From Motilibacter rhizosphaerae (GTDB lineage: Bacteria; Actinomycetota; Actinomycetes; Motilibacterales; Motilibacteraceae): a stretch of 64,000 bases of DNA. The notes below the pieces were generated by a model that saw nothing but the letters and a program-made list of their open reading frames with translations, was not told the origin of the DNA and ran no database searches. The stretch is from contig NZ_SGXD01000001.1 in assembly GCF_004216915.1 (NCBI RefSeq), forward strand, positions 620,001-684,000, given 5' to 3'. Below are positions 1 to 64,000 of this stretch, piece by piece. The first letter of the stretch is position 1, and each line of letters opens with the position of its first letter. The translations under genes were made by a program, and so were the position numbers.

Positions 1-1371
1 CGTTCTCGTCGAGCTGCACGCCCTGGCTGTCGTAGTTCAGCGCGCCGTTGAGCAGCGAGTTGCGGGGGAAGCTGCCGTCGGGCTGCTGCTGCACGTCAAA
101 CAGCCAGCGCACGATCTCCTGCTGCGTCGTCTTGTCGCCGTCAGCGAGGAAGCCGGTGAACGCCTCGTACAGGTCACGGGAGAAGATCTCGCGGTACGAC
201 CCGAACCACGGCGCGAGGTGCGTCGTCGGGTCCGCGGTGCCGGCGCTCACGTCCTGGCCCCACGGGCTGGCGAGCGACGCGACGACCGCGCCCTTGTAGG
301 TCTTGTCCTCGCTGGCCTTCAGCACGTTCGCCGACAGCCAGTACTGCGCGGCGGCGTTGGCCGCGACCGCGTCGGTCTGCCTGGGCAGGTGCGCCGGCGG
401 CTGGTTGAGCCGGCTGTCGTACTTCTTCCAGTCCTTGAGGTAGTCCCCGCGGACCTGGTCGAAGGGCAGGTGCGCACTCTGGTACGCGGTGTGCGCCGCG
501 CGCCCCTCCCGCCGCGAGTCGTAGCCCAGCGCCAGCGTGAAGGCGCCGCTGCTCACGTCGACCTGACCCGTCTGCACGACGTTGCCGTGCAGTGCCGGGG
601 ACCGGTCGTTGGTCAGCGCGTGCTGCGCGTCGAGCTGCGTGAGCCCGTCGCTCGCACTGCCGACGAAGCCGCTGTTGACCGCGAGGAACGGCTTGTCGGC
701 GGCGATCGCGCCGAACACCGCCCCGGCGTACGTCCGGTTGACTGCCTGCGTCGCCGTCGAGGTGTCGCCCGTGACGAGCGCGCCGGTCGAGGTGTCGTAC
801 GTCGCGTCGTCGGCGCCCGCGTTGTCGGTGCCGCCGCCCCCGTTGCCGTTCGCCGTGCCGTCGTAGCGCACGAAGACCTTGAGGTCCTTGCGGTTCGTGA
901 CGATCCGCGTGTGCATGATCACGCTGTCGTTGCGGGGGTCGGTGATGTACTCCGTGACGAGCGAGTAGCCGTGCGCCGCCGACGTGCTGGTGACCTCGCA
1001 GGACATGCCCGTGAGGTCCGTCGTGCGGACCGTGTAGGTCGTGTCGCGGGTCTGCAGGTCGGTGAAGCTCGACCCGTCGGTGACGACGTACTGCAGCGTC
1101 TCGACGTTGGTGTTGTCGATCGTCGGCCAGTAGACGTCCGAGAGGACGCCGCCGGCGACCGTGAACCACACCTTCGAGCGGTCGGTCGCTGACGTGCCCA
1201 GGCAGTCCTTGCGGGCCAGGTCGTAGTGGGACAGGGTCCCGGGTCCGCCGGTCACGCTGGGTGCCGGGGGCTTGGTGGACGCGGATGCAGCACTGGGAGC
1301 AGCAAGAGCTCCCGAGGCCAGCGCACCCGCAACTGTGAGGATGGTCGGCGTCAGCCGACGACTCGTGCGCA
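1..1371 (-). CDS. Secreted GH15 glucoamylase/glucodextranase-like enzyme (3' end cut by window)
   Basis: Hydrolyses alpha-glucans from the non-reducing end, acting outside the cell. The first 457 codons are visible; the C-terminal part lies left of the window. The ATG start is followed by a Sec signal peptide (RR near the N-terminus, Ala-rich core, ASA cleavage region about residue 30). Then comes an N-terminal beta-sandwich domain resembling glucodextranase domain N (motif LSDVYWPTIDNTN about residue 75). The (alpha/alpha)6 catalytic domain begins about residue 390 with SYREIFSRDLYEAFTGFL and PDGSFPRN. The catalytic Glu residues fall outside the window. No strong Shine-Dalgarno is seen; a GTG two codons upstream is an alternative start. 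The family call is firm; the exact linkage (alpha-1,4 or alpha-1,6) is not decided by what is visible. Confidence 0.85.
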
Positions 1372-1455
1372 TGGGCACAACGAAGCACGCCGGAGGCCGC
1401 TCGGCAAGAGGAGAGCTGATGGAATCTTGCAGATGACGTCAGCCGCTTGCAGGGC

Positions 1456-1938
1456 TCACGCTCGATCGCGCTCCGCCTCGAGCGCAGCGACCTGCTGACG
1501 TACGCGCTCGCTGAGCCCGGCGAGGACCGCGAGCTCCTCCCGGCTGAGCAGGTCGACCACGGCCGCGCGTACCACGGCCACGTGCCGGGCGGCGGCGGTG
1601 CCGATCAGCTCGCGACCACGCGGAGTGATCGCCGTGACGGAGCCGCGGAGGTCATCGGCACAGGGCTCGCGGGTGACGAGACCGCGCCCCTCCATGCGGG
1701 TCAGGTGCTGGGAGAGCCGTCCCTTCTCCCAGTGCAGCAGCTGCTGCAGGGCGCGGGGGCGCAGCCGGCCGTCCGGCGCCTCGCTGAGGTGCACGAGCAC
1801 CCGGTAGTCGGCGGTGGACAGCCCCGAGTCGGTCCGGAGCCGGCGGTCGAGGAACTCGGCCAGCCCCTCGTGCATGTCGATGATGCTGCGCCACGCCCGT
1901 GACTCGTCCTCGTCGAGCCAGCGCGGGTCCTCGGTCAC
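1456..1938 (-). CDS. MarR-family transcriptional regulator
   Basis: 160-aa winged-helix repressor, divergent from the nitroreductase gene at 2041. The MarR fold is clear: helix alpha1 about residues 10-35, winged helix about 45-105 with LSTADYRVLVHLSEAP, LHWEKGRLSQHLTRMEGRGL (recognition helix) and a wing around DDLRGSVTAITPRG, then C-terminal dimerisation helices. The GTG start is chosen because a TACCAT -10 hexamer lies exactly six bases upstream, as expected for a leaderless mRNA; a longer open frame upstream is not protein-like. It probably represses itself and the nitroreductase through the inverted repeats between the two genes. The ligand is unknown. Confidence 0.85.
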   Translation of the reverse strand: MTEDPRWLDEDESRAWRSIIDMHEGLAEFLDRRLRTDSGLSTADYRVLVHLSEAPDGRLRPRALQQLLHWEKGRLSQHLTRMEGRGLVTREPCADDLRGSVTAITPRGRELIGTAAARHVAVVRAAVVDLLSREELAVLAGLSERVRQQVAALEAERDRA

Positions 1939-1944
1939 GGCTCG

Positions 1945-2017
1945 ATGGTAGGCGCGACGGACGATGGTTGACGTGTGAACCTCAGGTGGGTAGCGTCGCT
2001 GATGTTCACACGTGAAC
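1945..2017. promoter_or_regulatory. Divergent marR / nitroreductase promoters with two MarR-type operators
   Basis: Two similar inverted repeats are present: GTTGACGTGTGAAC at 1967-1980 and GTTCACACGTGAAC at 2004-2017 (6-bp arms around a 2-bp centre, the second perfect). Rightward promoter: -35 TTGACG at 1968-1973, 17-bp spacer, -10 TAGCGT at 1991-1996. Leftward -10 TACCAT occupies 1950-1945, six bases before the marR GTG. The first repeat covers the rightward -35 and the position of the leftward -35; the second covers the rightward transcription start. This geometry fits a repressor that silences both genes. Binding by the adjacent MarR is inferred. Confidence 0.7.
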
Positions 2018-2040
2018 CACCTAGCGGAAGAAGGCCGGCC

Positions 2041-2658
2041 GTGCCCGTCGCCACCCTCGCCACCCACCTGCCCGCCCTCGACGATGCCGGGCGCCGACTG
2101 CTGTTCACCGAAGCGCGGACGGCCAACAGCTTCTCCGACGAGCCCGTCACCGACGCGCAGCTGCACGAGATCTACGAGCTCATGAAGTACGGCCCGACGT
2201 CGGCGAACACCAGCCCGCTGCGCATCCTCTTCGTCCGTCAGGGCGAGGGCCGGGATCGCCTGCTGCGGCACGTGAACGAGGGCAATCGCGCCAAGACCGC
2301 GAGCGCACCGGTCGTCGCCGTCCTCGCCAACGACGCGGACTTCCACGAGCGGATCCCCGAGCTGCTGCCCTTCCGCCCCGCGCTGCGCGACGTCTTCGCC
2401 GCCGACGAGACGCTGCGGCACGCCACCGCGGACTACAACGGCGCGCTGCAGGCGGCGTACGTCATCCTCGCGGTCCGCGCCGTCGGTCTCGCGGCCGGTC
2501 CGATGAAGGGCTTCGACGCGGCCGGCGTGGATGCCGAGTTCTTCACCGGCACCAGCTGGACCTCGCACCTGCTCGTCAACATCGGTCATCCCGGCGTCGA
2601 CCCGTGGTTCGACCGCCTGCCGCGCCTGCCGTACGACGACGCCGTCCGCTACGCCTGA
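2041..2658 (+). CDS. RutE-like malonic semialdehyde reductase / nitroreductase-family protein
   Basis: 205-aa FMN-dependent NAD(P)H reductase of the nitroreductase superfamily, closest in pattern to RutE (3-hydroxypropionate dehydrogenase of pyrimidine breakdown). Visible are the FMN-contacting TEARTANSF segment near residue 25, the helix LHEIYELMKYGPTSANTSP, and the C-terminal GFDAAGVDAEFF and LVNIGHPG motifs typical of this subgroup. The GTG at 2041 follows a purine-rich GGAAGAAGG tract and gives the usual family length; in-frame ATGs at 1975 and 2001 lie within the promoter/operator region and are unlikely. No other rut genes are in the window, so the substrate may be an electrophile or quinone sensed by the divergent MarR rather than malonic semialdehyde. 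Confidence 0.8.
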   Translation: MPVATLATHLPALDDAGRRLLFTEARTANSFSDEPVTDAQLHEIYELMKYGPTSANTSPLRILFVRQGEGRDRLLRHVNEGNRAKTASAPVVAVLANDADFHERIPELLPFRPALRDVFAADETLRHATADYNGALQAAYVILAVRAVGLAAGPMKGFDAAGVDAEFFTGTSWTSHLLVNIGHPGVDPWFDRLPRLPYDDAVRYA

Positions 2659-2685
2659 CGCTGGAGAGGAGGCCGTGACCCGGGC

Positions 2686-3069
2686 TCAGTGCTGGTGCGC
2701 GGGCTCCGCCGGCTCGCGGTGCCGGTGGCCGTGCTCGTCCTCGCTCGCACCCTCGTCGGTGTGCTCGGCGTGGAAGAGCGCCTCGGCCAGCAGCCGGCGT
2801 ACGTGGACGTCGGCGGCCTTGTAGTAGACGAACGTCCCCTCGCGGCGGCCCTTCACGAGGCCCGCGAGGCGCAGCTTTGCCAGGTGCTGGGAGACCACCG
2901 TCGGGTTGGCCCCGACGAGCTCGCCCAGGCAGGCGACGGACGACTCACCCTGGAGCAGCGCCCAGAGGATCTTGATCCGCGTCGGGTCCGCGAGCAGCCG
3001 GAAGGACTCGGCCGCCAGCTGGGCCTCCTCCTCCGCCGGCATGGCGAAGTCGGGGTTGTCGCGGTGCAC
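2686..3069 (-). CDS. ArsR/SmtB-family metal sensor (NmtR/CzrA-like) with His-rich tail
   Basis: 127-aa winged-helix repressor expected to release DNA when it binds Zn/Co/Ni, thereby controlling the divergent P-type ATPase. The helix-turn-helix ANPTVVSQHLAKLRLAGLV spans about residues 54-72. Helix alpha5 carries Asp87, His89, His100 and His103, which reproduces the 0/+2/+13/+16 spacing of the CzrA, SmtB and NmtR alpha5 site. His2 near the N-terminus and a C-terminal run with five His (residues 114-127) could supply extra ligands, as in NmtR. A single Cys47 sits near the recognition helix, so an ArsR- or CadC-type thiolate site is not supported. The GTG start has a TAGGAT hexamer six bases upstream (leaderless). 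Confidence 0.88.
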   Translation of the reverse strand: MHRDNPDFAMPAEEEAQLAAESFRLLADPTRIKILWALLQGESSVACLGELVGANPTVVSQHLAKLRLAGLVKGRREGTFVYYKAADVHVRRLLAEALFHAEHTDEGASEDEHGHRHREPAEPAHQH

Positions 3070-3075
3070 GCCCCG

Positions 3076-3101
3076 ATCCTACTGAGGTGCATGCCTGCAT
3101 G
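3076..3101. promoter_or_regulatory. arsR -10 element and overlapping inverted repeat
   Basis: On the minus strand TAGGAT (3081-3076) stands six bases before the arsR GTG. Just upstream lies CATGCCTGCATG at 3090-3101 (5-bp arms, 2-bp centre), within the expected promoter spacer. It is a candidate operator for autoregulation and for control of the divergent ATPase. It is shorter than classic 12-2-12 SmtB operators, so the full site may extend either way. Confidence 0.5.
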
Positions 3102-3154
3102 GATGCGCAGGTACGCTGTCGTGCAGACCCGCACGCACCTCGGAGGGCCTCCCC

Positions 3155-5050
3155 GTGACCTCGACCCTGACCGCGCCTGCCGCCCCGCAACGCGGGGACG
3201 TCCACCCCGAGCCGCTGCTCGTCCGCGCCGCGCAGCTGCCCGAGGTGCGCTGGGCCGCGCTCGCGACGGGGCTCTTCGCGCTGGGCGGCCTCGCGCAGCT
3301 GGGCGGGACTGCGGCCCTGGCCTGGGCGCTGTACTTCGCCTGCTACGCCGCGGGCGGCTGGGAGCCCGGGCTCGCCGGGCTCCGTGCGCTGCGCGAGCGG
3401 ACGCTCGACGTCGACCTGCTCATGGTGGTCGCCGCCGTCCTCGCGGCCTCCATCGGCCAGGTGCTCGACGGCGCGCTGCTCATCGTCATCTTCGCCACCT
3501 CCGGCGCGCTCGAGGCGGTGGCGACGGCGCGGACGGAGGACGCCGTACGCGCCCTGCTGACCGTCGCGCCCGAGACCGCGACGCGGCTGCGGGACGGCGA
3601 GGAGGAGGTGGTGGAGGCGGCCGACCTCGCGGTCGGCGACCTCGTCCTCGTCCGCCCCGGCGAGCGGCTCAGCGCCGACGGGACCGTCGTAGACGGGACG
3701 AGCGAGGTCGACCAGGCGACCATCACCGGCGAGCCGCTCCCGGCGCTGAAGCAGCCCGGGTCGGCGGTCTTCGCCGGCACGCTCAACGGCGCCGGAGCCC
3801 TCACCCTCCGCGTCGACCGGCCGGCCACCGACTCCGTCGTCGCCCGGATCGCCGCGCTGGTCGAGGAGGCCTCGGCCACGAAGGCGCGGACGCAGCTGTT
3901 CGTCGAGGGGATCGAGCAGCGCTACTCGCTCGGCATGGTCGCGGCGACGCTCGCCCTGCTCGTCGTCCCGCTGCTCGCGGGGGCGGAGTTCCAGCCCACC
4001 CTGCTCCGCGCGATGACCTTCATGATCGTGGCGTCGCCCTGCGCGGTCGTCCTCGCGACGATGCCGCCGCTGCTGGCCGCCGTGGCGAACGCCGGGCGCC
4101 ACGGCGTGCTCGTGAAGTCCGCTGTCGTCATGGAGCAGCTCGGGACGGCGACCGTGGCGGCGTTCGACAAGACCGGCACGCTGACCGAGGGCACGCCGCA
4201 GCTCGTGGACGTGCAGCTGCTCGCGGGTCTCTGCCGCGACGAGGTCCTCCGGCTGGCGGCGGGCGCGGAGCGGCCGAGCGAGCACCCGCTCGCGCGGGCG
4301 GTCGTGCGTGCCGCGGTCGACGCGGGCCTGCCTGTGCCCGCAGCGAGGGACTTCTCCTCCAATCCCGGCCGGGGTGTCAGCGCGGTCGTCGAGGGCCGGT
4401 GGGTGGACGTGGGACGTCCCGAGCAGCGGCCGGTCGCGGAGGAGCGGACCGAGGTCGTCGTCTCCGTCGACGGCACGCCCGTCGCCGTCCTCGCGCTCAC
4501 GGATCGGCTGCGCCCCGCTGCGACCGAGGCTGTCCGGGAGCTCAAGGCCCTGACGGGCGCGGACACCCTCCTGCTGACGGGTGACGCGCACGGCCCCGCG
4601 CGAGCGGTCGCGCGAGAGGCCGGCGTCGACCGCGTACGCGCCGGGCTGCTGCCGGCGCAGAAGGCCGACGTCGTCCGCGCCGAGCAGGCCGCCGGCGCCC
4701 GGGTCCTGCTCGTCGGCGACGGGGTGAACGACGCCCCGGCCCTCGCGGTCGCGGACATCGGCATCGCCATGGGCCGGCACGGCTCAGACCTCGCGCTCGA
4801 GACCGCCGACGCCGTCGTGCTCGGCGACGACCTCGCCACCGTGCCCGCGCTGGTCGCGCTCTCGCGTCGGGCGAGGCGAGTCGTCCTCGCCAACCTCGGC
4901 ATCGCCGCCGCCTTCATCACCGTGCTGACGGTGTGGGACCTGCTGGGTGACCTGCCACTGCCCCTGGGGGTCCTCGGGCACGAGGGGTCCACGGTCATCG
5001 TCGGGCTGAACGGACTGCGGCTGCTGCGGCGAGGAGCCTGGAGGGCCTAG
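3155..5050 (+). CDS. P1B-4-type heavy-metal translocating ATPase (CtpD/CtpJ/CoaT-like)
   Basis: 631-aa membrane pump that exports divalent transition metals (Co, Zn, Ni or Fe(II) are typical for the class) using ATP. Diagnostic motifs are TGEP in the actuator domain, SPC at about residues 294-296 in the metal-binding membrane helix (instead of CPC), DKTGT with phosphorylated Asp338, the SEHPLA nucleotide-binding motif, GDGVNDAP, and HEGST in the last helix. SPC plus HEGST and the absence of an N-terminal HMA domain are the hallmarks of subgroup P1B-4. It is divergent from the NmtR/CzrA-like ArsR gene, which supports a metal-efflux pair. The stop codon overlaps the converging GGDEF gene by four bases. 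Confidence 0.9.
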   Translation: MTSTLTAPAAPQRGDVHPEPLLVRAAQLPEVRWAALATGLFALGGLAQLGGTAALAWALYFACYAAGGWEPGLAGLRALRERTLDVDLLMVVAAVLAASIGQVLDGALLIVIFATSGALEAVATARTEDAVRALLTVAPETATRLRDGEEEVVEAADLAVGDLVLVRPGERLSADGTVVDGTSEVDQATITGEPLPALKQPGSAVFAGTLNGAGALTLRVDRPATDSVVARIAALVEEASATKARTQLFVEGIEQRYSLGMVAATLALLVVPLLAGAEFQPTLLRAMTFMIVASPCAVVLATMPPLLAAVANAGRHGVLVKSAVVMEQLGTATVAAFDKTGTLTEGTPQLVDVQLLAGLCRDEVLRLAAGAERPSEHPLARAVVRAAVDAGLPVPAARDFSSNPGRGVSAVVEGRWVDVGRPEQRPVAEERTEVVVSVDGTPVAVLALTDRLRPAATEAVRELKALTGADTLLLTGDAHGPARAVAREAGVDRVRAGLLPAQKADVVRAEQAAGARVLLVGDGVNDAPALAVADIGIAMGRHGSDLALETADAVVLGDDLATVPALVALSRRARRVVLANLGIAAAFITVLTVWDLLGDLPLPLGVLGHEGSTVIVGLNGLRLLRRGAWRA

Positions 5051-6405
5051 CCCGCCTCGTGCTTGTCGCGGTACATGTCGAGGTCGGCCCGCCGCAGCGT
5101 CTCCGTGGGGTCCTCGCCGGGCACCCACTCCGCGCACCCGACCGCGACGTCGATGCCCGCCGACGACCGCAGCCGTGCGAGCAGCCCGGGGGCCGCGTCA
5201 CCCGCCGCCCCGGGGAGCGCGATCGCGAACTCGTCGCCGCCGACCCTGGCGAGGATGTCGCCGGCGCGCAGCTGCTCGCCCCAGCTGCGCGCGGCGCGCT
5301 GCAGCAGCGCGTCACCAGCGGCGTGGCCCTCGCTGTCGTTGACCTGCTTGAGCCCGTTGAGGTCGAGCGAGAGCGGGGCGCCCGTACGCTCCGCGACCGA
5401 CGTGAGGTGCGCGACCATCCGGTCCCACCCGCGGCGGTTCGGCAGCTGCGTCAGCGGGTCGTGCGTGGCGTCGTCGCTCAGCTGCTCGAGGAGCTCGGCC
5501 CGGGTGATGACCTCGCCCGCGGCCCCGGCCAGCAGGGGCATGAGCTGCTCCGCCCGCTCGGGCAGGGAGCCGTCCGCCTCGTGCCAGGCGATGAGGAGGA
5601 CACCGCGTACGGCGCCGTGGAGCAGCACCGGCTCGAAGAACGCCGTGTGCAGGCCGTACTCCGACGCCCGCTCCTGCGTGGCCGGCGGAGAGGTGCTCGA
5701 GGCCGCGACGTAGCGGCGCTCGCCCGTCCGTGCGGTCTCCGCCGCCGGACCGGGATCGCCCACGGGGATCCGCAGGGGTGCGTCCCTGGTGGTCTCGTCA
5801 CGGTGGGCGACCGCGGTCTCGACGAGCTCGCCGTCCTTGCGCTCGAGCAGGAAGACCGCGTCGGCGCGGGCGATCCGCAGCGCGGCGGAGCAGAGGTCGT
5901 GGCGAGCCCGGTCGGGGTCGAAGTGGGCCAGCAGGGTGCCGACCGCGTCGGCGACCGCCTGGAAGGCGGCGGCGCGCTCGCCGTTGCGCTCGGCCCGGTC
6001 CCACAGCGCCGTGACGTCGGCGGCCTGGATGACGACGGCGTCGCCAGCGAGCGGTGCGACCGTCATCCTGATGTGCCGCCACGGTCCGGCGTCGTGCGTC
6101 GCGTCGATCTCGCGCGTGAGCGTCACCTGGTCGCGGTGCGCCGTCACGAGCATCGGCGCGATCAGCGACGGCGCGCCGAACACCTCGTGCACCGTCTGCC
6201 AGGGCCGCCAGGCGACCAGGGGTGCTCCGACCGCTGCTCCTGCGTCGTTGACCGCCGCGAGGCGGAACTGCCCGTCGCCGGCCAGCTGCCAGACGGCGAC
6301 GGGGTCCGGGGAGAGCGCGAACAGCGGCCCGAGTCTCCGCTCGACCTCCTCGGGCGTCCACCCGTGCGCGGGCCCGTCGTCAGGGGGCGCCTCACCCGTG
6401 CTCAT
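5047..6405 (-). CDS. PAS-GAF-GGDEF diguanylate cyclase
   Basis: About 452-aa cytoplasmic protein that should make cyclic di-GMP from two GTP. An N-terminal PAS-like domain (residues about 20-135, ending VVIQAADVTALWDRA) is followed by a GAF-like domain (about 145-310) and a C-terminal GGDEF domain (about 320-452). The catalytic GGDEF signature is intact near residue 389 and is preceded at the right distance by RAGD, the product-inhibition I-site. The usual metal-binding segment reads SLDLNGLK. No membrane segment is seen. The ATG at 6405 follows a GGGAGG tract; an in-frame GTG at 6438 is an alternative. The sensed signal is unknown. Confidence 0.88.
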   Translation of the reverse strand: MSTGEAPPDDGPAHGWTPEEVERRLGPLFALSPDPVAVWQLAGDGQFRLAAVNDAGAAVGAPLVAWRPWQTVHEVFGAPSLIAPMLVTAHRDQVTLTREIDATHDAGPWRHIRMTVAPLAGDAVVIQAADVTALWDRAERNGERAAAFQAVADAVGTLLAHFDPDRARHDLCSAALRIARADAVFLLERKDGELVETAVAHRDETTRDAPLRIPVGDPGPAAETARTGERRYVAASSTSPPATQERASEYGLHTAFFEPVLLHGAVRGVLLIAWHEADGSLPERAEQLMPLLAGAAGEVITRAELLEQLSDDATHDPLTQLPNRRGWDRMVAHLTSVAERTGAPLSLDLNGLKQVNDSEGHAAGDALLQRAARSWGEQLRAGDILARVGGDEFAIALPGAAGDAAPGLLARLRSSAGIDVAVGCAEWVPGEDPTETLRRADLDMYRDKHEAG

Positions 6406-6507
6406 CCCCCGTGCCTCCCCGTGCGCCGTCCCTGTCACGGGCGGCGGTCGACCGACAGACTCGTGTCGGCCTACCCCGCTCCGCTGCAGGTCACGCCACC
6501 GGGTGCG

Positions 6508-7980
6508 TCAGTGGGCGGCGCCGCGTACGGCCGCGAAGTCCTGGGCCCGGATCAGCACCAGCGCGAGGACCCCGGCCACGACGGCCACGGCGGCCGACAC
6601 CAGCAGGATGCGGTCGAGCCCCGACGTGAAGGCGGCCTTCGCCACTGCGGCGACGTGCTCGCGCTGGTCGGTGGGGAGCCGCTGCAGGACCGGACCGAGG
6701 CCACCCGAGCGCGTCGCCGTCGCGATCTCGTCCGCGTGGCCCGAGAGCCCGGGGGAGGAGGCGAGTCCGGACGTGATGCGGTCGGTCAGCGCGCTCGTGA
6801 AGACCGTGCCGTAGACCGCGATGCCGGTGGTGATCCCGACCTGGCGGAACGTCGAGTTGATGCCCGACGCCATGCCTGCCTGATGCGGGGCGACGACGCC
6901 GACCGCCGTCGAGGCGAGCGGCGGGTTGACCATGCCGGCGCCGACGCCGGCGACCAGCAGGCCGGGCAGCAGGTGCGTCCACGACGACGAGGCGTCGATG
7001 CCGCGCATGAGGAACAGGCCCGTACCGACGATCAGGAGGCCGACGCCGACGAGCGCCCGCGCGGGCAGGTGCGCGGAGAGGCGGCCGGCGACTGTCGCGG
7101 TGACGAGGATCGCGCCAGACAGGGCGAGGAGGCGCACCCCGGTCTGCAGGGCGTCGTAGCCGAGCACGTCCTGCAGGTAGAGCACGAGGAACAGCAGCAT
7201 CGCGAAGACCGAGCCGTTGATGCCGAAGGCTGCGACCGCGCCGCCCGTGAACGTCGGCTTCCGGAAGAGCGCGAGGTCGAACATCGGCGCGCTGCTCCGT
7301 GCGTCGATGGCGACGAACACCGTCAGCAGCAGGGCTGCCGCGACGAGGCTGGCGATGACGCTACCGTCGCCGAATCCGCGGTCGCCGGACTCGATGAGGC
7401 CGTAGACGAGGGCGGTGAGCGCGGTGGTGAAGACGACCAGGCCGGGCCAGTCGGGGCGGCGGCTGGAGGGGGCGCGCGACTCGCGCACCTGCGCCGCGGT
7501 GAGCGCAACGGCGGCGACGCCGATCGGCAGGTTCACGAAGAAGATCCACCGCCAGGACAGCGCGCTGGTGAGGACACCGCCCAGCAGCGGACCGACGGCG
7601 ACGGCCAGACCGGTGACCGCACCCCACACGCCGAACGCCGTCCCGCGCTCCTTGCCGTGGAACGCGCCGGCCAGCAGGGCGAGGGAGGTCGCGAAGATCG
7701 TGGCCCCGCCGATCCCCTGCAGCGCTCGCGCGACCTGCAGCAGCAGGACGTCCTGCGCGACGCCGCACAGCGCCGACGCCACCGTGAAGACGGTGAGTCC
7801 GACGAGGTAGACGCGCTTGCGCCCCAGCAGGTCCGCCAGGCTGCCGGCGGTGAGCAGGAGGGCGGCGAGGGTGAGCGCGTACACGTCGACGATCCACTGG
7901 AGCGGGGTGAAGCTCGCGTGCAGCGCCGCCTGGATGTCGGGCAGGGCGACGTTCACGATCGTGAGGTCCAGCAGCAGCAT
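6508..7980 (-). CDS. DHA2-family (EmrB/QacA) MFS exporter, 5' end probably truncated
   Basis: 490-aa proton-driven multidrug exporter with about 14 membrane helices. It shows motif A (AGSLADLLGRKRVY, about residues 62-75) and the signature LDLTIVNVALPDIQ near the N-terminus. In typical relatives this segment is preceded by 15-20 further residues that begin helix 1. Here the reading frame upstream of the ATG continues LLLGTF and then runs antisense into a TetR-like coding remnant with no ATG, GTG or TTG codon for at least 30 codons. The start of helix 1, the ribosome-binding site and the native promoter are therefore apparently missing. The protein may be poorly expressed or inactive. Confidence 0.82.
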   Translation of the reverse strand: MLLLDLTIVNVALPDIQAALHASFTPLQWIVDVYALTLAALLLTAGSLADLLGRKRVYLVGLTVFTVASALCGVAQDVLLLQVARALQGIGGATIFATSLALLAGAFHGKERGTAFGVWGAVTGLAVAVGPLLGGVLTSALSWRWIFFVNLPIGVAAVALTAAQVRESRAPSSRRPDWPGLVVFTTALTALVYGLIESGDRGFGDGSVIASLVAAALLLTVFVAIDARSSAPMFDLALFRKPTFTGGAVAAFGINGSVFAMLLFLVLYLQDVLGYDALQTGVRLLALSGAILVTATVAGRLSAHLPARALVGVGLLIVGTGLFLMRGIDASSSWTHLLPGLLVAGVGAGMVNPPLASTAVGVVAPHQAGMASGINSTFRQVGITTGIAVYGTVFTSALTDRITSGLASSPGLSGHADEIATATRSGGLGPVLQRLPTDQREHVAAVAKAAFTSGLDRILLVSAAVAVVAGVLALVLIRAQDFAAVRGAAH

Positions 7981-7989
7981 GAACGTACC

Positions 7990-8448
7990 CAGAAGGAGTC
8001 GCTCCTCGTCGACCGGTGGGACTCCATGATCGAGGAGCTGCAGCAGGTGCTCACCGACCGCGCGGTCGACCCGGTGGACGCCGCCCTCGGGCTCCTCGAG
8101 GCCGAGGTGGACGTCCTGCTCTCGCCCTCGTGGGCGACCTACCTCGGGTCCCCCCTCGTCTGCGTGGCGCGCTTCGGTCTGCTCATCCGCACGACACCGG
8201 CGCTACGGGCCCACGAGCGGGAGAGCCTGGAGCGGGTGTCCGAGGTGCTGGCGGACGCCCTAGCGCAGCGCGGATTCGACGGCCCGGAGGGGTGGGTCAC
8301 GGCGACGGCCATCACCGGGCTCTGGCCGGTCTTCTACCGCAGCCTTCACCGGGAGGTGCAGGTCGAGGGCGCGAACATCGACTCGGTCCGATCCGCGGTC
8401 ATGAGCGATGTACGCCGGGCAGCTGGCCGGCTGCGCAGCGGCATCTAG
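7990..8448 (+). pseudogene. TetR-family regulator remnant lacking its DNA-binding domain
   Basis: The plus-strand frame reads KESLLVDRWDSMIEELQQVL and continues for about 140 residues to a TAG at 8446-8448. It matches the layout of a TetR regulator from just after the helix-turn-helix to the C-terminus (a ligand-binding domain with LGLLIRTTPALRAHERESLE and a final RRAAGRLRSG helix). The N-terminal helix-turn-helix is absent; the frame instead runs into the antisense of the MFS gene. A short product could start at ATG 8026, but it could not bind DNA. The simplest reading is a deletion that removed the shared 5' regions of a divergent tetR-MFS pair. Confidence 0.65.
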
Positions 8449-9050
8449 TCCGCGCGCCGCAGCACGAGGGCGGCGTGGGCGCGTACGTCGTCGCTCGCGT
8501 CCCTTTGCTGGCGCTCGATCTCGACGAAGCCGTTGCCGGACAGGCGTTCCGCGAGCTGGTCGACCGGCCACCGCCACGCCGGGACCACCTTGTGCGCGAA
8601 CGCGTCGTGCTCTATGCCGTCGAAGAACCCCAGCACCAGCAGGCCATCCGTTTGCAGGACGCGGCGGAACTCCCCCAGGGCCAGAGCGAACTGGCCGTCA
8701 TCGAGGTGGATCGTCGAGTACCACGCGAGGACGCCGCTGAGTGAGCCGGTCGGCGCCGGAAGGTCGAGCATCGAGCCGAGCTCGTACGGGACCCCCGGGT
8801 GCGCGGCGCGCGCGTGCGCCACGAACTCCGGCACGAGGTCGATGCCGCGGGCATCGACGCCCAGTGCGCGGAGATGCGCGGTGTAGTGGCCGGGGCCGCA
8901 GCCGATGTCGAGCACGGGCCCCTCGAGGTTGCCCAGGTGCCGGACGACGAGGTCCACGTCGTCGGGGTGCAGCTGCTCGATCATCCCGAACAGATCGATG
9001 TACGCGGTGGCCAAGCGGCCGTACGCTCGCTGCACCTCACTGGGCTCCAC
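8445..9050 (-). CDS. Class I SAM-dependent methyltransferase
   Basis: 201-aa Rossmann-fold methyltransferase of the methyltransferase-11/25 type, cytosolic, with unknown acceptor. Motif I is VLDIGCGPGHYTAHL (about residues 46-60), motif II ends with the acidic VDARGIDLVPEFVAHARA, and the post-motif segment LAWYSTIHLDDGQFALALGE and the FRRVLQTDGLLVLGFFDG strand follow. The GTG start is preceded by TAGCCT with a six-base gap (leaderless pattern). Its stop overlaps the TetR remnant stop by four bases, tail to tail. No neighbouring biosynthetic gene suggests a substrate. Confidence 0.82.
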   Translation of the reverse strand: MEPSEVQRAYGRLATAYIDLFGMIEQLHPDDVDLVVRHLGNLEGPVLDIGCGPGHYTAHLRALGVDARGIDLVPEFVAHARAAHPGVPYELGSMLDLPAPTGSLSGVLAWYSTIHLDDGQFALALGEFRRVLQTDGLLVLGFFDGIEHDAFAHKVVPAWRWPVDQLAERLSGNGFVEIERQQRDASDDVRAHAALVLRRAD

Positions 9051-9072
9051 GGCCCGAGGCTAGAGCGGAGGG

Positions 9073-9498
9073 GTGACGGTGCGGTCGGCTCGGCTCGCGG
9101 GACTGGCGCTCGTGGTCGTGCTCGTCGCGTACGGCGCGGTGCGGGTCCACCGCTCCATCGCCGAGAGCCGCTGCTTCCCTCCTGTTATCCAGGCGTCGCC
9201 GCTGGCCGTGGCCGCTGGTGGGACGCTGGCCGTCGACCGGGGACCCGCGGAGTGCCGGGCGAGCCGGTGGCCTGGCGCTTACGAGCTGGTGCTGCAGGGT
9301 CCTGAGGGCGCGCGGCCGCTGGGCGCCGGGCGGGCCGGGAGTCGCGGTGAACTCCGTCAGGTCGTGACCGTCCCCGCCGATTGGGCGGGGGGACCGGCGT
9401 GGGTAGAGGTACGCGGGGGGACCGAGCCCAGGTGCCCGCGCGGGTCGAAGTGCGCAGATCTCGGTGTGGAGGTGCAGATCCGACCTCGTGCGCAGTAG
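9073..9498 (+). CDS. Small membrane-anchored or secreted protein, unknown function
   Basis: 141 aa starting at GTG 9073 directly after a GGAGGGG tract. One N-terminal hydrophobic segment (about residues 8-24, LAGLALVVVLVAYGAVRV) should anchor or export it. The rest is a small extracytoplasmic domain with four Cys (CFPP, AECR, RCPRGSKCADL) that could form two disulfides, and a beta-rich pattern (VVTVPADW, PAWVEVR, GVEVQI). I do not recognise a family. It lies 31 bases before the GGDEF-EAL gene on the same strand and may be cotranscribed with it. Confidence 0.6.
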   Translation: MTVRSARLAGLALVVVLVAYGAVRVHRSIAESRCFPPVIQASPLAVAAGGTLAVDRGPAECRASRWPGAYELVLQGPEGARPLGAGRAGSRGELRQVVTVPADWAGGPAWVEVRGGTEPRCPRGSKCADLGVEVQIRPRAQ

Positions 9499-9529
9499 CG
9501 TGCGACGAAAGCCGGCTCACGGGGGCCAC

Positions 9530-11542
9530 GTGACCACAGAGACGAGCGCATCCGCCGACAGGTGGAGTCGCCACCCCCTGCCCGACCGGCTGCTCGCTCT
9601 GGCCATGCTGGGCACCGCGACCATCGAGGTGGTCTTCCTCAGCGAACCGCCCGTGGGTGCGCGATCGCTGGCGCTGCGGGTCTTCGTCGGCACTGCGCTC
9701 GTGTTCCACACCCTCGCGGGCGCTTGGCTGCTCGCCACGGCGGGCCACGCGCGGGAGTGGTGGACCCGGATCGCCCTCCTGGAGGCCGACGTCCTCCTCC
9801 TGGCGGTGCCCTACGTGCTGGCGGCGGTGACGGTGCCGGCCATCCTCGTCATGCTGCTGGCCCGGCTGCCCCTCATCGTGACGGTCCTCCCGCGCCGCCA
9901 GATGCTCGTCGCGCTGGCCACCGTCGTGCTCGCGCCCTCCGTCGCGGAGGTCCCCCGCTCGGTGGGCGACCTGCCGTGGGGGCTGGACGCCGAGTGGTCG
10001 TTCCTCGTGGCGGTCGCCGTGGTCGCGGGCAGCACGCACCTCGTCGTCCGCGAGCTGGCCACGGCGCAGGCGGAGGCGCAGGAGCACGAGGAGGCCGCGC
10101 GGCGCTCGGAGACGCAGGCCCGCGCGGAGACCGCCCGGGCGCAGCGGCTGGCGCTCGAGGCGAGCGAGCTGGCGGAGCAGGCTCGCGCCCTGGCCGCCCG
10201 CCGCGAGTACGACGCCCTCCACGACCCGCTCACCGGCCTGCCGAACCGCACCCTCTACCGCGACCGGCTCGCGGCGGCCGTCGCGCACGCGAGCCGGACC
10301 GGCGGTGACGTCGCCGTCCTCCTGCTCGACCTCGACCGCTTCAAGCTCGTCAACGACAGCCGTGGGCACGCGGCCGGTGACGTGCTGCTCCGCTCGCTGG
10401 GGGAGCGGCTCGCCGGCCGGCTGCGCGGCAGCGACACGCTGGCACGCCTCGGGGGCGACGAGTTCGCCGTCGTGCTCCAGGACGTGGACGACCCCGTAGA
10501 CGCCGAGGGGGTTGCCGCGCAGCTCCTCGACGCGCTGCGCGAGCCGTTCGACCTCCGCGACCCCGAGAGCGGAGCGGCGACCGCGCTCTACATCACCGCC
10601 AGCTGCGGCATCGCGTTCGGGCTGGGGCGGCGCGACGACCTCGGTGCCGTGCTGCGCGAGGCGGACACGGCGATGTACCAGGCGAAGGCGCGCGGCCGCG
10701 GACTGGTCGAGGTCTTCGACGCGAGCCTGCGCCACGTCGCCCAGCGCCGCCTCGACCTCGAGAACCAGCTGCGGCATGACCTCGAGACCGGCAGCGGGGC
10801 GCTCTGCGCGTGGTTCCAGCCGGTCGTCGAGCCGCGTACGGGCCGGATCGTCGCGCTCGAGGCGCTCGCGCGATGGACGTGCGCGGGGTACGGCGCCGTG
10901 CCGCCGCCCGAGTTCGTCCACGTCGCCGAGGACTCCGGGCTCGTGCACGAGCTCGGCCGGCGGATGCTCGCGCTCGCGCTGGAGAACGCAGCCAGGTGGG
11001 TGCGCCTGCAGCCCGAGCTGGAGATCGCCGTCAACGTGAGCCCCGTGCAGTTGCAGCAGCCCGGGTTCGCCGAGGACGTGCTGTCCGCGCTGGCGCGCGC
11101 GGAGCTCGACCCGGGCCGGCTGTGCCTCGAGATCACCGAGAGCACCCTGCTCGACCCCGAGCAGCACCACGTCGCCACCCTCCACCTCCTGCACGAGGCG
11201 GGCGTGAAGCTGGCCGTCGACGACTTCGGCTCGGGCTACTCGTCGCTGGCGCAGTTGCGGAGCTTCCCGCTGGACAAGCTCAAGGCGGACAGGTCGTTCG
11301 TGGACGACCTGCCGATCCTGCAGGCCGTGTCCGACCTGGCCCAGGCCCTCGGCGTGGTCCCGCTCGCCGAAGGAGTCGAGACCGTGGAGCAGGCGCGGTT
11401 CGTGGCGGCCCTCGGCTACCAGGAGGCGCAGGGCTACCTGTGGTCGCGTCCACGGCCCCCTGGGGACATCAGCCACCTGCTGCAGGGCGCCGTGATCCCC
11501 GTACCGCTGGAGCTCGACGGGGTGGAGGGGCCCGTCGGGTGA
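9530..11542 (+). CDS. Membrane GGDEF-EAL cyclic-di-GMP signalling protein
   Basis: 670-aa protein with a membrane input domain (about residues 15-170, five or six hydrophobic helices), an Ala/Glu-rich coiled coil (about 175-225), GGDEF (about 235-400) and EAL (about 415-665). The cyclase motif GGDEF starts near residue 308 and has the I-site RGSD upstream. The phosphodiesterase side keeps ALEALARW (Glu near residue 444), AVNVSP, EITEST, DDFGSGYSS and PLAEGVET, so both activities look intact. GTG 9530 is preferred: the frame upstream overlaps the previous gene. The next gene starts inside its stop codon (GTGA), so the two are translationally coupled. Confidence 0.88.
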   Translation: MTTETSASADRWSRHPLPDRLLALAMLGTATIEVVFLSEPPVGARSLALRVFVGTALVFHTLAGAWLLATAGHAREWWTRIALLEADVLLLAVPYVLAAVTVPAILVMLLARLPLIVTVLPRRQMLVALATVVLAPSVAEVPRSVGDLPWGLDAEWSFLVAVAVVAGSTHLVVRELATAQAEAQEHEEAARRSETQARAETARAQRLALEASELAEQARALAARREYDALHDPLTGLPNRTLYRDRLAAAVAHASRTGGDVAVLLLDLDRFKLVNDSRGHAAGDVLLRSLGERLAGRLRGSDTLARLGGDEFAVVLQDVDDPVDAEGVAAQLLDALREPFDLRDPESGAATALYITASCGIAFGLGRRDDLGAVLREADTAMYQAKARGRGLVEVFDASLRHVAQRRLDLENQLRHDLETGSGALCAWFQPVVEPRTGRIVALEALARWTCAGYGAVPPPEFVHVAEDSGLVHELGRRMLALALENAARWVRLQPELEIAVNVSPVQLQQPGFAEDVLSALARAELDPGRLCLEITESTLLDPEQHHVATLHLLHEAGVKLAVDDFGSGYSSLAQLRSFPLDKLKADRSFVDDLPILQAVSDLAQALGVVPLAEGVETVEQARFVAALGYQEAQGYLWSRPRPPGDISHLLQGAVIPVPLELDGVEGPVG

Positions 11543-12507
11543 TCCTGCGGCCCCGGGTCTCGCCGGGGCTGCGGGCTCGCCGATGGGGTGGCGTGGAGTC
11601 CGGGCGGGTCGTCGACGCGCTCGTGCTCGGGCCGCACCGGCGACGTCGCCGGATGACGAAGGCGCTGCGGCAGCTGGACTTCGCCGACGCTCCGCCTCCG
11701 GCGTCGCGGCAGCACGTGCCGCCGCCGCGCCGCTCTGGTCGGCAGCTCGTGGCCGTTGCGGTGGTGGTGACCTGCTTCGCCGCCCCCGTGCTCGTCCCCC
11801 GACTGCTGCCCGCCCGGGCGGCGGACGTCGGAGAGCCGGTCCCGCCGCCGGGCGCTGGGGAGCGGCACCACCGACTGCTGCCGCCGGTGGTCGCGCCCGC
11901 GGGCGTGGGCGGCTACGTCTACGAGCTGACCCAGCCGCACTCGCAGCGCCCGGTGACGTACGACTCCTGCCGGCCGCTCCGCTACGTCGTCGGCCTCGAG
12001 CACGCGCCGCCTGGTGCGCGGCAGGTCGTGGACGAGGCGGCGGCGCGGGTGTCGGCGGCCACGGGGCTCGTCCTCGTCGACGAGGGCCTGACGGACGAGG
12101 TGCCGAGCCGCGAACGCGCGGCGTACCAGCCCGATCGCTACGGCGAGCAGTGGGCGCCGGTGCTCATCGCGTGGTCCGACCCGGTCGAGACGCCGGGGCT
12201 CGCCGGGCGCGTGGCCGGCATCGGAGGCAGCCGACCCTGGTCGGACACGCACGGACGGCTGACGTACGTGACGGGGACCGTCACCCTCGACACCCCGACG
12301 CTGGCACCGCTCCTCTCGACGCGGGCCGGTCGGGCGGAGGTCCGGGCCGTCGTCATGCACGAGCTGGGCCACGTCGTCGGCCTGGCGCACACGAAGGACC
12401 GGCACCAGTTGATGTACGCCGACAACACGGGTCGGACGGCGTTCGGCGACGGGGACCTGCGAGGTCTGGCCATGCTCGGCGTCGGCCCGTGCCGGCCGGA
12501 CCTCTGA
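11539..12507 (+). CDS. Membrane-anchored/secreted matrixin-like zinc metalloprotease
   Basis: 322 aa starting at the GTG that overlaps the upstream stop codon (GTGA). Arg/Pro-rich cytoplasmic start, one hydrophobic segment (about residues 70-90, LVAVAVVVTCFAAPVLV) and an extracellular domain follow. The zinc site HELGHVVGLAH (HExxHxxGxxH, about residues 273-283) is complete, and a downstream HQLMY supplies the Met-turn, as in metzincins. YDSCRPLRYVVG and TYVTGTVTLDT are the preceding edge strands usual for small actinobacterial matrixin-like proteins. An ATG at residue 39 is an alternative start. Substrate unknown; coupling to a c-di-GMP protein suggests surface remodelling, which is inference. 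Confidence 0.8.
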   Translation: MILRPRVSPGLRARRWGGVESGRVVDALVLGPHRRRRRMTKALRQLDFADAPPPASRQHVPPPRRSGRQLVAVAVVVTCFAAPVLVPRLLPARAADVGEPVPPPGAGERHHRLLPPVVAPAGVGGYVYELTQPHSQRPVTYDSCRPLRYVVGLEHAPPGARQVVDEAAARVSAATGLVLVDEGLTDEVPSRERAAYQPDRYGEQWAPVLIAWSDPVETPGLAGRVAGIGGSRPWSDTHGRLTYVTGTVTLDTPTLAPLLSTRAGRAEVRAVVMHELGHVVGLAHTKDRHQLMYADNTGRTAFGDGDLRGLAMLGVGPCRPDL

Positions 12508-12516
12508 CGCGCGCTC

Positions 12517-12682
12517 CCCCCGTGATCATGCAGATGTTGGTTGGAGGAGACGTACGTCGTGACGGGACTGGGCGGGCCGCCCCAGAAATCCCCGTGATCA
12601 TGCACATGTTGGCCTGGTTGATGCGTGCGTCGTGACCGGATGGGGCACCGCTCCTGAATTCCGTGATCATGCACATCGTGGG
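12517..12682 (+). repeat. TGATCA element cluster A (3 direct copies)
   Basis: Three copies of the window-wide element CCCCGTGATCATGCA: 12517-12540, 12590-12612 and 12661-12682, all reading in the same direction as the metalloprotease gene that ends at 12507. In this cluster the 3' half reads GATGTTGG, CATGTTGG or CATCGTGG. Spacing is about 72 bases. With the hairpin at 12701-12719 they fill most of the 303-base gap before the HNH gene; no coding sequence is seen in the gap. Confidence 0.85.
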
Positions 12683-12700
12683 CCCGCCGATGGCCCCATG

Positions 12701-12719
12701 TGATCGGGCTCCCCGATCA
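12701..12719. other. Perfect short hairpin upstream of HNH gene
   Basis: TGATCGGG, three loop bases, then CCCGATCA: an 8-bp perfect stem. It has no T tract after it. It could end transcripts from the left or act as a protein-binding palindrome. Confidence 0.5.
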
Positions 12720-12810
12720 AGTGGTATCACGGTGCGTGGCCGAGGAGTGGCTGCATGGCAGCAGGTTCTGCTGACCCGACTCTGTCGGTGGTGGCTTGTA
12801 CGGTGTCGGC

Positions 12811-14082
12811 ATGAGCTCGAGCAGCAGCCCGTCGCGCGACCCCCGATCGGGGTCAGCGCGCGGCATCGCGCTGCTCGAGAAGCACGCGGCAATAGCCCGG
12901 CTGCAGGCGGAGTTCCTCGCCGACCTGGCGGAGTTCGATGCGGGCGGCGAGTTCGTGGTCGACAACCAGGTGACCGCGCAGGCGTGGCTCCGCCACCACG
13001 CCCGCATGGACGCGCTCGACGCCCGCCGCGCCGTGATGGCGGCGCGAGCCTTGCGCGACCTCCCGCAGACAGCGCACGCGCTCGTCGCGGGTGAGATCAG
13101 CGTGCGGCACGTCGACGAGATGGCGGCCGGGCACAAGCGGCTCGGCGCAGCCGTGATGCTCGAGGCCGAGGAGATGCTCGTGCCGCTGGCGAAGGCCGCT
13201 GCGCCGGCGGACGTCCGGGCCGGGGTCGCGCGGGTGGAGGAGGCGGTCGGCGCCGACGAGTCACGGGAGGAGAAGGCGCAACGCATCCACGACAGCCGCT
13301 ACCTGCTGCTCTCCACCGGCATGGACGGCACCGTCCTCATCACCGGACGGCTCGACCGCGCCGACGGCATGCTGGTCCAGAAGGCGATCCGCGCCGGATC
13401 CCAACCCAACCCCGAGCCCGGGCAGACCGTCGACCCGCGCACCGCCGCACAGCGCCAAGCGGACGCGCTCGTCGAGATCGTCCAGACCCACCTCGGCTCC
13501 CAGCCCGGCGTCACCAGCCTGCGCCTCGACACCACCCTCGTCGTCGACCTCCCCACCCTGCGCGACGAGCTCAAGCCCGGCGACGGGCACACCGGGATCA
13601 GCGGCATCCTCGGCACCGCTTTCACCGCCGAGGAGCTCCGCTACCTCACCTGCACCGCCGACGTCAGCGTCCTGCTCACCGCGACGCTGAGCCCCCACGC
13701 GGGCCTACCAGCGCAGGACACCCAGATCCGCGTCGCGCCCGGCGTCCCCCTCGCCCTCGGCCGCGAGACCCGCCTCGCCACCCGCGCCCAGCAGAGAGCC
13801 CTCTGGGTACGCGACGGAGGCTGCATCGCCCCCGGGTGCCGCAACCGACGCGTCCAAGCCCACCACGTCATCCACTGGTCCGACGGAGGCCCCACCGACC
13901 TGAGCAACATGTGCCTGCTCTGCAGCCGCCACCACCACCTCCTCCACCAAGGAGGCTGGCAGCTCGAACCCGACCCCGACAGACCCGGGCGATTCAGCTG
14001 GCGACCACCCGACGGAGGACCACCCGTACCAGCGACGCACGCCAGCGACCGCAACCCCGGCACCACCACGGGCTTGTGGTGA
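12811..14082 (+). CDS. HNH endonuclease, DUF222 / 13E12-repeat family
   Basis: 423-aa member of the actinobacterial 13E12 family: an N-terminal helical DUF222 region (about residues 15-320) and a C-terminal HNH nuclease domain (about 325-385). The nuclease core reads LWVRDGGCIAPGC, AHHVIHWSDGG, NMCLLCSRHHHLLH, with two CxxC-like zinc pairs and the catalytic His of the HH pair. These genes are multicopy in many actinomycetes and their function is unsettled; mobility or DNA processing has been suggested. The ATG has TACGGT six bases upstream (leaderless); an ATG five codons earlier is unlikely. It is the only gene here with a possible mobile-element flavour. Confidence 0.88.
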   Translation: MSSSSSPSRDPRSGSARGIALLEKHAAIARLQAEFLADLAEFDAGGEFVVDNQVTAQAWLRHHARMDALDARRAVMAARALRDLPQTAHALVAGEISVRHVDEMAAGHKRLGAAVMLEAEEMLVPLAKAAAPADVRAGVARVEEAVGADESREEKAQRIHDSRYLLLSTGMDGTVLITGRLDRADGMLVQKAIRAGSQPNPEPGQTVDPRTAAQRQADALVEIVQTHLGSQPGVTSLRLDTTLVVDLPTLRDELKPGDGHTGISGILGTAFTAEELRYLTCTADVSVLLTATLSPHAGLPAQDTQIRVAPGVPLALGRETRLATRAQQRALWVRDGGCIAPGCRNRRVQAHHVIHWSDGGPTDLSNMCLLCSRHHHLLHQGGWQLEPDPDRPGRFSWRPPDGGPPVPATHASDRNPGTTTGLW

Positions 14083-14093
14083 TGAGCGACCGC

Positions 14094-14672
14094 TCAGCCC
14101 AGGGCTGCCGCCGCCGCGCGCAGCTCCCCGAGCACGCCCAGCGCGTGCACGGCCAGCCCCCGCTCGTCGGCGGGCCCGGCCTCGACCCAGCGCGCGTACC
14201 CCTGCTTGAACGACAGCACCCCCAGCTCCGCCGCGAGATGTGCCTGCACGACAGGCACTCCTCGCGCCACGAGAGCATCGGTCATCGCGACCGCCATGCC
14301 GACGCTCTTCAGCGCGTCGCGCTCCTGCAGCTCGGAGCTCGCTGCGACCGCGGCCTTGATGCGTGGGCCGAGGTCGCGGTTGGCGGGGCCCATCGCGCTG
14401 GACGCGTTCTCCAGGCCCGCCGCGACGGCGTCGAGGGCGCTCGCCCCCTCCGGCGCGTCCGCGATGCCCTCGGCCAGCAGCCGGCTCAGCATCTCCTGCC
14501 CGGCGACGAGCAGCTCGCGCTTGTCGGGGAAGTGCCGGAAGAACGTGCTCTTGGTGACGCCGGCGCGCTCGGCGATCTGCGCGACCGTCGTCTCGTCGTA
14601 GCCCTGCTCCGTGAACAGGTCGACGGCCGCCACGACGAGGCGGTCGCGCGCACCTGGTTCCCAGCGGGCCAT
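14094..14672 (-). CDS. TetR-family transcriptional regulator
   Basis: 192-aa repressor, divergent from the NAD(P)-binding epimerase-like gene. The helix-turn-helix (about residues 8-55) reads AAVDLFTEQGYDETTVAQIA and ERAGVTKSTFFRHFPDKREL, a textbook TetR domain; the C-terminal ligand domain is unassigned. The ATG at 14672 is chosen over an upstream ATG at 14741 because TACGAT sits six bases before it (leaderless) and the longer version would translate the operator. Two 24-bp palindromes in the intergenic region are its likely targets. Confidence 0.87.
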   Translation of the reverse strand: MARWEPGARDRLVVAAVDLFTEQGYDETTVAQIAERAGVTKSTFFRHFPDKRELLVAGQEMLSRLLAEGIADAPEGASALDAVAAGLENASSAMGPANRDLGPRIKAAVAASSELQERDALKSVGMAVAMTDALVARGVPVVQAHLAAELGVLSFKQGYARWVEAGPADERGLAVHALGVLGELRAAAAALG

Positions 14673-14678
14673 GCCCCC

Positions 14679-14741
14679 ATCGTAGTGACGGGACACAAGT
14701 CCCATCACGGTGCTACGGTGATGGGACAAGAGTCTCATCAC
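14679..14741. promoter_or_regulatory. Twin TetR operators and divergent -10 elements
   Basis: Two near-identical 24-bp inverted repeats. 14685-14708 has arms GTGACGGGAC and GTCCCATCAC around ACAA. 14718-14741 has arms GTGATGGGAC and GTCTCATCAC around AAGA. The first abuts the tetR -10 (TACGAT, 14684-14679 on the minus strand). The second overlaps a rightward -10 TACGGT (14714-14719). The start-to-start distance is 33 bp, about three helical turns, so two dimers could bind the same face. Control of both genes by the adjacent TetR is a strong inference. Confidence 0.78.
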
Positions 14742-14752
14742 AGGAGGACCCC

Positions 14753-15634
14753 ATGCACGTCTTCGTCACCGGAGGGACGGGCCTCATCGGCTCCGCCGTC
14801 GTCGCCGAGCTCCTCGCCGCCGGGCACACCGTCCTCGCCCTCGCGCGCAGCGAGTCCTCCGCCGCCGCGCTGCAGGCGGCCGGCGCCCAGCCGCACCCGG
14901 GCTCCATGTCGGACCTGGACGCGCTGCGGTCGGGCGCTGCCGCGGCCGACGGCGTCATCAACCTCGCCTTCGACCACGAGACCCCGACGCCCGAGCAGTG
15001 GCTTGCCTCCGTCGCGCAGGAGAACGCCGCGCAGCTCGCGATCGGCGAGGTGCTCGTCGGCAGCGACCGGCCGTTCGTCACGGTGTCCGGTACGCCGTGG
15101 ATCCCCGGCCGCGCCTCCCTCGAGACCGACCCGCTCCCGCTCGACGGACTCGTGGGCGGCCGCGCGCGTACGGTCGGCGCGGTCCTCGCCCTCGCCGACC
15201 GCGGCGTGCGCAGCGTCGCCGTGCGCATGCCGCGCACGGTCCACAACCGGGGAGAGGGCGGGTTCGCCGGACTGCTCACCGGTATCGCGCGCACGACGGG
15301 CGTGTCCGGCTACCCCGGCGACGGTACGCAGCGGTGGCCCGCCGTCCACGCGCTCGACGCCGCCGTGCTCTTCCGCCTCGCGCTGGAGCAGGCGCCGGCC
15401 GGGACCGCGTGGCACGCAGTGGACGACGAGGGCGACGCCGTACGCGACATCGCCGAGGTCATCGGCCGGCGCCTCGGCCTGCCCGTGCAGTCCGTGCCGG
15501 ACGAGACGTTCGGGCCGCTGGGCGAGGTCTTCGCGCTCGACCAGCCCGCGTCGAGCGCCTACACGCGGGAGACGCTCGGCTGGACGCCGACGCACCCGGG
15601 CCTGCTCAGCGACCTGGAGAACCTCCAGCCCTGA
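14753..15634 (+). CDS. NAD(P)-binding SDR / NAD-dependent epimerase-like protein
   Basis: 293-aa extended/atypical short-chain dehydrogenase. The N-terminal Rossmann motif TGGTGLIGS (residues 6-14) binds NAD(P); ARSESSAAAL after strand 2 has the Arg/Ser that favours NADP. The typical YxxxK catalytic pair is not obvious (VSGTPWIPGRAS occupies that region), so it may be an atypical SDR. A start ATG follows AGGAGG by five to six bases. The adjacent TetR with twin operators makes it the likely regulated target, perhaps for detoxifying a small carbonyl compound. Its 3' end overlaps the convergent winged-helix gene by 29 bases. Confidence 0.8.
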   Translation: MHVFVTGGTGLIGSAVVAELLAAGHTVLALARSESSAAALQAAGAQPHPGSMSDLDALRSGAAAADGVINLAFDHETPTPEQWLASVAQENAAQLAIGEVLVGSDRPFVTVSGTPWIPGRASLETDPLPLDGLVGGRARTVGAVLALADRGVRSVAVRMPRTVHNRGEGGFAGLLTGIARTTGVSGYPGDGTQRWPAVHALDAAVLFRLALEQAPAGTAWHAVDDEGDAVRDIAEVIGRRLGLPVQSVPDETFGPLGEVFALDQPASSAYTRETLGWTPTHPGLLSDLENLQP

Positions 15635-16310
15635 CGCCCAGCAGCGACTGCAGGCCGGCAGCACCGGCCGGCGTCACGGCCACGGCACGGTGCCCGGCCG
15701 CGCGGGACACCCACTCCCGCCGGACGAGCTCCTGCAGCAGGCCGGCGGCGAGCGCGCCGCCGAGGTGGTGGCGGCGCTCGGTCCAGTCCAGGCAGGTGCG
15801 CAGCAGCGGGCGAGTGCCCACCTCGAGGGCGACAGGACCGAGCACGTCGAGGAACCACGTACGGCCAGCAGGAGTGAGCGCCAGGCCGTCGCTGCGCGCG
15901 ACGAGCGACCGGTCGACCAGCGCGTCGAGCAGTTGCACGCCCAACGCTCCGGCGAGGTGGTCGTAGCACGTGCGCGCCGCTGCGAGCTCCTTGCCGGCCC
16001 GGACGGTCCGCAGCGAGGTCGGCCGCTCGGGAGCGCCGACCGCGGCGGCGAGGTCCTCGATGAGGTCGGCGGTCTCGGCGTCGGCGAGCCGGACGTACCG
16101 GTGCCGGCCCTGGCGCTCCTCGGCGAGCAGGCCCGCGGACACCAGCAGCGAAAGGTGCCCGCTGGCCGTCGACGCCGCGATCCCGGCCTGCCGCGCGAGC
16201 TCGCCCGCCGTCCAGGCCCTGCCGTCCAGCAGCGCCAGGCACATCTCGGCCCGGCTGCGGTCGGCGAGCAAGGAAGCGAACCCCGCCAGCGCCTCGGCGC
16301 GGACCGTCAC
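15606..16310 (-). CDS. ArsR-like winged-helix transcriptional regulator
   Basis: 234 aa. The N-terminal winged helix (about residues 1-85) reads LADRSRAEMCLALLDGRAWT, AGELARQAGIAASTASGHLS and LAEERQGRHRYVRLADA, matching the ArsR-type helix-turn-helix without visible metal ligands. The C-terminal 140 residues include a second helix-turn-helix-like part (LGVQLLDALVDRSLVARSDG) and match two-domain ArsR-like regulators. The GTG start overlaps the stop of the DMT exporter gene (GTGA), so exporter and regulator form one operon read leftward. Confidence 0.78.
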   Translation of the reverse strand: MTVRAEALAGFASLLADRSRAEMCLALLDGRAWTAGELARQAGIAASTASGHLSLLVSAGLLAEERQGRHRYVRLADAETADLIEDLAAAVGAPERPTSLRTVRAGKELAAARTCYDHLAGALGVQLLDALVDRSLVARSDGLALTPAGRTWFLDVLGPVALEVGTRPLLRTCLDWTERRHHLGGALAAGLLQELVRREWVSRAAGHRAVAVTPAGAAGLQSLLGVRAGGSPGR

Positions 16311-17206
16311 CGGCGGCGGGTCAGCGCGACGCCGCACACCGCGAGGACGCCTCCGGCCAGGGCGAGGGCCGGGGGCGTCTCGCCGAGCAGCGGCCACGCG
16401 CCGAGCACGGTGAGCGGGGGGACGAGGTACGTCGTCACGCCGAGCCGCCCGGCGGGCATGCGGGACAGCGCGTACGCCCAGGTCCCGAACGCGACGGCGG
16501 TCGGCACCAGCCCGAGGTAGACGAGCGCAGCGACCTGCCCGGCGGACGCGGCCCCGAGGTCGGAGCCCAGCTGCCCCGCGAAGGGCAGGCACGCGACACC
16601 CCCGATGCAGCAGGCCATCTGCGTGACCTGCAGGGCAGGGAGCCTGCGCACCAGCGGCTTCTGCGCCATCACGCCGACGGCGAAGACCAGCGCAGCGGTG
16701 AGGCACAGCACGACGCCCCAGCCCTGCGTACCCGACCCGTCCGCCGTCGCGACGGCGATGACGACCACGCCCGAGAACGCCACGCCCGCCCCGATGAGGA
16801 GCCAGCGCGGGAAGCCCTCCCCGAGCAGCGCGCCGGCGAGCAGCGCGATGAGCACGGGGCCGACGTTCACGAGCATCGCGGCCGTTCCCGCGTCGACGCG
16901 CTGCTCGCCGGCGTTGAGCGCGACGTTGTAGATCCCGAACCACGCGACCCCGCACAGGACGAGCAGGCCCCACTCACGGGAGGTGGGGCGTACCCAGCTG
17001 CGGCGCGCGGCCACTGCGATGCTCAGCGCCAGACCGCCGACGAGGAGCCGGCCCAGGGCGAGCGCGCCGGGGGCGAAGCCGTCGCGTACGCCGCGGATCG
17101 CCAGGAACGCCGATGCCCACGCGCAGACCGTGACCGCCACCGCCGCGAGCACGGAGGCGGGCGGGCCGACCTGGACAGTCGGCTCCGGGTCCTGCAACGT
17201 CGTCAT
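16307..17206 (-). CDS. EamA/DMT-family exporter
   Basis: 299-aa inner-membrane protein with ten predicted helices in two EamA repeats (about residues 18-150 and 165-295), the drug/metabolite transporter architecture. Repeat signatures are visible: FLAIRGVRDGFAPGALALGR in repeat 1 and PTAVAFGTWAYALSRMPAGR then LLGETPPALALAGGVL in repeat 2. Substrates of such carriers range from amino acids to nucleosides; none can be assigned. ATG 17206 is preceded by TAGCCT with a six-base gap (leaderless). Translationally coupled to the downstream regulator. Confidence 0.85.
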   Translation of the reverse strand: MTTLQDPEPTVQVGPPASVLAAVAVTVCAWASAFLAIRGVRDGFAPGALALGRLLVGGLALSIAVAARRSWVRPTSREWGLLVLCGVAWFGIYNVALNAGEQRVDAGTAAMLVNVGPVLIALLAGALLGEGFPRWLLIGAGVAFSGVVVIAVATADGSGTQGWGVVLCLTAALVFAVGVMAQKPLVRRLPALQVTQMACCIGGVACLPFAGQLGSDLGAASAGQVAALVYLGLVPTAVAFGTWAYALSRMPAGRLGVTTYLVPPLTVLGAWPLLGETPPALALAGGVLAVCGVALTRRR

Positions 17207-17253
17207 GACCGCAGGCTAGGCCGCCGACGCTTCGGTGCGCGCCGCAGTCTCCC

Positions 17254-18645
17254 TCAGCGCGTGCGCACGATCGTGAGGCCGCTCGTCGTCGGGACGAGGA
17301 GGTCCGTGCCCCGCACCGCCGGGGTCGCGAAGCGCGTGGTCGTCCCGACCGCGACCTGCGACAACGACCTGCCCGAGCGCGGGTCGAGGGCGTGCAGCAC
17401 GCCGGCGCCCGGGTCGAGCGACCACACGCGGTTCCCCGCCACGACGGGCGAGCCGGTCGTGCCCGAGGCCGCGTGCCAGCCGAGGGACAGCTTGCCGTTG
17501 CTGCGGATGCTCACGGCGCGCAGCCCGTCGGCGCACGGGACGTAGACCGTGCTCGCCACGACGGCGGTGCCGCCGAAGCTGCGGCACACCTTGGCGCTGC
17601 TGACCTCTGCGCCGATGCCGCCCAGCGCGCGCTGCCGCACGACGTACGCGGTGCCGGACTTGCCGGCCGTGAAGATCCACTCCGAGCCCACGAGTGCAGG
17701 CCCCTGCGAGCCGAGGTCGAGGTCCGCCGCGTTGTCGGCCGCCCAGGTCGACGGGGAGTAGGAGCCCACGAGCGTCGTACCGCGCAGCTGGAGGATGCTG
17801 TCGCTGTAGTCGTACGCCGAGCCCGGGCCGTTCTCGCCGTTGCCCACCGCGACGTAGAGGTTGCCGGCCGAGTCGACGCTCGGGCCGGGCGGCGTCCAGA
17901 TCCCGCCCTCGCGCGGCGTCGGCACCGTGTAGGCGACAGCACTCCCCTTGCCGTCGAGCGGGACCCCGACGACGCGGCCCTTGTAGCCGCCGCAGTCGCC
18001 GGCGAGACCGCCGAACGGCACCCAGACCTTCCCCTGCGCGAACGTCAGCGCGCCGCGCTCCTGCATCGCCTTCGTCTCCACACCGGGGAGGTCGACGGAC
18101 TTCCGCCAGGCCACCTTGCCCGTCTTCGCGCTCAGCGCGACGAGCTCGTGGCTGACGGGCGAGCCGTGCTCGGCGACGAGGTAGACGAGCCCCGACGCCT
18201 TGTCGTACGCGGGGGTGCCCGTGATGCCGAGCGGGTCGATGTTGCCGCAGGGCAGCTCGCTCCGCTTCGCCGGCGACCCGAGCCTGGCACGCCACAGCTG
18301 GTGCCCGGAGCCGTCGAGCCCGTAGACGCTGTTCGCCTCCGTCGCCACGACCGTGATCCCCGCGGCGACGACCGGCGAGGCGTAGACGGCCGCGTCGAGG
18401 CGCACCTTGGCGCGGACGGCGAGCTTCGTGGGCGTGGGCATCGTCGCCGTGCCCGAGCGGCGCAGGTCGCCGTGGTAGGTCGGCCAGTCGCGGACGGCGC
18501 TCGCCGCCTCAGGCGCGCTCGCCGCCTCCGACGTGCTCGACGACGTGCTCGACGACGTGTTCGACGGCGCGGCAGGGTGCGTGCTCCCTCCGCCCGAGGA
18601 GCAGGCGACGAGAGCGGCGGGCAGGAGGAGCAGCAGACGCCTCAT
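17254..18645 (-). CDS. PQQ-like beta-propeller lipoprotein
   Basis: 463-aa exported lipoprotein. The signal peptide ends in a lipobox LVAC with Cys15, followed by a Ser/Thr-rich linker (about residues 16-50). The body is a repeated-blade beta-propeller of the PQQ-binding-like type: LYVAVGNGENG, LVYLVAEHG, HELVALSAKTGKVAWRK, GVLHALDPRSGRSLSQ and a final LLVPTTSGLTIVR. Several blades carry the AxDxxTGKxxW-like pattern. No quinone ligand set or catalytic residues are clear, so a structural or binding role at the cell surface is likely. TACAAC lies six bases before the ATG (leaderless). Confidence 0.8.
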   Translation of the reverse strand: MRRLLLLLPAALVACSSGGGSTHPAAPSNTSSSTSSSTSEAASAPEAASAVRDWPTYHGDLRRSGTATMPTPTKLAVRAKVRLDAAVYASPVVAAGITVVATEANSVYGLDGSGHQLWRARLGSPAKRSELPCGNIDPLGITGTPAYDKASGLVYLVAEHGSPVSHELVALSAKTGKVAWRKSVDLPGVETKAMQERGALTFAQGKVWVPFGGLAGDCGGYKGRVVGVPLDGKGSAVAYTVPTPREGGIWTPPGPSVDSAGNLYVAVGNGENGPGSAYDYSDSILQLRGTTLVGSYSPSTWAADNAADLDLGSQGPALVGSEWIFTAGKSGTAYVVRQRALGGIGAEVSSAKVCRSFGGTAVVASTVYVPCADGLRAVSIRSNGKLSLGWHAASGTTGSPVVAGNRVWSLDPGAGVLHALDPRSGRSLSQVAVGTTTRFATPAVRGTDLLVPTTSGLTIVRTR

Positions 18646-18708
18646 CGATCCGTTGTACCCCCGATCGCCGACGTCGACCGCCCGGAGCGGGCCTGGCAGC
18701 CTGGGGGC

Positions 18709-19274
18709 GTGCCCGCGCCGAGCTTCGCCCCCGTTCCCCTGGGGGGCGGCGTGCAGCTCCGGCTCGTCGACCCCGGGGACGCGGTGGCGCTGCTCGACGC
18801 GTACGTGCGCAACCGCGAGCACCTCGCGCCGTACGACCCGGACCGCGCGCCCGACTTCTGGACGCTGCGCGGCCAGCAGCTCCGCCTCGCCGGGCTGCTC
18901 GCCGCCCTCGACGCCGGCACGCTGCTGCCCTGCGTGCTCGCGGAGGGTGAGGAGATCGTCGGTGGTGTGACGCTGAGCAGCATCGTGCTGGGGCCGTTCC
19001 GCAGTGCCGCGATGGGCTACTGGGTCGACGGCGAGCGCACCCGACGCGGGCTCGGGACCGCTGCCGTGGCCGGGGTGTGCCGGGTCGCGCTCGAGGTCCT
19101 CGGTCTGCACCGCCTCGAGGCGGGGACCCTGCTCGACAACACGGCTTCGCAGAAGGTGCTGCTGCGCAACGGCTTCGTCGAGTACGGCCTGGCGCCGAGC
19201 TACCTCCAATCGCCGGGGCCTGGCAGGACCACCGCATGTTCCAGCGCGTCCTGCACGACGGGCCGCCTGCCTGA
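18709..19274 (+). pseudogene. GNAT acetyltransferase (RimJ/RimL-like) with a -1 frameshift
   Basis: From GTG 18709 the frame encodes a RimJ/RimL-type N-acetyltransferase: the acetyl-CoA loop ERTRRGLGTAAV, then LGLHRLEAGTLLDNTASQKV and LRNGFVEYGLAPSYLQ. At about 19207-19209 the homology jumps to the next frame, which continues IAGAWQDHRMFQRVLHDGPP to a TGA at 19272. One base appears to be missing: CTC CA.ATC instead of CTC CAG ATC. Without it the full product would be 188 aa, the normal family length. As written, the first frame runs on without a stop through the next gene. Either a real inactivating mutation or a sequence error. CAGCCT lies six bases before the GTG. Confidence 0.8.
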
Positions 19275-19354
19275 CGCTGGTCGTGCAAGAGATCGACAGA
19301 GGTGCGCAAGCGCGTGGATGACCACTGCTGCTCCTCGCGCCCTAGGATGCGGCC

Positions 19355-20362
19355 ATGACGCGGCGGATGGCGGAGGTGGCGCGCAAGGTCGGGGTGTCCG
19401 AGGCCACGGTGAGCCGCGTGCTCAACGGCAAGCCGGGGGTCTCCGAGGCCACCCGCACGGCCGTGCTGACCGCGCTCGACGTGCTCGGCTACGAGCGCCC
19501 GACGCAGTTGCGCGGGGAGCGGGCCCGGCTCGTCGGCCTCGTGCTGCCCGAGCTGCAGAACCCGATCTTCCCGGCGTTCGCCGAGGTGGTGTCCGGTGGC
19601 ATCGTCCAGCGCGGCATGACGCCCGTGCTGTGCATCGGGTCCGCGGGCGGGATGAGCGAGCCGGCGTACGTCCAGATGCTGCTGCAGCAGCAGGCCTCCG
19701 GCGTGATCTTCTTCGGCGGCGCGCAGGCCGAGGACGACGCCCCGCACGACCACTTCGTCGCGCTGCACGAGCGCGGCGTGCCGGCCGTGCTCGTCAACGC
19801 CGCGGTCGAGGCGCTCGGCTTCCCGACCGTGTCGACCGACGACCGGGCCGCCGTGCAGCTGGCCTTCACGCACCTGCGCAGCCTCGGCCACGAGCGCATC
19901 GGGCTGGTGCTCGGACCGCTCGACCACGTGCCCTCCCGGCGCAAGGAGGAGACCTTCCGTGCGCTGTGCGCCGAGGAGGGGCTGTCGCTGGACGGGGCGG
20001 TCGAGCGCACGATGTTCACCTTGGAGGGCGGTCAGCTCGCCGCCTCCATCCTGCTCGAGCGCGGCTTCACCGCCGCGCTGTTCGCCAGCGACCCCCTCGC
20101 CCTCGGCGGCATCAAGGCCGCCCGGCGCGCGGGGCTGAGCGTGCCCCGCGACTTCTCCGTCGTCGGCTTCGACGACTCCGCGCTCATGGGCTGCACCGAG
20201 CCGCCGCTCAGCACCGTGCGCCAGCCCATCGAGGCGATCGGCAAGGCCGCGGTCGCGCTCCTCGTCGACCAGATCTCCGGTGCAGCCGGTACGGGCCGCG
20301 AGCTGCTGTTCGAGCCCGAGCTCGTCGTGCGCGCGACGACCGGCGCAGCACCGCGGCGATAG
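19355..20362 (+). CDS. LacI-family regulator of the alpha-glucan locus
   Basis: 335 aa. The N-terminal LacI helix-turn-helix is complete (AEVARKVGVSEATVSRVLNG, about residues 6-25), with hinge helix about 50-58. The periplasmic-binding-protein-like sensor domain follows (LVGLVLPELQNPIFPAF, VSTDDRAAVQLAFTHL, VVGFDDSALMGCTEPPLSTV). TAGGAT lies six bases before the ATG (leaderless). Immediately downstream on the same strand are a GH13 glucosidase, sugar ABC genes and a GH87-like enzyme, so it most likely represses them in the absence of an oligosaccharide inducer. Confidence 0.88.
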   Translation: MTRRMAEVARKVGVSEATVSRVLNGKPGVSEATRTAVLTALDVLGYERPTQLRGERARLVGLVLPELQNPIFPAFAEVVSGGIVQRGMTPVLCIGSAGGMSEPAYVQMLLQQQASGVIFFGGAQAEDDAPHDHFVALHERGVPAVLVNAAVEALGFPTVSTDDRAAVQLAFTHLRSLGHERIGLVLGPLDHVPSRRKEETFRALCAEEGLSLDGAVERTMFTLEGGQLAASILLERGFTAALFASDPLALGGIKAARRAGLSVPRDFSVVGFDDSALMGCTEPPLSTVRQPIEAIGKAAVALLVDQISGAAGTGRELLFEPELVVRATTGAAPRR

Positions 20363-20493
20363 CCGCTCTACGCACGCAGCGGCGACAGCCGCCTCCACCT
20401 CGGCGCGGCTCCGGATGGAGCCGCCGCGCAGCATGCGCGTCACCACCACCGCGCCCTTCGGTCATCACGTTCATGCAACATCTCGTCGGACTC

Positions 20494-20522
20494 TTGCGTG
20501 GTCTCACGAGCGGCGCTACGTT
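20494..20522 (+). promoter_or_regulatory. Promoter of the alpha-glucan operon
   Basis: -35 TTGCGT at 20494-20499, 17-bp spacer, -10 TACGTT at 20517-20522, about 85 bases before the GH13 start. CGTG and CACG flank the spacer start (20497-20508), and ATGCAAC lies just upstream at 20472; either could be part of the LacI operator, which I cannot define with certainty. Confidence 0.5.
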
Positions 20523-20607
20523 CTGCACGTCCCGATCCGCCAGCTCCTCGGCGGATCCCCAGCAGACCTGAGCCGCTCGCTGCGGCGCGACAGGAGCTGA
20601 TCCCCCC

Positions 20608-22254
20608 GTGGCAGTCGAGCCCGCCCTCCACTCCGCCGACGCGGCTGCCGGCGACTGGTGGCGCGACGCGGTGATCTACCAGGTCTACGTCCGCAGCTTC
20701 TGCGACGGTGACGGGGACGGCGTCGGGGACCTGGCCGGCGTGCGGGCGAAGCTCGGCTACCTGCGCGAGCTCGGCGTCGACGCCCTGTGGTTCAACCCGT
20801 GGTACCCCTCGCCGCTCGCCGACGGCGGCTACGACGTCGCCGACTACCGCGCGGTCGCCCCAGAGCTCGGCACCCTCGAGGAGGCGGAGCTCCTCGTCGC
20901 GGAGGCGCTCGCGCTCGGGATCCGCACGATCCTCGACGTGGTCCCCAACCACGTGTCCGACCAGCACCCGTGGTTCCGTGCGGCCCTCGCGGCCGCCCCG
21001 GGTTCCCCTGAGCGGGCGCGGTTCTGGTTCAGGCCGGGGCTCGGCGACGCGGGTGACACCATGCCGACGGAGTGGGTCTCGGAGTTCGGCGGCACGACCT
21101 GGACCCGCACGACCGACGCCGACGGGCGCCCGGGGGAGTGGTACCTCCACCTCTTCTCGCCGCAGCAGCCCGACCTCGACTGGCGCAACCCGACCGTGGT
21201 CGAGGAGCACCTGCAGGTGCTGCGCTTCTGGTTCGACCGCGGCGTCGCCGGCATCCGCATCGACTCCGCGGCGCTGCTCGTCAAGGACGAGCGGCTCCCC
21301 GCGGTGCCGGCCACCCCGGGACCGGGAGGCCACCCCTTCGTCGACCGCGACGAGATCCACGAGATCTACCGCGGGTGGCGGGCGGTGGCCGACGCGTACG
21401 AGCCCCCGCGGGTGCTGGTCGGCGAGGTCTGGCTCGAGGACCCGCAGCGCTTCGCGCGCTACCTCCGCCCGGACGAGCTGCACACCGCCTTCAACTTCGA
21501 CTTCATGACCCGGCCGTGGGACGCGAAGGAGCTGCGCGACTCGATCGAGGCGACCCTTGCCAGCCATCGGCAGGTCGGGGCCCCACCCACGTGGGTGCTG
21601 GCGAACCACGACGTCACGCGCACGGTCACCCGCTACGGCCGCGAGGTCACGTCGTTCTCGTTCGGCAGCAAGCGCTTCGGTACGCCGACGGACTTCGCGC
21701 TCGGCACACGTCGGGCGCGCGCCGCGGCCCTGCTCGTCGCCGCGCTCCCGGGTGCGCTCTACGTCTACCAGGGCGAGGAGCTCGGCCTCCCCGAGGTCGA
21801 GGACCTGCCCCGCGAGCTCCTCCGCGATCCGATGCACGCCCGGTCGGGTGGCGTGGACCCGGGGCGGGACGGCTGCCGCGTACCCCTCCCGTGGAGCGGG
21901 GAGGAGCCGCCCTTCGGCTTCACCACGGGCAGTTCTCCCACCGAGCTCCCGCAACCGAGGAGCTGGGCTGCGCTGACCGTCGAGTGCCAGGAGCGCTACG
22001 ACGACTCGATGCTCGCGCTCTACCGCGCGGCGCTGCGTCTGCGCCGCGGCCTCCGCGGCGCGGGGCTCGGCTGGGTCGACCTGGGTGACGGCGTGATCGC
22101 CTTCACCCGCGACGACCTGCTCTCCGTCACCAACTTCTCGACCGAGTCCCTGCACCTGCCCGCTGGAGACGTGCTGCTGCGCAGCGACTCCTCGCACCCC
22201 ACTGCCGAGTCCCTCCCCCCTGACGCGACCGCCTGGCTGCGTCCCACCCGCTGA
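20608..22254 (+). CDS. GH13 alpha-glucosidase (oligo-1,6-glucosidase/alpha-glucosidase type)
   Basis: 548-aa cytoplasmic glycosidase that should cleave imported alpha-glucan oligosaccharides to glucose. (beta/alpha)8 barrel motifs: YQVYVRSFCDGDGDGVGDL at the N-terminus, DVVPNH (region I), GIRIDSA with nucleophile Asp219 (region II), GEVW with acid/base Glu273 (region III), and ANHDVTR with Asp335 (region IV). No signal peptide. The GTG start begins at the usual distance from WWRDAVIYQVYVRS. It heads an operon-like series with 24, 8, -4 and 28 bases between genes through the GH87-like enzyme. Confidence 0.92.
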   Translation: MAVEPALHSADAAAGDWWRDAVIYQVYVRSFCDGDGDGVGDLAGVRAKLGYLRELGVDALWFNPWYPSPLADGGYDVADYRAVAPELGTLEEAELLVAEALALGIRTILDVVPNHVSDQHPWFRAALAAAPGSPERARFWFRPGLGDAGDTMPTEWVSEFGGTTWTRTTDADGRPGEWYLHLFSPQQPDLDWRNPTVVEEHLQVLRFWFDRGVAGIRIDSAALLVKDERLPAVPATPGPGGHPFVDRDEIHEIYRGWRAVADAYEPPRVLVGEVWLEDPQRFARYLRPDELHTAFNFDFMTRPWDAKELRDSIEATLASHRQVGAPPTWVLANHDVTRTVTRYGREVTSFSFGSKRFGTPTDFALGTRRARAAALLVAALPGALYVYQGEELGLPEVEDLPRELLRDPMHARSGGVDPGRDGCRVPLPWSGEEPPFGFTTGSSPTELPQPRSWAALTVECQERYDDSMLALYRAALRLRRGLRGAGLGWVDLGDGVIAFTRDDLLSVTNFSTESLHLPAGDVLLRSDSSHPTAESLPPDATAWLRPTR

Positions 22255-22278
22255 CCCAGCACGACGAAGGAGCCAACG

Positions 22279-23736
22279 ATGACGTTGCACCGCCGATCCT
22301 CCCGGCCCGCGGCCGTGGTCGCCCTGGCGACGGGGCTCTGCCTCGTCGCCGGCTGCGGCACCGCGGCGAAGAAGACGGACTCCGCCGCGAGTGGGGGGAC
22401 GCAGACGACCACCGCCGCCACGGGCACGTCGAGCGCCCCCGCGGCCGCACCCGCCGGCCAGAAGGTCAAGCTCTCGGTCGTGTCCCTGCTGCCGGGGTCG
22501 ACGAAGGAGGCGTTCAAGGCCTTCAACGACCAGGTCGCCATCTTCGAGCAGGCGCACCCCGACATCGACGTGCAGCCGCACGAGTACGAGTGGAAGGGCA
22601 CGACGTTCGCCGCCCAGCTCGCCGGCGGGACGCTGCCGACGGTGTTCGAGGTGCCCTTCACCGATGCGCGCACGCTCATCGGGAACAAGCAGGTCGCCGA
22701 CCTCACCGCCCAGGTGAGGCAACTGCCCTACGCCGGCACGTTCAACCCGAGCGTGCTCGCGCAGGGCCAGGACAGCAAGGGCGACATCTACGCCCTGCCG
22801 AAGGGGGCCTACGGCGTCGGCTTGCAGTACAACCGCGCGCTCTTCACCAAGGCCGGGCTCGATCCCGACAAGCCGCCGACAACCTGGGACGAGGTACGCG
22901 CGGACGCCAGGGCGATCGCGAGCAAGACGCACCAGGCCGGCTTCGCGCTGATGGGCAAGAGCAACACGGGCGGCTGGAACCTCGCGATGCTGACGTACGC
23001 GCTTGGCGGTCGGCTCGAGACCGTCGACAGCAGCGGGAAGGCGACCGTCACTCTCGCGAACCCGGGCACCAAGGCCGCGTTGCAGTGGCTGAAGCAGCTG
23101 CGGTGGAGCGACAACGCCATGGGCAGCAACTTCCTGCTGGACTGGGGGAGCATGAACCAGGCCTTCGCCGCGGGCAAGGTCGGGATGTACCTCAGCGGCT
23201 CCGACGTCTACACCAACCTCGTCCAGGCCAACCACGTGAAGCCCGAGACCTACGGCCTCACCGTGCTGCCGATGTCCGACTCCCCCGACGCGGGTCTGCT
23301 CGGCGGTGGCACGGAGGTCGTCGTCAAGGCCTCGGCGACCGACGCCGAGAAGGCCGCGGCGGTGAAGTGGATGGACTTCTACTACCTGTCCAAGCTGACC
23401 GACCAGCAGGCTGCCGTGCGCGACGCCAAGACCCTCGTCGCCAGCAAGCAGCCCGTGGGGACGCCGCAGCTGCCGCTGTTCGACAAGGCGACGCTCGACA
23501 CCTACATGAGCTGGATCTCCTCCTACGTCGACGTGCCGCTCGGCCAGATGAAGGGCTTCACCGACAACATCTTCAACCAGAAGCTGCAGCCCGAGCCGCC
23601 GGTCAGCACGCAGGCGCTCTACGGCGTCCTCGACACCGTGGTGCAGAAGGTGCTCACCGACAAGGGCACGAACATCGACCAGCTGCTCGCGAAGACGACG
23701 CCGATCGCGCAGCAGGCCGTCGACAAGGCCAGCTGA
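22279..23736 (+). CDS. Sugar ABC transporter substrate-binding lipoprotein
   Basis: 485-aa extracytoplasmic receptor of the family-1 (MalE-like) solute-binding proteins. The signal peptide ends in the lipobox LVAGC (Cys about residue 24), followed by an Ala/Thr/Ser linker. The binding core starts at KVKLSVVSLLPGSTKEAFKA; TFAAQLAGGTLPTVFEVPF, YALPKGAYGVGLQYNRALF and AFAAGKVGMYLSGSDV are standard conserved segments. Placed between the GH13 gene and two permease genes, it most likely binds alpha-linked gluco-oligosaccharides. A good Shine-Dalgarno (AAGGAG) precedes the ATG. Confidence 0.9.
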   Translation: MTLHRRSSRPAAVVALATGLCLVAGCGTAAKKTDSAASGGTQTTTAATGTSSAPAAAPAGQKVKLSVVSLLPGSTKEAFKAFNDQVAIFEQAHPDIDVQPHEYEWKGTTFAAQLAGGTLPTVFEVPFTDARTLIGNKQVADLTAQVRQLPYAGTFNPSVLAQGQDSKGDIYALPKGAYGVGLQYNRALFTKAGLDPDKPPTTWDEVRADARAIASKTHQAGFALMGKSNTGGWNLAMLTYALGGRLETVDSSGKATVTLANPGTKAALQWLKQLRWSDNAMGSNFLLDWGSMNQAFAAGKVGMYLSGSDVYTNLVQANHVKPETYGLTVLPMSDSPDAGLLGGGTEVVVKASATDAEKAAAVKWMDFYYLSKLTDQQAAVRDAKTLVASKQPVGTPQLPLFDKATLDTYMSWISSYVDVPLGQMKGFTDNIFNQKLQPEPPVSTQALYGVLDTVVQKVLTDKGTNIDQLLAKTTPIAQQAVDKAS

Positions 23737-23744
23737 CTTCCGAG

Positions 23745-24674
23745 ATGGCCGTCCCGACCATCGCCGGGCGCCGCCGCCCGCGTACCCCGCTCACGTGGGT
23801 ACGCGGCGGTGGCCCCGCGAACCTCGCCTTCACCCTCCCGCTGCTCGTGGTCTTCGGGGTCTTCTCGTGGTACCCGATCGTCCGCGCGGTCGAGATGAGC
23901 TTCCAGCGCACCAACCTGGCAGACCCGGCCGTCTTCGTCGGGCTCGACAACTTCCGCGAGGTGCTCAGCGACCCGCTGCTCTGGACGGCGGTCAAGAACA
24001 CGTGCTGGTTCGCCGGTCTGGCCCTCGTGCTCGGCTACCCCGTGCCGCTGCTCCTCGCGGTGCTCATGGCCGAGGCCCGCAAGCTGCGTGGGCTGCTCAG
24101 CGCGCTGGCCTACCTCCCGGTCGTGGTCCCACCCGTGGTCGCGGTGCTGCTGTGGCAGTTCTTCTACGACGCCAGTGCGACCGGGGTCTACAACACGGTG
24201 CTCGGCTGGGTGGGCCTCGGCCCGTACCCGTGGCTGCAGTCGACGACCTGGGCGATGCCCTCGCTCGTGCTCGAGGCGACCTGGGCCGCGGCCGGCGGTA
24301 CCGTCATCATCTACCTCGCAGCGCTCGCGTCGGTGCCGCAGGAGCTCTACGAGGCCGCGGAGCTCGACGGCGCGGGGATCCTCCGCAAGGTCTGGAGCGT
24401 GACGCTGCCGCAGCTGCGCGGAGTCCTGCTGGTCACGCTGATCCTGCAGGTCCTCGGCACTGCGCAGGTGTTCCTCGAGCCCTACCTCTTCACCGGCGGC
24501 GGCCCCGACAACTCGACGACCACGGTCCTGCTGCTGATCTACGACTACGCGTTCGGGCAGAGCGCCGGCAGCCAGATCGGCGAAGCGACGGCGCTGAGCG
24601 TGCTGCTCGCCCTCGTGCTGGCCGCACTCTCCGCGGTCTACCTGCGGGCGACGAGGAGCTGGAGCAGCACGTGA
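23745..24674 (+). CDS. Sugar ABC transporter permease (MalF type)
   Basis: 309-aa inner-membrane permease with six predicted helices. The cytoplasmic EAA loop reads LYEAAELDGAGILRKVWSVTLPQL, the ATPase contact. An N-terminal Arg/Pro-rich tail precedes helix 1 (NLAFTLPLLVVFGVFSWYP). ATG 23745 is eight bases after the receptor stop. No ATPase gene occurs in the locus, so a shared MsiK-like ATPase encoded elsewhere is expected. Confidence 0.9.
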   Translation: MAVPTIAGRRRPRTPLTWVRGGGPANLAFTLPLLVVFGVFSWYPIVRAVEMSFQRTNLADPAVFVGLDNFREVLSDPLLWTAVKNTCWFAGLALVLGYPVPLLLAVLMAEARKLRGLLSALAYLPVVVPPVVAVLLWQFFYDASATGVYNTVLGWVGLGPYPWLQSTTWAMPSLVLEATWAAAGGTVIIYLAALASVPQELYEAAELDGAGILRKVWSVTLPQLRGVLLVTLILQVLGTAQVFLEPYLFTGGGPDNSTTTVLLLIYDYAFGQSAGSQIGEATALSVLLALVLAALSAVYLRATRSWSST

Positions 24675-25645
24675 CGACCACCGAGACCGGCATGCCTCCG
24701 GCGAGCGTCGCTTCCGCCGTTGCGCCCGCGGCTGCTGCGGTCCGGCGCCGCCGCCCGAGCGGTGACGACGCCGGGCGCGGCATCGTCTCGCCCGCCGACC
24801 GGCGCGTACCCGCCGTGCGGCAGGGCCTCCGGCTGACGCACGGCCTGCTCCTCGTCGTGCTCGTCGTGGTGGGCCTCGGACCGATGCTCTGGCTCGCGAA
24901 GGCGGCCCTGACGCCGACGCAGGACACCCTGACCTCGCCGATGGCGGTCTTCCCGCACGGCGCGACGCTCAGCAACATCGACCAGGCGTGGAACGACATC
25001 CACCTCAGCCGCTACTTCTGGAACACCGTCGTGGTGGCAGCAGGGTCGTGGTTCGCGCAGCTGCTCGTCGCGACGACGGGCGGCTACGCCTTGAGCGTCC
25101 TGCGCCCGGCGTACGCGCGGGTGCTCAACGCCCTCGTGCTCGCCACGCTGTTCGTCCCGGCTGTGGTCCTCCTGGTCCCGCTCTACCTCACCGTGCTGGA
25201 CACGCCGTTCACGCACCGGGACCTGGTCGACACGTACTGGGCGGTGTGGCTGCCGGCCGGGGCTAACGCGTTCAACGTCGTGCTGGTCAAGCGCTTCTTC
25301 GACAACCTGCCACGGGAGGTCTTCGAGGCCGCCGAGGTCGACGGCGCGGGCCCCGCGCGACTGTTCTGGTACGTCGTGCTGCCCATGTCGCGCCCCATCC
25401 TCGGCGTGGTCTCGGTCTTCGCCGTCCTCGCGGCCTGGAAGGACTTCCTCTGGCCGCTGCTCGTGCTGCGCAACCCCGACATCCAGCCGCTGTCCGTCCG
25501 CCTCCCCACCCTCGCGGCCTCCACGGACCTCGGCGTCTACCTCGCCGCGCTGTTCCTCTCGACGGCGTTCCCCATCGTGCTGTTCCTGCTGTTCCAGCGG
25601 GTGTTCCTCCGCTCCTCCGGTCTCGGCGGCGCGGTCAAGGGCTGA
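24671..25645 (+). CDS. Sugar ABC transporter permease (MalG type)
   Basis: 324-aa partner permease, six helices, EAA loop VFEAAEVDGAGPARLFWYVVLPMSRP. A long N-terminal cytoplasmic tail (about 50 residues, Ala/Arg rich) precedes helix 1. The GTG start lies inside the upstream stop codon (GTGA), so translation of the two permeases is coupled. Together with the receptor it should import the oligosaccharides released by extracellular glucanases. Confidence 0.9.
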   Translation: MTTTETGMPPASVASAVAPAAAAVRRRRPSGDDAGRGIVSPADRRVPAVRQGLRLTHGLLLVVLVVVGLGPMLWLAKAALTPTQDTLTSPMAVFPHGATLSNIDQAWNDIHLSRYFWNTVVVAAGSWFAQLLVATTGGYALSVLRPAYARVLNALVLATLFVPAVVLLVPLYLTVLDTPFTHRDLVDTYWAVWLPAGANAFNVVLVKRFFDNLPREVFEAAEVDGAGPARLFWYVVLPMSRPILGVVSVFAVLAAWKDFLWPLLVLRNPDIQPLSVRLPTLAASTDLGVYLAALFLSTAFPIVLFLLFQRVFLRSSGLGGAVKG

Positions 25646-25673
25646 TCGTCCCTCCCTACGGAAGCGAGCCACC

Positions 25674-27683
25674 ATGCTCCACGCGTCCCGCCCGCTCGCG
25701 GCAGCGACCGCCGCGCTGCTGCTCAGCACGCTCGGCGCCGGTGTCGCCCGCGCGAGCGAGCACCCCGACGACGTCACTGCCGCCACCCGCGCCGCCCTCG
25801 ACCCGGCGCTGGTCGCCGGGCGCGGCGCCGACCTCGGGATGACCGAGCTGGAGGCGGAGGACGCCACCACCGACGGGACCGTCCTCGGCGCCGGGAAGAC
25901 CGACCAGCAGCGGCGGCACGCGTACACCCTGACCGCGGAGGCGAGCGGTCGCGACGCCGTGCAGCTCCACCGCGGTCAGGAGGTGGAGTTCGTGCTGCCG
26001 CGCAGGGCGAACGCCATCACGGTCCGCTACAGCATCCCCGACGCCCCGGCCGGCGGCGGCATCGACAGCCCGCTGCGCGTCACCGTGAACGGCGGTGACG
26101 AGCACGTGATGACGCTGACGTCGAGGTACTCCTGGGTCTACGGCATGTACCCGTTCTCCAACGACCCGCAGGTGGACCCGAACCCCGGTTGGTGGAAGCC
26201 CGAGCCCGATCCCGTGGTGAAGCCGTTCCGGCCGAACCACTTCTACGACGAGCAGCGACTGCTGCTCGGCGGGACCTACGGCAAGGGCGACCGCCTCCGG
26301 CTCACCGTGCCCCTCGACGCCGCGGCCGAGACGACGACCATCGACCTCGTCGACACCGAGCGCGTGGACGGCCCGGCGACCCAGGGGAGCCGGCACGTGC
26401 CCGTCACGCGCTTCGGCGCCGACCCGACCGGCGTACGCGACTCCTCCGCGGCCTTCGACGCGGCCATCGCGTACGTCCACGCCCACGGCGGCAAGGTCTG
26501 GATCCCGGCCGGTCGCTTCCTCGTCACGCGTCACATCGTCGTCGACGACGTGACGGTCGAGGGGGCGGGCAGCTGGTGGTCGATCGTGTACGGGCCGGTG
26601 ACGCCGCGCGCGACGCCGGCGGCGGACGGGTCCACCCACGACAGTCCGGGCTTCTACGGCCGGAGCGCGGCCGAGGGCGGCAGCCACCACGTGAGCCTGC
26701 GCGACTTCGCGATCGAAGGCGACGTCCGCGAGCGCATCGACGTCGACCAGGTCAACGCGATCGGCGGTGCCCTGGGTGGCGGCAGCCTGGTCGAGGGCAT
26801 GTACCTGCACCACACCAAGGTCGGCCTGTGGCTCGACGGCCCGTTCGACGGGCTGACCGTGCGCGACAACGTCATCACCGACCAGCTGGCGGACGGCATC
26901 AACCTGCACAGCGGGATCACGCACGTGCGGGTGACGGACAACCTCGTCCGCGGGACCGGTGACGACGCGATCGCCCTGTGGTCGGAGAACCTGCACGGCG
27001 CCAGCGGGAGGGCGGCCGACGAGGACGCGTACGACATCGTCGACCACAACACGGTGCAGTCCCCGGTCCTCGCCAACGGCATCGCGGTCTACGGCGGCCG
27101 CGACGACACCATCAGCGACAACCTCGTCGCCGACCCCGTACGCGAGGGCAGCGCGCTGCACGCCGGGACCCGCTTCGGCTCGACCGGCTTCGACGGCACG
27201 TTGACCTTCACCCGCAACACCACCGTGCGCGCCGGCACACACGACCTCAACTGGGACATCGGGCTCGGTGCCATCTGGATCTACGCCCTCGAGGGCTCGA
27301 TCTCGACGCCGATCGTCATCAGCGACAGCGACTTCCTCGACGTCACCGAGAACGCGTTCATGGTCGTCGCCGATTGGCCGGTCAAGGACCTCTACTCCAT
27401 CACCGGCGTCCAGGTGCGCCACGTCCGCATCGACGGCACGGGCACGAACGTCATCAGCGCCCGGGCCGCGGGCAGCGCGACCTTCGAGGACGTCGACGCG
27501 CGCGGCGTCGGCCAGCCCTTCGACGACGACTGCGGGACGTTCCACTTCACCGGGACGCCGGAGTTCAGCATCGTGCGGATCGGCGACAGCAACGACGGGG
27601 GCTGGTACGCCGCCGGCAGCTGGTGCGACGACCGGCCTCCCGTGGTCGAGCCGCCCGCGCCGTCGCCGTGGGCCCAGCCGTAG
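25674..27683 (+). CDS. Secreted GH87-like alpha-1,3-glucanase/mycodextranase candidate
   Basis: 669-aa secreted protein: signal peptide (about residues 1-28), a CBM6/35-like beta-sandwich beginning LEAEDATTDGTVLGAG (about residue 60), then a right-handed beta-helix (about 245-620) opening with VTRFGADPTGVRDSSAAFDA. The helix carries QLADGINLHSG (Asp407) and GTGDDAIALWSEN (Asp430-Asp431), a D...DD arrangement like the catalytic Asp trio described for GH87 enzymes, though spacing here is one residue shorter. As last gene of the LacI/GH13/ABC locus it probably cuts an extracellular alpha-glucan whose fragments are imported. Another beta-helix hydrolase or lyase is possible; no chitin- or pectin-specific motif is seen. 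Confidence 0.72.
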   Translation: MLHASRPLAAATAALLLSTLGAGVARASEHPDDVTAATRAALDPALVAGRGADLGMTELEAEDATTDGTVLGAGKTDQQRRHAYTLTAEASGRDAVQLHRGQEVEFVLPRRANAITVRYSIPDAPAGGGIDSPLRVTVNGGDEHVMTLTSRYSWVYGMYPFSNDPQVDPNPGWWKPEPDPVVKPFRPNHFYDEQRLLLGGTYGKGDRLRLTVPLDAAAETTTIDLVDTERVDGPATQGSRHVPVTRFGADPTGVRDSSAAFDAAIAYVHAHGGKVWIPAGRFLVTRHIVVDDVTVEGAGSWWSIVYGPVTPRATPAADGSTHDSPGFYGRSAAEGGSHHVSLRDFAIEGDVRERIDVDQVNAIGGALGGGSLVEGMYLHHTKVGLWLDGPFDGLTVRDNVITDQLADGINLHSGITHVRVTDNLVRGTGDDAIALWSENLHGASGRAADEDAYDIVDHNTVQSPVLANGIAVYGGRDDTISDNLVADPVREGSALHAGTRFGSTGFDGTLTFTRNTTVRAGTHDLNWDIGLGAIWIYALEGSISTPIVISDSDFLDVTENAFMVVADWPVKDLYSITGVQVRHVRIDGTGTNVISARAAGSATFEDVDARGVGQPFDDDCGTFHFTGTPEFSIVRIGDSNDGGWYAAGSWCDDRPPVVEPPAPSPWAQP

Positions 27684-27726
27684 CGGGACCGTAGGCAGTG
27701 GGCCGTCGGGGTGGCAGAGTGGCGCC

Positions 27727-28158
27727 ATGAGCCTCCCCGACGGCTTCGAGAGCTGGATCTCGGCGCACCACCAGGCGGTCCTCGCGACCTCGCGCAGCGA
27801 CGGCACGCCGCAGACCTCCAACATCTCCTTCGCGTGGTTCGACGGCGCAGCGCACGTCTCGGTCACCGCCGACCGCGCGAAGACCCGCAACCTGCAGCGC
27901 TTCCCGCGCGCGGTGCTGCACGTCCTGGGCGACACCTTCTGGCAGTACGCCGCGGTGACCTCTGCCGCCTCGACCTCGCCGGTGTCCGAGCAGCCGGGCG
28001 ACGAGGCCGGCCGCGCGCTGCTGCGCGTCTACGAGACGATCCGCGGCGAGGCGCACCCGGACCCCGACGAGTTCTTCGCCGCGATGGTCACCGACCGGCG
28101 GCTGGTGGTCTCGCTGGTGGCCGAGTCCGTGACGGGCAGCGGCCTGCCCTGGCAGTGA
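27727..28158 (+). CDS. PPOX-class (F420-dependent oxidoreductase-like) protein
   Basis: 143-aa split-barrel flavin/F420-binding protein of the pyridoxamine-phosphate-oxidase superfamily. Motifs are AVLATSRSDGTPQTSNISFAW (first barrel strands), TADRAKTRNLQRFPRAVLHV (phosphate-binding loop) and LLRVYETIRGEAHPDPDEFF in the C-terminal helix. This size and pattern match actinobacterial F420-binding PPOX proteins; the exact substrate is unknown. A CAGAGT hexamer six bases before the ATG fits a leaderless transcript. Its stop is followed within ten bases by the TGATCA element cluster B. Confidence 0.82.
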   Translation: MSLPDGFESWISAHHQAVLATSRSDGTPQTSNISFAWFDGAAHVSVTADRAKTRNLQRFPRAVLHVLGDTFWQYAAVTSAASTSPVSEQPGDEAGRALLRVYETIRGEAHPDPDEFFAAMVTDRRLVVSLVAESVTGSGLPWQ

Positions 28159-28167
28159 TCCCCACCT

Positions 28168-28484
28168 CCCCGTGATCATGCAGATCCTGGGGCACCCATC
28201 TCCCCGTGATCATGCACGTCTTGGGGCACCCATCTCCCCGTGATCATGCAGATCCTGGGAGCGCGGGCCGCCGCCCGTCAGACCTGAGCGTGCCGTCGGC
28301 TGCCACCACGCCCGACACGATGTGCATGATCACGGCGAGGTCGGGACCACAAGACGTGCATGATCACGCAGGTGGCGCGACATGGAGCGGGCCCAGGATC
28401 TGCATGATCACGGGGGAGAGGTCGCCCCAAGAAGTGCATGACCACGGGGAAGACGTGGCCCCAGGACGTGCATGATCACGGGGG
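28168..28484. repeat. TGATCA element cluster B (3 forward + 5 reverse copies)
   Basis: The whole 326-base gap between two convergent genes is filled by this element. Forward copies at 28168-28192, 28202-28226 and 28236-28259 form a 34-bp tandem array (the spacer GGCACCCATCT recurs). Reverse copies lie at 28318-28335, 28347-28368, 28392-28416, 28425-28449 (GACCAC variant) and 28459-28484. The last abuts the bpa stop codon. Between the two sets, 28260-28317 holds nothing recognisable. Forward and reverse sets could pair into long stems in either transcript. No coding capacity. Confidence 0.9.
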
Positions 28485-29003
28485 CTAGAGGTACTGCCCC
28501 GTCTGCCCGCCGTCGGGAGCGCCCGGCCGCAGCCCCTGCGGCAGCGCCCGCCGCGACTGGGCCTCGACGGCGGCCCGCGCCTCCATCTGCTGCACGAACA
28601 TCGCGGTCTGGATGCCGTGGAACAGCCCCTCGAGCCAGCCGACGAGCTGCGCCTGCGCGACCCGGAGCTCGCCCTCGCTGGGGACCTCGTCGTCGGTGAA
28701 GGGCAGCGACAGCCGCTCGAGCTCCTCGACCAGCTCGGGGGCGAGGCCCTGCTCGAGCTCCTTGAGCGAGGTGCGGTGGATCTCGCGGAGCCGGACCCGG
28801 CTCGCCTCGTCGAGCGGCGCCGAGCGCACCTCGTCGAGCAGCTGCTTCACCATGCTGCCGATGCGCATGACCTTGGCCGGCTGCTCGACCAGCTCGGTCA
28901 CCGGGCGGTCGCCCGGCTCCTCCTCGCCGGCGGTCGGCTCGACCTGCGACCCGTCCTGCGACACGACGATGAGGCGGGTCTCGGGGCTGCTCGGCTCGCT
29001 CAT
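28485..29003 (-). CDS. bpa: Bacterial proteasome activator Bpa (PafE)
   Basis: About 172-aa ring-forming, ATP-independent activator that docks on the 20S proteasome and opens its gate. The core helical segment VEQPAKVMRIGSMVKQLLDE, RVRLREIHRTSLKELEQGLA, VPSEGELRVAQAQLVGWLEG and LFHGIQTAMFVQQM is nearly invariant in the family. The C-terminus ends GQYL, the docking tail that inserts into the proteasome alpha ring. N-terminal ~35 residues are acidic and variable. ATG 29003 has GGGAG close by; ATG 29012 is an alternative. Its presence implies a proteasome in the genome, although prcBA is not in the window. Confidence 0.95.
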   Translation of the reverse strand: MSEPSSPETRLIVVSQDGSQVEPTAGEEEPGDRPVTELVEQPAKVMRIGSMVKQLLDEVRSAPLDEASRVRLREIHRTSLKELEQGLAPELVEELERLSLPFTDDEVPSEGELRVAQAQLVGWLEGLFHGIQTAMFVQQMEARAAVEAQSRRALPQGLRPGAPDGGQTGQYL

Positions 29004-29081
29004 GGCTCCCATCCTGCCCCGCCCCGCCCTCGCGACGCTCGGCGGGTGTCGTGCCCCTTCTGCCCGCCTCTACGACGAGCA

Positions 29082-30350
29082 CTAGACAGCCGTAGCCACT
29101 CCGAGAGGAGCCGGCCGAGGACGCCGCGGCAGGCGGAGGAGGACGAGCGCGACCAGCCCGAGCAGCGCCAGTCCCAGGCCCGTCCGCAGCAGCCAGACCG
29201 GCGCGACGAGCGCCGGCTGCCCGGCGAGGTGCACGACCACCGAGGACGCCACCGCCTGCTGTGCCACGTCCATCGCCAGCGTGTCCGCCGGCGGCCGGAG
29301 CAGCGTGGTCGGCGCCGCCGCGCCCGCGCGCACGGCGAGCAGGTCGACGCGCCGCACGGCCTCGAAGCGCGTGCGGTCGCCCACCGCCGACGAGACCCGC
29401 GGGTCCGTGCCGTACGCCGCGTCCGGCCGGAACGCGAGCACCGCCGCGCTCCCGTCCGGCCGCCAGCCGACCGCCCGCACGGCGACCGCGTCGTGGACGG
29501 CGGGCAGGGCTGTGGGGCGCGCGACCCCCGTGCGCGCGTCCACCAGCCGCAGCCCCCACGCCCGCGGAGCGCTGGCCGAGTCCGGGACCGCGACCACCAG
29601 CGCGCTCCCGTCCGGCGTGAACGCCGCCTTCCCGGTCAGCAGCGCGCCGGGCGCCAGCGCCGCCCGTCCCACCACCGACCCGTCGGCGACGCTCAGCACG
29701 GTGAGCGAGTCCCCGCCCTGGTACGCGACCCAGGACCCGTCCGCGCTCACGGCCACCGCTCCCGGCACGTACGTCCCGCGGGCCTCCGCGATCCGCCGGT
29801 AGCGGCCGGAGGAGGTGTCGAGCAGCCCGATCCCCGCCCATGACGTGCGGTGCAGCTCGGCCACGACGAACCGCCGCGAGTCCGGCGTCCAGGCGACGAC
29901 GCGCGCGGACCCGACCCCGACCGGGAGCGTGCGCGCGCGGCCGGTACGCACGTCCGTGAGCTGCACGCTCGCGCTGGTCCAGGCCCCGGTGCCGTACGCC
30001 GTGGTCCCCCCGTCGGGCGACAGCAGCATGTCCTCGCCGGGGTGGAACTCGTCGGCGCCGATCCGCGAGGTCATGCGGTAGCCACCTGGCCCGACCATGA
30101 CCGCGGCGTTGGTGTCGCCGAAGCCCGCTTCCGGCTCGCGCGAGCCCGTCGCGACCAGGGCGACCGGCCCGCCCGGCGACGCGGTCCCTGACGGCGTCCC
30201 CCAGGCCGGCTGCGAGAGCCGGTCGGGCAGCCCGAGCGCGCCGCCAGGACCGTCGAGCGCCGCGCGGGAGTGCAGCCCGACCAGGCAGGCGACCAGCAGC
30301 GCGACGAGGGCCGCTGGCACGAGCAGCGTGCGGCGGGTGGTCCGGGTCAT
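29082..30350 (-). CDS. TolB-like beta-propeller protein with N- and C-terminal membrane segments
   Basis: 422 aa. An N-terminal hydrophobic segment (about residues 10-27, LLVPAALVALLVACLVGL, containing a possible lipobox LVAC) and a C-terminal helix (about 385-405, LLRTGLGLALLGLVALVLL) bracket a WD40/TolB-like propeller. Blade motifs recur: LLSPDGGTTAYGTG, AWTPDSRRFVVAEL, AVSADGSWVAYQGGD, AFTPDGSALVVAVPD, GWRPDGSAAVLAFR. Each has the xSPDGxxxAY pattern. It is probably a surface sensor or scaffold; function unknown. Lies between bpa and the quinone oxidoreductase, all read leftward; AGGAGG precedes the ATG. Confidence 0.75.
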   Translation of the reverse strand: MTRTTRRTLLVPAALVALLVACLVGLHSRAALDGPGGALGLPDRLSQPAWGTPSGTASPGGPVALVATGSREPEAGFGDTNAAVMVGPGGYRMTSRIGADEFHPGEDMLLSPDGGTTAYGTGAWTSASVQLTDVRTGRARTLPVGVGSARVVAWTPDSRRFVVAELHRTSWAGIGLLDTSSGRYRRIAEARGTYVPGAVAVSADGSWVAYQGGDSLTVLSVADGSVVGRAALAPGALLTGKAAFTPDGSALVVAVPDSASAPRAWGLRLVDARTGVARPTALPAVHDAVAVRAVGWRPDGSAAVLAFRPDAAYGTDPRVSSAVGDRTRFEAVRRVDLLAVRAGAAAPTTLLRPPADTLAMDVAQQAVASSVVVHLAGQPALVAPVWLLRTGLGLALLGLVALVLLRLPRRPRPAPLGVATAV

Positions 30351-30401
30351 GCGTCCTCCTGAGGGCTTGATCGACAGGAGACAGCGGGAGCCCCGGAGGG
30401 T

Positions 30402-31370
30402 TCAGCGGGTCAGCAGCACCTTGCCCGTGACGCCGCCGCTCTCCAGCCGGCGGTGCGCCTCGGCCGCCTCGGCGAAGGGGAACTCCGAGTCCACGACGAT
30501 GCGCAGCCGGCCCGCCTCGACCAGCGGCCAGACGTGCTCGCGGACCTGCGCGACGATGGCGGCCTTCTCCTCCTCTGGCCGGGAGCGCAGCGCCGTGGCG
30601 TGCACGCTCGCCCGCTTCGTCATGAGCTGGCCGAGGTCGAGCTCGCCCTTGCGGCCGCCCTGCATGCCGATGACGACGAGGCGGCCCTCCACCGCCAGCG
30701 CGGCGACGTTGTCGGGCAGCAGCGAGGCGCCCATGACGTCGAGGACGACGTCCGCCCCGCCGTACGACTCGCGCAGCTCCGTGACCCAGTCGCCGCGGTA
30801 GTCGAGCGCGCCGGCAGCGCCGAGGTCGCGGCAGTGCTGCCGCTTCTCCTCGGTCCCGGCAGTCGCGACGACCGTCGCGCCCAGCGCGACGGCCACCTGG
30901 ATCGCCCCGGTCCCGATGCCGCCCGCGCCGCCGTGCACGAGCAGCGTCTCCCCAGCGCGCAGCCCGGCCACCATGACGAGGTTGGACCACACGGTGCAGG
31001 CGACCTCGGGTAGCGCGGCCGCGTGGTCGAGCGGGACGCCCTGCGGGAGGGGCAGCAGCTGTCCGGCCGGCACGGCGACCTGCTCGGCGTACCCGCCTCC
31101 CGCGAGCAGCGCGCACACCTCGTCGCCGACCTGCCAGCCCGTCACGCCCTCGCCGAGCGCGAGCACCGTCCCGCTGCACTCCAGGCCGAGGTACGCCGGC
31201 GCCCCCGGCGGCGGCGGGTAGTGCCCCTGGCGCTGGAGCAGGTCGGCGCGGTTGAGGCCAGCGGCGACCACGTCGACGAGCACGTCGCCCGGTCCGGGGA
31301 CCGGGTCCGGGACCTCCGCCCAGTGCAGCGACTCCGGACCACCGGGGGACTCGACGACGACGGCGTGCAC
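30402..31370 (-). CDS. NAD(P)H-dependent quinone oxidoreductase (zinc-free MDR family)
   Basis: 322-aa member of the QOR/PIG3-like branch of medium-chain dehydrogenases. N-terminal GroES-like domain with GLNRADLLQRQGHYPPPPGA (substrate loop of PIG3-type enzymes), YLGLECSGTV, then the Rossmann domain LVHGGAGGIGTGAIQVAVAL (NADPH loop) and VVLDVMGASLLPDN. No catalytic or structural zinc Cys set. It should reduce quinones or enals with NADPH in the cytosol. TACGGT lies seven bases before the GTG start. The gene upstream of bpa in this order recalls the oxidoreductase near bpa in mycobacteria. Confidence 0.88.
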   Translation of the reverse strand: MHAVVVESPGGPESLHWAEVPDPVPGPGDVLVDVVAAGLNRADLLQRQGHYPPPPGAPAYLGLECSGTVLALGEGVTGWQVGDEVCALLAGGGYAEQVAVPAGQLLPLPQGVPLDHAAALPEVACTVWSNLVMVAGLRAGETLLVHGGAGGIGTGAIQVAVALGATVVATAGTEEKRQHCRDLGAAGALDYRGDWVTELRESYGGADVVLDVMGASLLPDNVAALAVEGRLVVIGMQGGRKGELDLGQLMTKRASVHATALRSRPEEEKAAIVAQVREHVWPLVEAGRLRIVVDSEFPFAEAAEAHRRLESGGVTGKVLLTR

Positions 31371-31433
31371 GTACGCGACCGTATCCGCCGGCGCCGCGGC
31401 TCACGCCCCGCGCCCCTCCCGGATGCGGACCAC

Positions 31434-31472
31434 TTTGCGTCGACGAAACATCCGTGACCCCGACGGGCAAAC
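31434..31472 (+). promoter_or_regulatory. GlnR-like box upstream of nirB
   Basis: Pentamers at 11-bp steps: TTTGC (31434), GAAAC (31445), GACCC (31456) and GCAAA(C) (31467). The same array with identical spacing occurs before nirD at 34154. This resembles the published GlnR pattern gTnAC-n6-GaAAC-n6-gTnAC-n6-GaAAC. Located about 70 bases before the nirB ATG. Binding is inferred; the first and fourth pentamers are weak matches. Confidence 0.5.
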
Positions 31473-31542
31473 CGCCCGCCACAGATTGAGACGCGTCGCA
31501 AGGCCCCCGCAGTCGCCCCAGAGCAGTCGCTAGGAGCAGCAC

Positions 31543-34077
31543 ATGACGCACCCCCGCCAGCTCGTCGTCGTCGGCAACGGCATGGTCGGCCAGCGGTTCG
31601 TCGAGTCGCTGCGCGCCCGGGACACCGCGGGCGAGTGGAAGGTGACGGTGCTCTGCGAGGAGCCGCGCCCGGCGTACGACCGGGTCGGCCTCTCGGCGTG
31701 GTTCTCCGGCAGCAGCGAGGAGGAGCTCTCGCTGGTGCCGCTGGGGTTCTACGACGACGAGCCGCTGCTCGACCTGCGCCTCGGCGAGACCGCGACCGCC
31801 GTGGACCGGGAGGGCCGGACCGTCACCACCAGCCGTGGCGAGGTCCTGCCCTACGACGCGCTGGTCCTCGCGACGGGCTCGTACGCGTTCGTCCCGCCCA
31901 TCGAGGGCAAGGACCTGCCCGGCACCTTCGTCTACCGGACCATCGAGGACCTCGAGCGGATCAAGGCCCACGCTGCCGGCCGCCGCGTGGGGGCCGTCGT
32001 CGGCGGCGGCCTGCTCGGCCTGGAGGCGGCGAACGCCCTGCTGGGGCTCGGCCTCGAGACGCACGTGGTCGAGTTCGCCCCGCGGCTCATGGCCGTGCAG
32101 ATCGACGAGGGCGGCGGCACCATGCTACGGCGCAAGGTCGAGTCGCTCGGCATCTCCGTGCACACGTCGACCGCGACGAAGGCCCTGCACGCAGGGGAGG
32201 ACGGCGCCGTCGCCCGCATGGAGTTCGCCGACGGCGGCGACATCGAGGCCGAGGTCGTCATCTTCGCGGCCGGCGTCCGCGCCCGGGACGAGCTGGGTCG
32301 CAGCTCCGGGCTGCCCGTCGGCCAGCGCGGCGGCATCGTGGTCGACGCCTCCTGCCGCACCGAGGACCCCGCGGTGTACGCGATCGGCGAGTGCGCCTGC
32401 ATCGAGGGCGCCGTCTACGGCCTCGTCGCGCCGGGCTACACCATGGCCGAGATCGTGGCCGAGAACCTCACCGGTGGGTCGGCGAGCTTCCCCGGCGCCG
32501 ACCTCTCCACCAAGCTCAAGCTGCTCGGCGTCGACGTGGCGAGCTTCGGGGACGCGCACGGCGCGACCGCGGACGCGCTCGAGGTCGTCTACGCCGACCC
32601 GGTGGCCGGCGTCTACAAGAAGCTCGTGCTCACCGACGACGCGCAGACGCTGCTCGGCGGCGTGCTCGTCGGCGATGCCAGCGCGTACCCCGTCCTGCGG
32701 GGGTCCGTCGGACGCGCGCTGCCGGGGTCGCCCGAGGCGCTCCTCGTCGGCACCGGCGGTGGCGAGATCGCCGGCCCCAGCGGTGACATGCAGGTCTGCT
32801 CCTGCGCCAATGTCACCGCCGACGAGATCGCCTGCGCGATCCACGAGGGTGCCGAGGACGTCCCCGCGCTCAAGGCCTGCACGCGCGCCGGCACGGGCTG
32901 CGGCAGCTGCGTACCCCTGCTGAAGAAGATGCTCGCCACCGCCGGCGTGCAGCAGAGCCGCGGGCTCTGCGAGCACTTCGCCGACCTCTCGCGCGCCGAC
33001 CTCTTCGACATCGTGCGGGTCAAGCGGATCTCGACGTTCAGCCAGCTCATCGCCGAGCACGGCACCGGGCGCGGGTGCGACATCTGCAAGCCCGTCGTCG
33101 CGAGCATCCTCGCGAGCCTCGGCAACGGCCACATCCTCAAGGGCGAGCAGGCCGCGCTGCAGGACACCAACGACAAGTTCCTCGCCAACATGCAGAAGGA
33201 CGGCACCTACTCCGTCGTCCCGCGCATCCCCGGCGGGGAGATCACCCCCGAGAAGCTCATCGTCATCGGGCAGGTGGCGCAGGAGTTCGGGCTCTACACG
33301 AAGATCACCGGCGGCCAGCGGATCGACCTGTTCGGCGCGCGCGTCGAGCAGCTGCCGCTGATCTGGCGCAAGCTCGTCGACGCGGGCTTCGAGAGCGGCC
33401 ACGCGTACGGCAAGGCCTTGCGCACGGTGAAGTCCTGCGTCGGCTCGACCTGGTGCAGGTACGGCGTGCAGGACTCCGTCGGCCTGGCCGTCGACCTGGA
33501 GCTGCGCTACCGGGGGCTGCGCGCGCCGCACAAGATCAAGGCGGGGGTCTCGGGCTGCGCCCGCGAGTGCGCCGAGGCGCGCGGCAAGGACGTCGGCGTC
33601 ATCGCGACCGAGAAGGGCTGGAACCTCTACGTCGCCGGCAACGGCGGCTTCACCCCGCGCCACGCCGACCTGCTGGCCCAGGACCTCTCGACCGAGGAGC
33701 TGGTCCGCACCATCGACCGCTTCCTCATGTACTACGTCCGCACGGCCGACCGCCTCCAGCGCACCGCGGCCTGGGTCGAGTCGCTCGAGGGCGGGCTCGA
33801 CCACCTGCGCGCGGTCGTCGTCGAGGACTCGCTCGGCATCTGCGCCGAGCTGGACGCGGCGATGGAGGCGCACGTCGCGGGCTACTCCGACGAGTGGCGC
33901 GACGCGATCGAGGACCCGGAGACGCTGAAGCGCTTCCGCTCCTTCGTCAACGCCCCTGACGCCCCCGACAGCGACGTCGTCTTCGTGACGGAGCGGGACC
34001 AGCACCGGCCCGCGACCGCCGAGGAGCGCGCGACGCTCGTGGCCGGCGCGCGGATCCCCCTGCGGTCGGAGGTCTGA
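31543..34077 (+). CDS. nirB: Assimilatory nitrite reductase large subunit NirB
   Basis: 844-aa NADH-dependent nitrite reductase subunit reducing nitrite to ammonium in the cytoplasm. Order: FAD/NAD(P)H pyridine-nucleotide reductase domain (about residues 1-300; VVGNGMVGQRF and AVVGGGLLGLEAANALLGL dinucleotide loops, ATG motif LVLATGSYAFVPP), a BFD-like [2Fe-2S] domain with Cys419, Cys421, Cys453 and Cys456, a ferredoxin-like half-domain, and the siroheme/[4Fe-4S] site with Cys632, Cys638, Cys672 and Cys676. Length and domain order are normal. Good Shine-Dalgarno (AGGAG) before the ATG. It starts a nir-hemD-cbiX series that couples the enzyme with siroheme supply. Confidence 0.96.
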   Translation: MTHPRQLVVVGNGMVGQRFVESLRARDTAGEWKVTVLCEEPRPAYDRVGLSAWFSGSSEEELSLVPLGFYDDEPLLDLRLGETATAVDREGRTVTTSRGEVLPYDALVLATGSYAFVPPIEGKDLPGTFVYRTIEDLERIKAHAAGRRVGAVVGGGLLGLEAANALLGLGLETHVVEFAPRLMAVQIDEGGGTMLRRKVESLGISVHTSTATKALHAGEDGAVARMEFADGGDIEAEVVIFAAGVRARDELGRSSGLPVGQRGGIVVDASCRTEDPAVYAIGECACIEGAVYGLVAPGYTMAEIVAENLTGGSASFPGADLSTKLKLLGVDVASFGDAHGATADALEVVYADPVAGVYKKLVLTDDAQTLLGGVLVGDASAYPVLRGSVGRALPGSPEALLVGTGGGEIAGPSGDMQVCSCANVTADEIACAIHEGAEDVPALKACTRAGTGCGSCVPLLKKMLATAGVQQSRGLCEHFADLSRADLFDIVRVKRISTFSQLIAEHGTGRGCDICKPVVASILASLGNGHILKGEQAALQDTNDKFLANMQKDGTYSVVPRIPGGEITPEKLIVIGQVAQEFGLYTKITGGQRIDLFGARVEQLPLIWRKLVDAGFESGHAYGKALRTVKSCVGSTWCRYGVQDSVGLAVDLELRYRGLRAPHKIKAGVSGCARECAEARGKDVGVIATEKGWNLYVAGNGGFTPRHADLLAQDLSTEELVRTIDRFLMYYVRTADRLQRTAAWVESLEGGLDHLRAVVVEDSLGICAELDAAMEAHVAGYSDEWRDAIEDPETLKRFRSFVNAPDAPDSDVVFVTERDQHRPATAEERATLVAGARIPLRSEV

Positions 34078-34116
34078 GCGCACCGAGGTCCGGGCGCACC
34101 GAGGTCTGGGCGCACC
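34069..34116. repeat. Three tandem 16-bp repeats across the nirB stop
   Basis: GAGGTCTGAGCGCACC, GAGGTCCGGGCGCACC and GAGGTCTGGGCGCACC at 34069-34084, 34085-34100 and 34101-34116. The first contains the nirB TGA. Only one or two bases differ between units. Probably a local slippage duplication; no stem is formed. Confidence 0.8.
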
Positions 34117-34153
34117 GATCTCACCCGCGCCGCAGCGCCCGCTTGCGGGCCTC

Positions 34154-34192
34154 GTGACCCACGGGAAACACCGCAGACACCGTCGGGCAAAC
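34154..34192 (+). promoter_or_regulatory. GlnR-like box upstream of nirD
   Basis: Pentamers at 11-bp steps: GTGAC (34154), GAAAC (34165), GACAC (34176) and GCAAA(C) (34187). The first two match the GlnR half-site gTnAC-n6-GaAAC exactly. The segment from GAAAC to GCAAACC is closely similar to the one before nirB. It suggests nirD has its own nitrogen-controlled promoter in the 166-base gap. Confidence 0.6.
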
Positions 34193-34243
34193 CCCTCCCG
34201 GCAGGGTGGGACCAGTCCGGCAGAGCACCGAGGAGGAACCGTC

Positions 34244-34666
34244 ATGACGCTGACCACCGAGAGCACTGCCGTCCCCCAGCAGGCCGACGCCGCCGAGGGC
34301 GTCTGGACCCGCGTGTGCCAGCTCGACGACCTGCAGCCGGAGGTCGGCGCCGCCGCGCTCGTCGCCGGCCAGCAGGTGGCGCTGTTCCGCCTGCTCGACG
34401 GCACCGTGCTCGCGACGGGCAACCAGGACCCGTTCAGCGGCGCCAACGTCATGTCGCGCGGGATCGTCGGTACGCGGGGCGACATCGCGACCGTGGCCTC
34501 GCCGATGCACAAGCAGGTCTTCGACCTGCGCAGCGGCACCTGCCTGGACGACGCGTCCGTGGCGCTGCCGGTCTACCCTGTCGTCGTGAGCAACGGCTTC
34601 GTCGAGGTGCGCCTGCCCGAGGGCCTCCCCTCGAGCGTGGTGGGTCGCCCGCGCGCCGTCGCATGA
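34244..34666 (+). CDS. nirD: Assimilatory nitrite reductase small subunit NirD
   Basis: 140-aa Rieske-fold partner of NirB. The fold pattern is seen (WTRVCQLDDLQPEVGAAALV, VALFRLLDGTVLATGNQDPF, GDIATVASPMHKQVFDLRSG, YPVVVSNGFVEVRLP), but the CxH...CxxH cluster ligands are absent, as is normal for NirD. ATG 34244 follows AGGAGG; longer frames upstream would translate the regulatory box. Its stop overlaps the start of the HemD-like gene (ATGA). Confidence 0.92.
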   Translation: MTLTTESTAVPQQADAAEGVWTRVCQLDDLQPEVGAAALVAGQQVALFRLLDGTVLATGNQDPFSGANVMSRGIVGTRGDIATVASPMHKQVFDLRSGTCLDDASVALPVYPVVVSNGFVEVRLPEGLPSSVVGRPRAVA

Positions 34667-35862
34667 GCGCAGCGCTCGTGGAGGGCGACGCCCCGGGACC
34701 GGAGCGCGGCAGCGCCACGGTGCTCGCGGGGTGGACCGTCGGGGTCACCGCGGCCCGGCGGGCCGACGAGCTCGGCAACCTGCTGGAGCGGCGCGGGGCG
34801 AAGGTCGTGCACGCCCCCGCGATCAGGATCGTCCCCCTGCCCGACGACTCCGAGCTGCTCGCGGCGACGCGCGCCTGCCTCACCGGCCCGCTGGACCTCG
34901 CGGTCGCGACGACGGGCATCGGCTTCCGCGGCTGGATGGAGGCGGCGGAGGGCTGGGGTCTCGGCGACGAGCTGCGCGAGCGGCTCTCCGCGGCCGAGGT
35001 GCTCTGCCGCGGGCCCAAGGCGCGCGGTGCCGTCCGCGCCGCCGGCCTCGTCGACGCCTGGTCGCCCGCCTCCGAGTCCTCCTCCGAGGTGCTCGCCCAC
35101 CTGCTCGAGCACGACCTCGACGGCAAGCGGATCGCAGTGCAGCTGCACGGCGAGCCCCTGCCCGACTTCATCGACGCCCTGCTCGCCGCGGGGGCCGACG
35201 TCGTCCAGGTGCCGGTCTACCGCTGGGTGCCGCCGGACGACATCACCCCGCTGCAGCGGATGGTGGAGCTCGTCCTCACCGGCGGTGTCGACGCGCTGAC
35301 CTTCACCAGCGCCCCCGCCGTGTCCAGCCTGCTGCGCATCGCCGCGTCCGCCGGTGCCGAGGACGCGGTGCTCGAGGCGCTGCGCACCCGGGTGCTGCCG
35401 ATCTGCGTCGGCCCGGTCACCGCGGGTCCGCTCGACCGGCGCGACGTCCCGACCGTGCAGCCGGGCCGCGCCCGGATCGGCGCGCTCGTCCGCGAGGTGT
35501 GCGAGGTGCTGCCCGCCCGCGCGGTGCGCCTGCCGGTCGCCGGGCACGCGCTGGAGGTACGCGGTTCCGCCGTCCTCGTCGACGACACCCTCGTCCCCCT
35601 GCCCCCCGTGCCGATGGCGCTGATCAAGGCGCTCGCGAAGCACCCCGGCCGCGTCGTGTCGCGGGCCGAGCTGCTGCGCGCCGCGCCGGGCGGCGGCACC
35701 GACGAGCACGCGGTGGAGATGGCGGTCACCCGGCTGCGTGCCGCGCTCGGTGACTCCCGCTGCATCCAGACCGTCGTCAAGCGCGGCTACCGGCTCGCCT
35801 ACGACCCCGAGCACGCGCTGCCGGGGCCCGGCTCCGCCGACGGCAAGTACGCCGCGACGTGA
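34663..35862 (+). CDS. Uroporphyrinogen-III synthase-like (HemD) fused to OmpR-type winged helix
   Basis: 399 aa. Residues about 20-285 form a HemD-like bilobed domain (LAGWTVGVTAARRADELGNL, LDLAVATTGIGFRGWMEAAE, DALTFTSAPAVSSLLRIAA). Residues about 300-390 form a C-terminal winged helix of the OmpR/PhoB effector type (VPMALIKALAKHPGRVVSRA, EMAVTRLRAALGD, IQTVVKRGYRLAYD). Such fusions occur next to nitrite/nitrate genes in actinobacteria, where they may act as regulators sensing a tetrapyrrole rather than, or as well as, making uroporphyrinogen III for siroheme. Coupled to nirD by ATGA and to the chelatase by GTGA overlap. Confidence 0.87.
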   Translation: MSAALVEGDAPGPERGSATVLAGWTVGVTAARRADELGNLLERRGAKVVHAPAIRIVPLPDDSELLAATRACLTGPLDLAVATTGIGFRGWMEAAEGWGLGDELRERLSAAEVLCRGPKARGAVRAAGLVDAWSPASESSSEVLAHLLEHDLDGKRIAVQLHGEPLPDFIDALLAAGADVVQVPVYRWVPPDDITPLQRMVELVLTGGVDALTFTSAPAVSSLLRIAASAGAEDAVLEALRTRVLPICVGPVTAGPLDRRDVPTVQPGRARIGALVREVCEVLPARAVRLPVAGHALEVRGSAVLVDDTLVPLPPVPMALIKALAKHPGRVVSRAELLRAAPGGGTDEHAVEMAVTRLRAALGDSRCIQTVVKRGYRLAYDPEHALPGPGSADGKYAAT

Positions 35863-36560
35863 CCGCGGACGAGCAGATCCCCGTGGTCCTCGCCGCCCAC
35901 GGCACCCAGGAGCCGAGCGGGCCGGTCACGATCGAGGCCGTCGCGGCAGCGCTGTCCGAGCGGCTGGGCGGCCGCCGCGTCGAGGTGGGCTACCTCGACG
36001 TCATCGAGCCGACCGTCGGGCAGACGCTGGCCGCGCTCGGCTCCACCGCCGTCGTCGTCCCGCTGCTGCTCGCCCCGGGCTACCACGTCGACGTCGACCT
36101 CCCTGCGGTCGCCGCGGAGCACGACCACCCGGTCGAGCGGACCGCGTCGGTCGGGCCCGACCCGCGCATCGTCGACGCGGTGCTCGAGCGGCTCGTGGAG
36201 GCGGGCTACCAGCAGGGCGACGCGATCGTGCTGGGGGCGGCGGGTTCCTCGTCGCCGCGCTCGGCCGAGGCGACCGCGCGCACGGTGGCCGAGCTCGCGC
36301 TGCGGACGGGCGCGCGGGTGCTCGCAGCGTACGCGTCGGCGAGCCGCCCCTCGCCCGCGGAGGCCGTCGCGCAGCTGCGCGCGGAGGGCCACGAGCGGGT
36401 GGCGCTGGCGACGTACCTGCTGGCACCGGGGCTCTTCTCGGAGCGCATGCGCGCGGCCGGGGCCGACGTCGTCAGCGAGCCGATCGGCGCCACCCCCGCG
36501 CTGCTCGACGTCATCGTCGACCGCATCACCGCGGTCGAGGCGGCTCAGCCCGTCGGGTGA
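35859..36560 (+). CDS. CbiX/SirB-like sirohydrochlorin chelatase
   Basis: 233-aa two-lobe class II chelatase expected to insert Fe(II) into sirohydrochlorin for siroheme of NirB (cobalt insertion is the alternative). First lobe: VVLAAHGTQEPSGPVTIEAV with His14 as metal ligand, YLDVIEPTVGQTLAALG, VVVPLLLAPGYHVDVDLP with the second conserved His. Second lobe: IVLGAAGSSSPRSAEATA and LATYLLAPGLFSERM. In the second lobe the GxxH histidines are replaced (GSSS), so metal binding should be confined to lobe one. GTG start inside the previous stop codon. Confidence 0.88.
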   Translation: MTADEQIPVVLAAHGTQEPSGPVTIEAVAAALSERLGGRRVEVGYLDVIEPTVGQTLAALGSTAVVVPLLLAPGYHVDVDLPAVAAEHDHPVERTASVGPDPRIVDAVLERLVEAGYQQGDAIVLGAAGSSSPRSAEATARTVAELALRTGARVLAAYASASRPSPAEAVAQLRAEGHERVALATYLLAPGLFSERMRAAGADVVSEPIGATPALLDVIVDRITAVEAAQPVG

Positions 36561-36570
36561 GCGCGCCCGG

Positions 36571-38733
36571 CTAGGCCTTCGCCTCGTACATGCGCCGGTC
36601 CGCCACGTCCAGCAGCGCGTCGGGAGTGCTGCCGTCGTGCGGTGACCTGGCGATACCCACGGCAGCCCCCACGGTCACGCGGACGCCCGTGTCCAGCGCG
36701 ACCGGCACCGCTGCGGCGGCGGCGAGGTGCCCGGCCGCCCGCTGCGCCGGAGCGGGGTCGCCCGCCGGCAGGTGGGCGAGGACGGCGACGAACTCGTCGC
36801 CGCTGTAGCGCGCGAGCAGGTCACCGCTGCGGAGGACTCCTCGCATGCGGGTGGCGAGGGTGCTGAGCACGATGTCGCCGGCCGCATGGCCGTGCGTGTC
36901 GTTGACGCCCTTGAACCCGTTGAGGTCGAGGAAGAGGACGGCCACCTCGTGGCCGCCCCGGATCGCGCGGGCGAGCTCCAGCTCGAGGTGGTCGAGGAGC
37001 TGCACGCGGTTCGGCAGGCCCGTGAGCAGGTCGTGGTAGGCCAGGAAGCTGGCCCGCTCCTCGCGCTGCACGCGCTCGGTGACGTCGTCCTGGTTGCCGA
37101 TGAAGTGGGTGACCTCCCCGCTCGCGCCGAGGACGGGCGAGATCGTCACCTCGTTCCAGAACGGCGAGCCGTCACGCCGGTAGTTGAGCAGGGTGCTGCG
37201 GACCGAGCGCCCCGCGGCGAGCTGGCGGGCGATCGGCCGCACCTGCGTGGGGTCGGTCTTCGGCCCCTGCAGCAGGCGGCAGTTGCGGCCGAGCACCTCG
37301 TCGGCGGCGTAGCCCGTGAGCTCGAGGAAGGCCTGGTTGACGTAGACGAGGGGCCAGTCCGGCTGCTGGGCGTCGGCGATCGTGATGCCGTTGGTCGCGG
37401 TGTCGATCGCCCGCAGCAGGAGCTCGGGGAGCTCCACGGCGGGAAGCGCAGCAGCCCCCGCAGGGACGGGGCCGCCTCTCGAGGGGCGGTGCGACGGGGC
37501 CGGTGCACGACGTACGCGCTCCAGCAGCAGCGTCGCAGCCTCGACGACGCGCGTGCGGTCGTGGGTCAGGACGAACGCGTACCGGCGCTCCCCGTCCTCC
37601 TTCGGCTCCTCCTCCCGGGCGGCGATGGCCGCGGCGTAGTGCGGGCCGACGACGCAGACGGCCCACTCCTCGGCGAGGGGGTCGTCGGCGGGCACGTGCG
37701 TCCCGTGCACGCCCGGGACCGGCGCGGCCGGCATCCCCGGACCCAGGACGGCGGTGAACGCCGAGACCTCCGCGAGTGCCTCGTAGCGGCGCCTGGTCGG
37801 CGTCGTCAGCGCGGTGACGTGCTGGAAGTTGGCGAGGACGACGGTGAGGTCGTCGAGCAGCAGGGCCTGGCGCTCGAGCTGGCGCGACATCGCGGCGAGC
37901 AGCGGGACCCCGGCGACGCCCGGCGCGCTCGCCGCGCTGAGGACGGCGAAGGGGGTGCCGGCGCGCGCCTCCGCCGCCCGGGCCGGAGGCAGCCGGAGCG
38001 CGCCACCGACGCGGGCCACGGCGTCGGCCGGCCGGCCGAAGCGCCAGCCCTGGCCGAGCCGGGCGCCGGTCGCGAGGGCGCGCTCCAGGTGCTCCTCGGT
38101 CTCGATGCCCTCCGCCAGGATGAGCGCGCCGCTGCGCTCGGCCTGCGCGTGCACGGCGTTGATGGTGGTGGCGACCGAGAGCGACGGCTGCTGGCGGACC
38201 AGGGCGAGGTCCAGCTTGATGACGTCGGGCGCCAGGAAGGGCATGAGGGCGAGCGCGGCGGGCTCGGCGCCGACGTCGTCGAGCGCCACCCCCCACCCGC
38301 ACTCCCGCGCGCGGCGCACGCCGGCCAGGAGCTCGGCGGGGGAGTCGAGCAGGTCGCGCTCGGTGACCTCGACGACGACCCGCACTCCGGGCGCGACCGC
38401 GCTCGCGAGCTCGGCGAGGCGCCTGGTGGACAGCGCGCCGAGCGTGGCGGGCTCGACGTTGACGAACACCGTGCCCGGGGCCCGCGCCTCCGCAGCCCGG
38501 GCGAGCGCGCCGGCGAGGCACCGCTCGTCCAGGTCGCGGAGGGCGCCCTCGCCCGTACGCGCCGCCGCCGCGAACAGGTCGTCGGGCGGGACCTCCTCGT
38601 CGCCGGAGCGCGCCCGCGTCAGCGCCTCGACCCCGACGAACGTGCCGGTGGTCAGGTCGACGATGGGCTGGAAGACCGTACGGAGCTCCGCGCTGAGGAC
38701 GGCGGTGCGCTCCGAGCCGCTCGACCTGTCCAC
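36571..38733 (-). CDS. EAL - DICT - LOV(PAS) - GGDEF protein: candidate blue-light c-di-GMP switch
   Basis: 720 aa, soluble. EAL comes first (about residues 10-240: GVEALTRA, FVNVEP, EVTERD, DDVGAEPAAL, VIKLDLALV, ILAEGIETEEH). A DICT-like sensory domain follows (about 260-420, LLLDDLTVVLANFQHVTALT). Then a LOV-type PAS domain carries GRNCRLLQGPKTDPTQVR with photoactive Cys485, NYRRDGSPFWNEVTISPV and FIGNQDDVTER, the FMN-binding Asn and Gln positions. The GGDEF domain (about 560-720) has SGDEF at about residue 644 and the I-site RSGD. EAL before GGDEF is an unusual order. The flavin-Cys adduct implies blue-light control. The GTG start is supported by domain boundaries only. Confidence 0.87.
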   Translation of the reverse strand: MDRSSGSERTAVLSAELRTVFQPIVDLTTGTFVGVEALTRARSGDEEVPPDDLFAAAARTGEGALRDLDERCLAGALARAAEARAPGTVFVNVEPATLGALSTRRLAELASAVAPGVRVVVEVTERDLLDSPAELLAGVRRARECGWGVALDDVGAEPAALALMPFLAPDVIKLDLALVRQQPSLSVATTINAVHAQAERSGALILAEGIETEEHLERALATGARLGQGWRFGRPADAVARVGGALRLPPARAAEARAGTPFAVLSAASAPGVAGVPLLAAMSRQLERQALLLDDLTVVLANFQHVTALTTPTRRRYEALAEVSAFTAVLGPGMPAAPVPGVHGTHVPADDPLAEEWAVCVVGPHYAAAIAAREEEPKEDGERRYAFVLTHDRTRVVEAATLLLERVRRAPAPSHRPSRGGPVPAGAAALPAVELPELLLRAIDTATNGITIADAQQPDWPLVYVNQAFLELTGYAADEVLGRNCRLLQGPKTDPTQVRPIARQLAAGRSVRSTLLNYRRDGSPFWNEVTISPVLGASGEVTHFIGNQDDVTERVQREERASFLAYHDLLTGLPNRVQLLDHLELELARAIRGGHEVAVLFLDLNGFKGVNDTHGHAAGDIVLSTLATRMRGVLRSGDLLARYSGDEFVAVLAHLPAGDPAPAQRAAGHLAAAAAVPVALDTGVRVTVGAAVGIARSPHDGSTPDALLDVADRRMYEAKA

Positions 38734-38867
38734 TCCCGTCGACGTGCCCCCCGGCGCTCCCGCGAAACGGCGACGCGGCGCGGCGCGCGGTCGGCGGGTG
38801 GAGGCTCGCAGCCCAGGGACCGCCCGTCCCCACCGTGCGGTGATCTCCCGGCCGATACGCTGACCGG

Positions 38868-39647
38868 GTGTTCGCAGCCGAGCGCCGCCGCCTCATCAGC
38901 GAGCTGGTGGCCACCAGCGGCGCCGTGTCCCTCCGCGAGCTGGCCCGCCTCACCGGCACCAGCGAGGTCACGGTGCGCCGAGACCTGCGCTCCCTCGAGG
39001 CCGAGGGCCTGCTCTCCCGCCGCCACGGCGGTGCCGTCGCGCGCGAGGCGCTGCACGAGCCGACGCACAGCGAGAAGTCCCACGTCGCGGCGGCGGAGAA
39101 GGCGGCGATCGCCGCCGCGGCCGCCGAGCTCGTCGAGGACGGCGAGGCCCTGGTCCTCGGGCCCGGGACGACGACGCAGGCCCTCGCGCGCCGGCTCACC
39201 CGCAAGCGGGACCTCACCGTCGTGACCAACAGCCTGCTGGTCGCCCAGGCCCTCTCCCGCGCCCCGGGCGTCGACGTCGTCATGACGGGCGGGTCGCTGC
39301 GGGGGTCGATCTTCGCGCTCGTCGGCGGCGACGCCGAGCACGCGCTCGCCGGGCTGCGCGTGTCCACGGCCTTCATGTCCGGCAACGGGCTCTCCGCCGA
39401 GCGCGGCCTCTCGACCCCGAGCATGCTCGTCGCCGGCGTGGACCGCGCGATCGCGGCCGCCGCGCGCCGGGTCGTCGTCCTCGTCGACCACACCAAGGTC
39501 GGCGTCGACACGATGGTCCAGACCGTCCCCACCAGCCGGATCGACCTCGTCGTCACCGATGCGGCAGCGCCGCCCGACGCGGTCGCGGCGCTGCGCGCGG
39601 CCGACGTCGAGTGCCGGGTCGTCGACGTCGACCCGACCGCGGGCTGA
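38868..39647 (+). CDS. DeoR-family transcriptional regulator
   Basis: 259-aa sugar-metabolism repressor. N-terminal DeoR helix-turn-helix (RRRLISELVATSGAVSLREL, ARLTGTSEVTVRRDLRSLEA, SRRHGGAV, residues about 6-58) and a C-terminal phosphosugar-binding DeoRC domain (VLGPGTTTQALARRL, VVTNSLLVAQAL, VMTGGSLRGSIFALVG, LVDHTKVG). TACGCT stands six bases before the GTG (leaderless). The aldose epimerase 74 bases downstream on the same strand is the likely partner; a sugar phosphate is the probable inducer. Confidence 0.88.
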   Translation: MFAAERRRLISELVATSGAVSLRELARLTGTSEVTVRRDLRSLEAEGLLSRRHGGAVAREALHEPTHSEKSHVAAAEKAAIAAAAAELVEDGEALVLGPGTTTQALARRLTRKRDLTVVTNSLLVAQALSRAPGVDVVMTGGSLRGSIFALVGGDAEHALAGLRVSTAFMSGNGLSAERGLSTPSMLVAGVDRAIAAAARRVVVLVDHTKVGVDTMVQTVPTSRIDLVVTDAAAPPDAVAALRAADVECRVVDVDPTAG

Positions 39648-39721
39648 CGCCCGCCGACCGGCTCAGGCTGAACCCCACCCACCCCACCAGCCCACCGCGC
39701 CACGCGGGGGAGGAGCAGCGC

Positions 39722-40642
39722 ATGGCCCCCAGCGGGGAGCAGTTCCGCATCGAGTCCGCCGGCTACGTCGCCGAGGTCACCGAGGTCGGGGGCGCGCTGC
39801 GCGCCCTGAGCGCCGACGGCCGGCCCCTCGTCCGCGGCTGGTCGGCCGAGCGCATGATGCCGATGTACGGCGGCGCCCTGCTCGCGCCGTGGCCCAACCG
39901 CATCGGCGACGGCGCGTACTCCTTCCGCGGGGTCGAGGCGCAGGCGGCGATGAACGAGCCGGCGCCGCGCCTCACCGCCCTCCACGGCCTCGTCGCGTGG
40001 CTGCCGTGGCGCGCGGTCGAGGTCGAGCCGGACCGGCTCACGCTCACTGTTCCGCTGTGGCCGAGCCCGGCGTACCCGTGGCACCTCGAGTGCACGGTGA
40101 CGTACGCCGTGGGGCCCGACGGCCTCACCTGGACCCTCGCGGCCCGCAACGAGGGGGACTCCGCGGCGCCGTACGGCGCGTCGGTGCACCCGTACTTCGT
40201 GGCCGCGCCCTCCGGGCAGGTCGACGGCTGGCGCTTCGAGCTGCCGGCGGCGTCCTTCCTCGACGTCGACGAGGAGCGCCTGCTGCCGCGCGAGGTGCTG
40301 CCGGTCGAGGGCACCGACTTCGACTTCCGGACCGCCCGCACGGTCGGCAGCACGTTCGTCGACCACGCCTTCACCGACCTGGAGTTCGACGCCGAGGGCC
40401 GGACGAGCATGCGGCTGCTCGGCCCGGACGGCGCGGGCGTGCAGCTCGGCTGGGACCGCTCGTGCCCGTGGGTGCAGGTGCACACCGCCGACCGTCCGGA
40501 GCCGGAGTTCGACCGCACGGGGCTCGCCGTCGAGCCGATGACCTGCCCGCCGGACGCGTTCCGCACCGGCACCGACGTCGTCGTGCTCGAGCCGGGGCAG
40601 GAGCACGCGGTCACGTACCGGGTGGCGGCCGTCCGCCCCTGA
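39722..40642 (+). CDS. Aldose 1-epimerase (mutarotase) family protein
   Basis: 306-aa beta-sandwich enzyme interconverting alpha and beta anomers of aldoses. Conserved parts: LLAPWPNRIGDGAYSF (substrate Arg), LTALHGLVAW (first His), YGASVHPYF (catalytic His), LGWDRSCPWVQVHTAD and GLAVEPMTCPPDAF (catalytic Glu). No signal peptide, so cytosolic. The ATG follows GGAGGAGC; longer in-frame starts upstream are not supported. A hairpin at 40649-40667 closes the unit. Confidence 0.9.
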   Translation: MAPSGEQFRIESAGYVAEVTEVGGALRALSADGRPLVRGWSAERMMPMYGGALLAPWPNRIGDGAYSFRGVEAQAAMNEPAPRLTALHGLVAWLPWRAVEVEPDRLTLTVPLWPSPAYPWHLECTVTYAVGPDGLTWTLAARNEGDSAAPYGASVHPYFVAAPSGQVDGWRFELPAASFLDVDEERLLPREVLPVEGTDFDFRTARTVGSTFVDHAFTDLEFDAEGRTSMRLLGPDGAGVQLGWDRSCPWVQVHTADRPEPEFDRTGLAVEPMTCPPDAFRTGTDVVVLEPGQEHAVTYRVAAVRP

Positions 40643-40648
40643 CGCGTC

Positions 40649-40667
40649 GCGTCACGCCGTGTGACGC
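40649..40667 (+). terminator. Hairpin after aldose epimerase gene
   Basis: Perfect 7-bp arms GCGTCAC and GTGACGC with a 5-base loop, followed by TTTCGCT. It starts six bases after the stop codon, a plausible intrinsic terminator. Confidence 0.6.
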
Positions 40668-40765
40668 TTTCGCTCAGGTAGCCCCCGCGGCCGCCGACTT
40701 CCCTGGTGCGGGTGTCGAGGGGGGCGCCCGCGCCCTCCCGCGCGGCGGCTCGCCCGCTGCGCTCG

Positions 40766-40808
40766 GACGCCACGAGCCGCCGACCACTGGTCGGCGGCTC
40801 GCGGCGTC
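40766..40808. other. 43-nt near-perfect palindrome
   Basis: Arms 40766-40786 and 40788-40808 pair at 20 of 21 positions around a single central base (C40787); core GAGCCGCCGACCA pairs with TGGTCGGCGGCTC. It lies mid-way in the 329-base gap between the aldose epimerase and subtilisin genes. No T tract follows. Could be a cruciform, a protein-binding site or a strong transcription barrier. The rest of this gap (40668-40765, 40809-40971) shows no gene; a short TACGGAG tract precedes the subtilisin ATG. Confidence 0.7.
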
Positions 40809-40971
40809 TCCGGACGTGCTGCTCGGGTCTCCGGCAGTGGTCAGGGACCTTCGTCCCGCTCGAAGTCAGGACCGACCGGGCGGGTGGCCTTGGTCCAGAG
40901 CCCTTCTGCGGCGTCCGATGCGCTCTTAACGTCATCTCATCTTGAGTGACTGAGCGAGTACGGAGTGTCAC

Positions 40972-42876
40972 ATGACGCGAAGCACGACCGCCCGCGGTGC
41001 GCTGGCGATGGTCGGTCTGGTCGGTGGCCTGCTGGCCGTGGGCGCCCCGGCGCACGCGCAGCAGCCGGAGGCGGACCCCCGGTCCAGCCAGTCCACCTGG
41101 CTCGCTGTCGCGGACGGGGACCTCGGCGCCGCCAGCGCCGCCGCCACGCGCGCCGGCGCCCAGGTCACGAAGACGCTGCCGGGGATCGGCCAGCTCGTCC
41201 TCCGCGCCGACGCGGCCGAGGTCGCCGCGCTGCGGGCCTCGGGCACCGTCCGCTCCGTGACCCTGGACGCGCACGTGCACCTGTCGGCGGCGACCTTCGA
41301 CCCGAGCACGGACCCGGGCAGCTCGTACAACGTCACGCAGGCCATCGGCGCCCGCGACATGTGGAAGGCCGGCTACACCGGCAGCGGCATCGACATCGCG
41401 CTCATCGACAGCGGCGTCGCTCCCGGCACCTCCGCCGGCTGGCGCATGGTCTCGGGCCCGGACCTCTCGTTCGACTCGCAGGACCCGAACGCACGGCGGG
41501 GCGACAAGTTCGGCCACGGCACGCACCTCGCGAGCATCATGGTGGGCGACGACAACACCGCGGACAAGATGACGAACACGGGCGCGCAGCTGGGCGTCGC
41601 TCCGGACGCCCGCGTCATCAGCGTCAAGGTCGGCGACGTCAACGGCGGTGTCGACGTCTCGCAGGTCATCGCGGCGATCGACTGGTGCGTGCAGAACAAG
41701 GCGAACCAGGTGAACCTCCGGGTCATCAACCTCTCGTTCGGCACGGACAGCAAGCAGGCGTGGAACCTCGACCCCGTCGCGTACGCCGCGGAGGCCGCCG
41801 ACCGCAAGGGCATCGTCGTCGTCGCGGCCGCGGGCAACACGGGGGGCGTCGGGCTCGACGACCCGGCGTACGACCCGAACGTCCTGGCCGTCGGGGCGTC
41901 CGACCCGCGCGGGACCGTCAGCACGTCCGACGACGCGGTGGCGAGCTTCTCCACCCGCGGCAACGGCACGCGCAACCCCGACCTCGTCGCTCCCGGCGTC
42001 GGCATCGTCGGCCTGCGCGCCCCCGGCTCGGTCATCGACTCCGAGGTCCCCGGCGGCGGCTCCCGCTGGCTGCGCGGCACCGGCACGAGCCAGGCCGCCG
42101 CGGTCGTCTCCGGCGCAGTCGCCCTGCTCCTGCAGCAGCGCAGCGCCCTGACCCCGGAGCAGGTCAAGGCGATCCTGCGGGGGAGCGCGACGCCGCTGAC
42201 CGGCTTCAGCGCCGCGGACCAGGGCGCCGGCGAGCTCAACCTCACCAAGGCGATGGCGTACGCGACGCCGGCCGCCAGCCAGGCGCAGGCCGGGACGGGC
42301 ACCGGCACGATCGACGCCGCGCGCGGCAGCCAGGTGCTCATCCTCGACACCAAGCCGCTCACCGGCGAGGTGGACGTCTACGGCAACCCGGTCAACACCG
42401 CGCAGCTGGCCTCGCTGGCCAACAGCGGCGCGGCCTGGAACCAGGGCTCCTTCAACGGCCAGCTCTGGGCGCAGAACTACTGGGACAACGCCAACGTCGT
42501 CACCGGCGCCGAGCAGACCTGGGGCAGCGTCGACCTCACCGCTCGCCCGCTGTGGTCGGGGCTGACCCTGTCCGGCTGGACGAGCCGCTCCTGGTCCAGC
42601 CGCTCGTGGTCGAGCCGGTCGTGGTCCAGCCGGTCCTGGTCCGGTCGCTACTGGAGCGACATGGCGTGGCAGGTGCCGGACGGTACGGCGCCCGCCGCCG
42701 CGACGAGCACGACGACCGCGGCCTGCAGCACGCTCCCCGCGTGGAGCGCCGGGGCGACGTACAACGGCGGCAGCTCGGTGACCTACGGCGGGCGGAAGTG
42801 GACCGCGCGCTACTGGACGCAGGGGAACACCCCTGGCGACGCGACCGGGGTGTGGGGCACCAGCGCCAGCTGCTGA
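40972..42876 (+). CDS. Secreted subtilisin-like (S8) protease with W-x4 repeat tail and chitin-binding-like module
   Basis: 634 aa. Signal peptide (AHA cleavage about residue 29), an inhibitor-I9-like propeptide (about 40-105), then the S8 catalytic domain with Asp146 (ALIDSGV), His182 (GHGTHLAS) and Ser373 (GTSQAAA); oxyanion Asn in AAAGNTGG. After the catalytic domain, residues about 536-566 place Trp at every fifth position (SRSWSSRSW pattern, seven Trp). The C-terminal ~50 residues form a carbohydrate-binding CBM5/12-like module (WSAGATYNGGSSVTYGGRKW, YWTQGNTPG). The tail and binding module suggest attachment to wall or polysaccharide. A strong terminator follows. Confidence 0.9.
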   Translation: MTRSTTARGALAMVGLVGGLLAVGAPAHAQQPEADPRSSQSTWLAVADGDLGAASAAATRAGAQVTKTLPGIGQLVLRADAAEVAALRASGTVRSVTLDAHVHLSAATFDPSTDPGSSYNVTQAIGARDMWKAGYTGSGIDIALIDSGVAPGTSAGWRMVSGPDLSFDSQDPNARRGDKFGHGTHLASIMVGDDNTADKMTNTGAQLGVAPDARVISVKVGDVNGGVDVSQVIAAIDWCVQNKANQVNLRVINLSFGTDSKQAWNLDPVAYAAEAADRKGIVVVAAAGNTGGVGLDDPAYDPNVLAVGASDPRGTVSTSDDAVASFSTRGNGTRNPDLVAPGVGIVGLRAPGSVIDSEVPGGGSRWLRGTGTSQAAAVVSGAVALLLQQRSALTPEQVKAILRGSATPLTGFSAADQGAGELNLTKAMAYATPAASQAQAGTGTGTIDAARGSQVLILDTKPLTGEVDVYGNPVNTAQLASLANSGAAWNQGSFNGQLWAQNYWDNANVVTGAEQTWGSVDLTARPLWSGLTLSGWTSRSWSSRSWSSRSWSSRSWSGRYWSDMAWQVPDGTAPAAATSTTTAACSTLPAWSAGATYNGGSSVTYGGRKWTARYWTQGNTPGDATGVWGTSASC

Positions 42877-42900
42877 GCGCCCTCCTGGTCGACCACGGAC

Positions 42901-42932
42901 GGGCCCGCTCCCTCGGGGGGAGGAGCGGGCCC
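42901..42932 (+). terminator. Intrinsic terminator of S8 protease gene
   Basis: Perfect 11-bp stem GGGCCCGCTCC / GGAGCGGGCCC with a 10-base loop, followed by TTCC, 24 bases after the stop codon. Confidence 0.8.
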
Positions 42933-43044
42933 TTCCGCATGTCCGCGTGCTGGGACGCCGGCCGCCCGTCGGTTGCCGGGCCCGGGTGACCGTGGCAGCG
43001 TCGTGGACCGGTCCTCAGCAGGAGGCCGGAGCAGGAGACGACAC

Positions 43045-44013
43045 GTGCCGTTGCCCGACTTCTTCCTCATCGGCGCGCCGAAGGCCGGCACGACGGCGCT
43101 GCACGCCGCGCTGCGCGCGCACCCGCAGCTCTCCTTCGCCTCGGTGAAGGAGCCCAAGTACTTCATGTGCGGCGACGCCCGGCCCCGGCGGGAGACGCAG
43201 CGCGGCCCGGGCGACGCGCACAGCGCGCAGGAGTGGGTCTGGCAGCGGGATCGCTACGAGGCGCTGTTCGCCGGCGCACCGCAAGGCGCCCTGCTCGGGG
43301 AGAGCACGCCGTTCTACCTGTACGACCTGGACGCCCAGCGCCGCATCGCCGCGGCCCGCCCGGACGCGAAGCTCGTCGCGGTCGTGCGCGACCCGGTGGA
43401 CCGGGCGTACTCGAACTGGATGCACCTGTGGTCCGACGGGCTGGAGCCCGAGGCGGACTTCCTCGCCGCCGTGCGGGACGAGGACCGTCGCGTGGCCGCG
43501 GGGTGGGCGCCGTTCTGGCACTACCGCCGGCAGGGGCGCTACGGCGAGCAGCTCCAGCACCTGCTCACGCTGTTCCCCCGCGAGCAGGTGCTCGTGCTGC
43601 GCTACCGCCAGCTCGTCGACGCAGCTGGGGAGACCCTCGACCGGGTCAGCCGCTTCCTCGGCGTCGCCGAGGGCCAGGTCGGTGCTGCCGCCCCGGAGAA
43701 CGTCCGGCCCTACGTCGACCCTGACGCGCGCCGCACCCGGCTGCTGCGGCCCGTCCTCCGCGCGGGCTTCGCGCTGGGGGCGTACGCCCCGCCGCAGGTG
43801 TGGCGGGCGGCGAGCCGGCCGCTGCTCCGCGCGTACCACGCCGGCGGGGCGGCCCGACCGACGCTGAGCGTCGAGGCCCGGCGCGAAGTGCAGGCGCCGC
43901 TGCTCGACGACATCGCCGTGCTCGAGGAGGTGACGGGGGAGTCCTTCGCGGACTGGCGCGGCGAGCAGGGCCGCGGCGAGTTCCGGGCGCGACAGGGCAG
44001 GATCTCCCCGTGA
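43045..44013 (+). CDS. PAPS-dependent sulfotransferase
   Basis: 322-aa cytosolic sulfotransferase with the Sulfotransfer_1/3 fold. The 5'-phosphosulfate loop is FFLIGAPKAGTTALHAAL (Lys and Thr of KAGTT about residues 12-16). The 3'-phosphate motif is VVRDPVDRAYSNWMHLW, and EPKYFMCGD follows the first helix. Similar enzymes sulfate glycans, glycolipids or small molecules; the acceptor is unknown. GTG 43045 follows GGAGACGA; ORF sequence before it is low-quality. Coupled by GTGA overlap to the propeller protein gene. Confidence 0.88.
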   Translation: MPLPDFFLIGAPKAGTTALHAALRAHPQLSFASVKEPKYFMCGDARPRRETQRGPGDAHSAQEWVWQRDRYEALFAGAPQGALLGESTPFYLYDLDAQRRIAAARPDAKLVAVVRDPVDRAYSNWMHLWSDGLEPEADFLAAVRDEDRRVAAGWAPFWHYRRQGRYGEQLQHLLTLFPREQVLVLRYRQLVDAAGETLDRVSRFLGVAEGQVGAAAPENVRPYVDPDARRTRLLRPVLRAGFALGAYAPPQVWRAASRPLLRAYHAGGAARPTLSVEARREVQAPLLDDIAVLEEVTGESFADWRGEQGRGEFRARQGRISP

Positions 44014-44924
44014 CCTCCCAGCCGTCCTCGCTCCTCGACGCCCTGCCCGCCGTCGACTGGGAGGGCGCGGCCGTCGTCGCGACCCCGCCCGAGCCCCGCG
44101 CGGGCTCGTGGGCCGGCGGCCCGAGCGCGCAGCTCGTCGACGGCACGACCTGGCTGGCCTACCGGCTGCGCAAGCCGGTCGGCGAGGGGCGCGGCTTCGC
44201 CAACGTCGTCGCGCGCTCGAGCGGCGGCGACGCGTACGAGCCGGTGGCCGAGGTGCGCCGGGAGTCCTTCGGCGGCGACAGCCTCGAGCGCCCCGCCCTC
44301 GTCGTGACGCCCGAGGGGGGCTGGCGGCTCTACGTCAGCGTCGCGCTGCCGGGCACGAAGGCCTGGCGCGTCGACCTGCTGGAGGCCTCCTCGCCGGAGG
44401 GGCTCGCGACCGCGGTGCCGCGGACGGTCCTGCCGGCGACGGAGCTCGCCGCGCCCAAGGACCCCGTGGTACGCCTGCTCCCCGACCGCCGCTGGCACCT
44501 CTGGGCCTCGGTCCACCCGCTCGACGACCCGCTCGCCACCGACCGGATGACGACCGAGCACGCGGTGAGCGACGACGGCGTGTCGTGGGCCTGGACGGGC
44601 ACCGCGCTCGCGCCGCGGGCGGGCACGTGGGAGGAGCGCGGGGTACGCGTCAGCACCGTGGTCGTGGCGGACGACCAGCTCGTCGCGCTCTACGACGGGC
44701 GCGCCACCGAGCTGGAGGACTGGGAGGAGCGCACGGGCGTCGCGTTCGGCAAGGACCCCGAGCAGCTGCAGGCCGTCGGTGACCTCCCGCTGCTCTCCTC
44801 GGTCCACCCGCCGCACGGCCTGCGCTACGTCGAGCTGCTCGCGCTGCCCGAGGGCCGCTGGCGAGTGTTCGCCGAGGTCACTCGCCCCGACGGCAGCCAC
44901 GACCTGCGCACGACGGTGCTCTGA
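44010..44924 (+). CDS. Beta-propeller protein, GH32/43-like fold, unknown function
   Basis: 304 aa, no signal peptide. Repeated strand patterns (GSWAGGPSAQLVDGTTWLAY, SLERPALVVTPEGGWRLYVS, PKDPVVRLLPDRRWHLWASV, RVSTVVVADDQLVALYDGRA, YVELLALPEGRWRVFAEVTR) suggest a five-bladed propeller as in GH32/43/130 enzymes. Acidic residues that could be catalytic occur in blades, but I cannot match a family triad. Translational coupling to the sulfotransferase suggests both act on the same glycan or glycolipid; this is inference. Confidence 0.6.
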   Translation: MTSQPSSLLDALPAVDWEGAAVVATPPEPRAGSWAGGPSAQLVDGTTWLAYRLRKPVGEGRGFANVVARSSGGDAYEPVAEVRRESFGGDSLERPALVVTPEGGWRLYVSVALPGTKAWRVDLLEASSPEGLATAVPRTVLPATELAAPKDPVVRLLPDRRWHLWASVHPLDDPLATDRMTTEHAVSDDGVSWAWTGTALAPRAGTWEERGVRVSTVVVADDQLVALYDGRATELEDWEERTGVAFGKDPEQLQAVGDLPLLSSVHPPHGLRYVELLALPEGRWRVFAEVTRPDGSHDLRTTVL

Positions 44925-44934
44925 CCCCCTGCTT

Positions 44935-45105
44935 CCCCGTGATCATGCACGTCCTGGGGCCACCTCTGCCCACGATCTGCATGATCACGGGCAAGAAGGG
45001 GTCGCCCCCCACCCCGTGATCATGCACGTCCTGTGGCCCACCCTTCCCCGTGATCATGCACGTCCTGTGGCCCACCCTTTCCCCGTGATCATGCACTTCT
45101 TGGGC
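44935..45105. repeat. TGATCA element cluster C (4 forward + 1 reverse copies)
   Basis: Forward copies at 44935-44959, 45012-45036, 45046-45070 and 45081-45105; reverse copy at 44969-44991. Copies 1 and 2 face each other nine bases apart and can form a stem of about 20 bp right after the propeller gene, like a bidirectional terminator. Copies 3-5 are a tandem array with 34-35-bp period and spacer GGCCCACCCTT. The last copy ends one base before the stop codon of the convergent permease gene. Confidence 0.9.
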
Positions 45106-45106
45106 C

Positions 45107-45940
45107 TCAGTCGTCGATCCCTGTACGCTCCACGCCCTGCACGATCCAGCGCTGCAGCGCGACGAACAGCACGACGAGCGGCGCGATCGACACGGCCGCG
45201 GCGGTGAAGAGCTCGTGCAGGTTCACGGTCTGCGCGGTGAGGAACGTCGACAGCGCGATCTGCACCGTCCAGGCCGAGGAGTCCTGCGCGATGACGAGGG
45301 GCCAGAGGAAGCCGTTCCATGCGCCGATGAAGGTGATCGTGCCGATCGCGGCGAAGAACGCCCTGCTGTTGGGCACGACGATGCGCCAGTACGTGCGCCA
45401 GTAGCCGAGCCCGTCGATGCGCGCGGCCTCCTCCAGCTCCTTCGGGAACTCCAGGAAGTGCTGGCGGAACAGGAAGGCCGTGAGACCGCTGAACAGCAGC
45501 GGCACGACGAGCCCGCGCAGCGTGCTGACCCATCCGAGGCTCGAGACGACCACGAAGGTCGGCACGAACGTCACCGCGGTGGGCACCATCAGGGTGCCGA
45601 GGATGAGCCAGAACACCTTGCCTGCATGGCGGTACGGGATCCGCGCCAGGCCGTACCCGGCGAGGGAGCAGACCACGAGCGTGCCGACCGTCTGCAGCGT
45701 CGAGACGACGACGGAGTTGAGCAGGCTGCGGGCGAACGGCACTGCGGGGTCGTCGAACAGCTCGCGGACGTTGCCCCACTGGATGTGCGTCGGGAAGAAC
45801 GTCCACGACGGCGACGTGATGTCGGTCTCGCGTGCGAGACCGTTGCGGAGCAGCAGGTAGAACGGCAGCAGGAAGACCAGTGTCGCGAGGACGAGCAGGA
45901 CCTGCGTCGCGATCCGCCCGGGGCCCGTACGCCGTCTCAT
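45107..45940 (-). CDS. Sugar ABC transporter permease (MalG type), second importer
   Basis: 277-aa permease with six helices; EAA loop ELEEAARIDGLGYWRTYWRI and the short Arg-rich N-terminus MRRRTG. The ATG lies within the stop codon of the MalF-type gene (ATGA). Third gene of a leftward receptor-permease-permease operon; no ATPase gene nearby. Confidence 0.9.
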   Translation of the reverse strand: MRRRTGPGRIATQVLLVLATLVFLLPFYLLLRNGLARETDITSPSWTFFPTHIQWGNVRELFDDPAVPFARSLLNSVVVSTLQTVGTLVVCSLAGYGLARIPYRHAGKVFWLILGTLMVPTAVTFVPTFVVVSSLGWVSTLRGLVVPLLFSGLTAFLFRQHFLEFPKELEEAARIDGLGYWRTYWRIVVPNSRAFFAAIGTITFIGAWNGFLWPLVIAQDSSAWTVQIALSTFLTAQTVNLHELFTAAAVSIAPLVVLFVALQRWIVQGVERTGIDD

Positions 45941-46860
45941 GCCGACCGCCTCCCCAGCCCGAGGAAGCGCGCCTGCCCGACCGTCACCACGGCGATGAGG
46001 ACGGCGAGGATCATCGCCCCTGCACTGCCGTGGCCGAAGTCCTGGCCGTTGCCGAGCGCGACGTAGTACAGGTAGACGAGCGGCGGTCGGGCGTACGGCG
46101 GGTATCCCGCCGTCGTGCTGAGGATGTTGTAGAACTCGTCGAACGACTGGTACGCGTTGATGAGCAGCAGGACCAGGACCGCGACGGAAGTGCTCCGCAG
46201 CAGCGGGAACGTGATCCAGCGGAAGGTCTGCCAGCCCGGTCCGGCGCCGTCCACCGCGGCCGCTTCGTAGACCGAGCGCGGGATCCGGCTGAGCCCGGCG
46301 AGGAAGAGCACCATGTAGAACCCCGCCTGCAGCCACAGCCGCAGCGTGACGATGACGAGCCAGTACCACGGCGGCTTCGTCACGGAGAGCCAGGCGACCG
46401 GGTCCTGCCCGAACCAGCCGAGCACGGTGTTGACGAGGCCGAAGCGGACGCCGCTGAAGAGCGAGAGCTTCCAGACGAGCGCGGCCACGACGTACGAGCA
46501 CGCCGTGGGCAGGAAGAACACCGAGCGGAAGAACCCTCGACCCAGTAGTGCCTTCTCGACGAGCATGGCGAGCCCGAGCGAGAGCGCGAAGGTGGTCGGC
46601 ACGATGAACAGCGCGAACAGGCTGAAGGTCCCGAGACTGTCGAGGAACGCCGGGTCGGTGAGCATGTCGCGGTAGTTGCCGAGGCCGACGAAGCGGGTCG
46701 GCGTCACGGTGTTGTGCGCGTCGAAGAAGCTCAGCCACAGGCTCCAGCCCAGCGGCACGAGCACGAAGAGCATCAGCCCGGCGAGGAACGGGCCCACGAA
46801 CACCCAGAACCAGAGGTTCTGCCCCTGGGGTCCGCGGACCCGCGCCCACACCTGCGACAC
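45937..46860 (-). CDS. Sugar ABC transporter permease (MalF type), second importer
   Basis: 307-aa permease, six helices, EAA loop VYEAAAVDGAGPGWQTFRWI, periplasmic loop before helix 3 with FSGVRFGLVNTVLGWFGQDP. The GTG start is seven bases after the receptor gene stop. It pairs with the MalG-type permease. Confidence 0.9.
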   Translation of the reverse strand: MSQVWARVRGPQGQNLWFWVFVGPFLAGLMLFVLVPLGWSLWLSFFDAHNTVTPTRFVGLGNYRDMLTDPAFLDSLGTFSLFALFIVPTTFALSLGLAMLVEKALLGRGFFRSVFFLPTACSYVVAALVWKLSLFSGVRFGLVNTVLGWFGQDPVAWLSVTKPPWYWLVIVTLRLWLQAGFYMVLFLAGLSRIPRSVYEAAAVDGAGPGWQTFRWITFPLLRSTSVAVLVLLLINAYQSFDEFYNILSTTAGYPPYARPPLVYLYYVALGNGQDFGHGSAGAMILAVLIAVVTVGQARFLGLGRRSA

Positions 46861-46867
46861 GGTCGGG

Positions 46868-48178
46868 CTAGCCCTTGACCCGCGCGACCTCGGCCGCGAC
46901 CTTCGCCTTGACCGCGGCCAGCTCCTTCTGCGGCGAGGAGCCGTTCTTCACCATCCGGGTGACGGCATCGTTGAAGGCCGTACCGGACGCGGGCGTCCAG
47001 AGGAGCGGCGTCTGCGCGTGCCCGTAGTCGTTCACGAGCTTCACCGCGTCGGCCGCGACGCCCGAGCTGAGCTTCTGCGCCTTCTCCGCCAGGCTCTTGC
47101 GGGCCGGGATGTGGAAGCCGTAGCTCGTCGCGAAGTCCTCCTGGAAGTCGGCCTTGTCGACCCACAGCCACTTCACGTACGCCTTCGCCGCCTCCACGTC
47201 CTTCGCCTTCGCGCTCACGCAGGAGCCGTACGCGCCGACGGGCACGGCGGGCTTGCCACCGTCGCCGTTCTTCGGCCACGGCAGCACCCCGAAGTCGTCA
47301 CCGAGCGACTTCTGCAGCGTCGGCACGGTCCAGAGGCCGGTCCACTGCATCGCGGTCAGGCCCTGCGTGATCGCCGAAGGGTCCGACCAGTCGGCCGGCG
47401 CGCCTAGCAGCAGGGACCCGCTCGTGAAGAGGCTGTGCAGCTTGCTGAAGCCGGTGTAGACCTCGGGCGTGGTGAACGCGGGGGCGTCGTCGCCGTCGAG
47501 GTAGTCGGCGCCGGACGACCAGAGGATCGGGCCACCGAGCACGTCCGCACCGCCGGCGTTGCTGAGGAAGAGCCCCTTGGTCTTCTTCGTCGTCAGCGCC
47601 TTCGCCGCGGCGATGAGCTCGTCGAGCGTCTGCGGCGGCTGGATGCCGGCCTTCTGCAGCAGGCTCTTGCGGTAGACGAGCAGCTGCATGTCGGTGACCT
47701 GCGGGATGGCCCAGACCTTGCCGTCGTACGTCACGCGGTCGATGAGCGCGGGGGTGAAGTCGTCCTTCGCCGCGGCGATCTGGTCGGTGAGGTCGACGAC
47801 CTGTCCGGCCTTGATCATGTCGATCGAGGGGCCGTTGCCGTACTCGAAGACGTCGGGGCCGCCGCTCGTGAGCAGCGCGGCCGCGGACTTCTTGTCGTAG
47901 TCGCCGGGGATCCACTGGACGCTGACCTTGGCCTTGTCGTACGCCGCGGCGTAGCGCTGGACGGCCTGCTGGGTGCCGGCTTCGCCGTACTGGTGGTACC
48001 ACTGCGCGATCGAGCCGCCGCCGGAGGACCCGCTGGTGCCGGCGCTCGCGGCCCCGCTGGCGCCCGAACCGCCCGAGCTGCCGCTGCTGCGGCCGTTGTT
48101 GGAGCCGCAGCCCGCCAGGCCGAGGGCGGCGAGCGCGCTCAGGCCGAGGAAGCGGCGGCGGTCGAGGGGAGCGGGCAC
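46868..48178 (-). CDS. Sugar ABC transporter receptor, Tat-type lipoprotein
   Basis: About 436-aa family-1 solute-binding protein. The signal peptide starts DRRRFLGLSALAALGLAGC: a twin-arginine-like motif followed by a lipobox (LAGC), then a long Ser/Gly linker and the core (SIAQWYHQYGEAGTQQAVQR, YGNGPSIDMIKAGQVVDLTD, MQLLVYRKSLLQKAGI). GTG 48178 is preferred over the GTG 17 codons upstream because GGAGG sits just before it and it places RR close to the N-terminus. The upstream gap to 48365 holds two CGGTTG direct repeats (48291 and 48301) that could be regulator half-sites. Ligand unknown; no glycosidase is linked. Confidence 0.88.
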   Translation of the reverse strand: MPAPLDRRRFLGLSALAALGLAGCGSNNGRSSGSSGGSGASGAASAGTSGSSGGGSIAQWYHQYGEAGTQQAVQRYAAAYDKAKVSVQWIPGDYDKKSAAALLTSGGPDVFEYGNGPSIDMIKAGQVVDLTDQIAAAKDDFTPALIDRVTYDGKVWAIPQVTDMQLLVYRKSLLQKAGIQPPQTLDELIAAAKALTTKKTKGLFLSNAGGADVLGGPILWSSGADYLDGDDAPAFTTPEVYTGFSKLHSLFTSGSLLLGAPADWSDPSAITQGLTAMQWTGLWTVPTLQKSLGDDFGVLPWPKNGDGGKPAVPVGAYGSCVSAKAKDVEAAKAYVKWLWVDKADFQEDFATSYGFHIPARKSLAEKAQKLSSGVAADAVKLVNDYGHAQTPLLWTPASGTAFNDAVTRMVKNGSSPQKELAAVKAKVAAEVARVKG

Positions 48179-48365
48179 GGGGACCTCCGGTGGAACGGGG
48201 GCCGAGCTGGGCACCGCGGGCAGCGCCACTGCCCGCCGAGCGTCGCTCGTCCACGGGCAGGGGTGGGCGAGCTAGTGGGGACAGCACGCCCGGTTGGTCA
48301 CGGTTGCGGACGATAGCACCCCGAGTGTGCGCTTCCGCGGGCCCGCTCGCCCGCTGTCCACCCCT

Positions 48366-48440
48366 CACGATGTGCATGATCACGGGGAGGAGCGCGGACG
48401 TGAGGGCGGGCCTCGACCCACGATGTGCATGATCACGGGG
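48366..48440 (-). repeat. TGATCA element cluster D (2 reverse copies)
   Basis: Copies at 48366-48387 and 48417-48440, both reading leftward, in the gap after the stop of the MocR gene (48478) and before the receptor gene. In the direction of the MocR transcript they read CCCCGTGATCATGCACATC. Spacing about 51 bases. Unlike other clusters this one also lies upstream of a gene start. Confidence 0.85.
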
Positions 48441-48477
48441 AGAGCTGAGCGCGGAGCCGGCGCCGGCGCCGGCGCGG

Positions 48478-49938
48478 TCAGACGAGGACGCGCGGCGGCG
48501 TGCCGGCCGTCCCCCGCCCCGCCACCGCCGGCCACAGCGCGGCCAGCCGCTCGACGGCGTCGACGAGCACGGGCTCCGGGTGCGTGAACGGCAGGCGCAG
48601 GAAGCGGTCGAAGCTGCCGTCGAGCCCGAACCGCGGGCCGGCCGCGAGCCGCAGCCCCCGGTCCGGCGCCGCTGCCGCGAGGGCCGTGCTCGCGGGGACG
48701 TCGAGGGAGATCCACAGCGACATCCCGCCGCGCGGCGGGCGCACCCGCCACTCCGGCAGGTGCGCGGCCAGGGCGGCGACGAGCGCGTCGCGCTGCGCGC
48801 GGAGGACCGTCCGTCGCTCGGCGAGGACGTCGTCGAGGATGCGCAGCAGGTGCACGGCGACGAGCTGGCCGAGCACGGGCGGGCCCATGTCGGACGCGGC
48901 GCGCACATCCGCGATGCGCCGCACGAGCGTGGGGTCGGCGCGTACCCATCCCACGCGCAGCCCGCCCCAGACCGGCTTGCTGAGCGAGCCGATCGTCAGC
49001 AGCGACCCGCCCGCTGCCCCGCTGGCGAGCGCCGCCGTGTGGTCCGGGCGCTCGCCCTCGAGCGCGACGTCGATGAGCGCCTCGTCGACGACGAGCAGGC
49101 TGCCCGCCCGCCGGGCCATGTCGAGCACCCGCTGCCGCGTCTCCGCCGGCATGACGCATCCGGTGGGGTTCTGGAAGTCGGGCACGAGGTACGCCAGCCG
49201 CGGCCCGCGCCGCAGCGCGTCGACGAGCAGGCCGGCGTCCCAGCCCTCCTCCTGGTCGACGGGGACGGGCTGCAGCCTCGCCCGGGCCGTGCGCAGCGCG
49301 TCGATCGCGTTCGGGTACGCCGGGCTCTCCAGCAGCGCCGCGTCCCCCGGTGCGAGCAGCGTGCGGGCGACGAGGTCGACCGCTGCCTGGCCGCCCGTGG
49401 TGATGAGGACCTGGTCAGGGGTCGTGGGGACGCCCGCCGCGGCGTACCGCTCGGCGACGGCGACGCGCAGCTCGAGCAGGCCGAGCAGGTCGTAGCCGGT
49501 GCCACCGAGCTGCGCCGGGAGAGCGTCGGCCGCCCAGCGGGTCGCCTCGAGGACGGCACCGACGGGCGCGGCCATCGTCGCCATCGTGAGGTCGACGACG
49601 TCGCCCTCGCCACCGATGCGCGGGCCCCAGCCCCCGGCCGGGACGACCGCGTCCTCGGGCAGCGCGGTGAAGCTGCCCGCCCCGACCCGCCGCTGGAGCA
49701 GACCGGCGTCGCGCAGCCCGTCGTACGCCGCGGCCGCCACCCCGCGGCTCACCCCGAGAGCGGTGGCGAGGTCGCGCTCGGCCGGCAGGCGCACGCCGAC
49801 CGGGAGCCGGCCGTCCAGCACGAGGGCGCGCAGGCCGGCGCCGAGCCGCTCGGCCAGCGGGCGACGGGCCAGGCCGTGCTCCGCCCGCCAGTCCCCGAGC
49901 AGCACGACCAGCCGCGCCGCGGGGACCGATCGCATCAT
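48478..49938 (-). CDS. MocR-family regulator (GntR winged helix fused to class I aminotransferase)
   Basis: 486 aa. N-terminal GntR helix-turn-helix (about residues 15-85, LPVGVRLPAERDLATALGVS, GVAAAAYDGLRDAGLLQRRV) joined to a fold-type I PLP aminotransferase domain (about 110-480) with PDFQNPTGCVMP, VVDEALIDV and the PLP-lysine motif SLSKPVWGGLRVGW. MocR proteins such as PdxR and GabR use PLP or PLP adducts as signals. No pyridoxal biosynthesis genes are adjacent, so the target is unknown. CACGAT lies six bases before the ATG (leaderless-like). Divergent from the GGDEF gene. Confidence 0.9.
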   Translation of the reverse strand: MMRSVPAARLVVLLGDWRAEHGLARRPLAERLGAGLRALVLDGRLPVGVRLPAERDLATALGVSRGVAAAAYDGLRDAGLLQRRVGAGSFTALPEDAVVPAGGWGPRIGGEGDVVDLTMATMAAPVGAVLEATRWAADALPAQLGGTGYDLLGLLELRVAVAERYAAAGVPTTPDQVLITTGGQAAVDLVARTLLAPGDAALLESPAYPNAIDALRTARARLQPVPVDQEEGWDAGLLVDALRRGPRLAYLVPDFQNPTGCVMPAETRQRVLDMARRAGSLLVVDEALIDVALEGERPDHTAALASGAAGGSLLTIGSLSKPVWGGLRVGWVRADPTLVRRIADVRAASDMGPPVLGQLVAVHLLRILDDVLAERRTVLRAQRDALVAALAAHLPEWRVRPPRGGMSLWISLDVPASTALAAAAPDRGLRLAAGPRFGLDGSFDRFLRLPFTHPEPVLVDAVERLAALWPAVAGRGTAGTPPRVLV

Positions 49939-50012
49939 GGGCGCATCGTGCCACCCCGCGGGCCGCGGCCACCGGGCCGAGAAGGACCTCAGGAGGCCGC
50001 ACCTCCTGCCGA

Positions 50013-51809
50013 ATGGCGGGCGTGAGGTCCGCACCCGCTCCCGCCGAGGAGCCGTCGCGCCCCCGCTCACCTGGCCTCCAGGGCGAGCTGCGGGCGAGCT
50101 GGCGGCTGCTCGCGGGCGTGCTCGGGCTGCTGCTCGCGACCGTGACCTGCTCCACCGCGTACCTCCAGTTCGGGCTCGGTCCGCAGCTCTCCCGCGTGCA
50201 GTCGACGGTCAGCGAGCTGCGCTGCCTGCAGGTGGCGATGACCGACCGGGAGGGCTCTCTGCGGACCTGGGCCGCGACCGGCGACGCCGCCCCGCTCGCG
50301 CAGCAGCGCGCCGCCGCCGCCCGGGTCGAGGACTGCGGCCGCTCGCTCGTCGCCGGCGCCAGCGGCGTCCCGGACGGCTCGCTCGTCACCATGCTCGTGC
50401 AGTCCGCGCTGTGGGGCAGGGTCTGGTCCGCCGCTGACGCCCCGGCAGCGGCGACACCGACCACGGCCCAGCTGCGCCCGCTGCTCGCCGACGACTCCAC
50501 GGCCTTCGAGCGCTACCGCCAGGCGCAGGACACCGCGATCAAGCAGGCGCTCGCCAGCCGCGACAGCCTCCTGCGCCGTCAGGACCTGCTGGTACGCGGC
50601 ACCGGCGCCGTCGTCGCCTCGCTCGTCATGGGCGTGCTCGTCGTCGACCTGCGCCGCCGCCGCCGGCTGGAGCGCCTGGTCGACGAGCCCGTGCAGGGCC
50701 TCGTCACGACCATGGACCGCGTGCTGCGCGGCGAGCTCGGCGTGCAGCCGCCGGAGCTCGACGTCCCCGAGCTGGCCCGGCTCGGCGAGGGGATCGGCGC
50801 GCTCGCCCGCCGCCTCGAGCGCGAGCAGGCCCAGGGGATGCTGCGGGAGGAGTCGGCCCTGCGCCACGGGTCCCGGCTGCAGGTGGTCCTCGGCGTCGCC
50901 CGCGCGACGGCCGGGTCGCCCAGCCCGCACCAGGTCGCCCAGACCGTCGCCGCCGCCGCCATCGAGCTGGGCCGCGTGTCCGCCGTCGTGTGGCTGGAGG
51001 AGCGCGAGGGGGAGGCGTTCGTCCCCGTGCTGCCCGAGAGCAGCACGGCGCCCGTCCCCGAGGGCGCGCCGCCCGGGCCGGTCCAGCGCGCCGCGGTCGA
51101 GGCCCGCTCGGTGCGCCAGGGCGACCGCGCCTCCTTCCCGCTGGTCGTCGCCGGCCGCGTGGTCGGCGTGCTCGACGTGCTCGACGAGGCCTGGGACGAC
51201 GAGGACTCCGCGCAGGTCGACTCCGTGCTCGAGGCGCTCGCCCGCTTCGCCGCCGTCGCCCTGCAGTCCGCGCGCCTGCACGCCCAGACGCTCGAGCAGG
51301 CGCGCGGCGACGCGCTGACCGGCCTGCGCAACCGGCACAGCCTCGACGCCGAGCTGCCGGTCGAGTTCACCCGCTCGCGCCGCTACGACCGCCCGCTCTC
51401 GGTCGCGCTGCTCGACGTCGACCACTTCAAGCGCGTCAACGACACCGCCGGCCACGCGGTCGGCGACGCGTGGCTGCGCCTCGTCGGCGGCATCGTGCTC
51501 GACGGCCTGCGCACCTCCGACAGCGCCTACCGGTACGGCGGTGAGGAGCTCGTCGTCGTCCTCCCCGAGACCGACCTCGACGCCGCCGTCCTCGTCGCCG
51601 AGCGGCTGCGCGAGGCCGTGGCCGCGTGCGCGGGACCCAAGGCGTACCCGACGGTGACCGTGTCGATCGGCGTTGCTACCGTCAACCACGCGATGGCGGG
51701 GTACGAGGACGTCCTCGCCGCCGCCGACGCCGCGCTGTACGCCGCCAAGCGCTCCGGGCGCAACAGGGTCGTCCACTCCGGCGAGGTCGTGGAGGCCCTG
51801 CCCGTCTGA
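50013..51809 (+). CDS. Membrane GAF-GGDEF diguanylate cyclase
   Basis: 598 aa. Helix 1 (about residues 30-50), a helical extracytoplasmic sensor (about 51-195), helix 2 (about 198-215), a HAMP-like linker (LVDEPVQGLVTTMDRVLRGE), GAF (about 285-425) and GGDEF (about 435-590). The active site reads GGEEL near residue 509, an accepted variant, and the I-site RTSD precedes it. It should synthesise c-di-GMP in response to an external cue. The ATG at 50013 is 74 bases from the divergent MocR start. A small membrane-protein gene follows by 15 bases. Confidence 0.88.
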   Translation: MAGVRSAPAPAEEPSRPRSPGLQGELRASWRLLAGVLGLLLATVTCSTAYLQFGLGPQLSRVQSTVSELRCLQVAMTDREGSLRTWAATGDAAPLAQQRAAAARVEDCGRSLVAGASGVPDGSLVTMLVQSALWGRVWSAADAPAAATPTTAQLRPLLADDSTAFERYRQAQDTAIKQALASRDSLLRRQDLLVRGTGAVVASLVMGVLVVDLRRRRRLERLVDEPVQGLVTTMDRVLRGELGVQPPELDVPELARLGEGIGALARRLEREQAQGMLREESALRHGSRLQVVLGVARATAGSPSPHQVAQTVAAAAIELGRVSAVVWLEEREGEAFVPVLPESSTAPVPEGAPPGPVQRAAVEARSVRQGDRASFPLVVAGRVVGVLDVLDEAWDDEDSAQVDSVLEALARFAAVALQSARLHAQTLEQARGDALTGLRNRHSLDAELPVEFTRSRRYDRPLSVALLDVDHFKRVNDTAGHAVGDAWLRLVGGIVLDGLRTSDSAYRYGGEELVVVLPETDLDAAVLVAERLREAVAACAGPKAYPTVTVSIGVATVNHAMAGYEDVLAAADAALYAAKRSGRNRVVHSGEVVEALPV

Positions 51810-51824
51810 CCTCGGACGACCGCC

Positions 51825-52103
51825 GTGACGGTGTTCACGTGGGTCGCGCTGGACTCCGCGGTCGTGGTGCTGCTCACGACCTGGTCCCTCGAAGGGCCGG
51901 GGAGGGTGCTCGCCGCCGTGGCGGCGCTGGTCCTGGTCAGTGCGGCGCTGCTGCTCCGCCGCCTCGTCGGGATGCTCGGGGCCATCTCCAGGACCCTCGA
52001 GGTGCTGTCCCGCCAGCTGGAGGGCGTGGCCGACCCCTCGAGCGGCGCGCGGGCTGACGGGAGCGTGAGCCGGCCGTCGCCGCGAGCGCCTCTGGCAGGA
52101 TGA
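51825..52103 (+). CDS. Small membrane protein, unknown
   Basis: 92 aa from GTG 51825. Two hydrophobic stretches (about residues 4-20 and 27-46) are followed by an amphipathic helix LGAISRTLEVLSRQLEGV and a polar tail. No family recognised. Its closeness to the GGDEF gene suggests cotranscription; it could be an accessory to that sensor. Confidence 0.5.
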   Translation: MTVFTWVALDSAVVVLLTTWSLEGPGRVLAAVAALVLVSAALLLRRLVGMLGAISRTLEVLSRQLEGVADPSSGARADGSVSRPSPRAPLAG

Positions 52104-52111
52104 CCGCACCT

Positions 52112-52198
52112 GGAGGGCTGGCAGAGCGGCCGATTGCGGCGGTCTTGAAAACCGCTAGGGGCGCGAGCTCCTCGGGGGTTCGAATCCCCCGCCCTCCG
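52112..52198 (+). tRNA. tRNA-Ser (anticodon TGA)
   Basis: 87 nt with acceptor GGAGGGC/GCCCTCC, anticodon loop CTTGAAA (anticodon TGA), long class II variable arm and T-loop GGTTCGAATCC. CCA is not encoded. It reads UCA codons. The 116-base gap to the next gene shows no clear terminator. Confidence 0.97.
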
Positions 52199-52314
52199 CC
52201 CGCTCCCTGCCTCCTCGGGCAGCACGGCCGGCGAGGGGCCCCGCGGGGGACCGCGCGCCGCTAGCGTCCACGGAGTCCGCAGCGCACGGCTGCGGCGAAC
52301 CCCGGAGCGCCCGC

Positions 52315-53733
52315 ATGCCGGTCTCGTCCTCCCGCTCGCTCGCCGTCCTGCTGGCGGCCCCCGCCCTCGCAGCGGCTGCCCTCCCGTTGGCGGCGCCGGC
52401 CCGCGCGGCCAGCCCGTGGCACCGGCTCTCCGCGGGCTACGTCAACACGAGCTACGGGCCCTCGGTCGTGCGGACGGGGAGCGGGGAGCTGCTCGTCGCC
52501 TGGACCGAGACCGTCGCGGGCGCCGGGAGCACCCTCCACACGCGGCTCGTGTCCGCCAGGGCGGTGCCCGACGCGCAGGGGGGCACCGGCCCGACGTGGA
52601 GCGACCTCGGGGCCGACCCCGCGGCGTTCCTGCTCGCGGGGACGCCCGCGGTCGCCGTGTCCGGCAACCAGGACCTCGCCAGCACCAACCCGCGCAACGG
52701 CGTGGTGTCGCTGCTCACCGCCGCCGACGGCAGGAGCTGGGCGCTGCAGCCCGGCGCGCTGTCGGTCTCGCAGGACGCCGCCGGGGACTCGGGCCTCTCG
52801 GCGCTCGACGACGGCACCGGCTCCCCCGTCGTCGCCTTCACCAGGAGCGACGGCGCCGCCGTCACCCTGCACCACGGCTACGACGGGGCCCTCCCGACCG
52901 CTGTGCCGGACACCTCCGGTCCGGCCACCGGCACCGCCGAGGACGCGGCGCTCGTCCGCGACGCGGCGGGCCGGGTGTGGGCCGGCTGGTACGACGGCAC
53001 GTCCGGGAGCGGCCAGGGCGTGTACACCCAGGAGGTCCTGCCCGAGGTGGGTCCGCTGCGGCACCTGGCGTCCTCGGTCTACCAGGAGGGCGGCGCGCCG
53101 AGCTCGACGCAGCCGGACCCGCGCGTGCCCCTCGCCGCCCGGGTCGGCGGCGGCGTCTGGACCGCGTACGCCGGGGCGGGCGGCCGCACGCTCGTCCTCG
53201 CGCAGGTGGACGGCACCCGCCAGCTGACCCTGCGGCGCTCCGCCCGCGTCCAGTACGCCGGGGTCAGCCCCGCCCCCGGCGGCCGGCTCTGGGTGTGGTG
53301 GGTCGAGGGGGGCTCGGTCTGGGCGACGCGCACCGACCCGGGGGTGACCCGCTTCGGCGCGCTCGTCCACCGGGCGGGACCCGACACCCCGACGCGCACC
53401 GCGGGCGACGGCGGGGTCGGCGTCGCGTACGGGCCGCTCGACCTCGTCGTCAACGCTGGCAATGCCGTCTGGTCCACGCGCCTGCTGGCCGGTCTCCAGG
53501 TCGCGGTGCGGCCGGTCAGCGTCCCGGCCGCCGGCGGCAGCGTCGTCGTCAGCGTGACCGACGCGGGTACGCCCGTGGCGCACGCGCGGGTCGCCGTGGG
53601 CGGCGTGCACGGCACGACCTCGTCCGCGGGCACCGTGACGCTGCGCGTGCCGCGCGGGAAGGCGGGCCGGCGCACGGTGACCGCGCAGGTGACCGGCTCC
53701 GCGTCCGGGTCCGCCTCCCTCCGGGTGCGCTGA
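52315..53733 (+). CDS. Secreted beta-propeller protein with Ig-like end, unknown function
   Basis: 472 aa. A signal peptide (about residues 1-31, ARA cleavage) leads into a propeller-like region of repeated strands (GPSVVRTGSGELLVAWTETV, ALVRDAAGRVWAGWYDGTSG, AARVGGGVWTAYAGAGGRTL, SPAPGGRLWVWWVEGGSVWA), loosely resembling sialidase/BNR folds. The last ~85 residues form an Ig-like domain (VAVRPVSVPAAGGSVVVSVT ... RTVTAQVTGSA). No catalytic set is visible. Probably surface binding or scaffold. Confidence 0.7.
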   Translation: MPVSSSRSLAVLLAAPALAAAALPLAAPARAASPWHRLSAGYVNTSYGPSVVRTGSGELLVAWTETVAGAGSTLHTRLVSARAVPDAQGGTGPTWSDLGADPAAFLLAGTPAVAVSGNQDLASTNPRNGVVSLLTAADGRSWALQPGALSVSQDAAGDSGLSALDDGTGSPVVAFTRSDGAAVTLHHGYDGALPTAVPDTSGPATGTAEDAALVRDAAGRVWAGWYDGTSGSGQGVYTQEVLPEVGPLRHLASSVYQEGGAPSSTQPDPRVPLAARVGGGVWTAYAGAGGRTLVLAQVDGTRQLTLRRSARVQYAGVSPAPGGRLWVWWVEGGSVWATRTDPGVTRFGALVHRAGPDTPTRTAGDGGVGVAYGPLDLVVNAGNAVWSTRLLAGLQVAVRPVSVPAAGGSVVVSVTDAGTPVAHARVAVGGVHGTTSSAGTVTLRVPRGKAGRRTVTAQVTGSASGSASLRVR

Positions 53734-53748
53734 CCCGGGTGCGCTGAC
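53721..53748. repeat. 14-bp tandem duplication over the stop codon
   Basis: CCGGGTGCGCTGAC is present twice in direct contact (53721-53734 and 53735-53748). The first copy carries the TGA of the secreted propeller gene. Confidence 0.8.
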
Positions 53749-53772
53749 CCGGGAGACCTCGACCGGCAGCGC

Positions 53773-54795
53773 TCAGCCGACCGGGGCGGCGGTGCTCCCG
53801 CGCACGACCAGCGACGTCGCGAGCTCGATCCGGGTCGACTCGCCGCCCGAGCCGCCCTGCAGGCGGAGCAGCAGCCGCAGGGCCGTCGCCGCCATCTCGT
53901 GCACCGGCTGGCGGACGGTCGTCAGGCCGGGGACGAGCCAGCTCGCCTCCGGCAGGTCGTCGAAGCCGACCACGCTGAGGTCGTCGGGGATCCGCAGGCC
54001 GAGCCGGGCCGCGGCCTGGTAGACGCCCCGGGCCATGACGTCGGAGCAGGCGAAGACCCCGGTGGGCCGGTCCGCAGACGCCAGCAGCTCGTGCGCGACG
54101 TCCTCGGCCCGCTCCTGCGACCAGCAGGCCGACACCACGACGGGGGCGGCGGCGTCGACGGCGGAGCGGAACCCGTCGACGCGCGCGCGGCTGTTGAGGT
54201 GCTCGCCGCCGCTGATGACCGCGAGCCGCCGGTGCCCGAGGCCGAGCAGGTGCGTGGCCGCGCTGCGGCCGCCGGACCAGTTGGTCGCGCCCACGCTCGG
54301 CACGCCCTCCGGCGGCTCGACGTCGGGGTCGAGCAGCACGACGGGGATGCCCGAGGCGGCCAGGGCCTCCCGCTCGCCCGCGCCCGCACCGAACAGCGCG
54401 AGCACGGCGCCCCGCGAGCGCCGGCCGACGAGCCGGTCGACCCAGCCGCGCCCGGGCGGGTCCTCGGGGCGCGCGAGCGTGACGACGACGTCGTGGTCGG
54501 CCTCGCGGGCGGCGTCCTCCACGCCCCCGAGGACGCGGTTGGCCCAGGAGCCCTCGACCCCGTTGACGACGAGGTCGACGAGGGTGGTGGCGGGGTCGGG
54601 CGGCGGGGCGGCGGCCCTGCGCCGGCGCGGGACGTGGGCGTAGCCGACCTCCGCGACGGCCGCCAGCACCCGGCGGCGGGTCGCGTCCGAGACGTCGCTG
54701 CGCCCGTTGAGGACCTTGGAGACCGTGGGCACCGTCACCGCCGCGAGGCGCGCCACGTCCGCGAGGGTGGGCGCGGGTGCTCCGGTCGGCGGCAT
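53773..54795 (-). CDS. LacI-family transcriptional regulator
   Basis: 340 aa. Helix-turn-helix TLADVARLAAVTVPTVSKVL (about residues 10-30), hinge region, and sugar-binding-type sensor domain (TLVDLVVNGVEGSWANRVLG, VPSVGATNWSGGRSAATHLL, VVGFDDLPEASWLVPGLTTV). CAGACT lies six bases before the ATG (leaderless-like). Divergent from a Gfo/Idh oxidoreductase; the gap carries two TTGCGC motifs 21 bp apart that are likely operators. The effector is probably a sugar or polyol handled by that enzyme. Confidence 0.88.
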   Translation of the reverse strand: MPPTGAPAPTLADVARLAAVTVPTVSKVLNGRSDVSDATRRRVLAAVAEVGYAHVPRRRRAAAPPPDPATTLVDLVVNGVEGSWANRVLGGVEDAAREADHDVVVTLARPEDPPGRGWVDRLVGRRSRGAVLALFGAGAGEREALAASGIPVVLLDPDVEPPEGVPSVGATNWSGGRSAATHLLGLGHRRLAVISGGEHLNSRARVDGFRSAVDAAAPVVVSACWSQERAEDVAHELLASADRPTGVFACSDVMARGVYQAAARLGLRIPDDLSVVGFDDLPEASWLVPGLTTVRQPVHEMAATALRLLLRLQGGSGGESTRIELATSLVVRGSTAAPVG

Positions 54796-54822
54796 GCGCC
54801 CAGTCTGGTCGACCCCTGTGTT

Positions 54823-54879
54823 TTGCGCAACACCGCACCGAGTTTGCGCGTTGACGGTACGGGGCGCGTCTGGCAGTCT
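54823..54879 (+). promoter_or_regulatory. Gfo/Idh gene promoter with candidate LacI operators
   Basis: TTGCGCAA (8-bp palindrome) at 54823-54830 and TTTGCGCG at 54843-54850, 21 bp apart. Immediately after comes a promoter: -35 TTGACG 54851-54856, 17-bp spacer, -10 CAGTCT 54874-54879. The leader to the Gfo/Idh ATG is about 115 bases. Operator assignment is inferred from position and the central CG typical of LacI sites. Confidence 0.5.
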
Positions 54880-55001
54880 GCCGTGCTGGTGCCGACGCCC
54901 GCCACCGGGCTGCTCGGCCGCTCGTCGCGGACCTGCTGGTCCGCCGCAGGATCTGCATCGGATCTGCCGCTGGATCCGCTCGGACCGCCCCGGAGGGCCC
55001 C

Positions 55002-56111
55002 ATGACGCTGCAGGACACGACCGCTCCCGACCTGCGCGTGGGCGTGGTCGGCTGCGGCAAGATCAGCAGCGCGTACTTCACGACGCTGGCGGCCGTCCGC
55101 GGCGTGAGCATCACCGCCGTCGCCGACCTGGACCCGGAGCGCGCGCGGGCCGCTGCGCAGGAGACCTCCTCCCGCCCGGCGACGGTGGAGGAGCTGCTCG
55201 CGGCGGACGACGTCGACCTGGTCCTCAACCTCACGATCCCCGCGGCGCACGCCGAGGTGGCGCTCGCGGCCGTCGCCGCGGGCAAGCACGTCTACGGCGA
55301 GAAGCCGCTGGCCGCGACCTCCGTGCAGGCCGAGCAGGTGCTCGAGGCCGCGCGCGCGGCCGGCGTGCGCGTCGGCTGCGCCCCCGACACCGTCCTCGGC
55401 ACGGGCATCCAGACCGCGCGCCAGGTCGTCGACGCCGGCGGCATCGGCACGCCGCTCGCCGCGACGGCCTTCTTCGCCAGCCCGGGCCCGGAGGGGTGGC
55501 ACCCGGACCCCGCCTTCCTGTTCGCGCCGGGGGCGGGGCCGCTGTTCGACATGGGCCCGTACTACCTGAGCTCGCTGGTCCACCTGCTCGGCCCGGTGCG
55601 CCGCGTCATCGGCGCGAGCAGCCGGCTGCGCGAGCAGCGCACGATCGGCAGCGGGCCCAAGGCCGGCACGAGCTTCGACGTCACCGTCGACACGCACGCG
55701 ACCGGCGTGCTCGAGCACGACAGCGGGGCGCTCAGCACCCTGCTCATGAGCTTCGACGTGGCGCACCACTCGCTGCCCCCGATCGAGGTGCACGGCAGCG
55801 CCGGCTCGCTGTCGGTGCCCGACCCCAACCGGCACGCGGGCGAGGTGCGGCTGCGCGGGACGGCGGCGGAGGAGCGGGAGGTCGTCGCCCCGAGCGCGGG
55901 CTACCTCGACACCCAGCGCGGCTGCGGGGTCGCGGACCTGCACCACGCGGTTCAGGCCGGCCAGCCCCACCGGGCCTCCGCCGAGCTCGCCGCGCACGTG
56001 CTCGAGGTGATGGAGGCCTTCGCGGCGTCGGCGGAGGCCGGCCGCGCGGTCGAGATCGCGTCCTCCGTCGAGCGGCCGGCGCTGGTGCCGCTCACCGACC
56101 TCACCGCGTAG
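55002..56111 (+). CDS. Gfo/Idh/MocA-family oxidoreductase
   Basis: 369-aa NAD(P)-dependent sugar or inositol dehydrogenase-type protein. The Rossmann start is VGVVGCGKISSAYFTTLAAV, then VTAVADLDPERARAAA-like strand 2 and the hallmark VYGEKPLA (catalytic Lys of EKP, about residue 101). The C-terminal alpha/beta domain includes GPLFDMGPYYLSSLVHLLGP and the GxxxDxGxH-like region (here DMGPYY). The divergent LacI regulator points to a carbohydrate substrate. A hairpin terminator follows. Confidence 0.9.
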   Translation: MTLQDTTAPDLRVGVVGCGKISSAYFTTLAAVRGVSITAVADLDPERARAAAQETSSRPATVEELLAADDVDLVLNLTIPAAHAEVALAAVAAGKHVYGEKPLAATSVQAEQVLEAARAAGVRVGCAPDTVLGTGIQTARQVVDAGGIGTPLAATAFFASPGPEGWHPDPAFLFAPGAGPLFDMGPYYLSSLVHLLGPVRRVIGASSRLREQRTIGSGPKAGTSFDVTVDTHATGVLEHDSGALSTLLMSFDVAHHSLPPIEVHGSAGSLSVPDPNRHAGEVRLRGTAAEEREVVAPSAGYLDTQRGCGVADLHHAVQAGQPHRASAELAAHVLEVMEAFAASAEAGRAVEIASSVERPALVPLTDLTA

Positions 56112-56142
56112 CCGCCCTCCTCCTCTCGTGCCGCCCCGGGAG

Positions 56143-56171
56143 CGACGCCCCGCCGTCGCCCCGGGGCGTCG
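56143..56171 (+). terminator. Hairpin after Gfo/Idh gene
   Basis: CGACGCCCC and GGGGCGTCG, perfect 9-bp stem with an 11-base loop, 31 bases after the stop codon. Confidence 0.65.
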
Positions 56172-56561
56172 TGCTGTGCCGAGTGCGCCGTCCGCCAGTG
56201 CTCCGGGTCGTGCTCCGCCCAGTGCTCTCGGTGACCATGCTGTCGCTCGTGCCTCGTCCGGTCCTGCGCGGTGCGTGCCGGTTCTGGTTCGATCCGCAAC
56301 GAAATGCCTGACACAGCGTCAGCGCGACAGCGACAACGCGTGAGAATTTCGTGAGAAGTACTCCCGTCGGACACATCGGGTCACCTAGCATGATCGATGC
56401 GTGACCAGACCCGATGGAGTGACGTTCCTTCGAGGGTCTTGACACGTGCGCTGGGTGCTCACTCGTTGGGGGCCTCCAGCGCCGGCTCACGGGGGGCCGA
56501 AACCCTTCTTGTCGGGTACGAGGCGGGCGCACAGCGTCGGCATGAGAGGTAGAGGCCCCCC
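56172..56561 (+). promoter_or_regulatory. Long non-coding leader/promoter region of the second S8 protease
   Basis: About 390 bases without a convincing gene. It contains AT-richer sequence than its surroundings (56330-56400, including GAGAATTTCGTGAGAAG and CCTAGCATGATC) and a TTGACA hexamer at 56439-56444. The final 100 bases can form GC-rich stems (for example GGCCTCC with GGGGGGCC). It may be a structured 5' leader; I could not match it to a known riboswitch class. A GAGAGG tract precedes the protease ATG. Confidence 0.35.
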
Positions 56562-58004
56562 ATGACTGCTTCCCCGTACTCGCGCACAGCTGCCCTCGTC
56601 GGCGCCTCCGCGATCGCCGCGATGCTCGTCGCCGCCGCCCCCGCGGCACCCGCTCCGTCCCCCGGCCGCTGGCTCGGCTCCGCCTCCACCGCTGCGGGTA
56701 CGGGCCTGTCGCCCGCCGCCGTCGCCGCCCGGGTCGACGCCCCCGCCGCCTGGCGCGCCGGCGCCACCGGAGCCGGCGTGGACGTCGCCGTGGTCGACAC
56801 CGGCATCGCCCGGGTGCCCGGGCTGGACTCCCCCGGCCAGGTGCTGCGCGGCTTCGACGCCGCCGGCGGGGCGCGTGGCGACGCGTACGGCCACGGCACG
56901 GTCATGGCCGGGCTCATCGCCGGTCGCGGCGGACAGGCGGAGGGTGTCGCGCCCGGCGCGCGCCTCGTCGACGTCCGCCTCTCCGGGCGCGCGGGCGCGG
57001 TGAGCGCGACTGACATCGTGCGAGGCATCGACTGGACCGTGGGTCACGCCCACACCGGCGGCCGGAACATCCGCGTCCTCAACCTCTCCGCCGGTGTGCC
57101 CGCCGGCGCCCCGGGTGCCGCGGCCGTGCAGGCCGCCGCCCGCCGGGCGGTGGCCGCCGGCATCGTCGTCGTGGCTGCGGCGGGCAACTCCGGCGCCGGC
57201 GCGCCCGTCGACGCTCCTGCCGCTGACGCCGCCGTCATCGCCGTCGGTGCGACGGGCAGCACCGGGCTGCTCGCCGCAACCTCCACCGGCGACGCGACGC
57301 GCGCTCCCGACCTGCTCGCTCCCGGCGAGCGCATCCTCGGCCTGCGCAGCCCCGGCTCGGCGCTCGCCGCCCAGCACCCGCAGGCGCTCATCGGCACCCG
57401 CTGGCTGCGCGGCTCCGGCACCTCCCACGCCACCGCCGTCGTGAGCGGCGCCGTCGCCGTGCTCCTCTCCGCGCGGCCCGACCTCACCCCCGACCAGGTC
57501 AAGGCGCTGCTCGTCGGGACCTCCTCGCCCGTCGTCGCCGGCGTACCGGTCGGGCAGGCCGACGTCGCCGCCGCGCTGGCCGCGACCGCCGCTCCTGCAG
57601 GCGTGCGCGGAAGCGCCTCGACAACGATCGGTGATGACGCGCACACTGCCGGGTACGGCGCGGGCTGGCGCGGCTCGGGTTGGCGCGGCGCGGGCTGGCG
57701 CGGCGCGGGCTGGCGCGGCGCGGGCTGGCGCGGCGCGGGCTGGCGCGGCGCGGGCTGGCGCGGCGCGGGCTGGCGCGGTGCGGGCTGGCGCGGAGCGGGC
57801 TGGCGCGGAGCGGGTTGGCGCGGAGCCGGTTGGCGCGGAGCCGGTTGGCGCGGCGCGGGTTGGCGCGGCGCAGGCTGGCGCGGTGCGGGCTGGCGTGGCG
57901 CCGGGTGGCGCGGAGCTGGCTGGCGTGGCGCCGGGTGGCGCGGCGCAGGTTGGCGGGGCGCCGGCTGGCGTGGCGCGGGCTGGCGGGGCGCCGGATGGCG
58001 ATAG
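56562..58004 (+). CDS. Secreted subtilisin-like (S8) protease with 23 GAGWR repeats
   Basis: 480 aa. Signal peptide (about residues 1-30), no evident I9 propeptide, then the S8 domain with Asp79 (VVDTGIA), His111 (GHGTVMAG), oxyanion Asn in AAAGNSGA and Ser288 (GTSHATA). The catalytic domain ends about residue 350. Residues 366-480 are 23 uninterrupted five-residue units G(A/S)GWR up to the stop codon, giving 23 Trp and 23 Arg. The tail is strongly basic and aromatic and could bind polysaccharide, teichoic acid or nucleic acid. The other S8 protease here has a different sequence but the same Trp period. The GGDEF-EAL gene begins 27 bases downstream. Confidence 0.9.
   Translation: MTASPYSRTAALVGASAIAAMLVAAAPAAPAPSPGRWLGSASTAAGTGLSPAAVAARVDAPAAWRAGATGAGVDVAVVDTGIARVPGLDSPGQVLRGFDAAGGARGDAYGHGTVMAGLIAGRGGQAEGVAPGARLVDVRLSGRAGAVSATDIVRGIDWTVGHAHTGGRNIRVLNLSAGVPAGAPGAAAVQAAARRAVAAGIVVVAAAGNSGAGAPVDAPAADAAVIAVGATGSTGLLAATSTGDATRAPDLLAPGERILGLRSPGSALAAQHPQALIGTRWLRGSGTSHATAVVSGAVAVLLSARPDLTPDQVKALLVGTSSPVVAGVPVGQADVAAALAATAAPAGVRGSASTTIGDDAHTAGYGAGWRGSGWRGAGWRGAGWRGAGWRGAGWRGAGWRGAGWRGAGWRGAGWRGAGWRGAGWRGAGWRGAGWRGAGWRGAGWRGAGWRGAGWRGAGWRGAGWRGAGWRGAGWRGAGWR
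57657..58001 (+). repeat. 15-bp minisatellite, 23 units, in frame
   Basis: 23 consecutive 15-bp units with consensus GGCGCGGGCTGGCGC encode GAGWR. Early units are nearly identical, while later ones carry synonymous changes (GGTGCG, GGAGCG, GGCGCC, CGT), so amino-acid sequence is conserved more than DNA. Length changes by slippage would stay in frame. Confidence 0.95.
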
Positions 58005-58031
58005 TGAGGGGCTGAACGTCGAGGAGGTCCC

Positions 58032-60575
58032 GTGGAGAGCTGGCGTGCGGCACTGCCGCGCTACGGCCCCCACGCGCTCACGGGCCTCCTGAGCATCGCG
58101 GCCGTCGCGCTCATCGCCCTCGCGGTGGACGTCGTCCCGGGCAGCGGACGGCCGTGGGACCTGCTCTGGCTGACCGTCGCCTTCCTGCTCGCGGACATGC
58201 TCGTGCTCAAGCTCGAGGTCCGCCGGCAGACGCTCGTCGTGCACTTCGCCGAGATCCCTCTCGTGGTCGGCCTGCTCGTCTCCGGGCCGGTGTGGCTGGT
58301 GCTCGCCCGCACGCTCGGCGTCGGCATCGGCGGGGTGCTGGGGAAGCTGCCGCCGTACAAGTGGTTCTTCAACGTCGCGCTCTACCTCGTCGCGACCACC
58401 CTCGCCGTCCTCAGCTTCCACGTCCTGGCGGACGACACGCACACCAGCCACCACGGTGCTGCGGCAGCGGCAGCGGCCGCTGTCTCCACCGCGGCGGCCG
58501 CGCTGTTCGAGTTCGTCGTCGTGCAGGTCGTCATCGCGCTGGTGCAGGCCCGGCCCCCCTCGCGGCAGATCATGCTCGCGCTCTGGACCCTCGTCCTCAG
58601 CGGCGCGGTGAGCGTGCTCACGGGTCTCGTCGTCGTCACCCTGCTGCAGGGGCAGGTCTGGCAGCGCTGGCTCCTCGTCCCGCTGGCCGTCGTCATCTAC
58701 CTCGCCTACCGGGCGTACTCGCGCCTGCTCGGGCGGCACCTCGCGCTGGAGCGGCTCTACGAGATGGCCCGCTCGGCCCGTTCCTCCACCGACCGCCAGC
58801 AGGCGCTGGAGGCGCTGCTCCAGCGCGTCCGCGACGTGCTCAACGCCGAGGAGGCGCGCATCGTCGTGCCGCCCGACGAGCACAGCCCGTACGGCTGGTC
58901 CGCGCGCTCGTGGGAGGACGGCTTCGAGGTGCCGGCGGGGGGCGACGGGGTCCTCCACGAGCTCGTCCGCAGCAGCGGTGCCCCGCGGCTCGTCTCCTCG
59001 GGCACGAACGACCCGGCGCTGCAGCGCTGGCTGCGCGAGCGCGGCGCCCGCGAGGCGATCGTCGTGGCGCTCTCCGGTGAAGCGGGGATCATCGGCACGC
59101 TCGAGGTGACCGACCACCTGGCGGAGGTGCGCCCCTTCGGCCCGGCGGACGTCGAGCTGCTCGAGACGCTCGCCGCGCACGCCGGGTTCGCACTGGAGAA
59201 CAGCAACCTCCTGGAGCGCCTGCAGTACGACGCCACGCACGACCCGCTCACCGGTCTCGGCAACCGCGTCGCGTTCGTCGACGCGCTCACCGCGGCGCTC
59301 GACGGGAAGCAGCCCGCCGCCGTGTGCATGCTCGACCTCGACGAGTTCAAGGACATCAACGACGCGCTCGGGCACCACAGCGGCGACCGGTTGCTGCACC
59401 TCGTCGCCGAGCGGCTCTCCGCCGCCCTCCCCGAGGCCGCGCTCGTGGCGCGCTTCGGTGGTGACGAGTTCGGCGTCCTCCTCCACACGGCGGAGCAGTC
59501 GGTCGCCGAGCAGGTCGCGCGGCGCATCGTCGAGGCGCTCGCCGAGCCGGTCCCGCTCGCGGAGGCGGTGATCCACGTCGGCGCCTCGATCGGGGTGGCC
59601 CTCGCGCCGGAGCACGCGCACGACGCCGCGGTGCTGCTGCAGCGCGCCGAGATCGCGATGTACGCCGCCAAGGAGGCCGGGCGCGACCTCCGGGTCTTCG
59701 ACTCCACCCTGGACGACGGCACGCCGCGCCGGCTCGCGCTCGTCGCCGAGCTGCGCGACGCCCTCCGCCAGTCCGAGCTCGTCGTCTACTACCAGCCGAA
59801 GGTGCGCCTGGACGACGAGGAGATCGCCGGCGTCGAGGCCCTCGTCCGCTGGCACCACCCGACGCGCGGCATCGTCGGGCCCGACGACTTCATCCCGCTC
59901 GCGGAGCGCTCCGGCCTCATCGAGCCGCTGACGGGCGTCGTGCTCGAGTCGAGCCTGCGCCAGTGCCGCGCCTGGCTCGACGAGGGCAAGCACGTCCCCG
60001 TCGCCGTCAACATCAGCGTGCGCGCGCTGCTCGACCCCGGCTTCGTCGAGCAGGTGGCCCGCGTGCTCGAGCGCACGGGCGTCGCCCCCGCGATGCTGAC
60101 GCTGGAGCTCACCGAGTCCAGCGTCATGAGCGACCTGCCGCGGTGCATGGGCACGCTGCACCAGCTGGTCGCGTCGGGCGTGCGGATCTCGGTCGACGAC
60201 TTCGGTACGGGGTGGTCCTCGCTCAGCCAGCTGCGCCACCTGCCCGCCTCCGAGGTGAAGATCGACAAGTCCTTCATCCTCGCCATGGCCACCGACGAGC
60301 ACGACATCGCCGTCGTGGGCGCCATCGTCAAGCTCGCGCACGACCTCGGCAAGCGCGTCGTCGCCGAGGGCATCGAGGACAAGCTGACCTGGCGCAAGCT
60401 CGCCGACCTCGGGTGCGACGTCGCGCAGGGCTTCTTCCTCAGCCGCCCGCTGCCGCCGGAGCGGCTGGCGGCCTGGATGCGCGAGAACGCCCTCTCGCCC
60501 GGGCACCCCGTGGACGCGCCGGACGCGGCGGTGCGGCGCAAGGCGTACCCTTTGCGGCTCGTCTCGCGGGGCTAG
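58032..60575 (+). CDS. Seven-TM-type GAF-GGDEF-EAL c-di-GMP protein
   Basis: 847 aa. An N-terminal membrane domain of six to seven helices (about residues 14-230; RYGPHALTGLLSIAAVALIA, LLWLTVAFLLADMLVL, WLLVPLAVVIYLAYRAYS), GAF (about 245-395), GGDEF (about 405-565, GGDEF at about 476) and EAL (about 580-830). The cyclase I-site RxxD is absent, so product inhibition is unlikely. EAL residues are complete: GVEALVRW (Glu602), AVNISV, ELTESS, DDFGTGWSSL, VKIDKSF, VVAEGIED. Its start is GTG. It follows the GAGWR protease on the same strand and may be cotranscribed. Confidence 0.88.
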   Translation: MESWRAALPRYGPHALTGLLSIAAVALIALAVDVVPGSGRPWDLLWLTVAFLLADMLVLKLEVRRQTLVVHFAEIPLVVGLLVSGPVWLVLARTLGVGIGGVLGKLPPYKWFFNVALYLVATTLAVLSFHVLADDTHTSHHGAAAAAAAAVSTAAAALFEFVVVQVVIALVQARPPSRQIMLALWTLVLSGAVSVLTGLVVVTLLQGQVWQRWLLVPLAVVIYLAYRAYSRLLGRHLALERLYEMARSARSSTDRQQALEALLQRVRDVLNAEEARIVVPPDEHSPYGWSARSWEDGFEVPAGGDGVLHELVRSSGAPRLVSSGTNDPALQRWLRERGAREAIVVALSGEAGIIGTLEVTDHLAEVRPFGPADVELLETLAAHAGFALENSNLLERLQYDATHDPLTGLGNRVAFVDALTAALDGKQPAAVCMLDLDEFKDINDALGHHSGDRLLHLVAERLSAALPEAALVARFGGDEFGVLLHTAEQSVAEQVARRIVEALAEPVPLAEAVIHVGASIGVALAPEHAHDAAVLLQRAEIAMYAAKEAGRDLRVFDSTLDDGTPRRLALVAELRDALRQSELVVYYQPKVRLDDEEIAGVEALVRWHHPTRGIVGPDDFIPLAERSGLIEPLTGVVLESSLRQCRAWLDEGKHVPVAVNISVRALLDPGFVEQVARVLERTGVAPAMLTLELTESSVMSDLPRCMGTLHQLVASGVRISVDDFGTGWSSLSQLRHLPASEVKIDKSFILAMATDEHDIAVVGAIVKLAHDLGKRVVAEGIEDKLTWRKLADLGCDVAQGFFLSRPLPPERLAAWMRENALSPGHPVDAPDAAVRRKAYPLRLVSRG

Positions 60576-60588
60576 CTGCTCCGCGGGG

Positions 60589-61407
60589 TCACAGGTCGGG
60601 CTCTGGCTCGGGTTCCAGCTCGCCGGAGTGGCGTGGCGCGTACCCCTTGAGCCGGGCGCTCGACCCGTCCCACAGCGCGATCCCCCCGAGCAGGCCGGCG
60701 ATGTTCGGCACGGTCGTCACGTCGGCGCCGAGGTCCACGCGCAGGTGGCGGGCGTTGCCGCCGCCGACGTACAGCCGGTCCCACCACAGCACCCAGCGCA
60801 GGCCGTAGACGGCGTCGGCGACGCGCGCGTTCCAGCGCTCGCGGCCGATCCGCGCGCGGGCGAGGTTGCCGAGCCGCTCGTCGTACGACTCGCCCTTGCG
60901 CAGCAGGTGCGCCGACATCTCGATCTTCGGCAGCAGTCGCCCGTCCTCGAACATCGCGAACCCGAACCCCGTGCCCAGCGTGATGACGACCTCGAAGCCG
61001 CGGCCCTCGATCACCGCGCAGCCGTGCATCTCCGCGTCGTTGACCGCGCGGACGGGCGCGCCGAGCGCCGCCGCGAGCGCGGCCTCGACGTCGAAGTCGC
61101 GCCACTCCTCGACCAGGGCGGGGTCCTGCGGGCTGAAGGGGCCGGCGACCGTCACGAAGTGGGGCGTGTGCTTGACGCGGCCCTGCCGCAGGACGCCCGG
61201 GACGCCGACGGAGACGCGGTCCCACGTCCCGAACTCGCGCGTCAGCTCGACGATCGTCGCGACGAACACCGACGTGGGGCAGGGGTACGGCGTCTCCACC
61301 CGCCGCCGGGGGGTGACCAGCGTGCCGCTCTGGTCGAGGACGCCCGCCTTGATGCCGGTCCCCCCGCAGTCGACGACGAGCGTGCGGGCTCCGGAGGCGG
61401 TGGGCAC
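60589..61407 (-). CDS. ROK-family sugar kinase (polyphosphate-glucokinase-like)
   Basis: 272 aa. The ASKHA phosphate-1 motif LVVDCGGTGIKAGVLDQSGT is at the N-terminus; SVGVPGVLRQGRVKHTPHF contains the sugar-binding region, VRAVNDAEMHGCAVIEGRGF the catalytic Asp, and VITLGTGFGFAMFEDGRLLP the phosphate-2 loop. The ROK zinc motif CxCGxxGC is missing, as in polyphosphate glucokinases. It probably phosphorylates glucose or a related sugar, fitting the alpha-glucan genes. GTG start; TAGTCT five bases upstream overlaps the divergent def promoter. Confidence 0.82.
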   Translation of the reverse strand: MPTASGARTLVVDCGGTGIKAGVLDQSGTLVTPRRRVETPYPCPTSVFVATIVELTREFGTWDRVSVGVPGVLRQGRVKHTPHFVTVAGPFSPQDPALVEEWRDFDVEAALAAALGAPVRAVNDAEMHGCAVIEGRGFEVVITLGTGFGFAMFEDGRLLPKIEMSAHLLRKGESYDERLGNLARARIGRERWNARVADAVYGLRWVLWWDRLYVGGGNARHLRVDLGADVTTVPNIAGLLGGIALWDGSSARLKGYAPRHSGELEPEPEPDL

Positions 61408-61412
61408 AGTCG

Positions 61413-61422
61413 AGACTACTGT
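61413..61422. promoter_or_regulatory. Overlapping divergent -10 elements (ROK kinase / def)
   Basis: Only 21 bases separate the two start codons. Rightward TACTGT (61417-61422) is six bases before ATG 61429; leftward TAGTCT (61418-61413) is five bases before GTG 61407. The two hexamers overlap by two bases. Both genes therefore look leaderless, and simultaneous polymerase occupancy is impossible. Confidence 0.6.
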
Positions 61423-61428
61423 GGCGCC

Positions 61429-62064
61429 ATGGGAGGACCAGGCATGACGGCGCCGGAGACGGGGCTGCCGGAGACGGGGCTGCCGGAGGGCACGTCCCGC
61501 CCGCGGCTGCTCGTGCGCCGCTACGGCGACCCGGTGCTGTCGACCCCGGCCCAGCCGGTCGAGGCGTTAGACGACGAGCTCGCCGACCTCGTCGACAAGA
61601 TGTGGGAGACGCTCGCGGCCGCCGACGGCGTCGGGCTCGCCGCGCCGCAGGTGGGCGTGGGGCTGCGGCTGTTCGTCATCGACTGCCCCGGCCCCGACGA
61701 CACGCACGCCAAGGGCGTCGTCGTGAACCCCGTCCTCGAGGTCGACGAGCGCAGCCGCGACCTCGACAGCGGCGAGGAGGGCTGCCTGTCGGTGCCCGGC
61801 GCCTGGCACGAGGTGGCCCGCCCGGGGTGGGCGCGCGTGACGGGCGTCGACGAGCACGGCGAGCCCGTCTCCTTCGAGGGGACCGGGCTCATCGCCCGCT
61901 GCCTCCAGCACGAGTACGACCACCTCGACGGGATCGTCTACGTGGACCGGCTCCCCAGGCGGGCGCGCAAGCGGCTGCTGGAGGAGATGGGCTCACCCGC
62001 GTGGTCCGACCTCGCCCGAGATGAGCGCCGCGACGGGTCCCGAGACGAGCAGGAGCGCGTGTGA
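61429..62064 (+). CDS. def: Peptide deformylase
   Basis: 211-aa Fe/Zn enzyme that removes the formyl group from nascent proteins. The three motifs are intact: GVGLAAPQVGVG (motif 1), EEGCLSVPG (motif 2, metal Cys) and LQHEYDHLDGIVYVDRL (motif 3, two metal His and catalytic Glu). ATG 61429 fits a leaderless transcript (TACTGT six bases upstream). ATG 61444, after GGGAGG, is an alternative start giving 206 aa. The stop overlaps the next GTG (GTGA). Confidence 0.95.
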   Translation: MGGPGMTAPETGLPETGLPEGTSRPRLLVRRYGDPVLSTPAQPVEALDDELADLVDKMWETLAAADGVGLAAPQVGVGLRLFVIDCPGPDDTHAKGVVVNPVLEVDERSRDLDSGEEGCLSVPGAWHEVARPGWARVTGVDEHGEPVSFEGTGLIARCLQHEYDHLDGIVYVDRLPRRARKRLLEEMGSPAWSDLARDERRDGSRDEQERV

Positions 62065-63512
62065 GCGACCAGACCGGTGCCCCGCAGAGCGGTGGGGGCA
62101 GCAGCAGCGTCGTCGAGACCGACGTCGTCGTCATCGGTGGTGGTCCGGCGGGCGAGAACGCCGCTGACCGCGCCGTCCAGGGCGGCTTGCAGGCCGTGCT
62201 CGTCGAGGGTGAGCTGCTCGGGGGCGAGTGCTCCTACTGGGCGTGCATGCCGAGCAAGGCGCTGCTGCGCGACACCCAGGTGCTGAGCGAGGCCAGGGCC
62301 CTGCCCGGCGCGCGCGCCGCCCTCAGCGGCCAGCTGGACGTGGCGGCGGTGCTCGCCCGGCGCACGTCGTTCACCTCGGACTGGGACGACGCGGGCCAGG
62401 TGTCGTGGGCCGACGGCGCCGGCATCAGCGTCCTGCGCGGTCACGGCCGCCTCTCCGGGGAGCGCGAGGTCACGGTCGAGACGGCCGAGGGGGTCCGTAC
62501 GCTGCGGGCGAGGCACGCCGTCGTCCTGGCCACCGGCTCGACGGCCGTGGTCCCCGGCACCTTCGCCGACGTGCAGCCGTGGACCAGCCGGGAGGCGACG
62601 TCCGCCAAGGAGCCGCCCGCGAGCCTCGTCGTGGTCGGCGGCGGGGTCGTCGCCTGCGAGCTCGCACTGGCGTGGCAGGGGCTGGGCTCGACCGTCACGC
62701 TGCTCGTCCGCGACCAGGGCCTCCTCGGCCGGCTGGAGCCCTTCGCCGGCGAGCTCGTCCTCGCGGGGCTGCGCGAGCACGGCGTCGACGTCCGGCTCGG
62801 GGTCAGCGTCGAGTCCGCCCGCCGCGAGGACGGCGAGGTGGTCCTCGGGCTCGCCGGCGGCGGTGAGGTGCGCGCGGCGGAGGTGCTCGTCGCGACGGGC
62901 CGGCGGCCGCGTACCCGCGACGTGGGGCTCGAGTCCGTCGGGATCGACCCGGAGCACGCCGTCGAGGTCGACGACACGCTGCGGGTCCCGGGCTCGGACT
63001 GGCTGTACGCCGTCGGAGACGTCAACGGCCGCAACCTGCTCACGCACATGGGCAAGTACCAGGCCCGGGCGTGCGGAGACGCGATCGCGGCGCGAGCGCG
63101 CGGCGAGCAGCTCACCGGCGAGCGCTGGGCGAGGACGTCCGCGAGCGCCGACGCCGCGGCGACCCCGTCGGTGGTGTTCACCGTGCCCGAGGTGGCGTCG
63201 GTGGGGCTGACCCTCGCCGAGGCCCAGTCCCGCGGCCTGCGCGTGCGCGCGGTCGACTACGAGCTGGGTTCCGTCGCCGGCGCCTCGCTGCTCGCCGACG
63301 GCTACTCCGGGACGGCGCGCCTGGTCGTCGACGAGGACCGGCGCGTCGTCGTGGGCGCGACGTTCGTCGGCGCGGGCGTCGCCGAGCTGCTCCACTCGGC
63401 CACCGTCGCCGTCGTCGGCGAGGTGCCGCTGGAGCGCCTGTGGCACGCGGTGCCGTCCTACCCGACCATGAGCGAGGTGTGGCTCCGGCTGCTGGAGGCG
63501 TACGGCCTCTAG
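62061..63512 (+). CDS. Class I pyridine nucleotide-disulfide oxidoreductase (lipoamide dehydrogenase/mercuric reductase family)
   Basis: 483-aa FAD flavoenzyme. FAD loop VVVIGGGPAGENAADRAV, redox-active disulfide in GGECSYWACMPSKALL (CxxxxC spacing), NAD(P) loop LVVVGGGVVACELALAWQGL, and FAD segment WLYAVGDVNGRNLLTHMGKY. The dimerisation domain ends HAVPSYPTMSEVWLRLL: the catalytic HPHPT of lipoamide dehydrogenase is replaced by VPSYPT, so it is probably not a true lipoamide dehydrogenase. CSYWAC instead of CLNVGC marks a separate actinobacterial subgroup whose substrate I do not know. Coupled to def by GTGA. Confidence 0.88.
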   Translation: MSDQTGAPQSGGGSSSVVETDVVVIGGGPAGENAADRAVQGGLQAVLVEGELLGGECSYWACMPSKALLRDTQVLSEARALPGARAALSGQLDVAAVLARRTSFTSDWDDAGQVSWADGAGISVLRGHGRLSGEREVTVETAEGVRTLRARHAVVLATGSTAVVPGTFADVQPWTSREATSAKEPPASLVVVGGGVVACELALAWQGLGSTVTLLVRDQGLLGRLEPFAGELVLAGLREHGVDVRLGVSVESARREDGEVVLGLAGGGEVRAAEVLVATGRRPRTRDVGLESVGIDPEHAVEVDDTLRVPGSDWLYAVGDVNGRNLLTHMGKYQARACGDAIAARARGEQLTGERWARTSASADAAATPSVVFTVPEVASVGLTLAEAQSRGLRVRAVDYELGSVAGASLLADGYSGTARLVVDEDRRVVVGATFVGAGVAELLHSATVAVVGEVPLERLWHAVPSYPTMSEVWLRLLEAYGL

Positions 63513-63535
63513 GGTGCGGTAACCTCGCTCCTGCT

Positions 63536-63626
63536 GGAGGCGTCGCCTAGTCCGGTCTATGGCGCCCGCCTGCTAAGCGGGTTGAGGCCTACAAGCCTCT
63601 CGCGGGTTCAAATCCCGCCGCCTCCG
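63536..63626 (+). tRNA. tRNA-Ser (anticodon GCT)
   Basis: 91 nt: acceptor GGAGGCG/CGCCTCC, anticodon loop CTGCTAA (anticodon GCT), long variable arm GGTTGAGGCCTACAAGCCTC and T-loop GGTTCAAATCC. It reads AGC/AGU codons. No encoded CCA. It starts 23 bases after the oxidoreductase stop. Confidence 0.97.
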
Positions 63627-63632
63627 CACCCC

Positions 63633-63668
63633 CCGGCCGTCGGGCACGATCGCGTGCCCGGCGGCCGG
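63633..63668 (+). terminator. Terminator after tRNA-Ser(GCT)
   Basis: 16-bp stem (one G-T pair) with loop ATCG; the inner part is CGGGCACG / CGTGCCCG, the outer part CCGGCCG / CGGCCGG. Starts six bases after the tRNA. Confidence 0.8.
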
Positions 63669-63698
63669 ACCCGTCTCTGCTCACCCCCGCCGCCCTCG

Positions 63699-63750
63699 GC
63701 GGTGATCATGCACGTCTCGCGCCGCCCCAGGTCCTGCATGATCACGGGGG
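63699..63750. repeat. TGATCA element cluster E (1 forward + 1 reverse copy)
   Basis: Forward copy 63699-63720 and reverse copy 63725-63750 face each other and can form a long stem. The reverse copy overlaps the 3' end of the MFS gene; the TGA stop codon (63744-63742) is the TGA of TGATCA. Confidence 0.88.
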
Positions 63751-64000
63751 AGGAGCGGGCGCGGCGGCGGTCGGGCGGCGGCCGAGCAGGGCGAGCACCG
63801 CGGCGGCGGCACCGACGAGCCCCACCGCGCCCAGGCCCTCCACCACCGCGAGCGCGACGGCAGCGGCGCGGCCGGCCCGCTCCGGGTCCACCGCCACCGC
63901 GGCGGCGAGCGTCGTGCCGGCGCCGGGCGCGGCGTACCGGAAGAGCGCGAGGCTCGCGCTCCCCAGCACGGCGATCCCGAGCGCGCCGCCCAGCTCCGCC
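63742..64000 (-). CDS. MFS exporter (DHA2 type), C-terminal fragment cut by window
   Basis: The last 85 codons of a leftward gene; the 5' part lies beyond the right edge. AELGGALGIAVLGSASLALF is the signature of helix 13 in 14-helix EmrB/QacA-type exporters. A final helix LGAVGLVGAAAAVLALLG (about 20 residues) and a Pro/Ala-rich tail APAPPP follow. The stop codon lies inside a TGATCA element. Confidence 0.75.
   Translation of the reverse strand, partial: AELGGALGIAVLGSASLALFRYAAPGAGTTLAAAVAVDPERAGRAAAVALAVVEGLGAVGLVGAAAAVLALLGRRPTAAAPAPPP

Follow-up and report, generated by a model that had tools for sequence, protein, structure and literature searches.

The window, the whole 64-kb stretch of DNA analyzed, encodes a four-domain protein on its minus strand. 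The open reading frame runs from 38733 to 36571 (GTG start; GC3 0.96) and specifies 720 amino acids, with no alternative in-frame start. Pfam comparison placed, from the N- to the C-terminus, an EAL domain (residues 10-235), a DICT domain (271-374), a PAS_9/LOV domain (about 441-555), and a GGDEF domain (565-719), in agreement with the coordinates, domain order, and residue numbers given by the initial annotation. The DICT match scored 38.9 bits against a curated cut-off of 23.8. The features of the gene are as follows.

36571..38733, minus strand: EAL-DICT-LOV-GGDEF gene, 720 aa, GTG start at 38733 and stop at 36571
38029..38706, minus strand: EAL phosphodiesterase domain, residues 10-235 (PF00563, 2.1e-36)
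37498..38004, minus strand: DICT region, residues 244-412, Pfam core 271-374 (PF10069, 1e-9)
37432..37497, minus strand: DICT-LOV tether, residues 413-434, low confidence (pLDDT <50 at 414-428)
37084..37428, minus strand: LOV domain, about residues 436-550 (PF13426, 2.6e-22)
37279..37281, minus strand: codon of the adduct-forming Cys485
37024..37086, minus strand: helical linker from LOV to GGDEF, 21 residues counted from D550 in DVT through L570 in DLLT
36577..37041, minus strand: GGDEF diguanylate cyclase domain, residues 565-719 (PF00990, 1.3e-38), SGDEF at 644-648, I-site R635/D638

The gene seems to stand alone. Its neighbors, coding for CbiX, HemD with a response-regulator wHTH, a DeoR regulator, and an aldose epimerase, were found beside none of the relatives, among them a close one from the same family whose surroundings were inspected over 18 kb, and gene neighborhood was therefore rejected as a functional clue. 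A promoter and terminator scan at the gene returned nothing with a sigma-70 pattern that is poorly suited to GC-rich actinobacteria. The HemD neighbor is a uroporphyrinogen-III synthase fused to a response-regulator-type DNA-binding domain (34315-35862, plus strand), located 3' of NirB- and NirD-like genes. At 40972-42876 (plus strand) lies the gene of a subtilase that carries a chitin-binding-type module (CBM5/12) at its C-terminus, the two parts being separated by a run of WSSRSWSSRS repeats. Four more c-di-GMP proteins are present within the same 64 kb:

5047-6438, minus strand: GAF-GGDEF
9464-11542, plus strand: GGDEF-EAL
50013-51809, plus strand: GGDEF with a weak GAF match
58032-60575, plus strand: GAF-GGDEF-EAL

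GGDEF domains are very abundant in the genome, which has several dozen in 4.3 Mb. Elsewhere it also encodes three further LOV domains with an intact NCRFLQ (L098, L099, and L100), bringing the number of LOV domains to five in all.

The EAL domain, related in match searches to RocR, DosP, and BifA, contains 11 of 11 catalytic and substrate positions (Q22, E36, R40, N92, E122, E125, D152, D153, K173, E208, and Q228), the metal- and substrate-binding residues and the loop-6-stabilizing Glu all being present. The initial annotation of a complete EAL therefore holds for the catalytic residues but not for loop 6, which reads DDVGAEPAAL instead of the canonical DDFG(T/A)GYSSL. DDVGA(D/E)xxxL or a close variant is common to the tabulated family members, whereas the other EALs of the same genome carry DDFG(T/S)GYSSL. 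Since the variant is common across the family, it looks from the sequences like a constrained alternative rather than decay. Class II EALs whose signature residues deviate in part have been listed as functional (PMC12900916). Degenerate compound helices are often found in inactive EALs, in which key catalytic residues are frequently substituted too (PMC3989770).

Modeled alone, the DICT region reached a pLDDT of 93. In a structural second look the predicted model matched TrmBL2/TrmB sensor domains at Z 11.0-11.5 (5box: Z 11.5, 3.3 A over 124 residues), followed at Z about 10 by Nuc, NucT, Zucchini, PLD3, and PPK1, all of PLD-like fold. With a Foldseek E value of only 0.03, assignment of the model to a PLD/TrmB-sensor-like fold is a strong lead rather than proof; searching solved structures with the DICT sequence gave nothing significant. 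The HxKx4D catalytic motif of PLD was absent from the DICT stretch of all 86 proteins, suggesting that DICT is related to the PLD enzymes, at most, as a non-catalytic domain. The only statements on DICT found in the literature were a predicted role in light response (PMC8612252), a fusion to HD-GYP (PMC7063779), and "no discernible physiological purpose" (PMC8846402). The control genomes of Synechococcus elongatus and Haloferax volcanii contain DICT as well. According to the model, the tether that follows DICT is probably disordered.

The PAS domain had been annotated as a LOV domain with GRNCRLLQG and a photoactive Cys485, and the residue number proved exactly right. The adduct Cys of the G-x-N-C-R-x-L-Q motif is C485 in GRNCRLLQ, and the later strands supply the flavin-contact Asn, Asn, and Gln as N517, N527, and Q548. 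All of N484, C485, R486, Q489, N517, N527, and Q548, the residues that hold the flavin and form the adduct in LOV domains, are there. The best solved-structure matches of this stretch were LOV proteins (9vf7, 1.2e-38; 6hmj, an RNA-binding LOV receptor, 4.1e-37), and the domain is predicted to bind flavin.

The description of the GGDEF domain as active-looking was likewise borne out. SGDEF conforms to (G/S/A)G(D/E)EF and is accompanied by the metal Asp D603, base-binding N611 and D612, and DLLT for DxLT, while the RxxD of the I-site (R635-S-G-D638) precedes the motif by five residues. In the full-length model (mean pLDDT 89, pTM 0.61) the domains were well formed, and a helix at 552-566 ran from LOV into GGDEF. 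Placement of the domains in this monomer model is not reliable because residues 414-428, which tether LOV to DICT, were modeled with low confidence. The top PDB match of the model was 8c05, a dark-state LOV-activated cyclase (E 1.9e-23, 33% identity).

Solved and described systems share parts of this arrangement. LadC proteins fall into linker classes of 21 and 35 residues, counted from the Asp of DVT to the Leu of DxLT (PMC10396304); the linker is 21 residues here. Short-linker LadCs are activated by light about 15-fold and have a leaky dark state, whereas 35-residue LadCs are activated >10,000-fold and have a tight dark state (PMC10396304). As in MsLadC (8c05), AoLadC, and DpLadC (PMC10396304), LOV is followed directly by GGDEF, with the same 21/35 linker classes. 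The protein differs from LadC, which has exactly one LOV and one GGDEF, and falls outside the LadC definition (PMC10396304), in its additional EAL-DICT front, the Leu at the F/I position of NCRLLQ, and SGDEF. Its LOV-GGDEF portion nonetheless probably functions as a LadC does. Pieces of LOV-GGDEF with a 21-residue linker cut from LOV-GGDEF-EAL proteins gave no light-regulated synthesis (PMC10396304). The LOV-GGDEF protein of Mesorhizobium loti is light-repressed (PMC9098866), and SL2 of S. elongatus is a blue-light-activated phosphodiesterase (PMC8846402). With light-activated cyclases, a light-repressed one, and a light-activated phosphodiesterase among the homologues, homology leaves the sign of the light effect unsettled. 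SL2, compared here by description, shares one LOV, a GGDEF, and an EAL as well as blue-light-regulated c-di-GMP turnover, but its EAL is C-terminal and not N-terminal as here. BlrP1 (BLUF-EAL) also places an EAL phosphodiesterase under blue-light control, but through a BLUF sensor with other flavin chemistry and without GGDEF or DICT. DICT-HD-GYP of Microcystis (PMC7063779) likewise joins DICT to a c-di-GMP phosphodiesterase, but HD-GYP replaces EAL and LOV-GGDEF was not reported there.

The EAL-first order had been called unusual, which is accurate within the genome, where all other paired EAL domains come after their GGDEF, but not across the actinobacteria, where the same order forms a family. 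A second gene of the same architecture is present in the genome (L002, 48% identity), and a full-length relative (E 1e-100 or better) was found in 7 of 297 genomes of the class. Relatives were collected from a GTDB genome scan with the EAL-DICT half by peptide patterns, and the best 80 loci were taken. These comprised 68 EAL-DICT-LOV-GGDEF (one with DICT matched in two pieces), five EAL-DICT-LOV, four EAL-DICT, two EAL-DICT-GGDEF, and one fragment, proportions that describe best matches and are not an unbiased census. Hosts among the 80 include Geodermatophilus, Modestobacter, and Blastococcus, Kineococcus, Pseudokineococcus, and Quadrisphaera, as well as Cellulomonas, Nocardioides, and Motilibacter; the 68 with the full architecture come from Geodermatophilaceae and Kineosporiaceae and from Motilibacter, Cellulomonas, and Nocardioides. 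Motilibacter deserti accounts for one genome of the taxonomic family to which the window belongs, since L009 and L017 have the same sequence. The open-access literature yielded no paper on the EAL-DICT-LOV-GGDEF order, which is weak evidence as subscription papers lay mostly outside the search, and the order apparently represents a sizeable, undescribed actinobacterial family.

Seventeen members with a LOV domain had a LOV-GGDEF linker of 21 residues, and almost all the rest had one of 35 (L046, which has no LOV, was not counted despite a printed linker of 21). In a tree of the EAL-DICT half, 16 short-linker proteins formed one clade (100/100 support) and the long-linker proteins another, with L015 as a short-linker exception on a long branch. 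The two clades are paralogous, and one short-linker and one long-linker gene occur together in the window's own genome and in two relatives of its family. The eleven EAL catalytic residues were identical in 86 of 86 proteins, a count partly conditioned by the scan for N92, E122, and E125, which lie inside the peptide patterns, the other eight lying outside. All seven LOV residues were kept in 77 of 85 scored proteins and in every member (16/16) of this protein's own, short-linker clade; among the remaining eight, five had no LOV domain, one retained the Cys, and two from Kineococcus (L065 and L073) had lost it. GGDEF was intact throughout the short-linker clade (16/16) and was degenerate in 13/67 and absent in 7/67 long-linker members (together 20/67). 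This difference between clades gave a Fisher p of 0.009, which ignores relatedness, and corresponds to 10 changes on the tree.

Taken at the level of sequence, a blue-light receptor acting on c-di-GMP turnover, as initially annotated, is well supported by the LOV residues intact across the short-linker clade and by the structural match to 8c05; that light tips the balance between synthesis and breakdown is possible. The favored reading, with a probability of roughly 55%, is that the enzyme responds to blue light and both makes and degrades c-di-GMP, with LOV acting in the first place on GGDEF by way of the short helix, and with EAL as the target of DICT. Computation established the order of the domains, the integrity of the motifs, their conservation, the linker class, and the predicted folds; flavin binding, catalysis, the direction of the light effect and its target, and the DICT ligand are predictions of this model. 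The protein would be a soluble photoreceptor enzyme in which blue light causes the LOV flavin to bond to Cys485. The change would travel along the helix leaving LOV straight into GGDEF, over the 21 residues of the short LadC class, and would produce a moderate rise in diguanylate cyclase activity above a dark level that is not zero. The N-terminal EAL would be a c-di-GMP phosphodiesterase adjoining DICT, a putative ligand- or state-sensing domain of PLD/TrmB-like fold. Since the connection between EAL-DICT and LOV is a flexible tether, light would reach EAL, if at all, via dimer rearrangement and not through a rigid helix. Three inputs would thus be integrated, namely light at LOV, a second cue at DICT, and product feedback at the I-site. 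Against this reading stand the homologues without light-regulated synthesis, with light repression, or with light-activated phosphodiesterase activity, the departure of EAL loop 6 from the consensus of proven enzymes, and the replacement of GGDEF by SGDEF.

Light might instead mainly control the EAL phosphodiesterase, as in SL2 (PMC8846402), with GGDEF as a regulatory or GTP-sensing partner. The invariance of the EAL residues beside the repeated degeneration or absence of GGDEF among long-linker members favors such control. Furthermore, LOV is intact in most members whose GGDEF is dead or missing and can thus serve EAL alone; the light signal there must be read by a part other than the cyclase, and as EAL is the sole other catalytic domain, light must, judging from these architectures, act on the phosphodiesterase in cyclase-less long-linker relatives. 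For the short-linker protein studied here EAL control is rather doubtful, as GGDEF is intact in every member of its clade and the connection between LOV and GGDEF matches light-driven cyclases in its fixed length, while the EAL-DICT half hangs on a low-confidence tether. The altered loop 6 could also mean that EAL is weak or inactive and serves as a c-di-GMP-binding receptor gating the LOV-GGDEF cyclase. The divergence of the family loop from that of the genome's other EALs and the frequency of degenerate compound helices in inactive EALs (PMC3989770) point in this direction, but none of the eleven catalytic residues was ever lost, unlike in inactive EALs, where loss is frequent (PMC3989770), and deviating class II EALs are listed as functional (PMC12900916), making a receptor role improbable. 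Redox sensing has been suggested for flavin PAS domains (RmcA; PMC8846402), and LOV might bind flavin yet function chiefly in redox or metabolic sensing, or be light-insensitive in vivo. A redox flavin domain needs no adduct Cys, however, and the retention of Cys485 and its partners throughout the clade renders this very improbable.

Extended from the bifunctional, cyclase-first enzyme to its relatives, a tentative picture, and one that is itself somewhat unlikely in full, is that actinobacteria of soils and deserts possess a c-di-GMP switch with two inputs, in which DICT, as a ligand-binding PLD/TrmB-like domain, sets EAL and LOV sets GGDEF. Where one cell has both paralogues, the short linker might then give a graded response to light and the long linker a tight one, and repeated cyclase loss might have produced pure light-controlled phosphodiesterases among some long-linker members. 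Light-controlled c-di-GMP enzymes are sought as tools in optogenetics, and the arrangement bears on the route by which light is relayed to either of two opposing catalytic domains within a single protein. The family is worth more than the one gene, as it constitutes a natural experiment with two linker lengths, cyclase-intact and cyclase-dead members, and a common EAL-DICT front, while the PLD/TrmB-like fold offers a structural lead for the DICT sensory domain.

Some individual members depart from the common architecture. EAL-DICT-LOV proteins ending just past the LOV helix, without GGDEF, were found in Modestobacter (L054, L063, L069, and L072) and Quadrisphaera (L092) and are candidate pure light-controlled phosphodiesterases by their domain content. 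L046 and L064 from Blastococcus are without LOV, and L065 and L073 from Kineococcus are without the Cys and other flavin contacts. EAL and DICT are kept in all four, which possibly mark a route from light sensor to light-blind enzyme.
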